Source: an uncultured Sulfolobales archaeon (GTDB lineage Archaea > Thermoproteota > Thermoprotei_A > Sulfolobales > NBVN01). From it: 64,000 nt of DNA. The position numbers were made by a program, and so were the translations under genes. The notes under the pieces are model-generated. The model searched no databases, was not told the DNA's origin, and saw only the letters and a list, made by a program, of their open reading frames with translations. This document shows positions 1 to 64,000 of this stretch, piece after piece; position 1 is the stretch's first letter, and each line of letters opens with the position of its first letter. The stretch covers positions 62,001-126,000 of the forward strand of contig CALEDH010000009.1 in the NCBI GenBank assembly GCA_937949785.1. Direction: 5' to 3'.

Positions 1-1
1 A

Positions 2-1177
2 TTAGCTTTCAAAGCTATTTTCATGCCGTACGCGTCATTCACTATGCTAGCTATTTACCTATTTACGTTTATGGGAATTATATTCCAAAAGACTGGGCTG
101 GCGGCTTTGCTAATTGACGCGTTAGAACCGTTGGTGGGTAGGGTTAAAGGAGGTCTAGCCTTAGTTACGGTTCTAGCCAGCGCTTTCTTCGGCACTTTAA
201 CTGGCTCAGCTAACGCGACTGCTGCGACTTTCTCACGTTTAGTAGGTCCTGAAATGGTGAAGAGGGGTTATCCGAAACCTTTTGCAGTCTCAATAATAGC
301 TGCTTCAGCTCCTCTAGGCTCTTTCATACCACCATCAATAACAGGTATAGTATTATCTGTAGCGACGAATACCTCAGTACTAACTAACTTTATGGTTGGT
401 GCGGCTATAGGCTTCTTAGTAATAATCTTCCTCTTCATAACAATCCTGACAATTTCGTATAAATTTGTAGGGGGAACAATAACTACAGTTGGAAGCAGAT
501 ATACGAAGAAGGAAGTAATCATAAGGGTTGCTAAGGCGTTCCCGCTTCTTCTCATGCCGCTAGTAGTTCTTGGTGGGATATATTTCGGGGTCTTCTCAGT
601 TACTGAAGGTGGTGCGGCTGGGTGTTTAGCAGCTCTATTACTAGCTGTGACATATAGAAGGATTAACCTTAAACTCCTACGCGATGTTATGGTTGACTCA
701 GCTGTGACTACAGGGATGGTAATGCTATTAGTAGGTACTTCATATCTTATGAGCTATACGATGAGCCTTACAGGACTGAATAAAGCGTTTATAGACATGC
801 TTAGATCTATGTCCTTAACAACTCCTTATCTAGCACTTCTAGCGTTGGTTGCAATCCTATTAGCCATGGGTTGCTTTATAGATGTCATAGTTTTATGTAT
901 AGCTATGGCACCATTAGCTGTCATAGCTTTGATGCCTTTAGGAATAAACCCGTACCATATTAACGCTTTATTCCTAGCTGGCAATTTAATAGGTAATGTA
1001 ACTCCACCGGTTGGGACAGTACTCTTCATATCACTGCAGTCCTTAAACGAGAAGATGGAGAAAGTCTTCAAAGCCTTATTACCATTCCTAGTAGCATACA
1101 TTATTGTATACTTAATCATAACGTTAATTCCGGAGACAGTGCTGTGGTTCCCTAGACTTTTAGGGCTCTCTATATGA
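2..1177 (+). CDS. dctM: TRAP transporter large permease (DctM-like), 5'-truncated by window edge
   Basis: Hydrophobic ORF with DctM-like motifs (GTLTGSANATAATFSRLVGPEMVKRGY, PPSITGIVLSVATNTS, NLIGNVTPPVGTVLF). The reading frame is open upstream of the first ATG to the window edge. Confidence 0.85.
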   Translation, partial: LAFKAIFMPYASFTMLAIYLFTFMGIIFQKTGLAALLIDALEPLVGRVKGGLALVTVLASAFFGTLTGSANATAATFSRLVGPEMVKRGYPKPFAVSIIAASAPLGSFIPPSITGIVLSVATNTSVLTNFMVGAAIGFLVIIFLFITILTISYKFVGGTITTVGSRYTKKEVIIRVAKAFPLLLMPLVVLGGIYFGVFSVTEGGAAGCLAALLLAVTYRRINLKLLRDVMVDSAVTTGMVMLLVGTSYLMSYTMSLTGLNKAFIDMLRSMSLTTPYLALLALVAILLAMGCFIDVIVLCIAMAPLAVIALMPLGINPYHINALFLAGNLIGNVTPPVGTVLFISLQSLNEKMEKVFKALLPFLVAYIIVYLIITLIPETVLWFPRLLGLSI

Positions 1178-1218
1178 ATTAAAACATTTAAAGTTCAGAT
1201 GATTTTTTATCTGGGAAT

Positions 1219-3660
1219 ATGGCTTCTTACAGTTTGTCTAAGTTAGTTAACGAATTTTACAAAAACGTAATGATGTTTAAGCCTTCACTCTGCCATGAAA
1301 GGGCAATGATACTTACTGAGTCCTACAGGACGTCTGAGGGCTTACCTCAAATAATTAGGAGGGCTAAGGCTATTAGAGAAGTTCTTGAGGGGATGAGCGT
1401 ATATATTCTGAAGGGCGAGTTAATAGTTGGTAATCAAGCATCAAGACCTAAGGCAGCACCTCTATTCCCCGAATTCTCGATATCATTCCTGGTTAACGAG
1501 TTAAATGAAATTCCTAGGAGACCTTTCGACTCGTTTGATGTAGGCGTTGAGGTCAAGAACGTCATAGATAAGATATCTACTTACTGGTTCGGGAAAACAC
1601 ATGAGGATAGAGTTACGTATCTCATATCGCTTGTATTACCGGATGAAGCCTTAAGATCTTTTAACATCAATAGCTTCGTACTTAATGATGTAATATATGC
1701 AGGGGTTAGGAAGGCCTCAGGTGATGGGCATATAATACCGAATTACCAGACGTTACTACGTTTAGGCTTCCCCGGCATACTTAAGAATGTTGAGGATGAG
1801 ATAAGCAAATTAGACCTTACCGATACCCAATCATTTAAGAAGGCGTTATTCCTAGAAGCTGTTAGGATAGTTTACGAGGGTGTTTTAAGCTTCATAAAAC
1901 GCTATTACGTCTTAGCTAGGGAAATGGCCGACGGTGATGTTGATGATGATTGGAGAGATGAGTTACTGAGGATTGCTGAGGTATGTAGTAACTTACTTAT
2001 AGGGCCGCCTAAGACGTTTAGGGAGGCTCTCCAACTAATTTGGTTCGCACATTTAATACTTCAGATAGAGTCTAACGGTCATTCAGTATCTTTGGGTAGG
2101 TCAGATCAGTACCTCTACCCGTACTATGAGGCAGACGTACGTGAAGGTAGGATTACTAAGGAAGAAGCTTTAGAACTCATTAAATGCTTCTTAATTAAGA
2201 TGAACACCTTAAATAAGGTAAGGCCTTGGAGTGAGACAAGATATAAAAGTGGATATCCGTTATTTATGACAATAACTTTAGGCGGTCAAACACCTGATGG
2301 GCAGGATGCAACTAATGAGCTCACATACCTATTCTTAGATGCGTTGGCTGAAGTTAAACTCCCACAGCCAACGATCGTATTGAGAGTTCACTCTAAGACT
2401 CCTGAAAAGTTATTAGTCCACGCTGTTAAGGTCTTAATAAGGCATGGTGGTGGGCTACCAGCATTCTTCTCCGATGAGGTCATAATACCGGCTTTGATGA
2501 ATATGGGTATTACGGTATATGAAGCTAGGGAATATGCGATAGCTGGGTGTTCTGAAGCAGTAATACCTGGGAAGAGCTTATCATTTACCGGCGGTGTTTG
2601 TTACTTCAACCTACTGAAATTGCTTGAAATAACTTTAAACGATGGGTGTAACCCTAGAAATGACTTATGTTTATTTAACACTACGAGAGAGATTGATGAG
2701 TTAAGATCTGTGGATGAGCTTATTGAGGAATTTAAGAATCAGCTAGCATTCTATACTAAGTTCATAGTCCCGCTAACCTCTATAACATCTGCTACAGATG
2801 CCGATTTAAATCCGACGCCGTTCGCCTCTTCTCTAATGGATCATAGGATAGAACTAGGCTTAGATATTAGTGAGGGAGGAGGTCCTAACAATAAGTACTC
2901 GCATACGATAATTCAGGGACATGGAATAGCGAATGTTGCTAACTCATTATACGTTATTGAGGAATTAGTGTTTAGAGAGAAGTTACTTACTTTGAAGGAG
3001 TTTAGGGAAATCCTACTAAGTAATTGGGGTGGGGTTCGAGGAAAGGAGTTAAGGAAATTAGCTCTGAACATACCTAAATACGGTAACGACGTAGATGATG
3101 TGGATAGGTACGCTAAGATTATTTCAAAGCTCTTCTACGATGAGGTAATGAAGTACAGACCTCTACGCGGTGCCGTCTTCGGATTATCACTTCAGGGTTT
3201 AACAGCTAATGTCCCGGAGGGCGAGGCCACCGGTGCAACCCCGGATGGCAGACTATCTGGTGAGGCACTCGCAGATAACGTATCACCTCACCCAGGAACC
3301 GATAGGAATGGAGTTACAGCAATTCTTAAAAGTGTCTCTAAAGTAGACCATTCATTATTTATTAATGGGAATATACTGAATATTAGGTTTCATCCAAGCG
3401 TTTTAACAGATGGCTTCGGAGGTATTGATGAGGGTAAGGTCTTACGCTTTGTGAAGATGTTAGAGACATTCCTAATAGATCTGAAGGGATTTCAAGTACA
3501 ATTCAATATAGTATCTGCTGAAGTCCTTAGAGAGGCTCAGAAGGAGCCGTTAAAACATGCTAACTTAGTCGTGAAGGTCGCTGGGTATAGTGCGTATTTC
3601 ACCTCGTTGGACAGGAAATTACAAGATCAAATAATACTTAGGACTGAGCATCTGCTTTAG
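1219..3660 (+). CDS. Glycyl radical enzyme (pyruvate formate-lyase/dehydratase-like), paralog 1
   Basis: 813 aa. C-terminal glycyl-radical motif VVKVAGYSAYF, active-site Cys in IAGCSEAVIPGK, and GATPDGRLSGEALADNVSPHPG. Confidence 0.93.
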   Translation: MASYSLSKLVNEFYKNVMMFKPSLCHERAMILTESYRTSEGLPQIIRRAKAIREVLEGMSVYILKGELIVGNQASRPKAAPLFPEFSISFLVNELNEIPRRPFDSFDVGVEVKNVIDKISTYWFGKTHEDRVTYLISLVLPDEALRSFNINSFVLNDVIYAGVRKASGDGHIIPNYQTLLRLGFPGILKNVEDEISKLDLTDTQSFKKALFLEAVRIVYEGVLSFIKRYYVLAREMADGDVDDDWRDELLRIAEVCSNLLIGPPKTFREALQLIWFAHLILQIESNGHSVSLGRSDQYLYPYYEADVREGRITKEEALELIKCFLIKMNTLNKVRPWSETRYKSGYPLFMTITLGGQTPDGQDATNELTYLFLDALAEVKLPQPTIVLRVHSKTPEKLLVHAVKVLIRHGGGLPAFFSDEVIIPALMNMGITVYEAREYAIAGCSEAVIPGKSLSFTGGVCYFNLLKLLEITLNDGCNPRNDLCLFNTTREIDELRSVDELIEEFKNQLAFYTKFIVPLTSITSATDADLNPTPFASSLMDHRIELGLDISEGGGPNNKYSHTIIQGHGIANVANSLYVIEELVFREKLLTLKEFREILLSNWGGVRGKELRKLALNIPKYGNDVDDVDRYAKIISKLFYDEVMKYRPLRGAVFGLSLQGLTANVPEGEATGATPDGRLSGEALADNVSPHPGTDRNGVTAILKSVSKVDHSLFINGNILNIRFHPSVLTDGFGGIDEGKVLRFVKMLETFLIDLKGFQVQFNIVSAEVLREAQKEPLKHANLVVKVAGYSAYFTSLDRKLQDQIILRTEHLL

Positions 3661-3760
3661 TAGTTTCATAGAAGGTTTTCTGGTTAAGTTATTAATTAGA
3701 GCGAGCGACGTAATATAGAAATATTAGTATGCTATCATATTATTAGTCAGTGTTAAGCGT

Positions 3761-6184
3761 ATGCTGCTTAAGTCGGATAAGGATTTAAGGTCTTTACGTA
3801 TTAGCTTGCTCAAGAAGCAAGTATTAATAGACCGTGAAGTCGATGTAAGTAGGGCTCTGCTAGTTACCGAGTCCTACAGAGAAACAGAGGGAGAGCCGCC
3901 TCCTATAAGGAGGGCTAAAGCACTCAGTAAAATTCTATCTGAGATGCCTATATACATAATGGACGGTGAGTTGATCGTTGGTAATCAGAGCTTTAAACCT
4001 AGGGCAGGTCCTCTTTTCCCTGAATGGCAGGTAGATAGAACATTAAACGAGATGCATACATGGCCTGTACGTCCAGGCGATAAATTTAAGATAAGTGATG
4101 AGCAGGTACGGCAGTTGAGGGAGGTTTTAAGTTATTGGAGAGGTAAAACAGTGATGGATAGGGTGTTTTCAATTCTCCCTGACACGTGTAGGAGGGCTAT
4201 GAAGTACGGGGTCTTCAGTGTTTATAACTATATGACTTCCGGACACGGTCACTTCATTCCTAACTATGAGAAGGTACTTAAGCACGGTCTTAACGGTGTT
4301 AAAGAAGAAGTTATTAGAAGGTTAAATGAGTTAGATTGGACTGAGCCTGACTATTACGATAAGGTCGTATTTTACAGGTCTTTACTTATAACTGCCGATG
4401 CTGTGATACACTTTGCTAAGAGGTATGCTTCACTTGCTAGGGAATTAGCTGCTAAGGAATCAGACCAGCGACGTAAGATGGAGTTGGAGATGATAGCGGA
4501 GGTATGCGATAACGTTCCGGCAAACCCGGCTAGGAATTTTTGGGAGGCACTTCAATCAGTTTGGTTTATACTGCTTACTGCTCAAATAGAGCAGAACGGC
4601 TTAGCAGTAGCGCTTGGGAGATTCGATCAGTACATATATCCTTACTATAAGGCTGATGTCGAGAAAGGCGTTTTAGATGAGGAGGCTGCTTTAGAGTTAG
4701 TCGAATCCTTCTACGTGAAGACGAACGTCATAAACAAGGTTTACGATAACGAGGGGGCTGTAATAAATGCTGGCCCAGCATTAGGTCAGGTAATCACGTT
4801 AGGTGGGGTTACTAGGGATGGGGATGACGCCGTCAACGAGCTGACTTACCTCTGCCTTAGGGCAGATGCTGAGGTAGGCCTCATGCAGCCCGACTTCGCT
4901 GTAAGACTCCACCCGAAGATATCTGAGGAATTCTTAGTCTTCCTAGCTAAGCACATAGCTAAGAATCCATCTAAGATCAAGTTATTTAACGACTCAGTAG
5001 TTATCCCAGCGCTCATCAATGTCGGAGTTCCCTTAGAAGATGCTAGGGATTACGCGCTTTTAGGTTGTTCTGAAGCTACGATTCCAGGTAAAACATGTAG
5101 TGGAGGTAATTTCGGCCAGATAAACTTAGCTAAATGTTTAGAATTAACTTTAAATAACGGTAAGGTTATGTGGTACTTCGACGGTGAGAAATTCCATTTA
5201 AATCCGGAGGGAGAAAACGTTGGATTACCGACAGGCGATGTTGAATCGTTTAAAACATATGAGGATTTATGGAATGCGTTTAGAGCTCAGCTATCACATG
5301 CTGTTAAACTACTAGTGACTACGGTGAATATAATTGATAAGGTTCAAGGAGAGTTAACACCTCATCCGTTGTTCTCCCTAGTCACCGATGGATGTGTAGA
5401 GAGCGGGTTAGACTTCACTAGAGGTGGTGCTGTATACAACTTCACAGCTCCAATAGCCATAGGAGCTATAACGGTAGCTGACTCTTTAGCAGCTGTTAAG
5501 TATTTAGTCTTCGATAAGAAGGCTATCAGTATGAGGGAACTCGTTAGGCATTTACGTAATAACTTTGAAGGAAGTGAAGGTGAGTACCTAAGATTAAGGT
5601 TAATACATGAGGCCCCTAAGTTTGGTAACGACGACCCTTACGTAGATAACATTGCTGCAGATACTGTGAAGGCCTACGTCGATGAGATAAGTATGTATGA
5701 AAATCCTAGAGGGGGGTTCTTCGTTGCTAGTATTTACTCGTTGACCGGTAACGTAAGTTATGGATGGCGTACCGGACCAACACCTGATGGTCGGAGAGGT
5801 GGTGATCCGTTAAATGACAACGTATCACCAACTGTTGGTAGAGATTTAAGAGGGCCTACAGCAGTTATAAGGTCGTTATCACGTATTGACTCCCAATTAC
5901 TTCCTCAAGGGTATATCTTTAATTTGAAGTTCTCTCCAATAATACTTAGCGATGACGCTAAGATCGGGAGATTTATATCGTTTATTAGATCTTTACTTGA
6001 CTACGGTATATTCCACGCACAGTTCAATATAATATCAGCTAATACTTTGAGGGAAGCTCAGAGGTATCCTGAGAGGTATCGTAGCCTATTAGTAAGAGTT
6101 GCTGGTTACTGCGCTTACTTCGTTGAATTAGGTAGGGAAGTTCAAGAACATATAATAGCTAGAACTGAGTATGAAACTGTTTAA
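3761..6184 (+). CDS. Glycyl radical enzyme (pyruvate formate-lyase/dehydratase-like), paralog 2
   Basis: 807 aa. Glycyl-radical motif LVRVAGYCAYF, Cys motif LLGCSEATIPGK, and GPTPDGRRGGDPLNDNVSP. Confidence 0.93.
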   Translation: MLLKSDKDLRSLRISLLKKQVLIDREVDVSRALLVTESYRETEGEPPPIRRAKALSKILSEMPIYIMDGELIVGNQSFKPRAGPLFPEWQVDRTLNEMHTWPVRPGDKFKISDEQVRQLREVLSYWRGKTVMDRVFSILPDTCRRAMKYGVFSVYNYMTSGHGHFIPNYEKVLKHGLNGVKEEVIRRLNELDWTEPDYYDKVVFYRSLLITADAVIHFAKRYASLARELAAKESDQRRKMELEMIAEVCDNVPANPARNFWEALQSVWFILLTAQIEQNGLAVALGRFDQYIYPYYKADVEKGVLDEEAALELVESFYVKTNVINKVYDNEGAVINAGPALGQVITLGGVTRDGDDAVNELTYLCLRADAEVGLMQPDFAVRLHPKISEEFLVFLAKHIAKNPSKIKLFNDSVVIPALINVGVPLEDARDYALLGCSEATIPGKTCSGGNFGQINLAKCLELTLNNGKVMWYFDGEKFHLNPEGENVGLPTGDVESFKTYEDLWNAFRAQLSHAVKLLVTTVNIIDKVQGELTPHPLFSLVTDGCVESGLDFTRGGAVYNFTAPIAIGAITVADSLAAVKYLVFDKKAISMRELVRHLRNNFEGSEGEYLRLRLIHEAPKFGNDDPYVDNIAADTVKAYVDEISMYENPRGGFFVASIYSLTGNVSYGWRTGPTPDGRRGGDPLNDNVSPTVGRDLRGPTAVIRSLSRIDSQLLPQGYIFNLKFSPIILSDDAKIGRFISFIRSLLDYGIFHAQFNIISANTLREAQRYPERYRSLLVRVAGYCAYFVELGREVQEHIIARTEYETV

Positions 6185-6208
6185 TTGGTTAGGTCTTAGA
6201 GTGATTTC

Positions 6209-7138
6209 ATGCAGATTAAAGGGCTTATATTCAACATACAGAAGTATTCGATACATGATGGTCCTGGTATAAGGACCTTAGTATTCGTTAAGGGATGTCC
6301 TCTAAGATGTCTATGGTGTTGTAATCCTGAGGGTCAAACCCCTCAGCCAGAGATCATGTACTACAGGAATTTATGCGTTAGTTGTGGTATGTGTACTAAG
6401 GTATGTCCTAGAGGTGCCTCTGTATTTAGAGATAACAGCGTAGTATATAATAGAGAGTTATGTACTAGTTGTGGTGCGTGTGTTAGGGTATGTCCTACAG
6501 GTGCTAGGAAGTTAGTAGGTAAGTACGTAACCGTTGATGAAGTTTTATCTGAAGTCCTTAAGGATATGAAGTTCTATGTTAGAAGCGGTGGTGGTTTAAC
6601 AGTAGGTGGTGGTGAGCCGCTCACTCAACATGAATTCGTTAAAGAGTTGTTAAGGAGGGCTAAGGAGTACGCAATACATACAGCAGTTGAGACAAGCCTG
6701 TATGCAGGTCCTCACATAGTTAAGGAAGTACTAAGGCATACCGATTATCTATTCGTTGATATTAAACATGTAGACCCCACCAAACATTTAGAGTTGACCG
6801 GGGTATCAAACGAGTTGATACTTAGTAATATAAGGTACGTTCTTAGTGAATCGTTAGTCGATGTAAGTAGCTTCGTAATAAGGATACCGATAATACCGAG
6901 TGTAAACGATGACTACGGAAGTCTTCGAGGTATCGCTGAGTTCATTAGGTCTCTTAAACATGAGGTCTCTGTAGAACTACTACCATATCACGAACTTGGA
7001 AAACATAAGTATGAAGCCTTAGGTAGGGAATACGCGTTAAGCAATCCGATTTGGAAGGTATTCATACCATCTAAAGAATATTTAGAGAGCATTTCAAAGT
7101 TCTTAACCTCATTAGGGGTTAAGTTAGTCAGTACATGA
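6209..7138 (+). CDS. Glycyl-radical enzyme activating enzyme (radical SAM with two ferredoxin-type 4Fe-4S motifs)
   Basis: N-terminal SIHDGPGIRTLVFVKGCPLRCLWCCNPE (CxxxCxxC) followed by CVSCGMCTKVCP and CTSCGACVRVCP. Confidence 0.93.
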   Translation: MQIKGLIFNIQKYSIHDGPGIRTLVFVKGCPLRCLWCCNPEGQTPQPEIMYYRNLCVSCGMCTKVCPRGASVFRDNSVVYNRELCTSCGACVRVCPTGARKLVGKYVTVDEVLSEVLKDMKFYVRSGGGLTVGGGEPLTQHEFVKELLRRAKEYAIHTAVETSLYAGPHIVKEVLRHTDYLFVDIKHVDPTKHLELTGVSNELILSNIRYVLSESLVDVSSFVIRIPIIPSVNDDYGSLRGIAEFIRSLKHEVSVELLPYHELGKHKYEALGREYALSNPIWKVFIPSKEYLESISKFLTSLGVKLVST

Positions 7139-7149
7139 GGTGTTAGTAG

Positions 7150-8889
7150 GTGGAAGTCAGGAAGACTGACGTCCTTGTAATCGGTTGCGGAGGTGCTGGG
7201 TGTAGGGCAGCAATTGAAGCTAAGAAGTTAGGAGTTGATGTGACGTTGATATGTAGGGGGGAGTTAGGAATTAGTGGATGTACACCTAATTCCGCATCTG
7301 AGTGGATGGCGTACTCGGTTGCCTTAGGTTTCGGCGATGTTAAGGATAGCCCGGAAGAACATTTTAAAGACATAGTTACTACTGGCGCATACGTCCTAGA
7401 TCAAGAATTGGCTAGGATCATTGCTTATGAAGCTGTAGATAGGTTTTATGATCTGGTTGGATACGGTGTACCGTTTTTAAAGGATGTTAATGGGAAGTTC
7501 TTACAACTAATGTCTGACGGAGCTACCTATCCAAGGGCCTGCGGTACAGGCGCTGATACAGGTAAGAGGATCGTAGAAGCGCTTGCCAGCATTGTAAGTG
7601 ATTCTGATATAGAGATTTACGAAAATGTTATGGCAGTAGACCTTATAGTTGAGCACGGCCGTGCCTATGGCGCTGTCGGTATAAACCTTACTAATTTAGA
7701 ACCGCAGGTCTTCGTAGCTAAGTCTACAGTTTTAACTACTGGTGGGTTAGGTGATATTTTCATGCATAGCGTTTATCCAAGTGGGATGTCAGGTGATGGG
7801 TATGCTATGGCTTTAAGAGCTGGGGCTAGGTTGATTAATATGGAGTTCATGCAGATCGGGCCTTGCATCACCTCTAACGTTAAGTTTGATGTTGGAGGTC
7901 CTCTCTGGCGGTTAAAGCCTAAGCTATATAATAGAGATGGTGAGGAGTTCCTTAAACGTTACTTACCTAATAATATAAGTATTGATGATGTGTATAGATG
8001 GAAGTCCGTCACGTTCCCCTTCACCATTAGGAACCCTTCCGGGTTAGTAGATGTGGCTTGCTTTACTGAGATCTCTGAGGGTCGGGGAACTCCGGACGGC
8101 TACGTATACTTCGACCTAACCCATGTTGGTGATGAGATCGTTGAGAAAGCGCCCTACGCCTGGAAGTTCCTGTCAGAGCATGGACTTGACCTCAGGGAAC
8201 AACCTATAAAGATAGCGCCAGCAGTTCAACATCTTAACGGCGGAGTTTTAATTAATGAAAGAGCTGAAACCGATGTTAAGGGTTTATATGCTGCTGGTGA
8301 GGTAGCAGGGGGTCAGCACGGAGCTGATAGGCCTGGGGGGAATTCCCTAGCGGATTGTCAGGTGTTTGGAGCTAGGGCTGGGAGGTACGCAGCAGAACTT
8401 GCTAAGAACTCAACCTTAGGATATGAGTGGCGTAACGTTTCAGAAGGAATCGTAGGTAACATTAATAGGATAGCGGAATTTAACGGTATTTATGAACCGA
8501 CTATTGTTAAGGAGGAGTTGAAGAGGGTTTTATGGTATAACGCAACTGTTGTGAGGACTAAGGCATCACTCTTAGAGGCTATTGAAAGTGTAGGCAGGTT
8601 CAGGGATATCATTTTTAATCGTTTAAGGGTTAACAGTAAGAATTTAGTCATAGCTCTTGAGTTGAGGAATATCGTTGATGTCTCAGCAGCTATGCTTAAA
8701 GCCATGTTAAGTAGGGAGGAGAGTAGGGGAGGTCATTACAGAGCTGACTACCCGTTCAGAGATGATGTTAATTGGGTTAAATTCGTAGTAATTCGTAGTT
8801 TTAATGACGATTTAGTTATAGATTTCATAAAGCCTAAGACTGCCTACCTAAAACCTAATCCCTTAGTCATGTCAGTATTCATGGATTGA
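7150..8889 (+). CDS. FAD-binding fumarate reductase/succinate dehydrogenase-like flavoprotein
   Basis: N-terminal Rossmann GCGGAGCRAAIEAKKLG and GLYAAGEVAGGQHGADRPGGNSLADCQVFGARAG. Confidence 0.88.
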   Translation: MEVRKTDVLVIGCGGAGCRAAIEAKKLGVDVTLICRGELGISGCTPNSASEWMAYSVALGFGDVKDSPEEHFKDIVTTGAYVLDQELARIIAYEAVDRFYDLVGYGVPFLKDVNGKFLQLMSDGATYPRACGTGADTGKRIVEALASIVSDSDIEIYENVMAVDLIVEHGRAYGAVGINLTNLEPQVFVAKSTVLTTGGLGDIFMHSVYPSGMSGDGYAMALRAGARLINMEFMQIGPCITSNVKFDVGGPLWRLKPKLYNRDGEEFLKRYLPNNISIDDVYRWKSVTFPFTIRNPSGLVDVACFTEISEGRGTPDGYVYFDLTHVGDEIVEKAPYAWKFLSEHGLDLREQPIKIAPAVQHLNGGVLINERAETDVKGLYAAGEVAGGQHGADRPGGNSLADCQVFGARAGRYAAELAKNSTLGYEWRNVSEGIVGNINRIAEFNGIYEPTIVKEELKRVLWYNATVVRTKASLLEAIESVGRFRDIIFNRLRVNSKNLVIALELRNIVDVSAAMLKAMLSREESRGGHYRADYPFRDDVNWVKFVVIRSFNDDLVIDFIKPKTAYLKPNPLVMSVFMD

Positions 8890-9001
8890 TAGTAACATGA
8901 GTAAGCTGCCTAACTAACTAACCATGGCTTTATTTTAAAGCTTATATATCTTTTAATGTATACTCATAAGGTACTCATAAGACGTATGGTGGTAGACACT
9001 A

Positions 9002-9451
9002 ATGCCTGAGGCCATGTTTAAACATATAGTTAGAGTGGCTGGTACCGATTTGAATGGTAACCTTAAACTACAGTATGGTTTGTTGAGGATTAAGGGTGTA
9101 GGATATCAACTCGCTACGTTTATAATTAGGGCTTTAGGTTTAAGTCCTGATTTGAGGGTTGGTTACCTATCAGATAGTGATGTTAAGAATATAGAAGGTG
9201 TTCTAGCTAATCCGTTAAGTTATGGAATGCCGGTATGGGTTTTGAATAGGAGGAAGGACCGTGCTTCAGGTTCTGATTTACATTTCATCGGCGCTGACCT
9301 CATGTATGTGGCTAGGGAGGATATTGAGAGGGAGAAAGGTATTAAGTCTTGGAGAGGTATTAGACATGCGTTGGGACTTAAGGTGAGGGGTCAGAGAACT
9401 CATACTACTGGGAGGTTAGGCCGTACATTAGGTGTGAGTAAGAAGAAGTGA
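9002..9451 (+). CDS. rps13: 30S ribosomal protein uS13
   Basis: GIKSWRGIRHALGLKVRGQRTHTTGR; operon context. Confidence 0.97.
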   Translation: MPEAMFKHIVRVAGTDLNGNLKLQYGLLRIKGVGYQLATFIIRALGLSPDLRVGYLSDSDVKNIEGVLANPLSYGMPVWVLNRRKDRASGSDLHFIGADLMYVAREDIEREKGIKSWRGIRHALGLKVRGQRTHTTGRLGRTLGVSKKK

Positions 9452-9457
9452 TGGTCT

Positions 9458-9961
9458 ATGGGAGACCCTAAAAAACCTCGTAAGAAGTGGGAGAGGCCTG
9501 GACATCCTTGGATTAAAGAGAGGTTAGCCAGGGAGTTAGAACTAGTTGGTAAGTACGGGTTAAGAAATAAGAGGGAGGTATGGAGGGCTCAAACAATTCT
9601 TAGAGAGTTGAGGAGGAGGGCTAAGGCACTGCTTTCACTGCCCCCTGATGCAAGGTCTGTTGAGGAGAAGAGGTTGGTAGTAAAGCTGTATAATATGGGC
9701 TTTCTTGAATCCGAGAATTCCGTGTTAGAGAATATCCTCAGTTTAGATGTTGAGCACGTATTGGAGAGAAGACTTCAGACAATAGTTTTTAAGAAAGGAC
9801 TTTCTAAGAGCGTCTACCATGCAAGGCAGTTAATAACTCACGGACACATAGCTATAGGTGGTCGTAGGGTTACATCGCCTGGTTATTTAGTTCCTAGGAG
9901 TGAGGAAAACTTAATTACGTCGACTTTGAAAGCTCCTCAGGTAACCGCTAAGGGTAGGTGA
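9458..9961 (+). CDS. rps4: 30S ribosomal protein uS4
   Basis: S4 domain [28 protein letters not shown]; operon context. Confidence 0.97.
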
Positions 9962-10368
9962 GCGTAAATATGTTCTCAGTCCGGGAGATTAAATGGGGTA
10001 TAGCGCATGTCTTCAGTTCCTTCAATAATACAATAATTAACATAACCGATTTAAGCGGTGCTGAAACAATCTCGAAAGCTTCTGGCGGCATGGCTGTGAA
10101 GGCTGATAGGGAGAAACCATCACCATATACAGCTATGATGATTGCTTATAGAGCCGCTCAGGACGCTATGGATAAAGGTATAGGTGCTATTCACATTAAG
10201 GTTAGAGGTCCGGGAGAACATGGACTTAAAATACCTGGTCCCGGAGCTCAAGCAGCTATAAGAGCTTTAGCTAGGGTTGGCTTCATAATAGGTAGGATAG
10301 AGGACGTCACACCAATACCTCATGACACTACGAGAAGGCCTGGCGGTAGGCGCGGGCGTAGAGTCTAG
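9958..10368 (+). CDS. rps11: 30S ribosomal protein uS11
   Basis: [21 protein letters not shown] and C-terminal [21 protein letters not shown]. Confidence 0.97.
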
Positions 10369-11214
10369 GTGGGTTTAATGAGTTTTAACGTTAGCGTTGT
10401 GGAGAGGGGAGATAACTACATTAAGATATTATTTGATGGTGTACCACTGCAGTTAGTTAACGCTATTAGGAGGGCTGCATTGACCGAGGTCCCATCGATC
10501 GCTATAGCCGACGTTCTCTTCATAGATAATACCTCAGCACTGTATGATGAGATAATAGCGCATAGGTTAGGTCTAATACCGCTTACTTCTGATGAGGCGC
10601 TTAGCAAGTATAGACTGCCTGAGGAATGCGTTGAATGCGGTGAGGTTGAGGGATGTGAAGGATGTTACACGATAATCACGCTCGACGTAACGGCTAAGGA
10701 GGAAGTAACGACTGTTTACTCAGGTGACCTCATATCTCAAGATCCCGACGTAAGGCCTGTAAGTCCTAAAATACCGATAGTGGTATTAGCTCCGGGTCAG
10801 AGACTAGCTTTTGAGGCAAGGGCTAGATTAGGTAGGGGTAAGGAACACATTAAGTGGAGTCCTGCTACAGTTGCTAACGTTACCTACCTAGCTAAGGTAG
10901 GCGTTGATAGAAGTAGATGTGTTCTATGCGGTAAATGTGTTGATGTATGTCCTAGAAAGGTTTTTAGCGTAGCTTCTAATGGTATTGAAGTCGATGAAAG
11001 TAAATGTATATTATGTAAGCAGTGTGTTAAGGTTTGCGATTATGAGGCAATAAACTTAGGTTGGTATGACGATAAGTACATGCTCTACATAGAGAGTAGC
11101 GGTGCTTTAGCACCGGAAAGAATATTTTTAGAAGCTCTTAAAATAATTGCTAATAAACTTCGTAACCTCTACGAAGAGGTAAGTAAGTTAGGAGGTTATG
11201 TGGGGGGAAGCTAA
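10369..11214 (+). CDS. rpo3: DNA-directed RNA polymerase subunit Rpo3 (RpoD) with ferredoxin-like domain
   Basis: RpoA/D fold motifs (LVNAIRRAALTEVPSIAI, IAHRLGLIPL) plus two CxxCxxCxxxC motifs. Confidence 0.95.
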   Translation: MGLMSFNVSVVERGDNYIKILFDGVPLQLVNAIRRAALTEVPSIAIADVLFIDNTSALYDEIIAHRLGLIPLTSDEALSKYRLPEECVECGEVEGCEGCYTIITLDVTAKEEVTTVYSGDLISQDPDVRPVSPKIPIVVLAPGQRLAFEARARLGRGKEHIKWSPATVANVTYLAKVGVDRSRCVLCGKCVDVCPRKVFSVASNGIEVDESKCILCKQCVKVCDYEAINLGWYDDKYMLYIESSGALAPERIFLEALKIIANKLRNLYEEVSKLGGYVGGS

Positions 11215-11578
11215 TATGAGGAGGACAGGTCCTACAAATATAATGCTAAGAAAGTTGGTTAGGGAGTTAGAGAGGGTGTCAAAGAATTATAACGCCCCTG
11301 TGTGGGGATATGTAGCAGAGCTGCTTTCAAGGCCTAGTAGGAAGAGAGTTGCAGTTAACTTAAGTAGGCTGAATAGATATGTTAAAGATGGGGACGTAGT
11401 AGTAGTGCCTGGTAAGGTATTGGGTATGGGGGATCTCGACAAGAAGATAACGTTGGCGGTGGTATCTATATCGCTCAACGCGTTTGGGAAGGTTAAAGCA
11501 TCTGGTAGTAGGTTAGTACACATTAAGGATTTAATTTATGAGAAACCTGAGGGCAGTGGTGTGAAGGTGATAACATGA
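11198..11578 (+). CDS. rpl18e: 50S ribosomal protein eL18
   Basis: RKRVAVNLSRLNRYVKDGDVVVVPGKVLG; operon context. Confidence 0.95.
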   Translation: MWGEANMRRTGPTNIMLRKLVRELERVSKNYNAPVWGYVAELLSRPSRKRVAVNLSRLNRYVKDGDVVVVPGKVLGMGDLDKKITLAVVSISLNAFGKVKASGSRLVHIKDLIYEKPEGSGVKVIT

Positions 11579-12018
11579 GCGATGGTAGGGTATTGGTAGT
11601 TGACGCTGAGAACGCTGTCTTAGGTAGGTTAGCGACAGCGGTATCGAAGGCGTTGTTAAGCGGTTATAAAGTCTTCGTGGTTAATTCTGAGAAGGCTGTG
11701 GTGAGCGGGGATCCTCAAATGGTGGTTAATTCTTATAAGACTTGGTTGGAGATTAAGACCTTAAGAAATCCGTATAGGTGGTCCCCTAAGAGGCCTAGAA
11801 CCCCTATGGCAATAGTTAAGAAGGCTGTTAAGGGTATGTTACCTAAGGATAATTGGAGGGGGGTATGCTTGCTTAAGAATTTAAAGGTCTATGTAGGATA
11901 TCCTGAATACTTGAAGAAGTATGAGGTGGTTAGGTTTGCTGAAGCATCATCCGCAAGGCTTAGCAGAGGGTTTATAACGGTTGGTGAGATAGCTAAGATG
12001 CTTGGGTGGAGGTATTGA
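11575..12018 (+). CDS. rpl13: 50S ribosomal protein uL13
   Basis: VDAENAVLGRLATAVSKALLSGYKVFVVNSEKAVVSG; operon context. Confidence 0.96.
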   Translation: MSDGRVLVVDAENAVLGRLATAVSKALLSGYKVFVVNSEKAVVSGDPQMVVNSYKTWLEIKTLRNPYRWSPKRPRTPMAIVKKAVKGMLPKDNWRGVCLLKNLKVYVGYPEYLKKYEVVRFAEASSARLSRGFITVGEIAKMLGWRY

Positions 12019-12431
12019 GTAAGCATCAGTTAAGAATGGTTATGGCATCAAGTAAGAGGAAAACAGCGATTGCTAGGGTTACCCTTAAGCCTGGTAAGGG
12101 TAGGGTATGGATTAATGGAACTCCGCTGGAGGTATACCCTATTGAGATGGCTCGTTTGAAGATTATGGAACCGCTGCTAATTGCTGGGGACGGCATTCGT
12201 AACAGTGTTGATATTAGGGTCACTGTAGAGGGTGGTGGTTTTATGTCTCAGGCTGAGGCTGTTAGAACTGCTATAGCTAGGGCTTTACTCCTCTACACGG
12301 GGAGTGAGGAGCTTAAACAACGTTTTAAGGAGTATGGTAGGGCGTTGTTAGCAAGCGATCCGAGGCAGACAGAACCTGAGAAGTGGATGAGGTATAGTGC
12401 TAGGAGGTGGAGGCAGAAGTCGTATAGGTGA
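12006..12431 (+). CDS. rps9: 30S ribosomal protein uS9
   Basis: [24 protein letters not shown] and C-terminal [10 protein letters not shown]. Confidence 0.96.
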
Positions 12432-12640
12432 TTGAAATGGTGATAGTACCGATTAGATGCTTTACCTGCGGTGCGTTAATCGCAGATAAGTGGGATGAGT
12501 TCGCCAGGAGGGTAAGTAGCGGTGAGGAGCCTGAGAAGGTGTTAGACGACCTAAGGATTACTAGATACTGTTGTAGGAGGACGTTAATCTCTCATGTAGA
12601 CCTAATAAATGAGATAGTAATGTATTCGAGGAAGGTCTGA
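12428..12640 (+). CDS. rpo10: DNA-directed RNA polymerase subunit Rpo10 (RpoN)
   Basis: [19 protein letters not shown] and [14 protein letters not shown]. Confidence 0.96.
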
Positions 12641-12642
12641 CT

Positions 12643-13305
12643 ATGTACTACTCAGCAGATGAGAAGAGGGAGTTTGAAAAAGCGTTAGCTAGTGGGAAGG
12701 AAACCATAGAACTCTTAGTGCCTTTAGACGTCTACCTAGCTGCTGGAGTTCATATAGGTACCCATATATGTAGTAAGCATATGGAGGGATTCGTATATAA
12801 GTTAAGGCCTGACGGCCTATACATACTTAACGTTAGATTAATAGATGAGCGTATTAGAATTGCTGCTAAGTTCCTATCTAGATTTGAAACCGGTTCAATA
12901 CTGGCTGTATCAGCACGTCAGTACGGGTTCGAACCAGTCAGTAAGTTCGCACAGCTAACAGGTAATAAGTGTTTGAAGGGTAGGTTTACGCCTGGAACCC
13001 TTACAAACCCGAGGTTAAGCTCGTTCATAGAGGCTGATGTAGTGGTGGTAACTGATCCGAGGGCTGATATCCAAGCATTAAATGAAGCGTCAAAGATTGG
13101 AATACCGGTTATTGCCATATCAAGCACTGATAATAAGTTATCAGGTGTTGACTTAGTAATACCTGGGAATAATAAGGGTAGGAAATCGTTGGCTGTAGTT
13201 TATTGGTTGCTAACTAGGCAGTTATTAAGGGAGAAAGGTGTTTTACCGCCTAATGGTGAGCTACAAGTAAGTTATGAGGATTTCGAAACTAAGGTGGGTC
13301 AATGA
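12643..13305 (+). CDS. rps2: 30S ribosomal protein uS2
   Basis: [19 protein letters not shown] and [22 protein letters not shown]. Confidence 0.96.
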
Positions 13306-14153
13306 GGATTTTGAGAAGGAACCCAGCAGTTGCAGGTTCTTTCTACGAATACCCTCCTGACAAGCTTAACGACAGGATTAAGTGGTGTTTTACACATGAA
13401 TTAGGTCCTGGGGAGTTACCTAGAGTTGGTATGAGGAGTAAGGAGAGTATTGGCTATGTAGTACCTCATGCGGGGTACATGTACAGCGGTCCAGTAGCAG
13501 CTCACGCATACTATAAAATTGCTGCGGAGGGTAGGCCTGAAGTCTTCGTTATAGTAGGACCTAATCACACAGGTATAGGTACGGCTGTATCCATATATGA
13601 TAGGGGTATGTGGAATACGCCGTTAGGGGATGTTGAAGTTGATTCAGATTTAGCGTCGGAAATTTTAAAGCATTCTAACTATGTTGACGTAAATTATGAG
13701 GCCCATAGATACGAACACTCTGTCGAAGTACAACTACCTTTCCTCCAATACCTTTTTAGGGACTTTAAGATAGTGCCCATCGTAATGTCGTATCAAGTAC
13801 CTGAAATATCTAAGGACTTAGCTAGATCTATAGTTAACGCTTCTAGTAAGTTGGGTAGAGATGTAGTGGTCCTTGCTTCAAGTGATATGAGTCATTACGA
13901 ACCACAGCATATAGCCTATGAAAATGACATATATGTATTAGACCTCATAGCTAAGTTAAAGCCTGAGGAGGTATTCGACGCTATTATTAATAGAAACATC
14001 AGTGTGTGCGGTGTTGGACCTATTATGACGTTACTCTACTATTCTAATATGGTTGGAGGTAGTAAGGGGGAGGTCCTTAAATACGCTACGTCTGGGGATG
14101 TTACAGGCGACCTAGATGCTGTAGTTGGATACGCAGCTGTTAGGACATTATAG
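13302..14153 (+). CDS. MEMO1 family protein
   Basis: [54 protein letters not shown]. Confidence 0.93.
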
Positions 14154-14166
14154 TTAGGGTTTTTTC

Positions 14167-14955
14167 TTGTCCGTCGTTAATGGAGTTATTAACGTAAGAA
14201 CTGCTGAGTACTTACCTTTGTTCTACGTGCCTTTACCGCAGAAACATAATCCAGTAGTAGTCTTACCTGTGAGGAACAATGAGATCGGGGTCAGCGTTGA
14301 ATTAACGCGTGAGCGGGGATTGGAGCTAGTAGAGGTGGACAGCATGTTAGAGAAGTATGTACTGGACTTCTACCAATTCATATGTGATGAGTTAGGGGTT
14401 AACTACGGGTTTAGAGTGAGCGTTGAAGGTGAGGCCATCCACAGAGGCTTCACATACGTAGTCATAACTAACACTTTAACTAAAGCGCTTGCCGGTAGGT
14501 TAGATGAGAACGTATACGACTTCTTCAAATTAATTGATGGTAGGCTTGGTATCAATCAATGTATAACGGCTCTCAGGTACTACGAAAAGGTTAGAGAGGC
14601 GTATATATGGAGGTATGGGGATGAGGTGGTGAGGGTAGGTAGGGCTAAGTGTTGTGTTAGGCAGTCCTTAGGTGTTGATAATCCAACACTTAGGAATAGC
14701 GTTTTAAATGATAGTAGGGTGAATAACATTTTAACACACCTAATCGGTCTGACAATAATAGGTGTGTATGAAGCTATATCTGAGGGGAGCATCGGTAAGT
14801 TATATGACTACGTAAACCTACTTAACGGTTTATGGGAGGGTACCAACGTATTTAGTGATTACATTAAATGCCGTAGGCTTAATTCCGGCGGTAACTACAT
14901 ATACGTTCAGGATATAGGGAGGGTATTACTGCTTGAGGTCGAACTATACTTATAA
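14167..14955 (+). CDS. Uncharacterised protein in the position usually occupied by mevalonate kinase; possibly a degenerate GHMP-fold protein
   Basis: 262 aa ORF between MEMO and isopentenyl phosphate kinase. No recognisable GHMP ATP-binding (GLGSSA-type) motif. Confidence 0.6.
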   Translation: MSVVNGVINVRTAEYLPLFYVPLPQKHNPVVVLPVRNNEIGVSVELTRERGLELVEVDSMLEKYVLDFYQFICDELGVNYGFRVSVEGEAIHRGFTYVVITNTLTKALAGRLDENVYDFFKLIDGRLGINQCITALRYYEKVREAYIWRYGDEVVRVGRAKCCVRQSLGVDNPTLRNSVLNDSRVNNILTHLIGLTIIGVYEAISEGSIGKLYDYVNLLNGLWEGTNVFSDYIKCRRLNSGGNYIYVQDIGRVLLLEVELYL

Positions 14956-15721
14956 GATTGTTAAGTTAGGCGGTAGCGTTATAACGTTTAAAGACAGACC
15001 TATGAGCATTAGGTATGATGTGGTTAGGTACTTAGCGTCAGAGCTAGCTTACTTCCTAAGCGGATATCCTGATACGCGGTTAGTGTTAATACATGGCGGT
15101 GGGAGTTTCGGACATCCGGTAGTACATGAATGCTTAGAAACGAGGGGTGAGATAGATGTCGAATGTTTCTCTAAGACTTCATACACGATGATGTCATTAA
15201 ATACTTATCTAATTAAGGAACTTAACGATGTAGGGATTAAATCGGTTTCAATACCGCCCCACACTATCTTCAGGAGGGAGGTAGGACGACTTACCTACGA
15301 ATCGGATTTGATAAGGAAGTATTTGATGAGAGGACTTACACCGGTGTTATACGGTGATGTGATATTGAGTAACGGGTCGTTTGAAGTCATTTCGGGGGAT
15401 ACGATAGCTTGGCTACTAGCTAAGGACTTAAGCGTTGGGGAACTGATATTCGTAACAGATGTTGACGGTCTATTCGATAAAGACCCTAAGAAATACGCGG
15501 ACGCTAAACTCATAGATTTCATACATGCTAGTAGTTTAGCTGAGTTAACGTTCTCGACAAACGAGTACGACGTCACAGGTTCTATGGGGTTGAAGCTTGT
15601 AGAGGGTTTAAAGTATGATGTTAGGGGTGTTAAGGTGAGGGTGGTTAACGGGCTGATTAGGGGGAATTTATATAAGTCATTAGTAGGTGGTTCTACTGTG
15701 GGTACGGTGGTGGAATATTGA
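14933..15721 (+). CDS. ipk: Isopentenyl phosphate kinase
   Basis: KLGGSVITFKDRP, LIHGGGSFGHPVV, TDVDGLFDKDPK (amino-acid kinase fold). Confidence 0.93.
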   Translation: MRSNYTYKIVKLGGSVITFKDRPMSIRYDVVRYLASELAYFLSGYPDTRLVLIHGGGSFGHPVVHECLETRGEIDVECFSKTSYTMMSLNTYLIKELNDVGIKSVSIPPHTIFRREVGRLTYESDLIRKYLMRGLTPVLYGDVILSNGSFEVISGDTIAWLLAKDLSVGELIFVTDVDGLFDKDPKKYADAKLIDFIHASSLAELTFSTNEYDVTGSMGLKLVEGLKYDVRGVKVRVVNGLIRGNLYKSLVGGSTVGTVVEY

Positions 15722-16788
15722 GCTACGATAGCTCTAACCGTAAATTAGAACATATTGAAATATCGTTAAGGGAGGATGTTGAAGGACCTCTGAAGACATG
15801 GTTTGAATGCGTTCACCTAATCCATAACGCGGTGCCTGAGTTAGATCTCAACGACTTAGACCTATCACTAACGCTTTTCGGTAGGAGGTTAAACCTACCT
15901 CTAGTAATTAGCGGTATGACTGGGGGGGCGTCTGGAACTGAGGGCATTAATGCTGAGTTAGCGAAGGTAGCTGAGTCCTTAGGCATTGGTTTAGGGGTTG
16001 GAAGTCAGAGAGCAGCTCTAGAAAACGGTTCATTAAGGCATACCTACTCAGTGGTTAGGGAGTACGCGCCTAATTCCTTAGTACTCGCTAATATAGGTAT
16101 TTCAGAATTTATTCGTTACGACATATCATTAATAGGTAAGTTAGTTGATATGGTTGTTGCTGATGCGCTGGCCGTCCACTTAAACGTAGCTCAAGAACTT
16201 ACACAGCCTGAGGGCTCACACTCCTTTAAGGGTTTTACTAAGAAGCTTGAGGCGGTGTTGAAGGAGCTCCCAGTACCAATAGTAGTTAAGGAGGTTGGGT
16301 TCGGCATATCTAAGGAAGTAGCTGAAGCACTTAGTGATGTTGGGGTTAAGTACTTCGACGTAGCAGGGGCTGGCGGGACTAACTGGGTTAAGATCGAGAT
16401 GTTTAGAGCTAAGCTTAGGAATGATAGGGCTAAGGAGAGAATAGCGTCAGAACTCCTAGGCTGGGGCATCCCGACAGCAGCCTCTATTATTGAGGTGAGG
16501 AACAGCGCGCCTAACTCGGTAGTCATAGCTAGTGGGGGTATTAGAACGGCGTTAGATGTTGTTAAGGCTCTTAGACTAGGTGCTGAGTTAGTAGGTATAG
16601 CCCTACCAATCCTTAAGGCCTACTACTCCGGCACGCTCACAACCTATTTGATGGGCTTATCTAATTCTATTAAGGCGTTAATGCTGCTTTCAGGTTCTAG
16701 AAACGTTGATGACTTAAGGAGGAAACCTATAGTCATCTACGACCCGCTTAAGGAGTGGGTAGTTCAACGCGGTTTAAAAATACCTTAA
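15718..16788 (+). CDS. fni: Type 2 isopentenyl-diphosphate delta-isomerase
   Basis: PLVISGMTGGASGTEGINAELAKVAE, VGSQRAAL, KEVGFGISKEVAEAL, FDVAGAGGTNW. Confidence 0.96.
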   Translation: MSYDSSNRKLEHIEISLREDVEGPLKTWFECVHLIHNAVPELDLNDLDLSLTLFGRRLNLPLVISGMTGGASGTEGINAELAKVAESLGIGLGVGSQRAALENGSLRHTYSVVREYAPNSLVLANIGISEFIRYDISLIGKLVDMVVADALAVHLNVAQELTQPEGSHSFKGFTKKLEAVLKELPVPIVVKEVGFGISKEVAEALSDVGVKYFDVAGAGGTNWVKIEMFRAKLRNDRAKERIASELLGWGIPTAASIIEVRNSAPNSVVIASGGIRTALDVVKALRLGAELVGIALPILKAYYSGTLTTYLMGLSNSIKALMLLSGSRNVDDLRRKPIVIYDPLKEWVVQRGLKIP

Positions 16789-16810
16789 TAACTTCTAATT
16801 TGGTGGTTTA

Positions 16811-17809
16811 ATGGTTGAGGAGTTATTGAGCTACGCAGCTGAGATAGCTGTAAAGGTTAATTCGATCATAGATGAAGTTGTTAGAGGGGATGAGAAACAC
16901 CTATATAACGCATCATTACACCTACTTAAGGCAGGTGGTAAGCGGTTAAGGCCTTTACTCACAGTGCTATCAGCCAGGCTCTTCGGGTTAGATGAGGGCC
17001 TAGCACTCTACCCGGCAACTTCCGTCGAATTACTGCACAATTTCACCTTAATTCATGACGACATAATGGATAGGGATGACTTTAGGAGAGGTGTCCCAAC
17101 GGTCCATAAGGTATACGGTGAGGCTATGGCCATATTAGCTGGGGACTTACTCTTCTCTAAGTCTTACGAAGCTATGTTAAGGTTAGTTGGCATGGTCCCA
17201 AACGATTTAATTATTAAGGCTGTGAGAGAGCTTACATGGGCTGCGGTGACCGTTGCTGAGGGGCAGTCGTTAGATATGGAATTTGAGAGGAGGGATGACG
17301 TTAAGATAGGGGAGTACCTCACGATGGTGTTTAAGAAGACAGCAGCGCTATTTAAGGCCTGCGCATATATCGGAGGTGTTGTTGCCGGTGCTAGTGATGA
17401 GGACTTAGCGAAGCTCTGCGAGTTCGCTAAGAATATCGGTATAGCATTTCAAATAAGAGATGATGAGTTAGGGCTGGTAGGTGATGAGAAGGTGTTGGGT
17501 AAGCCCGTATTCAGCGATATTAGGGAAGGTAAGAAGACGTTACTAATTATTTACGCGTTGAATAACGTAGATAGTCATAGGAGGGAATTAATACTTAGGA
17601 ACCTAGGTAATGCTCAGGCATGTGAGGCTGACCTCAGGCAAGTTGCTAAGATAGTAATTGATTCAGGGGCTTTAGAATTCAGTGACAGGGTGGCTGAGGA
17701 CTACTCGCAGAGAGGTCTTAAAGCTCTTGATGAGATAGAGACTCAGGATTTAAAGGCTAAGAAATTATTAAAGGATTTCGCATCATTCCTAACTAAGAGG
17801 TTATACTAA
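16811..17809 (+). CDS. gds: Geranylgeranyl/polyprenyl diphosphate synthase
   Basis: GGKRLRPLL, LLHNFTLIHDDIMDRDDFRRGVPTVH (DDxxD), FQIRDDELG. Confidence 0.95.
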   Translation: MVEELLSYAAEIAVKVNSIIDEVVRGDEKHLYNASLHLLKAGGKRLRPLLTVLSARLFGLDEGLALYPATSVELLHNFTLIHDDIMDRDDFRRGVPTVHKVYGEAMAILAGDLLFSKSYEAMLRLVGMVPNDLIIKAVRELTWAAVTVAEGQSLDMEFERRDDVKIGEYLTMVFKKTAALFKACAYIGGVVAGASDEDLAKLCEFAKNIGIAFQIRDDELGLVGDEKVLGKPVFSDIREGKKTLLIIYALNNVDSHRRELILRNLGNAQACEADLRQVAKIVIDSGALEFSDRVAEDYSQRGLKALDEIETQDLKAKKLLKDFASFLTKRLY

Positions 17810-17885
17810 TGCTCTTAAACTGTGAGGTCATTACTTTATAAAAGCTGTCTTAAATCCTTACAGGAGGACTGCGTGATATATGTAG

Positions 17886-19667
17886 TTGGTGGCGGGTATG
17901 TCTAAGGAGTTAAGCAGTGATGTTAGGGATTTAATATTTAAGCTGGCTTTGAAGAACTCCATCGAACATGAAGGTAGGGCGTCTGTAAGGCCTGTATTAG
18001 GTAAAGTACTCGGTGCTATGCCGGAGTTAAGAAGCCTTGCTAGAGAGTTAGAGGGCTTAGTCGCTGAAATAGTTGCTGAGATTAACAATATGGGTTTAGA
18101 AGATCAGATTAAGTTGGCTAAGGATAAATACCCAGACATACTTGTTGAGAAGGAAGTTACCCAATCAAAGGTCTTACCCCCACTACCTAACGTCGAGAAG
18201 TATAAGGATGTGAGAACCCGTTTCGCACCAAATCCTGACTTCCTAATACATCTAGGGAATGCTAGGCCGTCAATACTTAGCTACGAATACGCTAAGATGT
18301 ATAAGGGTAAGTTTATCTTAAGGTTTGAGGATACGGATCCTAAGACAAAGCCGCCGCTCCCCGAGGCCTACTCAGCGATTAAGGAAGACCTAAGATGGTT
18401 GGGGATTAGGTGGGATGAAGAATATATTCAGTCGCTGAGGATGGAAATATACTACTCAATAGCTAGGGAGTTAATAGGTGTTAGGGGGGCTTACGTAGAC
18501 CTCTGCGATAAGAAGGAATTCTTAAAGTATAAGATAGGTATGAAGCCCTGTCCGCATAGGAATACAGCTACTGAGATAAATTTAGAACTCTGGGATAAGA
18601 TGGTTAGTAATTACTTTGAGGAGGGGGACGCGGTCCTAAGGGTTAAGACAGATCTATCGCATCCGGACCCCTCCTTAAGGGATTGGGTTGCATTCAGAAT
18701 AATTAACACTGAGGTAAACCCGCATCCTATAGTAGGTTCGAAGTATGTTGTATGGCCTACATATAATTACGCAGCAGGGGTTGACGACCACTTAATGTCT
18801 ATAACCCACATATTGAGGGGTAAGGAACACTCAGTAAATACTTTAAAGCAGAAATACCTCTACGACCATCTCGGTTGGGAGTATCCGGAGGTAATTAACT
18901 TAGGTAGGCTTAAGTTAGAGGGATTCATACTAAGTAAGTCTAAGATTAAGGAGTTAATGGTTAGACATCCTAAAGTCTTTAAGTCAGCCGATGATATTAG
19001 GTTTGGAACCATAGCCTCACTCAGAAATAGGGGTATACTATCAGAAACTATTAGGAAGGTCATCCTAGAAGTAGGTGTTAAGGTCTCCGACGCAACTATT
19101 AGTTGGGATAATATAGCAGCTATTAATAGGAAGTTATTAGATTTAGAGGTGAAGAGGTTGATGTTCGTGGCACATCCAGTTGAAGTGTTAGTGAGGCATG
19201 TACCAGAAAGGCTAAGTAGTGTTACAATTCCTTTACACCCAACTAATAAGAGATTAGGGGGTAGGGAGGTAAGAGTCAACATAGATAACGGTAACCTCAC
19301 TGTCCTCCTAGACAGTCGCGATGTCCAGACCTTTAAGGATGTAGGTGTTATTAGGTTGATGGAGTTTATGAATGTTAAGTATGTTAGTGAAGGTGATGGT
19401 AAAGTATTAGGTGAGTTCATCAGCACTGACTTAAGTGATGCTAAGAAATTTAGAGCACCTATAATTCAGTGGGTACCGTATGGCGGATACGTAAAAGTAC
19501 TTATAGTTAAGCCTGAAGGCCTTAAACTAATTAAGGTTGCTGGATACGGTGAGGCGTACATGAAAACCTTAATGGTTGGCGAGGTCGTACAGCTAGTACG
19601 TTACGGTTTTATCAAAGTTGTTAAATCTGGTGGGAAAATCATTAAGGCTATTTACATACATGACTAA
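17886..19667 (+). CDS. gltX: Glutamyl-tRNA synthetase
   Basis: RFAPNPDFLIHLGNARPSILSYEYAKMYKGKFILRFEDTDPKTKPP; KMSKS-like LSKSKIKELM. Confidence 0.95.
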   Translation: MVAGMSKELSSDVRDLIFKLALKNSIEHEGRASVRPVLGKVLGAMPELRSLARELEGLVAEIVAEINNMGLEDQIKLAKDKYPDILVEKEVTQSKVLPPLPNVEKYKDVRTRFAPNPDFLIHLGNARPSILSYEYAKMYKGKFILRFEDTDPKTKPPLPEAYSAIKEDLRWLGIRWDEEYIQSLRMEIYYSIARELIGVRGAYVDLCDKKEFLKYKIGMKPCPHRNTATEINLELWDKMVSNYFEEGDAVLRVKTDLSHPDPSLRDWVAFRIINTEVNPHPIVGSKYVVWPTYNYAAGVDDHLMSITHILRGKEHSVNTLKQKYLYDHLGWEYPEVINLGRLKLEGFILSKSKIKELMVRHPKVFKSADDIRFGTIASLRNRGILSETIRKVILEVGVKVSDATISWDNIAAINRKLLDLEVKRLMFVAHPVEVLVRHVPERLSSVTIPLHPTNKRLGGREVRVNIDNGNLTVLLDSRDVQTFKDVGVIRLMEFMNVKYVSEGDGKVLGEFISTDLSDAKKFRAPIIQWVPYGGYVKVLIVKPEGLKLIKVAGYGEAYMKTLMVGEVVQLVRYGFIKVVKSGGKIIKAIYIHD

Positions 19668-19996
19668 CAGTACTCACCTTTAAACATCTATGCTAGCAGT
19701 CAGGCGTCGTAAGGTATTTGAAACATGTATGTTTACTCATCGTCCCCTCACCCCTAGTTAGAAGTAAGTAGTTATTATTGCCCACATCATTTCTAGGCAG
19801 CTCAGACCAGCATGTCTGAACGTCTAGAATTGCTGCATCACACTAACTCACCATTATAGGAGGTCGTTTTAAGAACGGTAACATCTCACATCTATGATGG
19901 ATGACCTGAAATTACTGACAGGGACTTTAAACACCTTAAAGACGTAATATCTAAGTCAACTTACAGCTTCCTACCTCATTAACTCATCTAGTTTTA

Positions 19997-20314
19997 TTAG
20001 GTCTCACATAACATATCTTTCATCTTACTGCATATACTGCACATAGAGATAACTTCACCGCTAACCAACTTCTTCGCAACATCCTCTATAATTTTCATGG
20101 CTTCATCGTAACTCCTTATCCTATCAAGTCCTAACACCTTCCTCCTACCAGTTACTACGTAATTTATAAGTGGTTGCGGTATGTCTAATAGCCTCGCAGC
20201 TTCGAGCTGTGTTTTATTGTAGTTGTTTATGAGTTCTAAAGCTAAGGCAATTCTTATCGAGGTCGAGAACCTCTTCATGAACTTCTCACAAGGAGATCTT
20301 AGTAGTGGAACCAT
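19997..20314 (-). CDS. Small HTH (XRE-like) transcriptional regulator with C-terminal CxxC
   Basis: 105 aa; HTH KTQLEAARLLDIPQPLINYVVTGRRK; C-terminal CSICSKMKDMLC. Similar in size and layout to the ORF at 49250..49594. Confidence 0.75.
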   Translation of the reverse strand: MVPLLRSPCEKFMKRFSTSIRIALALELINNYNKTQLEAARLLDIPQPLINYVVTGRRKVLGLDRIRSYDEAMKIIEDVAKKLVSGEVISMCSICSKMKDMLCET

Positions 20315-20489
20315 ATTCTAAACCTACATCTATTATATTATCTGAAAGTCCTTTAAGTATGACTTACGGTGACTTCATATTTCACTCAGCCCCACCTCCC
20401 AGCAGTTTAGAGGATGTGAAGTCTTGGAAGTCATGAGGCCCCCCAGTTTAATCAGCCCTTCATTGAGATCTTTAGTCAGAGATTTAATC

Positions 20490-21722
20490 TTAGCTGTAAG
20501 GCCTCACCGGACTTATCGTTCTAAGCCTCCCCACAGCTCTTGGAATGGTGGATAACGTGTACTCTACGTCTTCTTCTTTATGGTAGTGAGAGACTTTAAA
20601 GAGTATGCTTCCATGCGCTTCCTCATGTTTTCTCCCGATAGCTAGTAATACATGGCTTGGCTCTAAAACCCTACTTGTACATGCACTCCCGCTGGAGACG
20701 TAAATACCGTTCATACTGAGTTCTACTGTTAGGGCTTCACCCTCAATAAACAGAAATGAAATGTTAGCGTTGTTCGGAGCTCTCCTATCTCCTAGGGGGC
20801 CGTTAACCTTAACATGTGGGACAGCGTTAATTATGCCGTTAACCAACTTATCTCTTAAGGCCTTCACATAAGCTACCCTACCATCAAAGTTGGTGAACAT
20901 CATCTCAGCTGCTTTCTTAAAACCAGCTATAGCTGGTACGTTTTCAACACCCGGCCATAACCTCTCAACGCTAAGCTGCCCTCTCAACGGGGACTCCACC
21001 TCGATCCCATTTCTTATGTAGAGAGCTCCCACACCTTTAGGACCATGTACCTTATGACTGCTTAACGTCATCATATCAACCCCGATTTTCCTCACATCTA
21101 TTGGAACCCACCCGTAAGCATCTGCAGCGTCTGTATGGAATACCGTGTTAGGATTTACACTTTTCACAACGTCTACGAGCTCCTTTAAATTTTGTTTAGT
21201 GCCGATTTCATGGTTAACCATTTGAACGCTAACTAAGGCAGTGTCCTTATCTACGTAGAGTTTTAAAAGTTCAGGATCTACAAATCCTTCAAGATCTACC
21301 GGTACTCTCTGCACTTTAAACCCGAGCATCTCTGAGGCAAGTTCGGCTGGGAATACGACGCTTAAATGCTCAATAGCTGAGACTATTACCTTCCCCCTCT
21401 TCCCCCTATTTTTAAGGAGGTAGCCTAACACAGCAAGGTTATTTGCTTCTGTACCGCTGTGAGTGAAAACTAATTCCTCAGAACTGTAAGCCCCAATAGT
21501 ACTAACTATAAACTCTTTTGCTTCGTAAACGGCTTCAAGAGCTTCCCAACCAACCTTATGTGTTATTGATGGATGTCCGTAACCTACTAAGTTATAGTAG
21601 GGAAGCATAGCATCTACAACTTCTCTAGGGACCCATCCGCTGTTTTCAAGGTCGAAGTAAACCTCTCTATTAGGAGTTCCATGGGCCTTTAAGAGTTCTC
21701 TAATCTTTGTATAAGAACTCAT
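20490..21722 (-). CDS. iscS: Cysteine desulfurase (IscS/NifS family)
   Basis: HSGTEANNLAVLGYLL, HTDAADAYGWVPIDV, TLSSHKVHGPKGVGALY (PLP Lys), SSGSACTSRVLEPSHVL. Confidence 0.95.
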   Translation of the reverse strand: MSSYTKIRELLKAHGTPNREVYFDLENSGWVPREVVDAMLPYYNLVGYGHPSITHKVGWEALEAVYEAKEFIVSTIGAYSSEELVFTHSGTEANNLAVLGYLLKNRGKRGKVIVSAIEHLSVVFPAELASEMLGFKVQRVPVDLEGFVDPELLKLYVDKDTALVSVQMVNHEIGTKQNLKELVDVVKSVNPNTVFHTDAADAYGWVPIDVRKIGVDMMTLSSHKVHGPKGVGALYIRNGIEVESPLRGQLSVERLWPGVENVPAIAGFKKAAEMMFTNFDGRVAYVKALRDKLVNGIINAVPHVKVNGPLGDRRAPNNANISFLFIEGEALTVELSMNGIYVSSGSACTSRVLEPSHVLLAIGRKHEEAHGSILFKVSHYHKEEDVEYTLSTIPRAVGRLRTISPVRPYS

Positions 21723-21745
21723 AGCTATGACCCCTACAATTACTG

Positions 21746-21973
21746 CTAAAAGTTATTCCCGACCATACTCCCTACTCTAATGGCTCTATATCTGAATTCT
21801 AGTAGGAAGTGCTTTAAAGCGTCTCCGGGGATATCATCAGGTTTAAACACAGTTTTAAGTTTCCTAGTACCTTTATCAGTAAGTCGGCGTATTTTTCTAT
21901 GAGGCCTAACTACTGTGTGGTCTGTACATGTATGTAAGCTCCTAGCTAGGTCTAAGATTAGAAGTTCCATCAC
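21746..21973 (-). CDS. Uncharacterised 75-aa protein translationally coupled to iscU
   Basis: Same-strand ORF sitting exactly between iscU and iscS, with a GTGATG start/stop overlap with iscU. Confidence 0.6.
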   Translation of the reverse strand: MMELLILDLARSLHTCTDHTVVRPHRKIRRLTDKGTRKLKTVFKPDDIPGDALKHFLLEFRYRAIRVGSMVGNNF

Positions 21974-22491
21974 TTACTCCCACCCTGTATTCCCTCCCTC
22001 ATAAACTTGGAATACCTCTCAAGCATCTCCTCCTCTTCAAGTACCTGCCTCTCCTCAACGGTCAAGTCTTTAGGAAGCCATTCAGGCATTACGTTACCTT
22101 TCTTATAGTAGGTCCTTATAGCTCTTTTTAAAGCACCGACAGCTAGGATGCTGCAGTGATATTTTATCGGCGGTAACCCGCCAAGCACGTCAGATACGGC
22201 TTTCCAAGAAATTCTCCACGCATCGGCTAAGCTCTTATTAATGATTAACTCTGTTAATATGCTTGCAGCTGCAATATTAGCTGCACACCCGTAACTCTCA
22301 AAAGTAGCCTTCTCGACGACGTCGACTTCACCGACCTTAATTATCTTAAGGTAAAGTTTAATCATATCACCGCAAGCAAGACTCCCAGCACTCTCAACAA
22401 CTGTAGCATCGCTCATAGGTCCTAAGTTCTTAGGATTACTGAAGATCTCTAATACCTTAGAACTGTATGGTAGTGGTATTCTAGTACTCAT
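21970..22491 (-). CDS. iscU: Fe-S cluster assembly scaffold (IscU/NifU N-terminal)
   Basis: YSSKVLEIFSNPKNLGPMSDAT, SYGCAANIAAASILTELI, IKYHCSILAVGALKRAI. Confidence 0.93.
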   Translation of the reverse strand: MSTRIPLPYSSKVLEIFSNPKNLGPMSDATVVESAGSLACGDMIKLYLKIIKVGEVDVVEKATFESYGCAANIAAASILTELIINKSLADAWRISWKAVSDVLGGLPPIKYHCSILAVGALKRAIRTYYKKGNVMPEWLPKDLTVEERQVLEEEEMLERYSKFMREGIQGGSK

Positions 22492-22843
22492 ACCATCACC
22501 TATAACTATGTTAATTTAAACATTTAAAAGCATATAATTATAAGAAACGTTTAATACATAAGATTGGAGGTGGGGGAATTCCTAAGTAGCATTAGCCCTA
22601 GTATTCCTCTACCTACTTAGCGGTGAATACTGCAGAGGATGCTGACTAGGACGTGCTCAACATACAGCGAATTAAGTAAGCTGGGTAGGCATACCCTAAA
22701 CCTCAGATATGATGACTCATCCGCTCACGGTGAAAGCCTCTCTATGATGGGATGGGAGGACCTGACGTAGTGAAAATTTACATTAGATCGGAGCTGACCG
22801 TTAATTCAAACATGCTACAGACTTCACTAAGTAATTATTACCT

Positions 22844-23728
22844 CTACTTAAGGTTATGCCGTTTAGGTATGTCCTTCTCTGCTAGTAATTCATCTAAACT
22901 CCCACTTCTATATCCGGAGAGCTCTAATGCTACGTATTTATAACCTAATTTCTTAAGCTCCTCAGATATCCTATCCATTATTTCCTCATTAAAGAGTTTA
23001 CGTCTCTCCCCAGGACCTACTTCAATCCTAGCAATGTAGTTATGGTCTCGGACCCTTACAAGTTCTATGCCTGTAAGTGATTTAATCAGCGATTCCGCAC
23101 TAGCTATCCTTCTCAATCTTTCAATAGTTATAGGTTCTCCATAAGGTATTCTAGAAGCTAAGCATGCTGCAGGCGGTTTACACCAATTTGGGAGTCCTAA
23201 AGCCTTAGCTAGAAGCCTCACTTCCTCCTTAGAGAGACCGGCTTCTACCAGCGGACTCCTAACGTTAAATTCTATGAGGGCTAAATAGCCTGGCCTATGC
23301 CCGTAGAGGTCTGACGCGTTAGTCCCATCAACAATTACCTTAGCACCGTACTTCCTAACAACTTCTACAGCCTTAATTAACAGGTTTTTCTTACAGAAGT
23401 AACACCTATTTGGGGGGTTGCTAATGAAATTATGGTCGTTAATTTCATCGCTTTCAATAATGACGTGGCGGAAGTTAAAGATTGAAGCTATTTCCTTAGC
23501 CCACTTAAGATCTTCCTCCGGGTATGTTGGGGATAGGGCTGTGAGTGCTATGACGTTCTCAGGACCTAAAGCCATCGTTGATACAGTAGCTACTACCGAA
23601 CTATCAAGACCTCCTGAGAAGAGCACTGCGATAGGTGCTTCAAAAGATTTTAATATGCTGACTAACCTAGTAAACTTACCCCTAATAGAGGGTTCTAAGC
23701 TACTCTGCACGTCATCTAAGCTAGTCAT
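22844..23728 (-). CDS. larE: ATP-dependent sacrificial sulfur transferase (LarE/PP-loop family)
   Basis: PP-loop AVLFSGGLDSSVVA, NRCYFCKKNLLIKA, DGTNASDLYGHRPGYLAL, RSPLVEAGLSKEEVRLLAKALGLP. Confidence 0.85.
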   Translation of the reverse strand: MTSLDDVQSSLEPSIRGKFTRLVSILKSFEAPIAVLFSGGLDSSVVATVSTMALGPENVIALTALSPTYPEEDLKWAKEIASIFNFRHVIIESDEINDHNFISNPPNRCYFCKKNLLIKAVEVVRKYGAKVIVDGTNASDLYGHRPGYLALIEFNVRSPLVEAGLSKEEVRLLAKALGLPNWCKPPAACLASRIPYGEPITIERLRRIASAESLIKSLTGIELVRVRDHNYIARIEVGPGERRKLFNEEIMDRISEELKKLGYKYVALELSGYRSGSLDELLAEKDIPKRHNLK

Positions 23729-23861
23729 GAAATCACCCCAAGCTAGTTATAATTAATATGGTAAGGGTATTAAAATCCTAATGACTATGAGTATTTAGCG
23801 ATATCAGTTCTGACCTAGCGTAAACTTCCCTCATACTAGGTCTTTCCTCCTCTTTTCATGG

Positions 23862-24033
23862 GAGGCTTTCACCGTGAACGGTGAAGACAGCACATATATT
23901 TGTTTTTGAAGGAGGTTTCTCATAGCTATCACGTCTCTGTCCCTCCTCCAACCCACATCTTCGGCACTCCATCAGTCTATACCAGCCCGGGCTTAGCCTA
24001 ACCCTACATCTTAGTCGTAGGCTTGAAGTGCCC
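23862..24033 (-). pseudogene. Relic of TnpB (IS605 OrfB) C-terminal zinc-finger region
   Basis: Reverse strand translates in pieces to GTSSLRLRCRVRLSPGWYRLMECRRCGLEE then, after a frameshift, RDVIAMRNLLQK: the TnpB CxxC finger and RDxxAxxN catalytic-end motif. Confidence 0.75.
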
Positions 24034-24466
24034 TCAGCCTTATACTCGATCGTTGTCTGAAGCTCTACCTATTCAATATCCCCCCTCCTATCTAGTCACT
24101 CAAGTTTGCCAGCGCTTCCAATACGGTATTTACGTATGTGTACATGTGCGGTGTAGTATTGCGTTTATCATAATGTATGTGGCTGTTACGAACGCTGTCA
24201 TAATTACTTTTATTAAGTGGTCTACTGCCTAACTACTCATCATCACTACGATAATGCCTTTATCAAAGATTTCAGGGTGGGAAGGCTTGAAAGGTTTTAA
24301 ATAGTGTTTGTGAGGTCCAGCCTAGCTGAGGATCGTATGTCTTGGGGACTACCATCTAATCACTAACTTTTCAGTAAGTACTTACCAAAACGTTATTGTA
24401 GGTATGTTGAAAACAACCTAATAGCTTTTATATCTATATTATTACGTAAATGTAGTAGGTGTTAAG

Positions 24467-24649
24467 ATGCCTAAGACCTTTAAGTGTTCGTTTTGCGGTG
24501 ATGACGTAGGGGTGGGAAGCGGGTTGATGTACGTAAGAAATGACGGTAGCATTATGTGGTTCTGCTCAAGTAAATGCTTAAAGAACTTCAGATTAAATAG
24601 AAAGCCTAGGAAGCTGCCATGGACTTTGAAATACGTAGTGACTAAGTAA
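24467..24649 (+). CDS. rpl24e: 50S ribosomal protein eL24
   Basis: KCSFCGDDVGVGSGLMYVRNDGSIMWFCSSKCLKNF. Confidence 0.95.
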   Translation: MPKTFKCSFCGDDVGVGSGLMYVRNDGSIMWFCSSKCLKNFRLNRKPRKLPWTLKYVVTK

Positions 24650-24720
24650 TCACACATTAAATGCTACCGTCTCGGAAGAGCTTATAAGGACCTGAGGTAA
24701 TTATTTGAGGAGGATGTACT

Positions 24721-24981
24721 ATGGGTGAGGAGGAGAGGGTAGTGGTTAACCAGCCTGAAGTTAATGTGGTAGAGGAGTTTGGCTTCCCAGCTGAGGTGCT
24801 TCAGATCATCGGACGTACTGGAGTGACCGGTGAGATAACTCAAGTTCGTGTTAGGGTTTTAGAGGGGAGGGATAAGGGTAGGATAATAACCAGGAATGTG
24901 AAAGGCCCTGTCAGAGTTGGTGATATAGTTATACTTAGGGAGACGGAGAGGGAGGCTAGGAAGTTAGTAGCTCGTAGGTAG
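24721..24981 (+). CDS. rps28e: 30S ribosomal protein eS28
   Basis: [62 protein letters not shown]. Confidence 0.97.
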
Positions 24982-24990
24982 TTAATAAAC

Positions 24991-26817
24991 TTACTTTACC
25001 TGAAGGTTCTTAAGCAGTGGATTGATCGATAGTCCGAATGTCTGATTGGTTTTCTGTTTAATCCTTATGACTTCTTTGATAAGCTCTAAGACACCGTCAT
25101 CTATGGTTTCAGAGTACTTCGTAATCACTGTCTTTATATCATCCTCACTTGGGTTAGTGTACAGCACGTCGTTTTCGTCGAAATGTCTTCCAACCATAGC
25201 ATTTCCCTTAATAGAGATGGCTACTGTAGAACCCCTCCTAGCCTCATATACGTTCTTACCTTTATCCTGGATCTGCTTTATAACTCCTAACTCCCTCCCA
25301 TCAAACCTCATGACAGGGTATCCAGGCCTAATGACACCCTCTAAGACCTCTACCCCAACTATAGCTGGGTCACTCCTCCTAAACACGCATCCAGGTAAGA
25401 CCTTAAACTTACCTGGGAATACTACCTTAAGTAACTCACGCCTCCTCTCCTCCTCTCTTAAGCTATTAACCCACTCATCGTAGGACTCTAATAACTTATA
25501 TATGAGGTTATCGCTTAAGATCTTAATCCCCTCCTTAAATGCTAGTTCCTCAGCATCAGGTAAGGCCTTAACATTGAAGAGTAGGATAACACCTAAATAT
25601 CTGTTCTTCTTAGCTACTACTGATGCCTCTACAACCTCCCTCTTAGTTAGAGGGCCTACATCAGCAATCCTCACCGGTACCCCCCTACTCTCCAGGGAAT
25701 TCACTATAGCTTCTAGGGTGCCTAAGGCATCGCTCTTAACTATAACACCATCTACTTCCTTTCTAACTCTAATCTGAGCAACCTCCTCTAAGACCTTCCT
25801 CACGTAATCCTCTACTAAATCGCCTTCAGGCACTGCATATACTGGAGCGCCGGCTAAGGCTTCATCAAGACCTGGAGCGCTGATTCTAACACCGCTAGCG
25901 GCTACGACCTCATCTACAGAGGTAAAAACATCGTCGGGGGCTCTCATCTCATCTAAGGGTTTAGGCATTAGCAATGACCTCACCTTAGTTACTATAGGCT
26001 TATTTAACCCACCGACTACTATTTCATTACCCTTCCTCAAAACGCCGTTGTATACTATGACATCTACGCATGTGCCTAAACCCACTACCTCCTTAACCTC
26101 AAGTACGACGCCGCTTGCCGGACCTTCAGCAAACATCAGTTGGTGTGTTAGGTATCTCTGCGCTAGCCCAGCAAGCATAGCCAGTAGTTCCGCTATCCCC
26201 TCACCTGTCCTAGCCGATACTGGAACTATAGCTAACGTCTTAGTGAAGTCTTTAACCCTGTCAAACCTCTCTGCGTTAAAGCCTAAGTTACTTAACTCGC
26301 TGACGATCATATATAGTCTCCTATCTAACTCTTCCACTACTTGCTGATGCTGCTTCTTAACTGAGATTAAGAAGGGCTCCCCAGAACATTCCTTCCAGCC
26401 AGGCACTTTATCTATCTTATTTGCTGCGATTATGAAGGGTACCTTCCTACTCTTCAGTATATCAACACATTCTAAGGTCTGCTTCTTAACTCCTTCATTT
26501 ACATCGATAACCAGTATAGAGAAGTCAGCGATGCTACCACCCCTCCTCCTCAAATTACTGAATGCTTCATGTCCTGGGGTGTCTATGAATAGCAGTCCCG
26601 GTATTTTAAGCTGTATATTAAACATGAACCTCAAAGGCCTCACTAACTCATTAATAACTGATGATGGAACTAGGCTAGCACCTATATGTTGGGTCATCTC
26701 ACCAGGTTCTTTCTTTATTACAGCCGTACCTCTAATCTTATCTAATAATGATGTCTTACCGTGGTCTACATGGCCTAAGACCACTACTATAGGTTGCCTT
26801 AACCTCCTCTCAGCAAT
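24991..26817 (-). CDS. infB: Translation initiation factor aIF5B (IF2-like); start extended to candidate ATT codon
   Basis: GHVDHGKTSLLDKIRG, DTPGHEAF, NKID. The upstream in-frame sequence (ATT)AERRLRQPIVVV matches the expected N-terminus and follows GGGGAG. The ORF track starts at an internal GTG (26784). Confidence 0.9.
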   Translation of the reverse strand: MAERRLRQPIVVVLGHVDHGKTSLLDKIRGTAVIKKEPGEMTQHIGASLVPSSVINELVRPLRFMFNIQLKIPGLLFIDTPGHEAFSNLRRRGGSIADFSILVIDVNEGVKKQTLECVDILKSRKVPFIIAANKIDKVPGWKECSGEPFLISVKKQHQQVVEELDRRLYMIVSELSNLGFNAERFDRVKDFTKTLAIVPVSARTGEGIAELLAMLAGLAQRYLTHQLMFAEGPASGVVLEVKEVVGLGTCVDVIVYNGVLRKGNEIVVGGLNKPIVTKVRSLLMPKPLDEMRAPDDVFTSVDEVVAASGVRISAPGLDEALAGAPVYAVPEGDLVEDYVRKVLEEVAQIRVRKEVDGVIVKSDALGTLEAIVNSLESRGVPVRIADVGPLTKREVVEASVVAKKNRYLGVILLFNVKALPDAEELAFKEGIKILSDNLIYKLLESYDEWVNSLREEERRRELLKVVFPGKFKVLPGCVFRRSDPAIVGVEVLEGVIRPGYPVMRFDGRELGVIKQIQDKGKNVYEARRGSTVAISIKGNAMVGRHFDENDVLYTNPSEDDIKTVITKYSETIDDGVLELIKEVIRIKQKTNQTFGLSINPLLKNLQVK

Positions 26818-26833
26818 TGCTAACTCCCCAGAA

Positions 26834-27916
26834 TTAAGATGTCTTATACCTTAAAATCGCTACTACGCCGTTGAAGGTTCCTTTAATCCATGCATACTCA
26901 GGTATTGACTCCGGTATCACATATGTTACAGCACCTGATTTCCTAGCTAGGTCTAAGAGCGTCTCAATATCTGAGTGGTCCTCAACCACTATTAAGACTT
27001 TAACCATACCTGAGTTTAAGTTACTAACTATTTCGTTAACACCGTATAGTGCTAGGCCGTCATCTTTAGCTAGGTGGAATTTAAACTCCTCAATAGCGTT
27101 TACCGCCTCAACATACTTATGACCCTTAATGATTTCAGAAGCCCTCATAACAAGTTCTTTAAGGCCTGGCTCTCCCTGAGAACTAACATCTATTAATGAA
27201 TTTATCACCTTATCCCTCAACCTATAGTCTACGTAATCACCCTTCAGGAAATCGTTTTTCGCGTAGCCAGGACCTCCTACTAAAATACCTCTAAGCTTGC
27301 CGTAGTCTAGGTACGGTAGGAAGTTCTTATTGACGACCTCACCAACCTTTTTATAGAACTCCTCAACCAACTCCTCAATAATCCTATCGTAACGTCTCTG
27401 AGACTGACCACCCTTACCATGCTTACCAGGTACGTACCCCTCAACCTCCTCTAAAACTATTAATGAAGTGCCCTTCAGCAAACCTATGGTTGCCTCATCA
27501 CGTTCTACGACGATTAAGCCGTAAACATCTGATTCCTCAACCATACCTTCAAGGAATTCTGTGTGGAAGTGCTTATCAGTCCTGTAGAAGTATATCGTAA
27601 CTGGCTCGGGCGGTGAGAAAAGTAGGCAGATAAATTCCTCCATATTCTCATCCTCCCCGGAGAATAGTACTAAACCGTTTGACGGGACCTTAGATACGCT
27701 GCTTAACCTATCTATAGCTGCTGTTAAAGCTCTTTGAACTCTATCCTTAGTTCTCTTGAGTTTTATGTTGTCAGTAATAGCTAGTTCCTGCCTTAGCATA
27801 GTGATGATATCGCTTACAGGCCTACCGGGAGGTACGTATAGTGAGAGTAGGGTTGTCGCATGAGATTTCCACCTCTTCAACTCCTTCACAATCTGCCTTA
27901 ACCGATCCCTATCAAT
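26834..27916 (-). CDS. prf1: Peptide chain release factor aRF1; start extended to candidate ATT codon
   Basis: NIKLKRTKDRVQRAL, GKGGQSQRRYDRI (GGQ). The upstream in-frame DRDRLRQIVKELKRWK looks like native N-terminus but has no ATG/GTG/TTG. The track starts at an internal GTG (27889). Confidence 0.9.
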   Translation of the reverse strand: MDRDRLRQIVKELKRWKSHATTLLSLYVPPGRPVSDIITMLRQELAITDNIKLKRTKDRVQRALTAAIDRLSSVSKVPSNGLVLFSGEDENMEEFICLLFSPPEPVTIYFYRTDKHFHTEFLEGMVEESDVYGLIVVERDEATIGLLKGTSLIVLEEVEGYVPGKHGKGGQSQRRYDRIIEELVEEFYKKVGEVVNKNFLPYLDYGKLRGILVGGPGYAKNDFLKGDYVDYRLRDKVINSLIDVSSQGEPGLKELVMRASEIIKGHKYVEAVNAIEEFKFHLAKDDGLALYGVNEIVSNLNSGMVKVLIVVEDHSDIETLLDLARKSGAVTYVIPESIPEYAWIKGTFNGVVAILRYKTS

Positions 27917-28033
27917 GCTATATTCACTAAATACATCTCACCAGTACATTATAGTACGTCGAGCTGCTTAAAACTCTAACTAATCTCAATGAACCACCGA
28001 CTTTTTAAGAAGTTAGGAGAGGTATAGAGCAAA

Positions 28034-28318
28034 GTGGTTGTGGAGATGGTTAAGAAGGTAGTAGTATTTGTCGGATATAATAGTAGTAGTTACGAATTAG
28101 TACGGAAGCTAAGATTTGTTAGCTTAGACTTTGACCTAGAGCTAATACATATCCCAGACTCTGATGAGAGTACCTTAACAGAAGTAACGCTGCCTTCTAT
28201 AATGGTTGAATACGTAGATGGGGGTAAGATAAGGCGTGAGGAGGTACGTTCAGTAGACCAATTAAACACATACTTAGAAATGGTAAGTGATCAAGTATCA
28301 AACACCCTCCTAGCATAG
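28034..28318 (+). CDS. Hypothetical protein (94 aa)
   Basis: ORF with good codon composition and intergenic position; no family recognised. Confidence 0.5.
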   Translation: MVVEMVKKVVVFVGYNSSSYELVRKLRFVSLDFDLELIHIPDSDESTLTEVTLPSIMVEYVDGGKIRREEVRSVDQLNTYLEMVSDQVSNTLLA

Positions 28319-28438
28319 TGTCCAACATTAATTGAAGTTTAGATAGCTCTTAAATTAGGTTAAAATCGGTCTAGGAGGTCGTATTAAGCTTGAAGGTTTA
28401 GGTCTCATCGTAATTAACTTTAAACGGATGGGTTAAAT

Positions 28439-28560
28439 GGTCTTTAGTAGGCTTACGTAGCACTCGGATTCACCAGCCTTAACCCCTCAGGGATTCTTCG
28501 AAGCCCTCATCAGCCTTACAACATCTCAGGATGAACCCTCCCCATCTCTGGTAGTTCACG
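28439..28560 (-). pseudogene. Relic of TnpB 3' end (C-terminal tail)
   Basis: Reverse strand GGTTAAGGCTGGTGAATCC...GTAAGCCTACTAAAGACC closely matches the TnpB-tail-like sequence at 49171-49219. Confidence 0.5.
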
Positions 28561-28685
28561 TAGTAACTTTAAGGGTGTAAAGCCTTCCATCAATATTATT
28601 TTTATCTTGAAACAGTTGAATATTAAGTTTCAGCGACTATATCCGGTGTGTAAAGCGGTATTCAAGCGTTTTACTTGTAGGTTGG

Positions 28686-28795
28686 TGCGGGGGGTGGGAT
28701 TCGAACCCACGCAGGCCTACACCATCGGGTCTCCTACTGATAGTTGGAAACAGGTCTTAAGCCCGACCCCTTTGACCTAGCTCGGGCACCCCCGC
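28686..28795 (-). tRNA. tRNA-Leu (TAA) with intron; CCA encoded (28683-28685)
   Basis: Acceptor GCGGGGG/CCCCCGC, T-arm GTGGGTTCGAATCCCAC, anticodon stem TCGGG/CCCGA with loop CTTAAG-A split by a 25-nt intron (28731-28755). Confidence 0.93.
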
Positions 28796-28946
28796 ACCAT
28801 ATAAGTAACTTGTATTAGGGTTTTAAATTTATTAATTTACCTGTAAATGATTAGCTATAACTTCTAGGTGGTTTATTCTCTAAGCAGTTAACCATCTGCT
28901 TACGTGGTGGTAGAGGTAGCGTTCTTACAATGGTTAAATGTTCTGA

Positions 28947-30128
28947 TTAGTCGGTTGGTGTCGGTTCTGGCAGCTCTTTAAGCTGGCTTAATACGTATTC
29001 TCTAATTTCATGCGGTTTCGGTAATTCTTTAACTAACTTACCCTCATCTAAGTATAGTTCTAATACGTTGTTGGGGCATTTCTTCGGTGTTAAGTTCCAC
29101 GGCACTACTTCATAGTCTAGTAATGAACACCTGTATAGTTTCTTGGCGCCGGGTGCCTTACCTCTCTTCGATATAGGTATCCACCTACCATCCTTCCTAA
29201 CCTCAACTATGTCAGCACCTATATCAACTGATTGGGGGAAGGCTACTGAGGTTCCAACACCAAATATGTCTACTACGTCTCTTAGCTGCTGTACTGACCT
29301 CTCGTTAATCCCCCCACTAGCAACTATCCTAACATGTTCATATCCAAGTAGGTCTAAGGTCCACCTCACCTCCTTAATTATCTCCTTAAAGTTCCCCCTC
29401 CTACTGCTCGGGGTATCTAATCTAACCCCGGATAACTTCTTGCCTAAGGCATTAGCAGCTTTAACTGCCTCCACCCTCTCATCCTCAAACGTATCTACTA
29501 AGGCTATTCTGGGGACTTCCTCCGGGATAACTTCGTCAAACGCCTTCCAAGCCTTAATGCTATCTCCGAAGACAACTATTAGTGAGTGGGGCATGGTGCC
29601 TGAAGGCTTAATGTCTAAGAACTCCTCACTTAATATACCTGAAACCCCTTCAAAACCGCCTATATAGGCAGACCTATCAAGCATTGGAGCTATTGATGGG
29701 TAAGCCGCTCTCAACCCAAAGAATATGAACTTATTATTAATGCCTAATCTCTTAATCCTAGCCGCCTTAGTAGCAACAGCGCTAGAATGCCTTAAAATAC
29801 CTAACACCGCGGTCTCTAACTCAACGAAATCTACATACCTTCCCTCAACAACCATTATCGGTATCATGGAATTAGGGGGTAATATCGTGCCTTCAGGTAT
29901 TGAGTAGACGTTCACAGGCCTCTGAGATAAGACCTTAAGAGCTTCTTCTAAACCTGTATATACCACCCACTCGTAGTTCTTAGGAACTCCGTTAACGTGG
30001 AACTCTAATCTAACCTCAACATCTGATAAACCCTTCTTAATTAGAATTTCCTTAGTCCTAGCGAAGTATATATCGGTGACTCTACCGCTTAGTATATCAT
30101 TCTCAGACGCTGTATATAACTTCATCAC
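28947..30128 (-). CDS. Nicotinate phosphoribosyltransferase
   Basis: FFGLRAAYPSIAPMLDRSAYIGGFEGVS, GTMPHSLIVVFGD, VRIVASGGINERSVQQL. Confidence 0.92.
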   Translation of the reverse strand: MMKLYTASENDILSGRVTDIYFARTKEILIKKGLSDVEVRLEFHVNGVPKNYEWVVYTGLEEALKVLSQRPVNVYSIPEGTILPPNSMIPIMVVEGRYVDFVELETAVLGILRHSSAVATKAARIKRLGINNKFIFFGLRAAYPSIAPMLDRSAYIGGFEGVSGILSEEFLDIKPSGTMPHSLIVVFGDSIKAWKAFDEVIPEEVPRIALVDTFEDERVEAVKAANALGKKLSGVRLDTPSSRRGNFKEIIKEVRWTLDLLGYEHVRIVASGGINERSVQQLRDVVDIFGVGTSVAFPQSVDIGADIVEVRKDGRWIPISKRGKAPGAKKLYRCSLLDYEVVPWNLTPKKCPNNVLELYLDEGKLVKELPKPHEIREYVLSQLKELPEPTPTD

Positions 30129-30180
30129 TATTACCGTAACTTACTTAACAGCCCTAAATATTTAACTTTTTAATCCGTAA

Positions 30181-30558
30181 TTAACTGTTAAACCAATTAA
30201 GAAGCGATTCTAAGTCCTCATCGGAAACTAGGTTAAACTCCCTTAACTCATTAACCCTATTAGGAAATTCGTCTAAAGGTATTATGAGTGCTGCGTCTCC
30301 TCCTATCTCCACGACAGCATCATCTAACCTGAAGAACTCTAAGTAGCTACCATCTCTTAATACTATGTTAATAGAATAGACGTCTATAGTATCCATTAAA
30401 TTCCTCATCAAGCAGTAATCACACCCGTCTAAGACGCTGTACTCACTTAGAGACGGTGTGAAGGGGATGTCAGACCTGCAAATACCCCTACAGGAATTGA
30501 AGAATTCATCTAAATTACCTAGCAAGACCCTCTCAAGGTCTTCTAACTTCATAGCCAT
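30181..30558 (-). CDS. Hypothetical protein (125 aa)
   Basis: Compact ORF, Cys-containing (CRGICRSD, GCDYCLM), between annotated genes. Confidence 0.5.
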   Translation of the reverse strand: MAMKLEDLERVLLGNLDEFFNSCRGICRSDIPFTPSLSEYSVLDGCDYCLMRNLMDTIDVYSINIVLRDGSYLEFFRLDDAVVEIGGDAALIIPLDEFPNRVNELREFNLVSDEDLESLLNWFNS

Positions 30559-30667
30559 ACCTCGATAATATTATACAATATAAATTAATATACAGTCAAC
30601 GATGTTGGGTTAGTAAGGATTAGTAACATATTTATACGTAGCGCTTGAAATAGTAATGGTTGGATGA

Positions 30668-31744
30668 ATGTCAATAACCGGTCTATATGTGAGTCGGTTA
30701 GATGCGTTGCCAAAGATCTTTACGGAGCTGCAGAGACTTAACTACACAGTAGTTGGCTATAAGGTCGTTAACAACGTTTTAAGGCTAGATAGGTTAAACA
30801 CTTTTGAGGAAGTCGCTACTGGTGTTGAAGACGTTCAAAACCCAGGTAGGTATTACTTAATACCCGGTAATTTCCACAGACACGGACCTGACTCACCTAA
30901 GAATTTCCTCTACCCCCCGAGGCTACCTTTATTTGAAGTTTCCCCAGAGTGGGGTGTAGTAGTTAAGGACTACTCTAAAGACCTAAGACTAGCGTTCTTC
31001 GGTATTAAGTCCTGCGACCTAACTTCTATTAAAGTACTTGATAGGGTTGTAAGTGATGTTGATGAGACCTATGTAAGTATTAGGGGTAATTCAGTAATCG
31101 TAGTCGAGAACTGCACACAACCCGGAAACACGTGTTTCTGCAACACCATGGGTGCAGGGCCTAGGGCAAGGGACTCATTCGATATAGCCTACACTAGATT
31201 AGGCAGTAAATTAGTTGTAGAGGCTGGAAGCGATTTAGGGCTGAAGATTATTAATCGATTAGCGGTTGAACCTATAGACGACTCCACGTACAGTGAGTTT
31301 GAAAGCGTTATGACTAAAGCTGCTTTAAAAGCTAGAGCTAACTTCGAAACCGAAAACCTACCTGAACTACTTGAGTTAAGATTGGAGAGTAACGCGTATA
31401 AGGAAGTAGTTAAGAGGTGTTTAGGCTGTGCGAACTGCAATCTTGTATGTCCTACGTGTTTCTGTTTCGACGTCTTAGACGTCCTCCGGATAGACGGGTC
31501 TGCTGAGAGGGTTAGAGTCTGGGACGGCTGCCTAAACTACACCTACGCTCAGGTCGCTGGAGGTCATTTCAGACCTGACCTATGGGCTAGGTACAGACAC
31601 TTCATACTTCATAAGTTTACTTACTGGATAAAACAATTCGGTACTTTTGGGTGTGTGGGTTGTGGGCGATGTATTACTTGGTGTCCTGCAGGTATAGACA
31701 TAAGGGACTCGCTGCTGAGAGTGCTTAAGGGTGGTGTTATATGA
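30668..31744 (+). CDS. hydB: Sulfhydrogenase/NiFe hydrogenase beta subunit (4Fe-4S)
   Basis: FFGIKSCDLTSIKVLDRV, CLGCANCNLVCPTCFCFDV, FTYWIKQFGTFGCVGCGRCITWCPAGIDI. Confidence 0.92.
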   Translation: MSITGLYVSRLDALPKIFTELQRLNYTVVGYKVVNNVLRLDRLNTFEEVATGVEDVQNPGRYYLIPGNFHRHGPDSPKNFLYPPRLPLFEVSPEWGVVVKDYSKDLRLAFFGIKSCDLTSIKVLDRVVSDVDETYVSIRGNSVIVVENCTQPGNTCFCNTMGAGPRARDSFDIAYTRLGSKLVVEAGSDLGLKIINRLAVEPIDDSTYSEFESVMTKAALKARANFETENLPELLELRLESNAYKEVVKRCLGCANCNLVCPTCFCFDVLDVLRIDGSAERVRVWDGCLNYTYAQVAGGHFRPDLWARYRHFILHKFTYWIKQFGTFGCVGCGRCITWCPAGIDIRDSLLRVLKGGVI

Positions 31745-32574
31745 GGAAGGAGTCATACAAAGCTCTAATCCCATTAAAATCAGCCGTAGTTAAAATCAGG
31801 CCTGAGACACGGAACGTAGTAACATACTATGTGAAATTACCTGATGGTGTTGAATTACCTAAGCCAGGGCAGTTTAACATGCTCTACATCCACGGTGTGG
31901 GTGAGGTACCTATATCAGTTAGTAGTATTTCATATGAGGATAGAGTTATTGCTCATGCAGTGAGGTTTGTTGGTTCAGTTACGAATGCCTTCTCGACGTT
32001 AAAGGAAGGGGATCACATAGGTTTTAGAGGTCCCTACGGTGTTGGCTGGCCTTTAGATCTAGCTGTTGGGAATGACATACTATTAATTGGTGGTGGTGTG
32101 GGCCTACCACCTCTAAGACCTGTGATAGATGAGGTTAGGAGTGCTAGAGAACTCTACGGGAGGTTAGTAATACTCTACGGGGCTAGAACACCTGAAGACC
32201 TACTCTACACGTATGAGTACGATGAGTATACGTCAATTCCTAACACAGAACTACATCTAACCGTAGATAACCCAACTAATGAGTGGAGAGGTAATGTAGG
32301 CGTTGTCACTAACTTGATAAGGACGGTAGACGTAGACCCTAACAATACGTATGCATTTGTCTGCGGGCCTGAGATAATGATGAAGTTCTCGGTGAAGGAA
32401 TTACTTAAGAAAGGTTTTAAATCAAATAGGATATTCCTATCATTAGAGCGGAGGATGAAGTGCGGTGTTGGGTTATGTGGCCACTGTCAAATGGGTCCTT
32501 ACTTCGTATGTAAACACGGCCCCGTATTCCCCTTATGGTTTATAAGTAAGTATTTCTGGGTTGATCAGATATGA
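31741..32574 (+). CDS. hydG: Sulfhydrogenase gamma subunit (FAD/NAD(P)-binding, 2Fe-2S)
   Basis: PGQFNMLYIHGVGEVPISVSS, LIGGGVGLPPLRPV, SLERRMKCGVGLCGHCQMGPYFVCKHGPVF. Confidence 0.93.
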   Translation: MRKESYKALIPLKSAVVKIRPETRNVVTYYVKLPDGVELPKPGQFNMLYIHGVGEVPISVSSISYEDRVIAHAVRFVGSVTNAFSTLKEGDHIGFRGPYGVGWPLDLAVGNDILLIGGGVGLPPLRPVIDEVRSARELYGRLVILYGARTPEDLLYTYEYDEYTSIPNTELHLTVDNPTNEWRGNVGVVTNLIRTVDVDPNNTYAFVCGPEIMMKFSVKELLKKGFKSNRIFLSLERRMKCGVGLCGHCQMGPYFVCKHGPVFPLWFISKYFWVDQI

Positions 32575-33338
32575 GTAAGTTGAAAGTAGCTGTGTTTAAG
32601 TTCTCTAGTTGTGATGGCTGTCAATTACAGTTCCTCAACTTAGAGGAAGAACTACTACAACTTACTGAAGTAGTTGACTTCGCGTTGTTCTACGAAGCCA
32701 GGAGTTCCGTAGAGCCGGGTCCCTACGATATTAGCTTCGTAGAAGGCTCTATTTCAACACCGCATGAGGTTGAACTCATCAATAACGTTAGGAGAGAGTC
32801 GAAAATCGTAGTAGCTATAGGTGCGTGTGCGACGTCAGGCGGGATACAGGCTCTAAGAAATTGGGCTAACTTAGATGAGTTTAAGAGTTACGTTTACCCA
32901 AGACCTGAGTGGATTGAAGTGCTGAAGAACGCTGAACCTCCATCAAAATTCATAAAGGTTGACTACGAAATACGTGGCTGTCCGGTAAGTAAAGAGCAGC
33001 TACTGTCATTCATACTTCAATACATGAGAGGTAAGATACCTACACTACCTGTAAGTCCGTTATGCATAGAGTGTAAGGTCGCTGGCAACGTCTGCGTATT
33101 GGTAGTTAGCGGCACTCCATGCTTAGGCCCTATCACCATGGGTGGATGCGGTGCTATATGTCCATCATATGGGAGGGGTTGCTACGGATGTTACGGACCT
33201 GCAGTAGACCCCCAGGCACCGGCAATGAATAGGCTGTTTAAGGAGTTAGACCTAAAACCTAAGGATATCCAACTATTGTTTAAGCAGTTTGTGAATTGGG
33301 CTAAGGGATTTAAGGAGGTGGTTGAGGAGTATGAGTAA
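32571..33338 (+). CDS. hydD: NiFe hydrogenase small (delta) subunit
   Basis: FKFSSCDGCQLQFLNLE, VAIGACATSGGIQALRN, RGCPVSKEQLL, CLGPITMGGCGAICP. Confidence 0.94.
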   Translation: MSKLKVAVFKFSSCDGCQLQFLNLEEELLQLTEVVDFALFYEARSSVEPGPYDISFVEGSISTPHEVELINNVRRESKIVVAIGACATSGGIQALRNWANLDEFKSYVYPRPEWIEVLKNAEPPSKFIKVDYEIRGCPVSKEQLLSFILQYMRGKIPTLPVSPLCIECKVAGNVCVLVVSGTPCLGPITMGGCGAICPSYGRGCYGCYGPAVDPQAPAMNRLFKELDLKPKDIQLLFKQFVNWAKGFKEVVEEYE

Positions 33339-34617
33339 GATAATTAGGGTTGACTACTTAAGTAGGGTTGAAGGTGAGGGGAACCTATACCTAGAAATCG
33401 AGAACGATAGGTTGACCCGTGTTGAGGTGGGGATCTTCGAAGCCCCGAGATTCTTTGAATCCTTCCTAAGAAACAGAAAGTATAGTGAGGTCCCCGACAT
33501 AACTGCTAGGATTTGCGGTATATGCCCGATAGCATATATAATGAGTTCAAGTAGGGCTATTGAGAAAGTCCTCGACATAGAGGTTGATGAACACATCAGC
33601 AAACTTCGGAGGATTATCTACTTAGGAGAGTGGATTGAGAGCCACTTACTCCACATGCTAATGCTACACGCACCTGACTTCCTAAACTACGAATCCGTCC
33701 TGGAGATCGCTAAGGTAAACCCTGAAATCGTTAAGAGGGGTTTAAGGCTTAAGAGTTGGGGTAACGAGGTGATGAAGGTTATTGGAGGGCGTTCAGTACA
33801 TCCGGTTTCATGTAGGGTAGGAGGGTTTTACAGGGTGATTAGGAAGGATGAATTAAACCACCTCATCAAACATGTTGATGAGATGAAGGAACATGCTAAG
33901 CAGATACTTGAGTGGGTACTTAACCTACCAATACCTGACTTTAAATCAGACTTCGAATACGTATCATTAAGGGGGGATAAGGAATACCCAATACTCTACG
34001 GTAAGGTAGTCTCAAATAAGGGCTTATGCATATCTGAGGATGAATTTGAGGAAAACATAGTGAGTGAGCAGGTGAAGTACTCAACCACGCTTAGGTATAG
34101 GATGAGGGGGAGAGGTTACTACCTCGTCGGACCGCTGGCTAGGTATAATAACAACTACGACTTGCTTAAACCGGAGGTTAGGGATGTCGTTGAAGCACAT
34201 GGTCACTCATCAACGCTGCACAATAGTTTTCAAAGCATTATAGCTAGGGCGGCTGAGACGTACCACGCAGTACTAGAACTTGAAGAACTACTTAAAAACT
34301 ACGGAGAACCTCTTAAGCCATATGTGGAGGGTGTGGTTAAAGGTGGGGTAGGCAGCGCAATAACTGAAGCGCCTAGAGGGATACTCTACCATAGATATGA
34401 GTTAAATGAGAAGGGGTATGTGGTTAATGCTAATATAATACCGCCTACAGCTCAGAACTTAGCTCACATCGAATACGACTTACTACTACTAGGCGACGAG
34501 TTAGTGAGGAGGGATGTAAAAGATGCGCAACATCTGGCCGAACTTACGATAAGAAATTACGACCCATGCATATCATGCTCAACACACTTCATAAAGATAA
34601 AGTATGTTAGGAAGTAA
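33322..34617 (+). CDS. hydA: NiFe hydrogenase large (alpha) subunit
   Basis: L1 motif ARICGICPIAYIMSSSRAIE and L2 motif DPCISCSTHFIK near the C-terminus. Confidence 0.95.
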   Translation: MRSMSKIIRVDYLSRVEGEGNLYLEIENDRLTRVEVGIFEAPRFFESFLRNRKYSEVPDITARICGICPIAYIMSSSRAIEKVLDIEVDEHISKLRRIIYLGEWIESHLLHMLMLHAPDFLNYESVLEIAKVNPEIVKRGLRLKSWGNEVMKVIGGRSVHPVSCRVGGFYRVIRKDELNHLIKHVDEMKEHAKQILEWVLNLPIPDFKSDFEYVSLRGDKEYPILYGKVVSNKGLCISEDEFEENIVSEQVKYSTTLRYRMRGRGYYLVGPLARYNNNYDLLKPEVRDVVEAHGHSSTLHNSFQSIIARAAETYHAVLELEELLKNYGEPLKPYVEGVVKGGVGSAITEAPRGILYHRYELNEKGYVVNANIIPPTAQNLAHIEYDLLLLGDELVRRDVKDAQHLAELTIRNYDPCISCSTHFIKIKYVRK

Positions 34618-34622
34618 CCTAA

Positions 34623-35414
34623 TTATATCATTTCCTTAGGTATTTCATCAGGCCTTACATATCTTAAAGGCTTCAAACCGTGTTTCTCTAATAACTCCTC
34701 AACATGCTTATACATTATGACGTACTCCCAATCGACGTTAACTAATCTGGGGTCTATGTTCTTCAACATCCTAACAAAATCTACGATAGACTTATCGCTA
34801 CTAAAGCCTATCATTGCCGCTGGGTATACCTCACTACCGGCCTTAAACCCGGAGAGGATGAGGTTTTCAAGCGCTTTAACCTGTAATTCGAAGAACTGAG
34901 GGTCAGCTCCGGTAAGCATGTTGAACTCCTCAGGGGAGGTGCCTTTGAATGACACCCTAATTATTAAGTTGCCGTACCTACTTAACTCCCTAGCATAGCA
35001 TACGTCATAACCCAGTAAAATTCCGTTAGTCTCTAAGATAAAGATGTAGTTACTTCCTTCAAACATCTTAAGAAGTTTAAGTAAGTGCTCCTTAGAAATC
35101 GTTGGTTCAGCACCACTTAACCTTACATACCTATAGTTAGAGTTCTTCGCAATGCTAACTAGCTTCACGTAGACTTGCTCCGGGGTATATAACTTACCTG
35201 CCTTGAAGTTATTTCTGAACCTCCATGACCAGCAGAACTTACAGGCTAAATTACACCCTATCACATCCGCAGTAGCTATACCTCCATACCACCTACCACC
35301 GCGGAACCTATAGTACTTCCTTAACTCTACACCGTTCGAAAGCTTAGAAACCTCGGAGTATACGTTCAATGAAACCTTAACTGGGTCATAACCAACCAAC
35401 CCAGTAAAGCTCAA
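34623..35414 (-). CDS. Radical SAM protein of unknown specificity
   Basis: CNLACKFCWSWRFR (CxxxCxxC), RLSGAEPTISKEHLL. Confidence 0.85.
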   Translation of the reverse strand: MSFTGLVGYDPVKVSLNVYSEVSKLSNGVELRKYYRFRGGRWYGGIATADVIGCNLACKFCWSWRFRNNFKAGKLYTPEQVYVKLVSIAKNSNYRYVRLSGAEPTISKEHLLKLLKMFEGSNYIFILETNGILLGYDVCYARELSRYGNLIIRVSFKGTSPEEFNMLTGADPQFFELQVKALENLILSGFKAGSEVYPAAMIGFSSDKSIVDFVRMLKNIDPRLVNVDWEYVIMYKHVEELLEKHGLKPLRYVRPDEIPKEMI

Positions 35415-35498
35415 ATATGTTACGCCTCTACTTACAACCTACTACTCTCGTAGATACTGGTAAAAAGGGCCTTAGACATAGCCGGGTAATTTATTAAG

Positions 35499-35822
35499 TT
35501 AGCCGAATAGCGATGAAAGACCTTCAGATAACTCTTCCTCACTAACCTCTTTCTTCTCCTCTTTCTTCCCCTCAACCTCCTTACTCTCAACTACAGGTTG
35601 TGGTTGGGCTGCGGGGGCAGTTGCAGGTGTAACGGCCATAGGTGTTACTGCAGCAGTCCTCAATACCTCATCTATATTTACCTCCTTAAGCGCTGCTACA
35701 ACCATCTTAACCTTCACATCATCGGCTTCTAACCCAGCCGCACTTAACACTTTCTTAAGGCTGTCTTCACTTATCTCCTTCTTAGCTGAATGCAGTAAGA
35801 GTGAGGCATATATGTACTCCAT
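35499..35822 (-). CDS. rpl12: 50S ribosomal protein P1 (L12)
   Basis: [34 protein letters not shown] and acidic tail [20 protein letters not shown]. Confidence 0.96.
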
Positions 35823-35861
35823 ACCTACTACACACCTACCTCTTAATCTTATGCAGGATAT

Positions 35862-37265
35862 TTAAGCGTTTAAGACCTCCTTCAGTCTTAACATGACGTT
35901 ATTACGCATCCTCATGTAACTGTACATTGAGGCAATAGCTGCTGCAGCCCTCTCAGGTGTTGGGAAGGTAGGTATGCCGAAGTCGTTTAACCTCCTTATA
36001 GCCATGTAGGTCTCCTCACCACCGATGAATGCTAACGCTAAAGGCTTACTTAAACCTCCAACCTCTCTAATCTTACTTATGAGTATACCTGCAATCATTG
36101 TTGGGTCTGTAACAGCTGTTTGACAGTAAACCCCTAGGACAGCCCCTACCTCAGGATCGTTTAAGGCTAGTAAAAGCGAGTTAACGTAGTTCTCATTACT
36201 TATCATCCCGGTAACATCTATAGGATTGGCGAGTGAGGCAAATGGCGGTACTAACTTTCTAATTTGCTCGGCTAACGGCGGAGGCGGTGTTGTTAAGCTA
36301 ATGCCATGCTCTGCCAACGTATCAGTTACTAATACGCCGGCCCCACCGCCATTGGTAACGACTACTAACCTCTCACTGGTTGGAGGAGGTATGTTTGCAA
36401 GAGTCCTGGAGATATCGAATGCTTCCTCAACGTCATTGGCTTGGAGTATGCCTGCCTGGCTGAACGCTACCTTATATACGATGACGTTCCCAGCTAACGA
36501 TCCGGTATGGCTGGCAACCGCCTTAGCACCTACTTCAGTCCTACCAGCCTTAATAACTACTATAGGCTTCTTAGTCACAACTTCTGAAGCTACTTTAATG
36601 AACCTCCTACCATCGTTAACACCCTCTAAGTATATTAGGATGACCTTAGTATTAGGGTCTTCAGCTAAGTACTCTAGGAGGTCTGCATCTTCGATGTCGG
36701 CTTTATTACCCACACTTACTATTGATGAAACACCTATCTTCTCAACTATCGTCATACCCATTAAAGCTATTCCTAAAGCACCTGACTGAGTTATAAAAGC
36801 TATCCCACCGGGAATTACGTTGCGAGGTCCGAAAGAGGCGTTTAACCTGCTAGGCGTGTATACTACCCCGAATATATTAGGGCCTAATACCCTCATACCA
36901 TAGCTTCTAGCCTTCCTGACAACCTCCTCCTCAAGGGAGGCATTCCCTACCTCCTTAAACCCGGATGAGATCACTAAAGCTACCTTAGCGCCGACCTTAC
37001 CAGCATCCTCAATAACCTCTACAACAGACTTTGACGGAACTGAGACAACCACCATATCAACCTCACCAGGTATTGATGAGACCTTAGGATAGCATTTAAC
37101 ACCTAGAATCTCACTTGCTGTGGGGTTCACAGGGTATAACCTACCGCCATAGCCGTACCCTAAAATATTGGCCATAATTTCATACCCTATCTTACCAGGA
37201 GTCCTTGAAGCACCTACCACGGCTATGCTTTTAGGACTGAATAGTGCTGAAATAGACGGATCCAT
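35862..37265 (-). CDS. ADP-forming acyl/acetyl-CoA synthetase alpha-type subunit (CoA-binding)
   Basis: LFSPKSIAVVGASRTPGKIGYEIMANIL, GPNIFGVVYTP, SHTGSLAGN, NGGGAGVLVTD. Confidence 0.9.
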   Translation of the reverse strand: MDPSISALFSPKSIAVVGASRTPGKIGYEIMANILGYGYGGRLYPVNPTASEILGVKCYPKVSSIPGEVDMVVVSVPSKSVVEVIEDAGKVGAKVALVISSGFKEVGNASLEEEVVRKARSYGMRVLGPNIFGVVYTPSRLNASFGPRNVIPGGIAFITQSGALGIALMGMTIVEKIGVSSIVSVGNKADIEDADLLEYLAEDPNTKVILIYLEGVNDGRRFIKVASEVVTKKPIVVIKAGRTEVGAKAVASHTGSLAGNVIVYKVAFSQAGILQANDVEEAFDISRTLANIPPPTSERLVVVTNGGGAGVLVTDTLAEHGISLTTPPPPLAEQIRKLVPPFASLANPIDVTGMISNENYVNSLLLALNDPEVGAVLGVYCQTAVTDPTMIAGILISKIREVGGLSKPLALAFIGGEETYMAIRRLNDFGIPTFPTPERAAAAIASMYSYMRMRNNVMLRLKEVLNA

Positions 37266-37356
37266 CTACTTTCTTCCCGAGTTAGCACTTTAATTTAAGT
37301 AAAAATAAACGTTTAGCTAGGCAGTAGCTCTATAAAATGTTCGTCTAATGTCTTCA

Positions 37357-39813
37357 TTAAGCACTACCTTCAACCCTTACACCGTATGTAATTTCAAGCG
37401 ATCTAGTCACAACACCTCTAAGAGTGCTTGCATATCTAGACTTCCCGTCCTTCAGAACCTCAGCTAGAGATCGCCAGGGAACTCCTTGAAGCACCTTAGA
37501 AATTAGTAACGAACCTTCCCTCTCACCTAACAATCTTAGAAGTCCGTCGTAGATTAACTTCTTAGAGAGTAGTGTGACAGCATCACATACAGTCTCATAG
37601 GTCATCAATCCATTACAGTAAGCCTTAAGCCTCTCCAACTGCGTCTCAGTCAGCCCTAAGACGCTGGTATCCACCTTAGATGTTAGCTGTGTGAGGAGTA
37701 AGTAAGCTACGTCTGGCTCAAGATCTCTGTAAACATCGTGGAGCGATTCAGTAAGCTTTATTGTGAACTCCTTAATTGATTGACCTATTAGGTCCTCCCA
37801 TAAACTACTTAACGGGTAAATGGATAGCACGCTATACTCGCCGCTGACTGGGTTCCTACTTGGCGATATATGGACTACCTTAAACCCGTTAACCAACCAA
37901 AACTTAAGTAGTTCCTTGTTAACTCCGTAACTACTGCCTACCCAGCAGTAACCGCGTCTGCCTGCCTCCTCCACAACCTTCTGAAGTAAGTAGGAACCCA
38001 CACCTCTTCTATGTAGTTGTGGGTGGACCGCTATCCTCACAACCCTCCAACCCAACCCATTACCAAACTCCCTCCTCCTCAGATGTTTTAAAAGCCTATC
38101 GGGAATTATATTACCTGCAATCCCACCCCCGTAAAGTAAGTCCTCAACGTACTCACCTGGAATATCTCCTTCCTCAGCTAATTGCGATGCAGCGATGACT
38201 TTACCAGACTTAAGTCTAACAACCCGTATAGCGTGGTGGGGTGCATCAGCTAAGATACCTAGGTCGTCAGGTTCGTTTCTATAGTGTGCTAACACGTAGA
38301 TACCGAATAAAGACCTAAGCAAGTCCTCACCATCCTCACTAAACAGGTACTCTGGGTTTAGTTCTAAGTACTCGTACTCCTTCAACTCAACATATCTTAG
38401 GTCCTGCTCGTCTAAATCACTTGGCTCTGCATCTAGGAGGAGGACATCGAACTGAAATCTCTCAATAGGGTCGCCAGCAGAATATCTAATAGGTTCTACC
38501 ATCTCATACTTTAACAGCTTAGTGTTAGGGTCTTTCTCAAACTCTTTAAGAAACCTGACCGAGAAACCTCTCCCAACCCCCTCATAGCCGTGAATAGTAG
38601 TAGCAAATATGATTCTCCTAAACCCACGCCACAACTTGTGGAGTAGGGGTATGGCAATACCTGAAGCCTCATCAACAACTAAGATATCCAACTTCAACTT
38701 AACTATGTTGATAGGGCTCCAATACTCAACGCTGAACCTATCCCCTTTGATCTCAATTACGTTGCCAGCCCTCTCAATAACTCTATACTTAAAACCTAAT
38801 GTTTCTAACGAGGTCATGGCTAACTTCATAAGTGATTGAACTGCTAGTGGACTATGAGCTGTGACACCGACTCTAACCCTATTCTTAACTTTAAGTAGTT
38901 CTCTTATCAAACCAGCTATAGATATCCCAATAACACATGACTTCCCCCTACCTCTATCAGCGGTTATTATCACAGCTATCCTCTTATACCTACTAGGCGG
39001 TGTGATGAGGTTCTCTTCAATAAGCTTAATAACAGCTATCTGATCTTGGGTTAACGCTAGCCGATATAAGTTACTGCTGAAGATGCTGCTTTCCGGTATC
39101 TCCAACTTACCACTACCTTCTACGCACTTACTTAGCTGTGATGTCTTAGCTAACACCCCAGAATCTACGTTAAACACGTACACTCCTTCATGGTTAAGCA
39201 GTTTCCTTATAAACCACCTAATAAAAACAGACCTAGGTTCAGGATATCGGGGAACGGCTAGATTACCTCTAAATAAAGTTTTGACGTTAACCCACTCATC
39301 AAACCGTGGGGTTAAGAGTATTATTAAACCCCCACCCTCTACGGTCCCTAACAATCTACCAATATCGTTAGGCCTTAAATCATGTATTAAGTCCATCGTC
39401 AGTACTTGGTAGGTAGTCCCTAAAACCTTCTCAGATAACTCATATTTAAGTAATTTACGTCTAACATTGCTGGCAAACCTCTTAAGAACCCTCCCTAATA
39501 TGCTGGCGATCTTCCTGCTATCTTCGAATTCATCATGATATGTGTGAAGTACTGTTACCTGCCCAGCCAACCCTACCTCATTCCTAAGCCTTATATGGTT
39601 AAGTATTAGCTGTGAGGCTACCCCAGCTAACTTCAAATAATCACTTCCGGAGAGTACTACTAAACACCTATGTCTACACCTAATGGAGTTTTTGAAAGCC
39701 TCATCAAGCATAGTAATTAACTTACTATAATCTGATGTGATTACTTCATTTAATTTATTCTTAACATAGCTTAATTCAGGGAGTTTTGAACGGTAAGCCC
39801 TCATATACTCCAC
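37357..39813 (-). CDS. tmcA: tRNA(Met) cytidine acetyltransferase
   Basis: Helicase-like ITADRGRGKSCVIG with a GNAT region (VRIAVHPQLHRRGVGSYLLQKV). Confidence 0.93.
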   Translation of the reverse strand: MEYMRAYRSKLPELSYVKNKLNEVITSDYSKLITMLDEAFKNSIRCRHRCLVVLSGSDYLKLAGVASQLILNHIRLRNEVGLAGQVTVLHTYHDEFEDSRKIASILGRVLKRFASNVRRKLLKYELSEKVLGTTYQVLTMDLIHDLRPNDIGRLLGTVEGGGLIILLTPRFDEWVNVKTLFRGNLAVPRYPEPRSVFIRWFIRKLLNHEGVYVFNVDSGVLAKTSQLSKCVEGSGKLEIPESSIFSSNLYRLALTQDQIAVIKLIEENLITPPSRYKRIAVIITADRGRGKSCVIGISIAGLIRELLKVKNRVRVGVTAHSPLAVQSLMKLAMTSLETLGFKYRVIERAGNVIEIKGDRFSVEYWSPINIVKLKLDILVVDEASGIAIPLLHKLWRGFRRIIFATTIHGYEGVGRGFSVRFLKEFEKDPNTKLLKYEMVEPIRYSAGDPIERFQFDVLLLDAEPSDLDEQDLRYVELKEYEYLELNPEYLFSEDGEDLLRSLFGIYVLAHYRNEPDDLGILADAPHHAIRVVRLKSGKVIAASQLAEEGDIPGEYVEDLLYGGGIAGNIIPDRLLKHLRRREFGNGLGWRVVRIAVHPQLHRRGVGSYLLQKVVEEAGRRGYCWVGSSYGVNKELLKFWLVNGFKVVHISPSRNPVSGEYSVLSIYPLSSLWEDLIGQSIKEFTIKLTESLHDVYRDLEPDVAYLLLTQLTSKVDTSVLGLTETQLERLKAYCNGLMTYETVCDAVTLLSKKLIYDGLLRLLGEREGSLLISKVLQGVPWRSLAEVLKDGKSRYASTLRGVVTRSLEITYGVRVEGSA

Positions 39814-39889
39814 TGCAGAGGTGGTGAGGAGGTGATTACCGCTGCTAGCTGTGGAAAGGCCTTAGCGATGTAAAATGACTAGCGTAGTA

Positions 39890-41149
39890 TTAGGCCCCAA
39901 ACTTCCTCACCCTATTAGCGTAGTCTAAGGTCACGTACATTAAATCCGTTCCGCGTAGCCTGCATAGAGAACCGCTACGCGCGCTGAGTTCGTTAAAATT
40001 ACTGATGCCGTCTCCAATCAATTCAGGTGAGTAAATCAATACAGGTACCGGGTCTCCTGTATGGTCTCTAACTGAGGTAGGTGTTGCGTGGTCTGAGGTT
40101 ATAACTACCACCGTAGACTCTAAGTCAATGTTATTAGTTAAGTGGCCAACGGCTTTATCAAGTTCCTCAATAACCTTAACCTTAGCTTTGAAGTTACCGT
40201 CATGTGATGCTGCATCAGTACCCTTAACATGGAGGTATATGAATTCATAACCGTCTCTATAGGCTCTGAGCACTTCCTCAGCCTTAGACATTATGTTTGT
40301 GTCTACCCCTCCAGTAGCTCCAGGAGGTGTGATGACTTCGAAACCTATTAACTTACATATACCTTTAATCATAGCAGTAGCGCTTACAGCTAAACACTTA
40401 CCTAATACGATGTCCTCCCTTTCCTGAAGTTTAGGGATATACGCCATCTTACCAGCACCTCTTAATAAGACTATGTTAGCCGGTGGTAAGCCTCTCTCAA
40501 CCCTTACATTATTCAGCGGGTGGTCTTTAAGTAGCTTATAAGTCATTAACGTAAGCTTATTTAAGACATCAGCCGTCTTAACAGCGTTTTCGTTGTTTGA
40601 TAAGGGAGTGCTTTTAAGGACCTTAACCCCAACTTCATGGGGGTCTGTATCACTCACATCAGCTGATACTGTAGTACCCCGTATGACTACAGCAACTCTA
40701 TGCTCTGTAGCTGAGTAGAACTTAACCTCAAAATCGTTGACAACCCCTATACCCTCATTTAAGTACTTCACTAACTCACGATTCTCAGGTAAAGTCCTAC
40801 CAGCCCTCCTATCCAACACTACTAACTCATCATTCACAGTAGCGAAATTACCTCTTAAAGCGATGTCACCAGGCCTTATATCAGCCCCAACCCCTAATGC
40901 CTCAAAAGGACCTCTACCAGAGTAGTACCTCCTAGGATCGTATCCGAAGAGAGATAGGTGTGATGTATCGCTACCAGGCCTTACACCAGGGCTTATAGGA
41001 TCCCAAACACCGAGGACTGCCCTCTTAGATAGTTCGTCGATGTTAGGCTTAACAGCAATCTCTAAAGGTGTCTTACCGCCTAACTCCCTCACAGGTCTAT
41101 CCGCCACACCATCTCCAACAATTAATATTACCTTAAACATGAAGCACAC
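39890..41149 (-). CDS. apgM: Cofactor-independent phosphoglycerate mutase (archaeal ApgM)
   Basis: [64 protein letters not shown]. Confidence 0.95.
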
Positions 41150-43345
41150 CTAAATAATTAACCTCTTTAAGTCCTCATAAAGTTTGGCGTACCTATCTGT
41201 GATATCCTTACTTAACGACGGTTTTACGGTCTTCAAAGCCTTCATGAAGTACTCCATCGATATGGGTCTTGCCTCAAGCCTCTCCCTCAAAGCAATCATA
41301 ACTGCCTCCCTTACTAACGCCTCTATATCCGCTCCTGAGTACCCCTCAGTCAGCTCAGCTATTCTCTCAAGACTTACATCATCTGCTAGTGGGACCTTCC
41401 TGATATGCACTTTAAGTATTTCCATTCTAGCCTTCCTATCAGGCGGTGGTACATATATTATCCTGTCAAACCTGCCAGGCCTTAATAAAGCAGGGTCTAC
41501 TATATCCGCCCTATTAGTAGCACCTATGACTACTACCCCCTTCAACAAGGTAATGCCGTCCATCTCAGCCAGCAGTTGATTTACGATCCTGTCGGTGACC
41601 CCAGCATCGTGTCTATAACCGCGTGCCGGGGTGATAGCATCTATTTCATCGAAGAATATAACTGTAGGTGCTACCTGCCTCGCCCTCCTAAATATTTCCC
41701 TCACAGCCCTCTCAGACTCACCTACCCACTTACTAAGTATTTCAGGGCCTTTAATCGCTATGAAGTTAGCTCCAGACTCGGTAGCTACTGCCTTAGCTAG
41801 TAACGTCTTACCACAGCCAGGAGGTCCGTAGAGGAGGATACCTCTAGGAGGTTTTATACCCATCTTCTCAAAGATTATAGAATATCTTAGAGGCCACTCA
41901 ACGGTCTCCCTTAACTGCTGTTTAACATCATCTAAACCACCGATATCAGACCACCTAACCTCAGGTACCTCCACGAAGACCTCCCTCATGAGTGTAGGGT
42001 GTACTAACTTCAAGGCCTCTGAGAAGTCGTTCTTAACTACCTTTAAGTTAGCTAGCTTCTCAGGTGGGATAGGCTTATTTAAATCGATGTTTTCGTTCTT
42101 TAAGAATTTCCTAAGTGCTGACATAGCTGCTTCCTTCACCAATGCGGCTAGATCTGCACCTGTATAGCCATGGGTTATCTCAGCGAGCTCATCTATGTTG
42201 ACATCATCAGATAATGGTACGTTCCTAGTATGTACTAGGATTATCTCCTTACGTGCTCTCTTATCAGGCGGTGGGATTTCTATCTCCCTGTCAAACCTGC
42301 CAGGCCTCCTTAAAGCAGGGTCTACAGCATCAATCCTATTAGTAGCACCTATAACTATAATCCTACCCCTCTCCTTAAGTCCGTCCATCAAAGCTAGTAA
42401 CTGAGCTACAACCCTCTTCTCAACCTCACCCATTACCTCCTCCCTCTTAGGGGCTATCGCATCTATCTCGTCGATGAACACTATTGAGGGGGCGTTACTC
42501 TCAGCCTCCTGAAATATCTCTCTTAACCTAGCCTCGCTTTCCCCGTAGAACTTACTCATAATTTCAGGCCCGTTAATCGCTATGAAGTAAGCACCTATTT
42601 CATTAGCTAATGCCTTAGCTAGGAGTGTCTTACCAACGCCTGGAGGTCCGTGGAGGAGGACCCCTTTAGGAGGCTCTATGCCTAAATGCTTAAATAGTTC
42701 TGGATGCCTCATAGGTATTTCAACTATCTCGCGGATCCTCTCCTTAACATCTTCAAGGTCTCCGATATCCTCCCAAGTAACTCTTGGAATACCCCTACCA
42801 ATAGCTTCCTCTCTAACAGGCTCCTCTCTAATAACTACTTCAGTACCTTCATCAACGTAGACTGCTTGAGATGGCTGAGTAGCGGTTACAATAAACTTCA
42901 CAGGCTCTCCGAAAGGTATTTGTATGAAGACAGCCTCACCCCTAACCACAGCTTTATATAGCAGTAAGTTCTTCACATAATGTACGAAGTCCCCACCGAA
43001 TCTGAGTGAGATTGTAGGAGCTAATACTGTAGGAGCTAATACTACCTTACTGCCTCTTTCTATCTTCGCCTTCTTAACCTTTACGTACTCACCGACCGCA
43101 ACTCCTAGAGATTCGCGTACGTAACCATCTATTCTGATTATGTCTTTACCTTCATCACCATCGTAGAGCTGCCAAACCTGGAGCACTGTAGAGCCCTTAG
43201 GACCTATTACCTCGATAAAATCGCCAACTTCGACTTCCAGTAACCTCATATGCTTCCTACTTATCCTTCCGAGCTTCCTACCAACATCCTTCTGAACCGC
43301 AGTTTCAACACGTAGCTCTATAACCTTCTCCTTACTCATAACCAC
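41150..43345 (-). CDS. CDC48/VAT-type AAA ATPase
   Basis: N-domain plus two AAA modules ([60 protein letters not shown]). Confidence 0.97.
43014..43043 (-). repeat. Exact 15-bp tandem duplication within the cdc48 gene
   Basis: gtaggagctaatact repeated twice back-to-back, encoding [10 protein letters not shown]. Confidence 0.9.
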
Positions 43346-43413
43346 ACCTATTAATTAGAATAGCAGAGAGCATAAATATTCTTAATTAACTCGATGAAGC
43401 GACGGGTGAGGAA

Positions 43414-45363
43414 TTAAATCCTCTCTAAAACCTCTATACCCATTACGTAGAGACCGTTCTTAATTACGATGCCTGACACGTAGGTGAGGAAGAGCTTAAA
43501 CTGTCTGACCCCCTCATCAGGTTCGTGGATTATAGGTTCGACATCATACCAAGAATTAAACATATCAGCCAATCTATTTAAGTAGGTTGTAAGTAACTCA
43601 GGGTCTAAGTCCTTAGAAACCTTAGTTATTATGTGAGGGAACTTACTTAGGTGTTGAAGTATTTCCCTCCTCATAGGCTTACTAGCCGATATGAAGTCTA
43701 TTCGACCCCAATCTAAGTCCTTTCCATACTTCCTTAAGATACTGGAAGTCCTTGCATAGGTGTATTGGAGGTAGGGTGCTGAATTCCTGCTTAGATTTAA
43801 AGCTATTTCGGGGTCGAAGTTTATTACCTTAGTGGGTGATGACGATAGCATCATATACTTAAAAGCCCCTACACTCATAACCTTCTTAGCATGTTCGTCT
43901 ACAACCGCACCGCGAGACCTCATTATATCCTCTACCCTAACCTCTAAGTTGTCAAGGACTTGATCAACGCTTACATACCTCCCCCTCCTACCGCTCATCT
44001 TAATACCTGGTAACATAACTAATTCGTAGGAGTAGTGTAGTAACCTACTTGCCTCATCCTTAAAGCCTAATGCGTAGAGCGCTAACCTAAGCTGTGCCTG
44101 AGCAAGTGTTTGTTCGTTACCGACGACGTTAACAACTAAGTCTGCGTTAAAGTCCTTAAACTTAGTAATTGAGTACGCTATATCCTTAGTAACGTATAGG
44201 GCTGTACCATCATCTCTCATAAGGATTAGCGGTGGGATCTCAACGTTTTTAGGTAGTTTAAGTAACAACTTAACGGGTTCTCCCTGTAATGAGGTGAAAT
44301 CTAATGCTGGTGCACCCTTATGAATCGTAAAGTATTCTGACTTCCTAGCAAGCTCAATGAGTTCCTTAACTAGGCCTGAGAAGACTAAGTCGCTCTCCCA
44401 ATCCCACTTATCGAAAGCTATGCCTAATCTACTTAAAGTTGAGCTCATACCGGTGAGGACCATGTTAACTACATATCTAAACACCTCCTTAACGTCTGGG
44501 TCCCCCTCCTCATACCTAATCATTAAATCCTCAACACTCTTATTAGGGTCTACATCCTCATTTATGCTTTCCACCAGCTTATCAACTAAGGACTCATCCC
44601 TAGCTCTAAGCTCGTTGAGAACAGCGATCAACCCATCTAATTCTAACCGTTTAGCGGAGACTATATCCTGATCTACGGTGCTGAGCTTTGATAACTCATC
44701 CCTTAACTCAACGATGTCTAATACGGTATTAGTAACTGCGTAGATAAACCCTAACCACTCATCGGGCTTTACATCGCTAGGTATTTCAGGCCTCCCCAAC
44801 CTAATGTAACCGTAAACCAACACAGCTACCTGACGTCCTAGGTCATTTATGTAGTACCTCCTCTGCACTCTATGACCTCTAACTTCGAAAACCCTTGAAA
44901 GAAACTCACCTAAGACAGCGTTCCTACCAGACCCTATGTGAAGTGGGTGTACTGGATTAGCGCTCACAAACTCTACAACGATGTTCAACTTACTTACATC
45001 TTCGATGAAGCCGTACCGCCCGCCCACACTCTTAATAATATCTGCTAGTAGCTTAGCGTAATTAACCTCATTTATAAATACGTTTAGATATCCGTTAGCC
45101 ACGTAGGATTTAGAGAAGAGGTTGTTGAGCTGTAGACCACTAATCACCTCCTTTAAATCGCTAATATTGAGGCCGCATATCCTTGATAGCCTGTGAAGCG
45201 GTAACGATAGGTCCCCAAACTCCTTTCTAGTAGGTTCCTCCACAATAGCTAACACATCATCTAACTTGATAGCCGTACACCTACTACGTATAGCGTCGTA
45301 GACAGATGATGCTAAAGAATTAGCTGCGTACATGTATAAATCATTTACTACGTCCGTAGTCAA
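43414..45363 (-). CDS. argS: Arginyl-tRNA synthetase
   Basis: SANPVHPLHIGSGRNAVLGEFLSRV, MSGRRGRYVSVDQVL, YTYARTSSILRK. Confidence 0.96.
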   Translation of the reverse strand: MTTDVVNDLYMYAANSLASSVYDAIRSRCTAIKLDDVLAIVEEPTRKEFGDLSLPLHRLSRICGLNISDLKEVISGLQLNNLFSKSYVANGYLNVFINEVNYAKLLADIIKSVGGRYGFIEDVSKLNIVVEFVSANPVHPLHIGSGRNAVLGEFLSRVFEVRGHRVQRRYYINDLGRQVAVLVYGYIRLGRPEIPSDVKPDEWLGFIYAVTNTVLDIVELRDELSKLSTVDQDIVSAKRLELDGLIAVLNELRARDESLVDKLVESINEDVDPNKSVEDLMIRYEEGDPDVKEVFRYVVNMVLTGMSSTLSRLGIAFDKWDWESDLVFSGLVKELIELARKSEYFTIHKGAPALDFTSLQGEPVKLLLKLPKNVEIPPLILMRDDGTALYVTKDIAYSITKFKDFNADLVVNVVGNEQTLAQAQLRLALYALGFKDEASRLLHYSYELVMLPGIKMSGRRGRYVSVDQVLDNLEVRVEDIMRSRGAVVDEHAKKVMSVGAFKYMMLSSSPTKVINFDPEIALNLSRNSAPYLQYTYARTSSILRKYGKDLDWGRIDFISASKPMRREILQHLSKFPHIITKVSKDLDPELLTTYLNRLADMFNSWYDVEPIIHEPDEGVRQFKLFLTYVSGIVIKNGLYVMGIEVLERI

Positions 45364-45419
45364 CCCTCAACCACCTCAAATACACTTATAAACAGTTAAA
45401 TCCTAACTTTATGACACCG

Positions 45420-45740
45420 TCAGTAAACTCCTAGTGATAGGTCTCTAAAATCTATTGGGAGCTGCTTACCCTCACTCACTATCCTATCATAACTCCGCTC
45501 AAGAAACCCCATAAAGATCGGGCAGCCATCAAATTTACCCTCCCTCTCACACCTACCCTTCTTCTCGCTTAGCCTTCTTAAAAAGCAGGTATCCAACCTC
45601 TTATCGTAGTAGGGGCATATCTTATGGTAAAACTTAGCACTCTTCATAATCCTCTCTAACCAACGTTTCTTAGGATCCTTCCCCTCAACAACAGCTGTTG
45701 ATAAAGCCTTCTTCAACTCGTCCTCAGTTATTGTGGACAT
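45420..45740 (-). CDS. Hypothetical protein (Cys-containing, 106 aa)
   Basis: Well-formed ORF with ICPYYDKRLDTCFLRRL...CEREGKFDGCPIF. Confidence 0.55.
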   Translation of the reverse strand: MSTITEDELKKALSTAVVEGKDPKKRWLERIMKSAKFYHKICPYYDKRLDTCFLRRLSEKKGRCEREGKFDGCPIFMGFLERSYDRIVSEGKQLPIDFRDLSLGVY

Positions 45741-45827
45741 TAGCCATCACCTACGTTCTCTATGACGTCATTACTTATAAGCTTATTTTTAAATTTTAGA
45801 TGTTGGGGTTATATCATGTCGAAAGCG

Positions 45828-46115
45828 TTAAATCCCAGCCACTATGAACCTTCCATCAGGCTGCATATAAACGACGCCGTCATTAACTAACCTTATTAAA
45901 GCCCGCCTTATCTTATCCTCACTAGCTAGACCTGAAAGAATTACATGTAATTCCTTAACGCTCATAGGCCTATCCTTAAGTAGGTCTAACAATATCTTAA
46001 CTAATTCATCCTCATTAGGTGCTGTGACGACTAAAACATCGGGGTCTTCGTAGACTACTTTAAGCTTTAATTTCCTCGAATTATCCTCAAATCCCTCTTC
46101 CTCTATCTCCATCAC
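45828..46115 (-). CDS. Putative winged-helix domain protein (95 aa)
   Basis: C-terminal RPMSVKELHVILSGLASEDKIRRALIRLVNDGVVYMQPDGRFIV resembles a wHTH. Confidence 0.55.
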   Translation of the reverse strand: MMEIEEEGFEDNSRKLKLKVVYEDPDVLVVTAPNEDELVKILLDLLKDRPMSVKELHVILSGLASEDKIRRALIRLVNDGVVYMQPDGRFIVAGI

Positions 46116-46258
46116 TCAGACCTCCTACATATTTCCAACTACAAAAACACTTATAAACTTATTAATCCTAAAGCATATCTCAGGGTATTCAGCTGCCTTG
46201 CCCATGGTATAAAAACGGTTTATGCACTTCAACAGCGCTTGATAGGCCGAGTAGTGAT

Positions 46259-46567
46259 GTGACTTTAACTAGTAGGTGTTTAAGCCCCTCAGAATTCATA
46301 TCATGTAAGTTCTTCAGGGAGTCCCAGGCAGGTGTAGGTGTTATACATGAGCAGATAGGGAGGGAGTATGGGAGGCCGATCGTTATGATTCACGGGTTAA
46401 GAAAGCCTGAGAGGTCTGAGTGTAAGTTCTTTAAACTCATCAGTCATGAAAGCGGTAACTATCTAGCAGCCTGCGACGTTTTAAGGAGGTACTTAAACAT
46501 GTATGAGGTCCGCCTATGTAGTCAGCTATGGGTTGACTGCTCATACAGAAAGCAGGTCGAGCGTTAG
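46259..46567 (+). CDS. Hypothetical protein (102 aa)
   Basis: Well-formed ORF upstream of rpl7ae; Cys-containing; TATA-like element just upstream. Confidence 0.5.
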   Translation: MTLTSRCLSPSEFISCKFFRESQAGVGVIHEQIGREYGRPIVMIHGLRKPERSECKFFKLISHESGNYLAACDVLRRYLNMYEVRLCSQLWVDCSYRKQVER

Positions 46568-46627
46568 GAATACATAAGCTTTTTAAGTACCCCTGAACAT
46601 CTATTCAATGACGACAGGTGAATGAGA

Positions 46628-47017
46628 ATGAGTAAACCATCCTATGTAAGATTTGAAGTACCTCCTGAGGTATCGGAAAAAGCGTATGAGATGGTAAAGA
46701 AGGTTAGGGAGAGTGGTGGGAAGGTAAAGAAAGGGACAAATGAGACCACTAAGGCTGTTGAGAGGGGTATCGCTAAATTAGTATTAATTGCTGAGGACGT
46801 AGACCCGCCTGAAGTGGTTATGCATTTACCACTGCTATGTGAGGAGAAGAAAGTTCCATACCTATACGTACCCAGTAAGAAGAGATTAGGTGAAAGTGCT
46901 GGTATTGAAGTAGGTGCTGCTAGTGTTGCAGTAACTGAGGTGGGTAGTGCTAAAGACCTATTAGACGAACTTTTAAAGTCTTTCCAAGAGTTAAAGTCTA
47001 AGGTCGCTAAGAAGTAA
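46628..47017 (+). CDS. rpl7ae: 50S ribosomal protein eL8 (L7Ae)
   Basis: [67 protein letters not shown]. Confidence 0.97.
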
Positions 47018-47077
47018 GTACTACGACAACTTAATAAATTAATTTGATTTAATAAACACTACATCAAATACTTGTTT

Positions 47078-47497
47078 TTACTCAGCTAACTCATTAGGTG
47101 TGAATATGATGCTTATCTCATATTCTGCCCTCACAGCACTATCAGCTGCGTGGACAACGTTTTCACTAATTGATAGCGAGTAATCACCTCTAATAGTTCC
47201 AGGCAGTGCTCTACGTCCATCAGTCTCCCCAACCATTAACCTAACAACGTTAACAGCGCCATCCCCTTCAAGAACCATAGCAACAACAGGGCTTGAAGAC
47301 ATATAATCGATTAGGCTATTGAAGAATGACTTACCGATATGAACGTCGTAGAGCTTCATAGCGCTCTCCCTGCTTAACCTAACCATCTTAAGCGCCTTAA
47401 TCTTAAGGCCCTTCCTCTCAAACCTAGAGATGATCTCACCGATCAAACCCCTACGAACACCATCTGGTTTTACTATAACTATGGTTCTCTCAACCAA
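47078..47497 (-). CDS. ndk: Nucleoside diphosphate kinase
   Basis: [51 protein letters not shown]. Confidence 0.96.
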
Positions 47498-47918
47498 ATC
47501 AACCCACCACGCTACTGAATCCTCAAATAAAGATTAAGAATTTTAATTTAAACTTAATTACGGTCTGAGCCTCAACCTCCGTCCAGCTCAGCAGCTTTAG
47601 TATGCCGGCTTAATAACCGTATATAGGTACTTATTGTCGGAATCCCGCTAACATAAAATACTAGTACAGCGGTGGAGATCTAAGAGTAAGTTCGACTAGT
47701 TTTCGAGATTTTCCCAAGTCCTCGACCAATAGCAGGGTAAAACGGAGGTCTGTGATGTTTGATTACTTAGCCATCGTGATGGTGGGAACTGTATGAGGAG
47801 GGTACGTACATCCAGTAGGAACTAACATAAGTGCATCAAACGTTTTCCATGCTATATAGGTCTGCCATCGTTTTACCATCATGTTCAGCAAAACCTCTTC
47901 CGGAGTTCTCCATACCTA

Positions 47919-48668
47919 CTAAGTAAGTAGGAAGTCAAGTAACATCATTAAGATGAAACCTGTTATAAAGCCGAAGGTTGCCTCTCTTTCGAAGCCCTTC
48001 CTATGACTTTCAGGTATTATCTCATCGCTGATAACGAAGAGCATGGCACCTGCAGCAAAGGCGAGTGCATAAGGTAAGACCTGGTGAAAGATAGATACAA
48101 GTGTGACTCCCAGTAACCCACCAACAGGTTCAACCAAGCCGGTTAACGTACTATACCAAAGAGACTTCCGCCTGCTATACCCCTCCCTTAACAACGGTAA
48201 AGCTATTGCAAGACCTTCAGGCATGTTCTGAAGTCCAATAGCTGTGGTGACGGTAAGTCCTAACGATATTTCTTCAACTCCAAAACTTATCCCGACGGCT
48301 AGGCCTTCAGGAAAGTTGTGGATGGTGACAGCTAAGACGAAGAGCCAAATTCGTGAAAGACTTGAGGAAGGACCTTCAGCACCTAATATTGGATGTAGGT
48401 GGGGGGTGAAGCGATCTGCTAGATGTAACGTAACAGCCCCTAACGCTATTCCGAGGGCTGCGACCCATATACTGCTGATGCTTATTGCTGGGATTAGGAG
48501 ACTGAAAAATGTGGCGGCAAGCATCACCCCGGCAGAGAATCCAAGCATAGCATCTAACAACCTATCTGAGACGTTTCCATCGAACAAAACTGGTAGTGCT
48601 CCAGCACCTGTAGCCAGTCCTGCCAGTAGACTAGCTGCTGAACCGATTAAAATGGTTTCTGAGATCAT
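47919..48668 (-). CDS. ZIP family metal transporter
   Basis: TM helices IV-V motifs HNFPEGLAVGISFG and NMPEGLAIALPLL. Confidence 0.9.
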   Translation of the reverse strand: MISETILIGSAASLLAGLATGAGALPVLFDGNVSDRLLDAMLGFSAGVMLAATFFSLLIPAISISSIWVAALGIALGAVTLHLADRFTPHLHPILGAEGPSSSLSRIWLFVLAVTIHNFPEGLAVGISFGVEEISLGLTVTTAIGLQNMPEGLAIALPLLREGYSRRKSLWYSTLTGLVEPVGGLLGVTLVSIFHQVLPYALAFAAGAMLFVISDEIIPESHRKGFEREATFGFITGFILMMLLDFLLT

Positions 48669-48849
48669 AGATGACGTCCAACCTGGTAACTAAGTAATGC
48701 CCCTCTTATATCTTACCATTTAACATCTGTTAAATTTCTGAATAACCTGATTAGCTGGTATAATGACATGGAAAGCCTCAACAGTACACCTCTCACATAC
48801 AAATCAATCAGTTGGCTAGGGTTTACTTGGGGCATCAAAACTACTTTAC

Positions 48850-49224
48850 ATATCTTGACTCTCCTATACCGCCTCACTGCAGAGCGGACCGCGGATTTGA
48901 AGGAACGCGCTCTAGCCTCGGAGAAGGTCTTCTTAGAAAAGATCTTATCGGATCTATAAAAGTCGGGCTAAGACATCTATGCATCGGTGGGAGCCCTATG
49001 GCGTCGGGCTTGACGGACCTTACGCCCGCAGGTAGGGTTGACCTCCGCTAGCATATTATTAAGATATTTAGAAGTACGTCAGTCATCTTTAGCAGAGAAC
49101 GTGTATTCAGCTGTTTTAAGATTAATAGTCATAGATGGTTTTAGGCGTTGATGGTGAGGTTAACTATGGCAGGGTAAGGCCGGTGAATCCTAAGAACTGC
49201 GTAAGTCCACTAAAGACCACGTAG
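48850..49224 (+). pseudogene. Probable relic(s) of TnpB (IS605 OrfB) C-terminal region
   Basis: 49159-49224 reads VNYGRVRPVNPKNCVSPLKTT*, which resembles an archaeal TnpB tail and matches the relic at 28439-28488. The upstream DLIGSIKVG fragment is only suggestive. Confidence 0.5.
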
Positions 49225-49249
49225 CTCAGAACCCTTCATTATTAGGAGG

Positions 49250-49594
49250 TCATTTAGGTGAGGTTTGATGGCAGCATATAGTCTTCTCATATCTTATAGT
49301 TGTACATATCTCACATAGTTTCTCTACGATGCTTTCTGGTGTGATCCCTTCTTGGGCTGTAATATCAGCTAGCTCTGAAATCATCCTCATGGCTTCTTGA
49401 GATTGCTCTATCTTATGGATTAGGATAGCCCCTCTTTCACCTTTGTAGTATTGGGTTATGGCGGCTGGTGTTAACCCCATTTTCTCAGAAGCGTCTATCT
49501 TACGCATGTTGTACTTCTCTACGAGTTCCTTAGCTACAAGCACTCTTATAGCTGGTAGAAGGTATTTTACGACTGCAACACATGGTGGTTTCAT
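49250..49594 (-). CDS. Small HTH (XRE-like) transcriptional regulator with C-terminal Cys cluster
   Basis: 114 aa; HTH MRKIDASEKMGLTPAAITQYYKGERG; C-terminal CEICTTIRYEKTICCH. Divergent from the SerK-PLP gene. Confidence 0.8.
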   Translation of the reverse strand: MKPPCVAVVKYLLPAIRVLVAKELVEKYNMRKIDASEKMGLTPAAITQYYKGERGAILIHKIEQSQEAMRMISELADITAQEGITPESIVEKLCEICTTIRYEKTICCHQTSPK

Positions 49595-49631
49595 CTCGTC
49601 CCTCTAATATCTTTGATGGAAGCCTTATATA

Positions 49632-49650
49632 TTTTTAACACCGTTAAAAA
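49632..49650. promoter_or_regulatory. Dyad operator 1: TTTTTAAC-ACC-GTTAAAAA
   Basis: Perfect 8-bp inverted repeat with 3-bp spacer in the divergent intergenic region. Its TTTAACACCGTTAAA core is the exact reverse complement of operator 2. Confidence 0.85.
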
Positions 49651-49660
49651 TATATATTTA
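49651..49660 (+). promoter_or_regulatory. Probable TATA box (tatatattta) of the leaderless SerK-PLP gene
   Basis: A/T-rich TATA element about 27-36 nt upstream of the ATG, at archaeal promoter distance for a leaderless mRNA. Confidence 0.65.
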
Positions 49661-49671
49661 GTTGGGTTTAA

Positions 49672-49686
49672 TTTAACGGTGTTAAA
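49672..49686. promoter_or_regulatory. Dyad operator 2: TTTAAC-GGT-GTTAAA, immediately abutting the start codon
   Basis: Inverted repeat ending at 49686, with ATG at 49687. Same core as operator 1; centres 38 bp apart. Confidence 0.85.
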
Positions 49687-51405
49687 ATGTCTAGGAATTA
49701 CGGTGAAGTACATCTAGTCGAACTCGAAAAACTACGTCATCACGAAGAGGTTGACCCGGAACATCTACGGGAGTTGACCCAGCAAATAGCTGATGATAGG
49801 ATCCTAAAATATGCGATAGTCGTAGATCGGAAGACAAACGTCATTCTTGATGGGGAGCATCGTTACAACGCCCTCATAAATTTAGGTTGTAGGAGGATAC
49901 CTGTCATCTATGTGGACTATGAATCACCTGATATCGAAGTCTGGGCATGGGGTGGTAATTATAAGTTGACTAAACGGGACGTAGTTGAAGCCGCCCTAAC
50001 TGGGAGGAGATTTCCTCCGAAAACATCGCGGCATATGATAAGGAATAGCGATGACCTAGCGCATATATCATCAATTGAGAAGAGGGTGGATGTACCGCTG
50101 GAGATTTTAAAGAGTGAACTCGAACTCATACCGTTAGGAAATATTAAAACTGCTATGCGGGTAGATTTGAAGGAAGTACTACCGGTATACGTAAGATTTC
50201 TTAAAACGGAAGTCGTTGACGTACCATTAATTCTAGATAGAGAGACAGGAGTTCTGCTAGATGGTTATGAAGCGTTTCAAGCGTTAGACCTGCTTTCGGT
50301 TGGGAAGGCACCTACATTTAAAGTTAACATAAATAACTTAGGGGTAAGGACTGCAGAAAGCTTAGTGAAGGAAAAAATCTTGGAAGCAGGTCTTAAGGGG
50401 GAGAAGCTCCTGCCAAGAAGCTTCAAACTCCTAGTCGAGCAGGTTAGGATAGATGTCCCGCTGGGAAAGCTGCTTAAAAGGGAAAGAGTGAGTAGGAAAG
50501 CGTTAAAAGTCTACAATAGTAGTTTGGAATTCCTCTATGAAGGCTGGCCCACACCACTTGTGAGGTTAAAGTCTCTATCAACAGTTAATAGAAGTGTTTG
50601 GGCAAAACTTGAGTGTTATAACCCATTCAGCAACAGCGTTAAGGATAGGATAGCCTGGTCCATGATTAAAGAAGCTGTGGAATTGGGGAGTCTTAAGGAG
50701 GTTTTATATGAGGCAACGTCTACGAATACCGGCATAGCTCTAACCTCGATAGCGAACATCCTCGGGGTAAGGACAAGGCTTTACATTCCAATGACTATAC
50801 AGAAAGTAAGTGATGTATACCTTAAAGTCCTCGGAGCCGAAGTTGTTAGAATACCTGTAAGCCTAACGGTTGAGGCGATAGGTCAGGTGGATTCGGATGC
50901 GAAGGCTCAGGGAGCTACCCACCTAAACCAGTTTGAAAATGATGCTAACCTTAAAGTCCACCTCAAGTATACGGCAAGGGAATTAGACCGACAACTAACA
51001 GGCCTAAACCTAAAACCAACATATATAATCGGCGGTGTGGGAACATCCGGTCATATGAGCGCTATATCCATTTACTTCAAAGCCAGATACGGTGACGGAG
51101 TTAAGGTCATCGGCGCTCAGCCAGCGCCGAACGAGGTAATTCCAGGCATTAGGAGGGTTGAAACAGGTATGAAGTGGATACATTGGACAGTCTTTGACAA
51201 AATAGTAGACGTCAAACAGTCGGAAGCCATAGAAGCCGCTATAAAAATAGCTAGGAGTGAAGGCCTCTTGATAGGGTTAAGCTCAGGTGCCGTGGTCCAC
51301 GCCTTTGAAAGAATGGCTGAGGAGGAAGGTGTGTACGTCCTCATCTTCCCAGACAGCGGATATAAGTACGCGGAGCAGTTTGAAAAATATTTGAAATGTA
51401 TGTAG
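49687..51405 (+). CDS. Fusion of ParB/SerK-like free serine kinase and PLP-dependent O-phosphoserine sulfhydrylase/cysteine synthase
   Basis: N-terminal ParB-like motifs (ILDGEHRYNALINLGCRRIPVIYVDY; second degenerate copy VLLDGYEAFQALDLL) followed by PLP fold II (ECYNPFSNSVKDRIAWSMI, ATSTNTGIALTSIANILG, IGGVGTSGHMSAI, LIGLSSGAVVHAF). Confidence 0.88.
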   Translation: MSRNYGEVHLVELEKLRHHEEVDPEHLRELTQQIADDRILKYAIVVDRKTNVILDGEHRYNALINLGCRRIPVIYVDYESPDIEVWAWGGNYKLTKRDVVEAALTGRRFPPKTSRHMIRNSDDLAHISSIEKRVDVPLEILKSELELIPLGNIKTAMRVDLKEVLPVYVRFLKTEVVDVPLILDRETGVLLDGYEAFQALDLLSVGKAPTFKVNINNLGVRTAESLVKEKILEAGLKGEKLLPRSFKLLVEQVRIDVPLGKLLKRERVSRKALKVYNSSLEFLYEGWPTPLVRLKSLSTVNRSVWAKLECYNPFSNSVKDRIAWSMIKEAVELGSLKEVLYEATSTNTGIALTSIANILGVRTRLYIPMTIQKVSDVYLKVLGAEVVRIPVSLTVEAIGQVDSDAKAQGATHLNQFENDANLKVHLKYTARELDRQLTGLNLKPTYIIGGVGTSGHMSAISIYFKARYGDGVKVIGAQPAPNEVIPGIRRVETGMKWIHWTVFDKIVDVKQSEAIEAAIKIARSEGLLIGLSSGAVVHAFERMAEEEGVYVLIFPDSGYKYAEQFEKYLKCM

Positions 51406-51693
51406 GGGAAGAAATAGGGGTCTACTATTGTCGAATGGTAGTATCTCCTAAGTCCGCTCTGAGTTCTAAAACGTTTGACTTACCTGTCTATCCTAATTTT
51501 CTAAGAGTGTTCGGATGGATGCCAAACCTCTCGCAGTTTTCCCTAAGCGTTAGTAAGCTCTCTGACAGAACTTCTACCCACAACGTAAATGCTGACTGCC
51601 CTTATTAGTAGCTATGAGTTCTGCTTTCGGAGCGATTTCCGTCATATATGATATGACACCTTACCGTTTTAAATATCTCCAACACTGCGGCGT

Positions 51694-51703
51694 ATTAAAT
51701 ATA
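51694..51703 (+). promoter_or_regulatory. Probable TATA box for the C/D box sRNA
   Basis: ttaaatataa about 26 bp upstream of the expected transcript start near 51721. Confidence 0.5.
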
Positions 51704-51721
51704 AGCTTCTTTACTTAGACA

Positions 51722-51780
51722 TGATTTGATGATGTGAAGCGTCCTTGCTGAGGGGTGATGTTTACGAATCCCTCTGATGC
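51722..51780 (+). ncRNA. Candidate C/D box sRNA
   Basis: C box tTGATGA (51727-51732), D' CTGA (51748-51751), 4-nt GGGG spacer, C' TGATGT (51756-51761), 12-nt guide TTACGAATCCCT, D CTGA (51774-51777). Confidence 0.72.
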
Positions 51781-51880
51781 TGGGTAAGCCGTAGGTGGGG
51801 TAAAATTAATTACCCGTGAGGATGTTCTCGGATTTTAACTCATATTAAAATCGTAGTGATGTGTTCGGTTTGCCTAGCTG

Positions 51881-52996
51881 TTAGAAATCAGGTGGGTTGA
51901 TGTATTCGTATACCTTATCAACTGCCTTCTCATATTTTCTCCTATGCTCGTTTAGGAATTTAACTAGCATATCTGAAGCTCTTAACTTACACTCACCGCA
52001 TAATATCCTACCAGTCCTACATTCGTAGTAGATCTTACTTAACTCACCATCATCTGGTACTAAGTGGTATGCATAGAATTCGTAGATAACGCATTTCTCT
52101 GGTTCACCGCCTAACCTTCTCTGCTCCTCAGCAGTGGCCCTACCGCCTGTGAAGGCATTCATCAATTTTTGAGAAGCTATCGCTGGGTCTTCATTTAACG
52201 TTATGTAGCTTTCAGGTCTTGACGAACTCATCTTACCTCCGTCTAGGCCTGACATAAATCTATGATATGTAGATGCTGGTGGTTTTAATCCGAACTCGCT
52301 CTCAAACCTTTGCGATAAATCCCTCGTCAGCCTTAGATGAGGGTCTTGATCAGGTCCTACAGGGACTAGGACATCCTTAAACCCTCCGAACTCCCTAAGC
52401 TGTGGGTGTAGTATGTCAGCTATCTGCGTAACGACTGACATCACCTTGCCTACCTCTAGGTCATCGCCGTATGCAGCCCTTAACTCGGCGAATGTTAACT
52501 TCCTGGAAATCATCTGAATTAATCTGTAGTACTTTGGGTGGTAATTAGATTGGAAGTAGAGATGTAGGTTGGACTTACTTAGCCCTAAAGCTATGTAGTT
52601 AGTTACGTAGTCATATAGTGCTAACTCTATGCTTTCCTTCCTGCCAATCTTCCTCACGGCATATGCTTCCACATCAGCTACTATTAAGAATATCCTAGCG
52701 CCAAGTCCTTGGTAGTAGATTATTTGGTCTATAAGCATTTTATGGCCGAAGTGCATCCTACCGCTAGGCATTAACCCAGTGACTACTGCGAATTCCTCAC
52801 CTCTCTTTAAGGCGTTTACAATGTTGTTGAAGTCTCTGTGACCAAATATAACACCTCTAACCATTAGTGGGTGCGGTTCTACAGCACTTTTAAGTTCGTC
52901 AACTACCTCGCTAAACGGTCTAATACCGAAGTACTGGAAGAGCTTCTCGTACTCCTTAATCATTACATGGGACCAAGGATCTATTCTGAACTCCAC
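51881..52996 (-). CDS. trpS: Tryptophanyl-tRNA synthetase
   Basis: GLMPSGRMHFGHKMLIDQIIYY, VPVGPDQDPHLRLTRDL, GLDGGKMSSSRPESYI. Confidence 0.95.
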   Translation of the reverse strand: MEFRIDPWSHVMIKEYEKLFQYFGIRPFSEVVDELKSAVEPHPLMVRGVIFGHRDFNNIVNALKRGEEFAVVTGLMPSGRMHFGHKMLIDQIIYYQGLGARIFLIVADVEAYAVRKIGRKESIELALYDYVTNYIALGLSKSNLHLYFQSNYHPKYYRLIQMISRKLTFAELRAAYGDDLEVGKVMSVVTQIADILHPQLREFGGFKDVLVPVGPDQDPHLRLTRDLSQRFESEFGLKPPASTYHRFMSGLDGGKMSSSRPESYITLNEDPAIASQKLMNAFTGGRATAEEQRRLGGEPEKCVIYEFYAYHLVPDDGELSKIYYECRTGRILCGECKLRASDMLVKFLNEHRRKYEKAVDKVYEYINPPDF

Positions 52997-53068
52997 AATA
53001 GGTATCGCCTGAAATATGGTTATAGCATACCTTTTAAGATTTTATTGTGTTAAGTTATTAGGGTTTAA

Positions 53069-54400
53069 TTGTTGAAGGATTTAATCAGGGTTGGTACTGG
53101 TGTTAAGTTACTTGATGATGGTTTAGAGGGCGGGGTGCCTAAGGGTAGTTGGGTAGTAATAACTGGTGAGCCAGGTACCGGGAAGTCAATACTCTGCATG
53201 CATTACGCCTACGCAGGTCTGATGGTAGGCGACCCCGTCATATACGTAACCACTGAGGCGGAGTTTAGGGATGTGGTGAGGCAGGCAAGGCAGTTTAACA
53301 TTAACTTCGAGGAATTTAATAGTTACTACTTAGGTGATGAGAGGCCTGAGAAACCTCCTCAACTCGTAGTTATAGACATCTTCAGCCTACTTAAGACTGC
53401 TAAGCAGTTAAGTGCGGAGGCTGAGGAGCTTGAGAGGAAGAGGAGGTATGCAGCGTTGGATATAGAGACCCTAATAGCAGCAGTTAATGAGGCGTATAGG
53501 GTGTTAGGGCTTGTAGATGAGAGGCATAAATCACCTTTAAAACACGTTAGGTTAGTTGTGGATAGCATATCTGCGTTCTGGGCTGATAAACCTGCGATGG
53601 CCAGGAAGTACTCCTACCAATTTAAAATAGCTACGCATAGGGAGAACGTCACCGCACTACTGGTAAGTCAGTATGCCATGACGACTAAGTCAGTAACTGC
53701 AGACTCTAAAGTAATTGTTAAGACCTTAAATGAGGTAAGAGTGCTACCTGTAGGTGACCTCTTCCTAGAACTTAAAACGTCTAACGGATTAGTACGCACT
53801 AGTAATTACGAGGTCGTAAATGTGGATGGCATCTACACGCCGTCATTAGGTGATGACCTAACAATTAGGTGGTGCGGGGTTTACTCTTTAATTAGGTCGA
53901 GGTGTGATAGCCCAATATATGAGGTAGTATTAGATGGTGGAGGTAGGTTGGAATTAACTGGAGACCACGCACTCTACATAGTTAAGAACGGCTCTGTAGA
54001 ACCTATTGAAACACGTATGTTAAGGCCTGGAGACCTTGTCGTAGGCAGTGATGGGGACCTACTTAAAGATTTAAGTAATGGACTTGAAGTTGATGTCAGA
54101 CCTATCAGAGTTGTAGGTATTAATCGAATAGCTAATGCACAGCAATACGTCTACGACTTATCAGTAGATCCCTACGAAAACTACGTCGTAAATGGTGTAG
54201 TAGTTCATAACTCAACATTTGGCTTCGGATTAGAACATATAGCTGATGGAATACTCCACCTATGGATGGATAACGTGGAGGACGTTAAAGAGGTGCGTAG
54301 ATACTTAATAGTTAAGAAGATGAGGATAACTAATCACTTCAGAGGTACTTATAGGGTTGAGATAGTACCTAATAAGGGGATGGTACTAACGAAGATGTAA
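53069..54400 (+). CDS. KaiC/RecA-like ATPase precursor containing a mini-intein
   Basis: Walker A GEPGTGKSILC; host block ...LLVSQYAMTTK^S...N^STFGFGLEHIADGILHL; intein motifs inside. Confidence 0.92.
   Translation: MLKDLIRVGTGVKLLDDGLEGGVPKGSWVVITGEPGTGKSILCMHYAYAGLMVGDPVIYVTTEAEFRDVVRQARQFNINFEEFNSYYLGDERPEKPPQLVVIDIFSLLKTAKQLSAEAEELERKRRYAALDIETLIAAVNEAYRVLGLVDERHKSPLKHVRLVVDSISAFWADKPAMARKYSYQFKIATHRENVTALLVSQYAMTTKSVTADSKVIVKTLNEVRVLPVGDLFLELKTSNGLVRTSNYEVVNVDGIYTPSLGDDLTIRWCGVYSLIRSRCDSPIYEVVLDGGGRLELTGDHALYIVKNGSVEPIETRMLRPGDLVVGSDGDLLKDLSNGLEVDVRPIRVVGINRIANAQQYVYDLSVDPYENYVVNGVVVHNSTFGFGLEHIADGILHLWMDNVEDVKEVRRYLIVKKMRITNHFRGTYRVEIVPNKGMVLTKM
53690..54211 (+). mobile_element. Mini-intein (174 aa, Ser1 ... 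His-Asn / Ser+1)
   Basis: Block A SVTADSKVIV, block B RLELTGDHALYIV (TxxH), block F QYVYDLSVDPYENYVVNG, block G VVVHN followed by Ser. No room for a homing endonuclease. Confidence 0.92.
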
Positions 54401-54568
54401 CGTAGGTCTGTATATTAGAGTTCCAATACCTTAAATAGTTAAAATAAAATCGATAATTAATGTTACTAACTAACTTCTAAAAGCGTTATGATGGGGGGTT
54501 AACGCTTAACGGATGTGATGAAGTACTAATTAACACTATTAGAACTGTATCCGTAACCATAGATATGG

Positions 54569-54643
54569 TGGGCCCGCGGGGATTTGAACCCCGGACCCCC
54601 CGGTTATCAGCCGGGTGCTCTAACCAGGCTGAGCTACGGGCCC
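54569..54643 (-). tRNA. tRNA-Ile (GAT); CCA encoded (54566-54568)
   Basis: GGGCCCGTAGCTCAGCCTGGTTAGAGCACCCGGCTGATAACCGGGGGGTCCGGGGTTTGAATCCCCGCGGGCCCA; full cloverleaf, no intron. Confidence 0.96.
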
Positions 54644-54756
54644 TTAAAATCACTTACCACTAACTTATTAAATCTTTTTCAACTTCTGACCAGGTAGGGT
54701 AAGTAGGTTTATTTTCTGGACGTCCATCTTTAACGTGCCGTCCCGAATTATCTGTG

Positions 54757-57159
54757 TTACGGCCTCCACTTACTTAGTTGGTAACTGCTTAGCGTTACTG
54801 TTATAGAGCTTAATGCCATAGCTGCTGCAGCCATTTCAGGTCTTAGTGTTAGTCCTGCATGCGTTAGTATGCCTGCTGCTATGGGGATTAAAGTTATGTT
54901 ATATATGAAGGCCCAGAATAGGTTGAAGTATATCCTATTTCTTACCTTCTTAGCTACTCTAACTAGTACTGGGATTTTCCTTAAATCACCTTGTATTAGT
55001 ATTATATCACCTGCTTCCTTACTTATATCCGCTCCCGTACCTACAGCTACTCCTATATCTGCTTTTGATATGCTTGGAGCATCGTTAATACCATCTCCAA
55101 CCATCATTACCTTATAACCCTTCCTCTGAAATTCTTTAATTAACTCGCTCTTAGCTTCGGGGTCTAACTCGTAGTACACCTCATCAATCCCTACCCTAGC
55201 TGCTATGTTCTTAGCTACTTCTGCCCTATCCCCTGTCAGCATAACTGTTTTCAAACCGATTTCCTTAAGCGTTCTTATAGCTTCCTCAACACCTTCTTTA
55301 ACCCTATCCCCTACACCTATAATCCCTACAAGCTTCGAACCCTTTGAAACATATATTACTGTAATACCGTTACCTACGAGTTTTAAGGCACTTTCTTCTA
55401 GGATATCAGTATTAACTTCAAATCCCTTCATGAGTTTAGCGTTCCCAACACATACGCTCTCACCATCAACCGTAGCTACTACCCCCATACCTACTATGGA
55501 TTCAAAGCTTTCAGGATCCTTAGGATATGAGCCGAACCTATTCTTAAACTCCTCAACTATAGCCTTAGCTATTGGATGTTCACCCCACTTCTCAGCCCTA
55601 GCAGCTAATCCTATAACATCGTCCTCACTATAGCCTGGGGCTGGTAGTGTGGAGGTAACGTAAGGTATCCCAACAGTTAACGTCCCAGTCTTATCGAAGG
55701 CAACTAATTCAACATCACTGGCTTTCTCAACAGCTATAACGTTCCTCACAATTATACCTTCCCGAACCGCGACGTTTACCCCTGCAACTACGGCTGTCGG
55801 AGTAGCTAATCCTAAGGCACATGGACATGCTACTAGTAAGACTGAAGCAGTGTATATTAAAGATGTTTCTAAGCTACTACCAACGATTAAGTACCATGAG
55901 GTAAACGTAAGTAGTGCTACTGAGATGGTTATCCAGGTGAACCAACCAGCTACCCTATCTACGGTTTTTTGAATACTTAATTTCCCGGCCTGAGCTTGGG
56001 AAACTAGCTTAGCGATCTGAGCTAAGGTGGTTTCCCCTCCAACTCTAGTAGTTATTACTTGGAGCCAGCCCTCAACTACTAACGAACCAGCATGTACCGG
56101 GCTCCCTACGTTTTTCACCTTCGGGATTAACTCCCCGGTTAGCATGCTTTCATCAACGTAGGCACCTCCCTTAACAACTATACCGTCTACTGGTACTCTC
56201 TCACCTTGCCTCACAATAACTAGGTCACCAACCACTACATCGTTTACCTTAACCCTAACCTCACGTCCCCCCCTTAAAACGTTAGCTTCCTGAGGATTCA
56301 TGTTAACGAGCTTCTTAACGGCTTCGCCAGCACTATACTTAATCCTAGCCTCTAAGTACCTCCCAGTAATTACGAAGGCTGTTATGAGGACTGCAGCTTC
56401 GTAGTAGACCTCACCTACTATAAGGCCTACAGTCACTGCAAGACTGTAGATGTATATAGACCCAGTACCTAAGGCAACTAAGGTATCCATATTAGCAACT
56501 CTATTTTTAAAGGCTCTAAAAGCACCTGTAAATAACCCCCTACCCGGAAATAACATGATTATAGTGCTACCTATGAGGCCTGCATATATGTGTAGGTGTG
56601 CTGGGACGATGTCTAGAAACATGTAGCCGACCATGAAGATCATTAACGTTAAACCTATAGATAATGAAGTTATAGACCATCTAAGCATTGAGTTTAACTC
56701 CGTAGTGCTGAACTCGTTTAAACTAACCTCAGACTTTATGGATGCCTTATAGCCTAATCCTGTGAGGGCTTTCATCAAGTCTTCAACACCTACGGTCTCC
56801 GGGTTAATGTAAACTAGTAATACTTTATTGAGATGTGATGCGTTGGCATCTATAATACCTGGTATCTTCCTAAGCTTAGACTCAACGATAGACTCATCAT
56901 CTATGGATGTCATGTTATCAACTCTGAGAACTACCTCCTTCTTATATACGTCGTAGCCAGCATTTCTAACAGCTCTAACTATATCTTTAAGGGTAGTTCT
57001 CAACGTGTCATAGGATACTAGTGCCTCATTAGAAGCTAGGTTAGCCTTAACGCTGACAACACCGTTAAGACCTCCTACAACCCTCTCTATCGTAAGCACA
57101 CATGTAGCGCAGTGCATCCCAACAATCTTAAGCTTCTCAGTCACAACTGACTTACTCAT
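54757..57159 (-). CDS. copA: Copper-translocating P-type ATPase (CopA)
   Basis: HMA GMHCATCVLTIE, TM6 CPCALGLATPTA, DKTGTLT, MVGDGINDAPSISKADIGVAVGTG, HP motif EHPIAKAI. Confidence 0.95.
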   Translation of the reverse strand: MSKSVVTEKLKIVGMHCATCVLTIERVVGGLNGVVSVKANLASNEALVSYDTLRTTLKDIVRAVRNAGYDVYKKEVVLRVDNMTSIDDESIVESKLRKIPGIIDANASHLNKVLLVYINPETVGVEDLMKALTGLGYKASIKSEVSLNEFSTTELNSMLRWSITSLSIGLTLMIFMVGYMFLDIVPAHLHIYAGLIGSTIIMLFPGRGLFTGAFRAFKNRVANMDTLVALGTGSIYIYSLAVTVGLIVGEVYYEAAVLITAFVITGRYLEARIKYSAGEAVKKLVNMNPQEANVLRGGREVRVKVNDVVVGDLVIVRQGERVPVDGIVVKGGAYVDESMLTGELIPKVKNVGSPVHAGSLVVEGWLQVITTRVGGETTLAQIAKLVSQAQAGKLSIQKTVDRVAGWFTWITISVALLTFTSWYLIVGSSLETSLIYTASVLLVACPCALGLATPTAVVAGVNVAVREGIIVRNVIAVEKASDVELVAFDKTGTLTVGIPYVTSTLPAPGYSEDDVIGLAARAEKWGEHPIAKAIVEEFKNRFGSYPKDPESFESIVGMGVVATVDGESVCVGNAKLMKGFEVNTDILEESALKLVGNGITVIYVSKGSKLVGIIGVGDRVKEGVEEAIRTLKEIGLKTVMLTGDRAEVAKNIAARVGIDEVYYELDPEAKSELIKEFQRKGYKVMMVGDGINDAPSISKADIGVAVGTGADISKEAGDIILIQGDLRKIPVLVRVAKKVRNRIYFNLFWAFIYNITLIPIAAGILTHAGLTLRPEMAAAAMALSSITVTLSSYQLSKWRP

Positions 57160-57252
57160 CTAACCTACCAAGCTATAACATAGTTATAAGGTTAAAATCT
57201 CTACACTACTTAACACTCCTTAGGTCTTAATTAAGTACGCTGTGATAATGAC

Positions 57253-57408
57253 CTAATGACCTTTAGGACCTTGGGTTAGGTAGTACTCAGGGTTTTCTTC
57301 AAAACGTCTTTTACATGAATCGGAGCAGAAGTAGTACAACTTACCCTTATAGACAGCCTTAAGTTTAGTTGTTGAAACCTCCATACCGCACACCGGGTCT
57401 ACAGGCAA
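57253..57408 (-). CDS. YHS-domain small protein (51 aa), not in ORF track
   Basis: Translates to (TTG)PVDPVCGMEVSTTKLKAVYKGKLYYFCSDSCKRRFEENPEYYLTQGPKGH*; GGTGG SD-like sequence upstream; directly upstream of copA on the same strand. Confidence 0.85.
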   Translation of the reverse strand: MPVDPVCGMEVSTTKLKAVYKGKLYYFCSDSCKRRFEENPEYYLTQGPKGH

Positions 57409-57513
57409 CTAATCCACCGAGAACCTATCTGAGGTCTAACTTAAATCTTTATTTGAGTGATGAAGACCTTATTTAGCAAATCATAGGACTTACAGTAAAT
57501 ATTGGTAGTGTGG

Positions 57514-57588
57514 TGCCGCGGCCGGGATTTGAACCCGGGTCACGGGCTCGAAAGGCCCGCATACTTGACCGGGCTATACTACCGCGGC
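57514..57588 (-). tRNA. tRNA-Glu (TTC); CCA encoded (57511-57513)
   Basis: GCCGCGGTAGTATAGCCCGGTCAAGTATGCGGGCCTTTCGAGCCCGTGACCCGGGTTCAAATCCCGGCCGCGGCA; cloverleaf, anticodon loop CTTTCGA. Confidence 0.95.
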
Positions 57589-57662
57589 ATCCGTTACTGT
57601 ATAGAGGGTGGTTGACTTATTAAGGTTTTAGTTTTTAATTGAAATTCCCTTATACTAATTAG

Positions 57663-59114
57663 ATGGTAATGAGTGCTATAATTGAGGGGTTGAGGAGGTA
57701 TAGGAAGCCCTCTAGAATACTTTCAGGTGTTACCATAGTTGCTGTTATGACTAAGCCTTATCCATGTCCTCATGGTAGATGTGCTTACTGTCCTGGAGGA
57801 CCTGAGGTAGGTACGCCTCAGAGCTACTATGGTGAGGAACCTGCTTTGATGAGGGCTTTAAGAGTTGATTATGATCCATACGAGCAGGTTAGGGCTAGGT
57901 TAGACCAATATGTGTTATTAGGGTATAGGCCTAGTAAGGTTGACGTAATTGTTATGGGTGGTACGTTCACAGCCCTACCGGATTGGTATCAGGAATGGTT
58001 TATCACATCTATCTTCGAAGCTTTCAATAAGTACCCGGCAAGTAGGTCTGAGGGCTTACCGTCCTTAGAGGAAGCACATCTAAGGAATGAGACTGCTGAT
58101 ATTAGGGTGGTTGGGTTAACTTTTGAGACAAGACCTGACCAGATAAGTGAGGGAAGTATAGATAGGATGCTCTACTTAGGTGGGACTAGGGTCGAGTTAG
58201 GTGTTCAAAGCATATACGATGATGTGTTGAAGGTTGTTGAGAGAGGTCATACCGTTAAGGAAACCATTAAAGCTACTCAGCTCCTTAAGGACTCAGGCTT
58301 TAAGGTTGTCTACCATATAATGCCTGGACTTCCTGGGAGTGACTTCCAACGTGATTTAGATATGGTTAAGGAGTTATTTAGTAATGAGGACTTCAGGCCT
58401 GACATGCTTAAGATCTACCCAACATTAGTTGTTAGGGGTACGAAACTCTATGAGTGGTGGAGTAGAGGTATGTATAAGGCGTTAAGCGATGATGAAGTAG
58501 TTGAGCTAATATCTGAGATGTATCGCTACATACCTAAGTGGGTTAGGGTTATGAGGATTCAGAGGGACCTACCTGCTAAGTATATTGAGGCAGGACCTAG
58601 GAAGGGGAACTTACGTGAGCTCGTAGAGGTTAGAGCTTTAAGTAAGGGTATAAAGATTAACGAGATTAGGTTTAGAGAGGTTGGCAGGTCCTTATTTAGG
58701 GGTAGGAAATTAGAGAGCATAGAGTTATCTGTAACAGAGTATGAGGCAAGTGGTGGGGTAGAGGTATTCATAAGTGCTGAGGACCTAGTTAACGACGTGC
58801 TTATCGGGTTGTTAAGACTTCGTATGCCATCTGATAAGGCCTTCAGACCTGAAGTAGATAGTAGGACAGCTATTATTAGGGAGCTACATGTCTACGGACC
58901 TCAACTACCTGTAGGTGAGAGGCCAGAACCCCAGGATACACAGCACATAGGTGTTGGGGTTAAACTGCTTAGGAGGGCTGAGGAATTAGCTTCCAGTAAG
59001 TATGGTAGGAGTAAGATACTCATCCTATCAGGTGTTGGTGTTAGAGAATACTATAGGAAGTTAGGCTACTTTAGACGTCCTAACTCACCGTACATGGAGA
59101 AACTACTTACTTAA
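57663..59114 (+). CDS. elp3: Elp3-like radical SAM/GNAT tRNA uridine-modifying enzyme
   Basis: KPYPCPHGRCAYCPGGPEVGTPQSY, GVQSIYDDVLKVVERGHT, GNAT C-terminus GVGVKLLRRAEELA. Confidence 0.95.
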   Translation: MVMSAIIEGLRRYRKPSRILSGVTIVAVMTKPYPCPHGRCAYCPGGPEVGTPQSYYGEEPALMRALRVDYDPYEQVRARLDQYVLLGYRPSKVDVIVMGGTFTALPDWYQEWFITSIFEAFNKYPASRSEGLPSLEEAHLRNETADIRVVGLTFETRPDQISEGSIDRMLYLGGTRVELGVQSIYDDVLKVVERGHTVKETIKATQLLKDSGFKVVYHIMPGLPGSDFQRDLDMVKELFSNEDFRPDMLKIYPTLVVRGTKLYEWWSRGMYKALSDDEVVELISEMYRYIPKWVRVMRIQRDLPAKYIEAGPRKGNLRELVEVRALSKGIKINEIRFREVGRSLFRGRKLESIELSVTEYEASGGVEVFISAEDLVNDVLIGLLRLRMPSDKAFRPEVDSRTAIIRELHVYGPQLPVGERPEPQDTQHIGVGVKLLRRAEELASSKYGRSKILILSGVGVREYYRKLGYFRRPNSPYMEKLLT

Positions 59115-59831
59115 AACTACGTAGTAGTTTTCAGGCAGCACCCTTTTATGGGGGTTGTAAGTACCTGACTTAACGACCTTAAAGCCAATACTTCTTAAAT
59201 GCTTAACTATATCGGAGAGTCTGTAGATATGATAGTATCTTAGGTATGTACCACTCCTACTCCTCCAAGGAACTTGAATATCAAACAACTCGCTTAACTT
59301 CCTACGCATTAATAGTAAACCAATAAAGTTACGGGCCAACCTCCTAAGCACTGTAGGGTGTAGGGCAGCCCAAATAGTTATTAAGCCCTCACCACCAACT
59401 CTTAAAACCCTAAAACACTCCCTAAACACGATATCTAAATGTCTAGGATGTACGTGGTTTATAGAAGCTACGTACATAGCCCTATCAATGGATTCAGACC
59501 TGAGGGGGAGGTACCTCATATCAGCTTGAACTACATCGACATAGGAGATGAGTTCGTTACCACCATACCTAACTACTAACGCCTTAACTACCTCCAACAT
59601 CCTATAGGATAGATCAACACATACTAACCTAGACTTAGAACCTAATACGTAGGCCAACCCATTATGGCACGGACCGCAGCCAACATCAACAACCCAACCG
59701 CTACAGCTGGACAACTCCTTAACAACATCCCAAGCCCTAACCCTAAAACCTGAGTAACCATAAGCTATAGAGTCGTAAGCCCTCATCAACCCCTCATAAA
59801 CCTCCAACTCATCCACCAACAAACCCACCAA
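59103..59831 (-). CDS. SAM-dependent methyltransferase, Trm9-like
   Basis: VVDVGCGPCHNGLAYV; Trm9/ABH8-like ITIWAALHP and VPWRSRSGTYLRYYHIYRLSDIVKHLRSIGF. Confidence 0.75.
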   Translation of the reverse strand: MVGLLVDELEVYEGLMRAYDSIAYGYSGFRVRAWDVVKELSSCSGWVVDVGCGPCHNGLAYVLGSKSRLVCVDLSYRMLEVVKALVVRYGGNELISYVDVVQADMRYLPLRSESIDRAMYVASINHVHPRHLDIVFRECFRVLRVGGEGLITIWAALHPTVLRRLARNFIGLLLMRRKLSELFDIQVPWRSRSGTYLRYYHIYRLSDIVKHLRSIGFKVVKSGTYNPHKRVLPENYYVVLSK

Positions 59832-60319
59832 CCTTAAACCACTGTCAGATAGTTAACATACCTTAAAACTATTCAACCCATGCCGTGTTAGACGGGCTGC
59901 ACGCACTTATGAAAATAGTTTAAGGTAGGGTTCATCATTAATGTTAACTTAAAAACCATGTTAGGCTGTCCGACGTCCTAGGTTTCCGAAGAGTTTTTCA
60001 GTGTGATTAGCTTCACATCCCTCCCTATCTTAATTAGTCTCAGATAGGTGACACGCATCGACCCACATCCTAAAAAGAGTTAATGTAGTAGTTGATAAAG
60101 GAGTTATAGGCTTAGGCGCGGAAAGCTCTGGAGAAGGTTACGGTGGTTTGACGTTAACGTTATAGAGCTGAGTCACGGCCTGACCAGTAGAAGACCGAGT
60201 TATCCTAGGTGCTTACTAGTTACTAGTGGTGGGCTGGTGGTAGAACCGTCCTAAAGCGATATAGCCTGTATAAGTATGTGGAGTGATGCGGATGTCATGG
60301 TAAGAACGGATGGCTGAAG

Positions 60320-60577
60320 GGAATTGATGTAGCCTTCCATGACCTAGCCATAAATACATTTGGTGGTTTAGCTAAAGACCTCGCGGATTTAAAAGCTACT
60401 GTTCTAGGTACGTCAAAGCTTTTAGGTGGGGCTCACCCATTAGCTATTTACCCTACATATCTCTTTAAAGTACTACATCCATCGACGAAGCCCGCAGTTA
60501 TTCTGAGCTCCTACGGCTTGGTGGGGGTTCTAGTAGGAGAACATCTCTACTCGTTCAACTTCTCAACTTCCTTCTGA
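60320..60577 (+). pseudogene. Relic of flavodiiron protein (FprA-like), flavodoxin-domain fragment
   Basis: 85-codon open stretch GIDVAFHDLAINTFGGLAKDLADLKATVLGTSKLLGGAHPLAIYPTYLFKVLHPSTKPAVILSSYGLVGVLVGEHLYSF. Further degraded fragments upstream (about 60050-60320); no intact ORF. Confidence 0.65.
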
Positions 60578-60655
60578 AGCTTTGACAACCTCACCTACAT
60601 GGAGGTTTTACTACTTAATAGGGTTTTAAAGTAGTTTTAAACGGTAGTCGGTAAG

Positions 60656-61738
60656 GTGTGGGCTATGACTAAGTTGGTGAGGTTAGATGCTTTAAGACCT
60701 GATAGAACTTTAGTTGAGGAAGTAGCTAGTATCTTAAGGGGCGGTGGGTTATGCGCCTTCCCTACTGAGACGGTATATGGATTAGGTGCTGATGGTTATA
60801 ACCCCGACGCAGTCGTTAAGATATTTAACATTAAGAGGAGACCTCCTGACAACCCATTAATAATGCATGTAAGTTCTGAGGAGATGTTTGAAGACCTAAC
60901 ATCCGATGTCCCGGAAATAGCTTATAGGCTCATAAGCCTCACCTGGCCGGGACCTCTAACATTGGTTGTCACTAAGTCTGAGAGGGTTCCTAAGGAGGTA
61001 TCCGCTGGCTTACCGACGGTTGCTGTGAGGTGTCCAGGGCATCCAATACCGTTGGAGCTGATTAACGTTTTGGGGAGGCCTATAGCAGCTCCAAGCGCTA
61101 ACATATCCGGTAAGCCATCACCAACTAACGTTAACCACGTAATTGAGGACTTAATGGGTTTAGTAGATGTGATAGTAGATGGTGGTGAGACGTTCTTCGG
61201 GGTTGAATCAACTATAGTAGATGTTACTACAGACCCCCCGACACTTCTACGCCCGGGCCCCATATCTGTTGAGGACTTAATTAGGATTACCGGTACTGAG
61301 GTTAGGATCCCACCATTTGCTAAGGGGCTATCCGAATCAGACCTTGCATTAAGTCCGGGTGTTAAGTATAGACATTACTCACCTAATACAACGCTATACC
61401 TTATCGAATTAGATTACTATGGAGACATTAGTAGGTTAGCCAACGCTGTCTTAAGATATGCTGATGAGTTCGCATCAAACGGGTTGAGGGTTGCGGTGAT
61501 ATGCAGCTCTGAAACCGCGGAGTTCTACAGGGTTAGAGGTTATGATGTAGTAGTTCTGGGTTCGCGGAACAACTTATTTGAAGTAGCTCATAACCTATTC
61601 AAAGTGTTAAGGTTATGTGATTCCTTAGGTGTCCACATAGCTATTGCGGAAGGCTTCAACGAGGTTGGGTTGGGCCTGGCAATAATGAATAGGTTGAGGA
61701 AAGCTGCTAGGTATAGACTAACCCTTACATCTCCTTAA
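60656..61738 (+). CDS. sua5: Sua5/YrdC/YciO family threonylcarbamoyl-AMP synthase
   Basis: GGGLCAFPTETVYGLGADGYNPDAVVKIFNIKRRPPDNPLIMHVSS, AAPSANISGKPSPTN; C-terminal Sua5 domain. Confidence 0.95.
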   Translation: MWAMTKLVRLDALRPDRTLVEEVASILRGGGLCAFPTETVYGLGADGYNPDAVVKIFNIKRRPPDNPLIMHVSSEEMFEDLTSDVPEIAYRLISLTWPGPLTLVVTKSERVPKEVSAGLPTVAVRCPGHPIPLELINVLGRPIAAPSANISGKPSPTNVNHVIEDLMGLVDVIVDGGETFFGVESTIVDVTTDPPTLLRPGPISVEDLIRITGTEVRIPPFAKGLSESDLALSPGVKYRHYSPNTTLYLIELDYYGDISRLANAVLRYADEFASNGLRVAVICSSETAEFYRVRGYDVVVLGSRNNLFEVAHNLFKVLRLCDSLGVHIAIAEGFNEVGLGLAIMNRLRKAARYRLTLTSP

Positions 61739-62908
61739 TAGTGCTATGAAGTAGCCCGGAGTCCCATGTATGTGGGGATGAAACCTCATTAAACGTTGCC
61801 CCCAAGGCATTGACGTAATCCCATCACTACCAACCTTAATACGAGGTTCAACTACTTCAAGACCTAACCCGCTGACCGCTTTCTCCACTACTTCCTCATT
61901 CTCCTCTAAGGTCACTGTACATGTTGAGTATGAGATCATCCCTCCATCCTTAACTATCTTAGCTGCTGTTTTAAGAAATTGGAATTGGTAGTCTGCCAAT
62001 ATCCTAACATCGTAGTATTTCTTAGAGTCTAATATCTTAGGTATTACGCCTAAGGCACTGCATGGAGGGTCTATAAGTACTTTATCAGCTCTTAACCAAC
62101 TATAATCTAGGTGTAGGTACCTACTATCAGCTTTTAATATGTTAACGTGGTTTAGATGTCCTAACCTACCGAGTTCTTCAACCATATTATCTATCTTCTT
62201 CTTAGAGTGGTCGAATGCGTAGATTAAGGCCCTCCCACAGGAAAGCTCAACTAAGTGCCCTGTCTTACCTCCGGGAGCGGAACACATATCTACGATTACC
62301 TCCCCATTACGTGGGCTCACTAATCTACCTACAATTATTGAGGGTAGTGATTGAGGGTATATTAAACCCTCCTCAAACTCAGGCAGTTCCCTTACCTTAA
62401 CAACATCATATAACGATTTAACCACCCTGACAGCAACCCCCCTACTAACACTACCTATAGTTTTTGAGTCGATCTCAGCGATGCCGTAAGCTACTACATC
62501 GCCGTAAGGTGTGATGACGTTAACCTCAGAGCCCCTTCTAAACTCACCTTTAATAACACCTGGGATGTATAGGTCAGAACCTAACATGACTGACTCCGCT
62601 GCCCTCCTCTCAGCTATGACGTAACTACTTGCTGAGGGTACTTCATTAGGACCTCTAACAGGGAAGTATATAGCCTCATCAACCACCTCATCTTTATACA
62701 CCTCAACACCCCTACACCTAAGCCTCTTCAAAACCTCAGAGACGGTAGTTCTTAAGGTGTTTACCCTAACGTAATATCTATGTGGAGGTCTACTTAGACT
62801 TACTAGAAAGTCGTTGAGGTCATCTCCGTACACCCTCCTCAACGCGTTAATTAGGTCTAAGTCATAATCTAACTTAAACATATGCTTACCTAAACACCAT
62901 CTATACAC
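61718..62908 (-). CDS. NOL1/NOP2/Sun family RNA m5C methyltransferase with PUA domain
   Basis: MCSAPGGKTGHLVELS, DPPCSALGVIPK, SYSTCTVTLEENE. Confidence 0.93.
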   Translation of the reverse strand: MYRWCLGKHMFKLDYDLDLINALRRVYGDDLNDFLVSLSRPPHRYYVRVNTLRTTVSEVLKRLRCRGVEVYKDEVVDEAIYFPVRGPNEVPSASSYVIAERRAAESVMLGSDLYIPGVIKGEFRRGSEVNVITPYGDVVAYGIAEIDSKTIGSVSRGVAVRVVKSLYDVVKVRELPEFEEGLIYPQSLPSIIVGRLVSPRNGEVIVDMCSAPGGKTGHLVELSCGRALIYAFDHSKKKIDNMVEELGRLGHLNHVNILKADSRYLHLDYSWLRADKVLIDPPCSALGVIPKILDSKKYYDVRILADYQFQFLKTAAKIVKDGGMISYSTCTVTLEENEEVVEKAVSGLGLEVVEPRIKVGSDGITSMPWGQRLMRFHPHIHGTPGYFIALLRRCKG

Positions 62909-63035
62909 TACTACTTCAACGTTAAGTATGTTATTGAAGGTTTAGATTTAAGTAATAACCTAGACATTCGGTAGTGCTTTCTATTTAAAATTAAATAATT
63001 TTCTAGGTAAGAATAACTATTTAGGGTTTTCCGCT

Positions 63036-64000
63036 TTGAGTGACTTAAGTATTTCCTTGGTGATTGAGTGGCATCCTAACAGTGTTGGAGGTGTTCAGAC
63101 ACATGTGAGAGACCTAGCATATTGGCTCTCAAGGAAGGGGTTTAAAGTTAGTATTATATCTCGTAGAATTGGTATGGAGGGTAGGGGTTTTCAGGAGGTT
63201 GAGGGTCACTACATAATTAACCCAGCCATACCGTTAGATGTGGTTATGGTTCCTCCAAGCATTTCACATTTAAAGGCTACCCTAAGTAATGTTAATCCTG
63301 ATATAGTGCATTCCCATCACATATTTACTTTAACTCCTCTCATAGCTCTTAAAGCTGCTAACGAATTAGGTGTTCCTAGACTTGCTACGAATCACACGAT
63401 CTTCCTAGCATATGATTTTAAGCCTTTATGGAGTGCGGTATCCGTAATACTACCTACTAAGTACTACCTGCGTTACGCTCAGGCACTCATATCTGTAAGT
63501 AAGGTTGCTGAGACCTTCATGGAGAACGTCTTAGATTCCGACTTCCCGGTCATGAAGTACTTAATACCCAACGGAGTTGATGTTACTAAGTTCACACCGC
63601 CTAAGGACGAACCTGAAGACGACGTAATACTGTTTATAGGTAGGTTAGTTAATAGGAAGGGTATACACGTACTTCTAGATGCTTTCTCAAGGGTTGTAAA
63701 GGAGAGAGATGTCGCCCTATACGTAGTTGGTAAGGGGTATATGGAGGTAACTGCAAGACTTCTAGTTAGAGCCTATAGGATTGAGGACAAGGTTAAATTC
63801 CTAGGGGTTATTCCGGAATCTGAGAAGCCGGACATATATAAGAAGGCTAAAGTCGTCGTCATTCCAAGCTTATTTAATGAGAGTTTCTGTATAGTAGCTC
63901 TAGAAGCTATGGCTAGTGGTAAGCCGGTCATAGCATCACGAACTGGGGGGATTAAGGATATTATTAAACATGGTGAATCAGGGATCCTAGTAAATCCAGG
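63036..64000 (+). CDS. Glycosyltransferase (GT4/GT1 family), truncated by window edge
   Basis: TTG start; SLVIEWHPNSVGGVQTHVRDLAYWLSRKG, HSHHIFTLTPL, IPNGVDVTKF, LFIGRLVNRKGIHVLLDAF, PSLFNESFCIVALEAMASGKPVIASRTGGI; open to window end. Confidence 0.92.
   Translation, partial: MSDLSISLVIEWHPNSVGGVQTHVRDLAYWLSRKGFKVSIISRRIGMEGRGFQEVEGHYIINPAIPLDVVMVPPSISHLKATLSNVNPDIVHSHHIFTLTPLIALKAANELGVPRLATNHTIFLAYDFKPLWSAVSVILPTKYYLRYAQALISVSKVAETFMENVLDSDFPVMKYLIPNGVDVTKFTPPKDEPEDDVILFIGRLVNRKGIHVLLDAFSRVVKERDVALYVVGKGYMEVTARLLVRAYRIEDKVKFLGVIPESEKPDIYKKAKVVVIPSLFNESFCIVALEAMASGKPVIASRTGGIKDIIKHGESGILVNP

Follow-up and report, generated by a model that had tools for sequence, protein, structure and literature searches.

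A seven-gene glycyl-radical enzyme operon in a Sulfolobales archaeon: a possible horizontally acquired route for degrading a polyhydroxylated organic acid

The window, a stretch of 64,000 nucleotides from the genome of an uncultured Sulfolobales archaeon, begins inside a seven-gene operon with the order dctP-dctQ-dctM-GRE1-GRE2-activase-flavoprotein, which is cut by the window edge. A previous sequence-only reading had described five co-directional genes, which the reading frames and the Pfam/NCBIfam matches bear out as real and intact, and had advised a look upstream for DctP and DctQ, both of which were found there, in a stretch that also includes the full dctM (L004:171-3177). The dctP gene (L004:171-1355) and the dctQ gene (L004:1365-1862) lie outside the window, upstream of base 1; dctP matches NF037995 with 194 bits (cut-off 50), and dctQ, which matched no family model, was recognized only from its position, size, and hydrophobicity. 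The gene of the TRAP large permease, dctM, begins outside the window, about 150 bp before base 1, extends into it with its 3' part (2..1177, plus strand), and has a complete frame on the genome contig (L004:1846-3177; PF06808, 3e-74). On the same plus strand follow the genes of two glycyl-radical enzymes (GREs), GRE1 (1219..3660; PF02901, 9e-190, and PF01228, 1e-22) and GRE2 (3761..6184; PF02901, 2e-215, and PF01228, 8e-25), the gene of a radical-SAM activase (6209..7138), whose recognition as such beside the GREs is upheld by a TIGR02494 score of 352 bits (cut-off 174), and the gene of an FAD flavoprotein of the SdhA/FrdA/NadB superfamily (7150..8889), with matches to PF00890 (FAD_binding_2) and PF02910 (Succ_DH_flav_C). 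The gaps between the operon genes range from -17 to about 100 bp, and the run from dctP to the flavoprotein is probably co-transcribed. TATA-like A/T-rich stretches were recognized by eye about 40 bp upstream of dctP and before S13 (8937-8949). Downstream of the flavoprotein, the S13, S4, S11, and RNA polymerase genes begin at 9002, and no Fe-S or membrane partner subunit was found within the operon or adjoining it, as had already been remarked for the surroundings of the flavoprotein. The RNA polymerase subunit D encoded in this region (10369-11214) has an inserted two-cluster ferredoxin-like Cys pattern, an insert known from some archaea.

Both GREs contain the motifs GCSE and GHxxPNY and thus the Glu two positions after the active-site Cys as well as the GxGH His, which together mark the C-O lyase class of GREs, with glycerol dehydratase, CutC, and HypD as examples. 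The glycyl-radical and Cys motifs are intact in both, the former in a C-terminal loop of the RVxGY type, with Cys444, Glu446, and the radical Gly789 in GRE1, and Cys436, Glu438, and the radical Gly782 in GRE2, and the conserved catalytic residues place the two in this C-O lyase (dehydratase) class, as originally proposed. The activase has a CxxxCxxC motif and two 4Fe-4S motifs in a ferredoxin-like insert, and this single activase presumably serves both GREs. The gene set had not been recognized as a characterized archaeal pathway, and neither GRE reaches any curated specificity cut-off: the best NCBIfam equivalog score for either was 643 bits, with cut-offs of at least 994, and with the HypD, CutC, HpsG/HpfG, and arylacetate decarboxylase models no score exceeded 631 bits, with cut-offs of 1000 or more. 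In our alignment, neither exceeds about 41% identity to any characterized enzyme, a value far short of the about 60% that serves as a divide between GRE activities (PMC6453916). GRE1 and GRE2 share 42% identity and differ in their active-site signatures, and maximum-likelihood trees place them in two distinct clades with no characterized member in either; bootstrap values were 100% for the GRE2 clade and for the core of the GRE1 clade. The GRE1 clade adjoins the group of YbiW and the allose-locus GREs, a join with a bootstrap of only 68-74%. Kinship with the common GREs of Thermoproteota was considered and rejected, as most of those that entered the tree are HypD-like, and they belong to another clade. 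In a fold search, for which alone we used the structural model of GRE1 (pLDDT 73, with poor active-site loops), the nearest folds were glycerol and propanediol dehydratases.

A residue signature of seven catalytic positions (164, 281, 282, 433, 435, 447, and 763) was compared with those of characterized GREs. The signature of GRE1 (H164 H281 S282 C433 E435 G447 G763) equals that of the allose-locus GRE of L064 and is identical at seven of seven positions to that of E. coli YbiW (8id7), whose extended Cys-loop, with TG at its end, is also similar. However, YbiW shares only about 36% identity with GRE1, belongs to a separate clade, and lies below the orthology threshold of about 60% (PMC6453916). 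YbiW converts 1,5-anhydroglucitol-6-phosphate to 1-deoxyfructose-6-phosphate (PMC12441222) and thus acts on a PTS-imported sugar phosphate, whereas the operon described here encodes a TRAP importer and contains no PTS gene. The signature of GRE2 (H, L, A, C, E, N, G) is shared by all four sequences of its clade and occurs in none of the characterized references that were compared. The glycerol and 1,2-propanediol dehydratases (1r8w, 5i2a, 9rco) are the nearest to GRE1 by sequence and by predicted structure and have the same Cys, Glu, His, and Gly, but the identity is about 40%, and the positions of their triad (His281, Ser282, Asp447) are occupied by H, S, and G in GRE1, and by L, A, and N in GRE2. 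Asp447, the contact to the substrate hydroxyl in glycerol dehydratase, is replaced in both enzymes, by Gly in GRE1 and by Asn in GRE2. Again and again, newly found GRE clades with novel active-site signatures have proved to catalyze new reactions.

The predicted function of DctPQM is that of a complete TRAP importer of an organic acid; an organic-acid uptake by TRAP had been proposed from the permease, and it is now backed by the full set of components and by the carboxylate-binding Arg that is kept in DctP. The best solved relatives of DctP are 4pf8, sialic-acid binders, 4X8R, and 4N8Y, of which the latter two bind glucuronate and galacturonate, respectively (PMC11668362), and DctP keeps two Arg and an Asn that have been described for glucuronate-binding TRAP proteins (PMC7660916). 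These comparisons seem to favor a sugar-acid-like ligand, with the reservation that the homology of TRAP binding proteins is a weak guide to the ligand and that the conserved Arg and Asn residues recur in many TRAP proteins.

The flavoprotein had been described as fumarate-reductase-like, and the superfamily assignment stands, whereas the dicarboxylate (succinate/fumarate) site does not: four of its five residues are lost. QFHP, with the catalytic His, has become QIGP, and PRD, with the Arg that serves as proton donor, has become PSG; the EGxRGEGG stretch has lost its Glu and HYxMGG its His, and only the Arg of HGAxR is kept. With TfrA, SdhA/FrdA, and NadB, the protein shares the superfamily, the FAD domain, and the C-terminal domain, but it lacks the FAD-linking His in addition to the mentioned site residues, its identity to them is about 30%, and it represents a diverged subfamily with an SVTFPFT-type insertion. 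Orthologs are present in two other Thermoproteota lineages (L057 and L058, with 66 and 49% identity); the site residues are changed there as well, and the orthologs adjoin genes of a 2-keto-3-deoxygluconate (KDG)-type PfkB kinase and a Zn alcohol dehydrogenase. A phylum-wide search gave no GRE match in the genomes of these orthologs. For the flavoprotein, AlphaFold with an alignment of two sequences gave a model with a pLDDT of 31, which was discarded. We considered an enoate-reductase role and dismissed it on account of the changed active-site residues, which make such a role unlikely, and we rather suppose that the flavoprotein carries out a hydride transfer on a carbohydrate-type acid. Its divergence cautions against calling every SdhA-like protein a fumarate reductase.

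The seven genes have not come together by chance, as another, independent MAG of the genus, SKYB66 (Sulfolobales), has them in the same order, with 70-86% identity and close to the same S13. Besides these two, the sample contains no genome of the genus, and the other sampled family members lack these GREs, two of them carrying distant GREs only. The gene order in the genome of the window is TruB, tRNA-Ser(TGA) (L003:17811-17897), operon, and S13 (window position 9002), whereas TruB, tRNA-Ser(TGA), and S13 are adjacent in the family member G004 (L110), with about 106 bp from the tRNA to S13. Because G004 thus has the empty site, the compared gene orders identify the operon as a discrete insertion, a single block placed between tRNA-Ser(TGA) and S13; no flanking or att-type repeats were found at the tRNA-Ser/S13 junction. 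Outside the genus, GRE1, GRE2, and the activase have their closest relatives in a trio of a Firmicutes MAG (L015), with 65, 65, and 58% identity, respectively, and a second pairing of GRE1 and GRE2 occurs in a deltaproteobacterial MAG (L016), with 48 and 47% identity. A transfer from anaerobic bacteria would be the simplest reading of this origin. Bacterial nearest relatives of the GREs would also be expected if a bacterial fragment had been wrongly joined to an archaeal contig during assembly or binning, but such an artefact is hardly conceivable, as the operon is situated between TruB/tRNA-Ser and S13 inside a 126-kb contig, and as the independent MAG of the genus carries it on a 237-kb contig, again close to S13. 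The case would show that whole radical-enzyme pathways can enter archaea as single insertions.

The trio of the Firmicutes bacterium (UBA3567, L015) is orthologous, but its order is GRE2-activase-GRE1, neither TRAP nor flavoprotein genes are adjacent, and downstream there are genes of another GRE homolog and of a TPP-dependent dehydrogenase complex. A relative of this bacterium (G432, L091) has the same dctPQM-GRE-GRE-activase layout, but the GREs are non-orthologous to GRE1 and GRE2 (39-45% identity), and at its end the operon has genes of a 2-hydroxyacid dehydrogenase and an isopropylmalate/homocitrate-synthase-like protein. Since non-orthologous GREs occur in this arrangement, the TRAP-GRE-GRE-activase layout itself recurs. 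In neighborhoods that were read by eye, the bacterial genes of the GRE1 clade (L016, L017, and L097) are found near genes of sugar-type ABC transporters, PfkB kinases, Zn alcohol dehydrogenases, DeoC, and DUF362 proteins, and the E1 component of a TPP-dependent dehydrogenase is encoded near GRE1-clade genes in two genomes (L015 and L017).

We propose, with a probability of about 0.42, that the operon serves as an anaerobic cassette, acquired horizontally, which degrades a polyhydroxylated organic acid by means of two oxygen-sensitive GRE dehydratases and a redox step of the flavoprotein. DctPQM would import a polyhydroxylated carboxylic acid of the sugar-acid type, for example a uronate, an aldonate, or a keto-deoxy acid, and the activase would form the glycyl radicals using SAM. 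With its YbiW-like site, GRE1 could act on a vicinal diol, which would lose one hydroxyl by 1,2-elimination and become a deoxy-keto or deoxy-aldehyde acid, and GRE2 could catalyze a second, different radical elimination on the product of GRE1 or on another stereoisomer. The flavoprotein would then contribute a hydride transfer on an intermediate other than fumarate, either the oxidation of a hydroxyl or the reduction of a keto or ene group, with a soluble electron carrier. The substrate, the order of the reactions, and the direction of the flavoprotein reaction are our suppositions in this scheme. The sugar-type ABC transporters, PfkB kinases, and Zn alcohol dehydrogenases beside the GRE1-clade genes of L016 and L017 speak for a sugar-type pathway, whereas the known YbiW substrate, which is a PTS-imported sugar phosphate and not an acid, and the location of the UxaA and DHDPS family genes far from the operon speak against the sugar-acid reading. 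In SKYB66, a UxaA gene is situated about 4 kb upstream of dctP; it was discarded as a pathway member, as opposite-strand genes lie between the two and as it is absent from this position in the genome of the window. A search of the archaeon's own genome for a KDG kinase with the L057 query gave no match, an empty answer that is uninformative. In the open-access literature that we searched, we found neither GREs that act on sugar acids nor GREs that are associated with TRAP transporters and uronic acids. It may even be, though we hold this stronger claim only tentatively and with more doubt than belief, that a new radical route for sugar acids or polyhydroxy acids has passed from anaerobic bacteria into an archaeal lineage of hot environments, with two GREs, a TRAP-imported acid, and a flavoprotein in which a carbohydrate-acid site has replaced the fumarate site.

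The two GREs might alternatively work in parallel on different substrates or stereoisomers, in a generalist scavenging of polyols and sugar acids rather than in consecutive steps. Their low mutual identity, distinct clades, and different signatures would fit this, as would the bacterial GRE1-clade genes that have no adjacent GRE2 (L017, L018, and L019), but the orthologs of both are found together in L015, in L016, and in both archaea, which suits a shared pathway, and we regard the parallel use as rather unlikely, while giving it more weight than the remaining alternatives. Much less probable is the scheme originally suggested, in which a GRE makes an unsaturated acid that the flavoprotein reduces as an electron sink, comparable to the fumarate, urocanate, or methacrylate reductases. 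The superfamily of the flavoprotein would suit this scheme, and no oxidase partner is encoded nearby. However, the residues needed to bind and protonate such a substrate are absent from the flavoprotein and its orthologs, and the characterized GRE C-O lyases produce, to our knowledge, carbonyls or imines and not isolated alkenes. An alkene reduction is unsupported because the site has been lost and because the orthologs are encoded beside sugar kinases in archaea without detected GREs. We give no more credence to a sulfonate catabolism, in which isethionate or dihydroxypropanesulfonate, substrates of a type that had also been considered for the GREs, would enter via TRAP and be cleaved at the C-S bond or dehydrated. 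A combination of TRAP, GRE, and activase is known for isethionate (PMC11668362, PMC6453916) and is shared with the Desulfovibrio operon with IslA/IseG, but that operon differs from the one described here in the two GREs, the flavoprotein, the non-sulfonate family scores, and the unlike binding protein. The sulfopropanediol dehydratase models (HpsG/HpfG) score 539 and 513 bits for GRE1, and 631 and 622 bits for GRE2, with cut-offs of 1000, and for both GREs the isethionate lyase of known structure came out well behind glycerol dehydratase, with 488 vs. 608 bits in one of the two comparisons. The isethionate binder 8t9t is likewise far below other TRAP proteins as a match of DctP (82 bits, compared to 133 bits for the best match), and the operon contains no sulfite-handling gene. 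For the proposed degradation of a polyhydroxylated acid, the pairing of GRE1 and GRE2 in distant bacteria and in an archaeon, together with an importer whose ligand can be screened, makes the discovery of the substrate directly testable.

Some observations concern the relatives and the host genome. DUF362-type proteins are encoded beside GRE operons at L017:13408-14631, L092:13215-14453, L095:6514-7659, and L097:11937-13214, and also beside the flavoprotein ortholog at L057:8466-9677, with a Pfam confirmation for L017 only and recognition by eye for the others; maybe they are electron donors for activation. The bacterium G423 encodes two GRE homologs (L015:8156-10549 and L094:672-3098) that have Ala in place of the radical Gly (VRVAAY) and keep the active-site Cys. 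They form a fully supported clade, the L015 copy has its own activase nearby, and they are possibly radical-less relatives of GREs. Bacterial TRAP-GRE(-GRE)-activase operons that end with the 2-hydroxyacid dehydrogenase and isopropylmalate/homocitrate-synthase-like genes are present at L091:2451-15040 and L095:198-10884, and their gene content suggests another uncharacterized GRE pathway. In the window's own genome, a TPP-dependent E1alpha/E1beta/E2/E3 complex is encoded at L107:9055-14632 (G000:C8), with a NAD-kinase-like gene, AcoX-like as judged by eye, between the genes of its subunits, and the UxaA, DHDPS, and FAA-hydrolase family genes are found at the same locus, separate from the operon.
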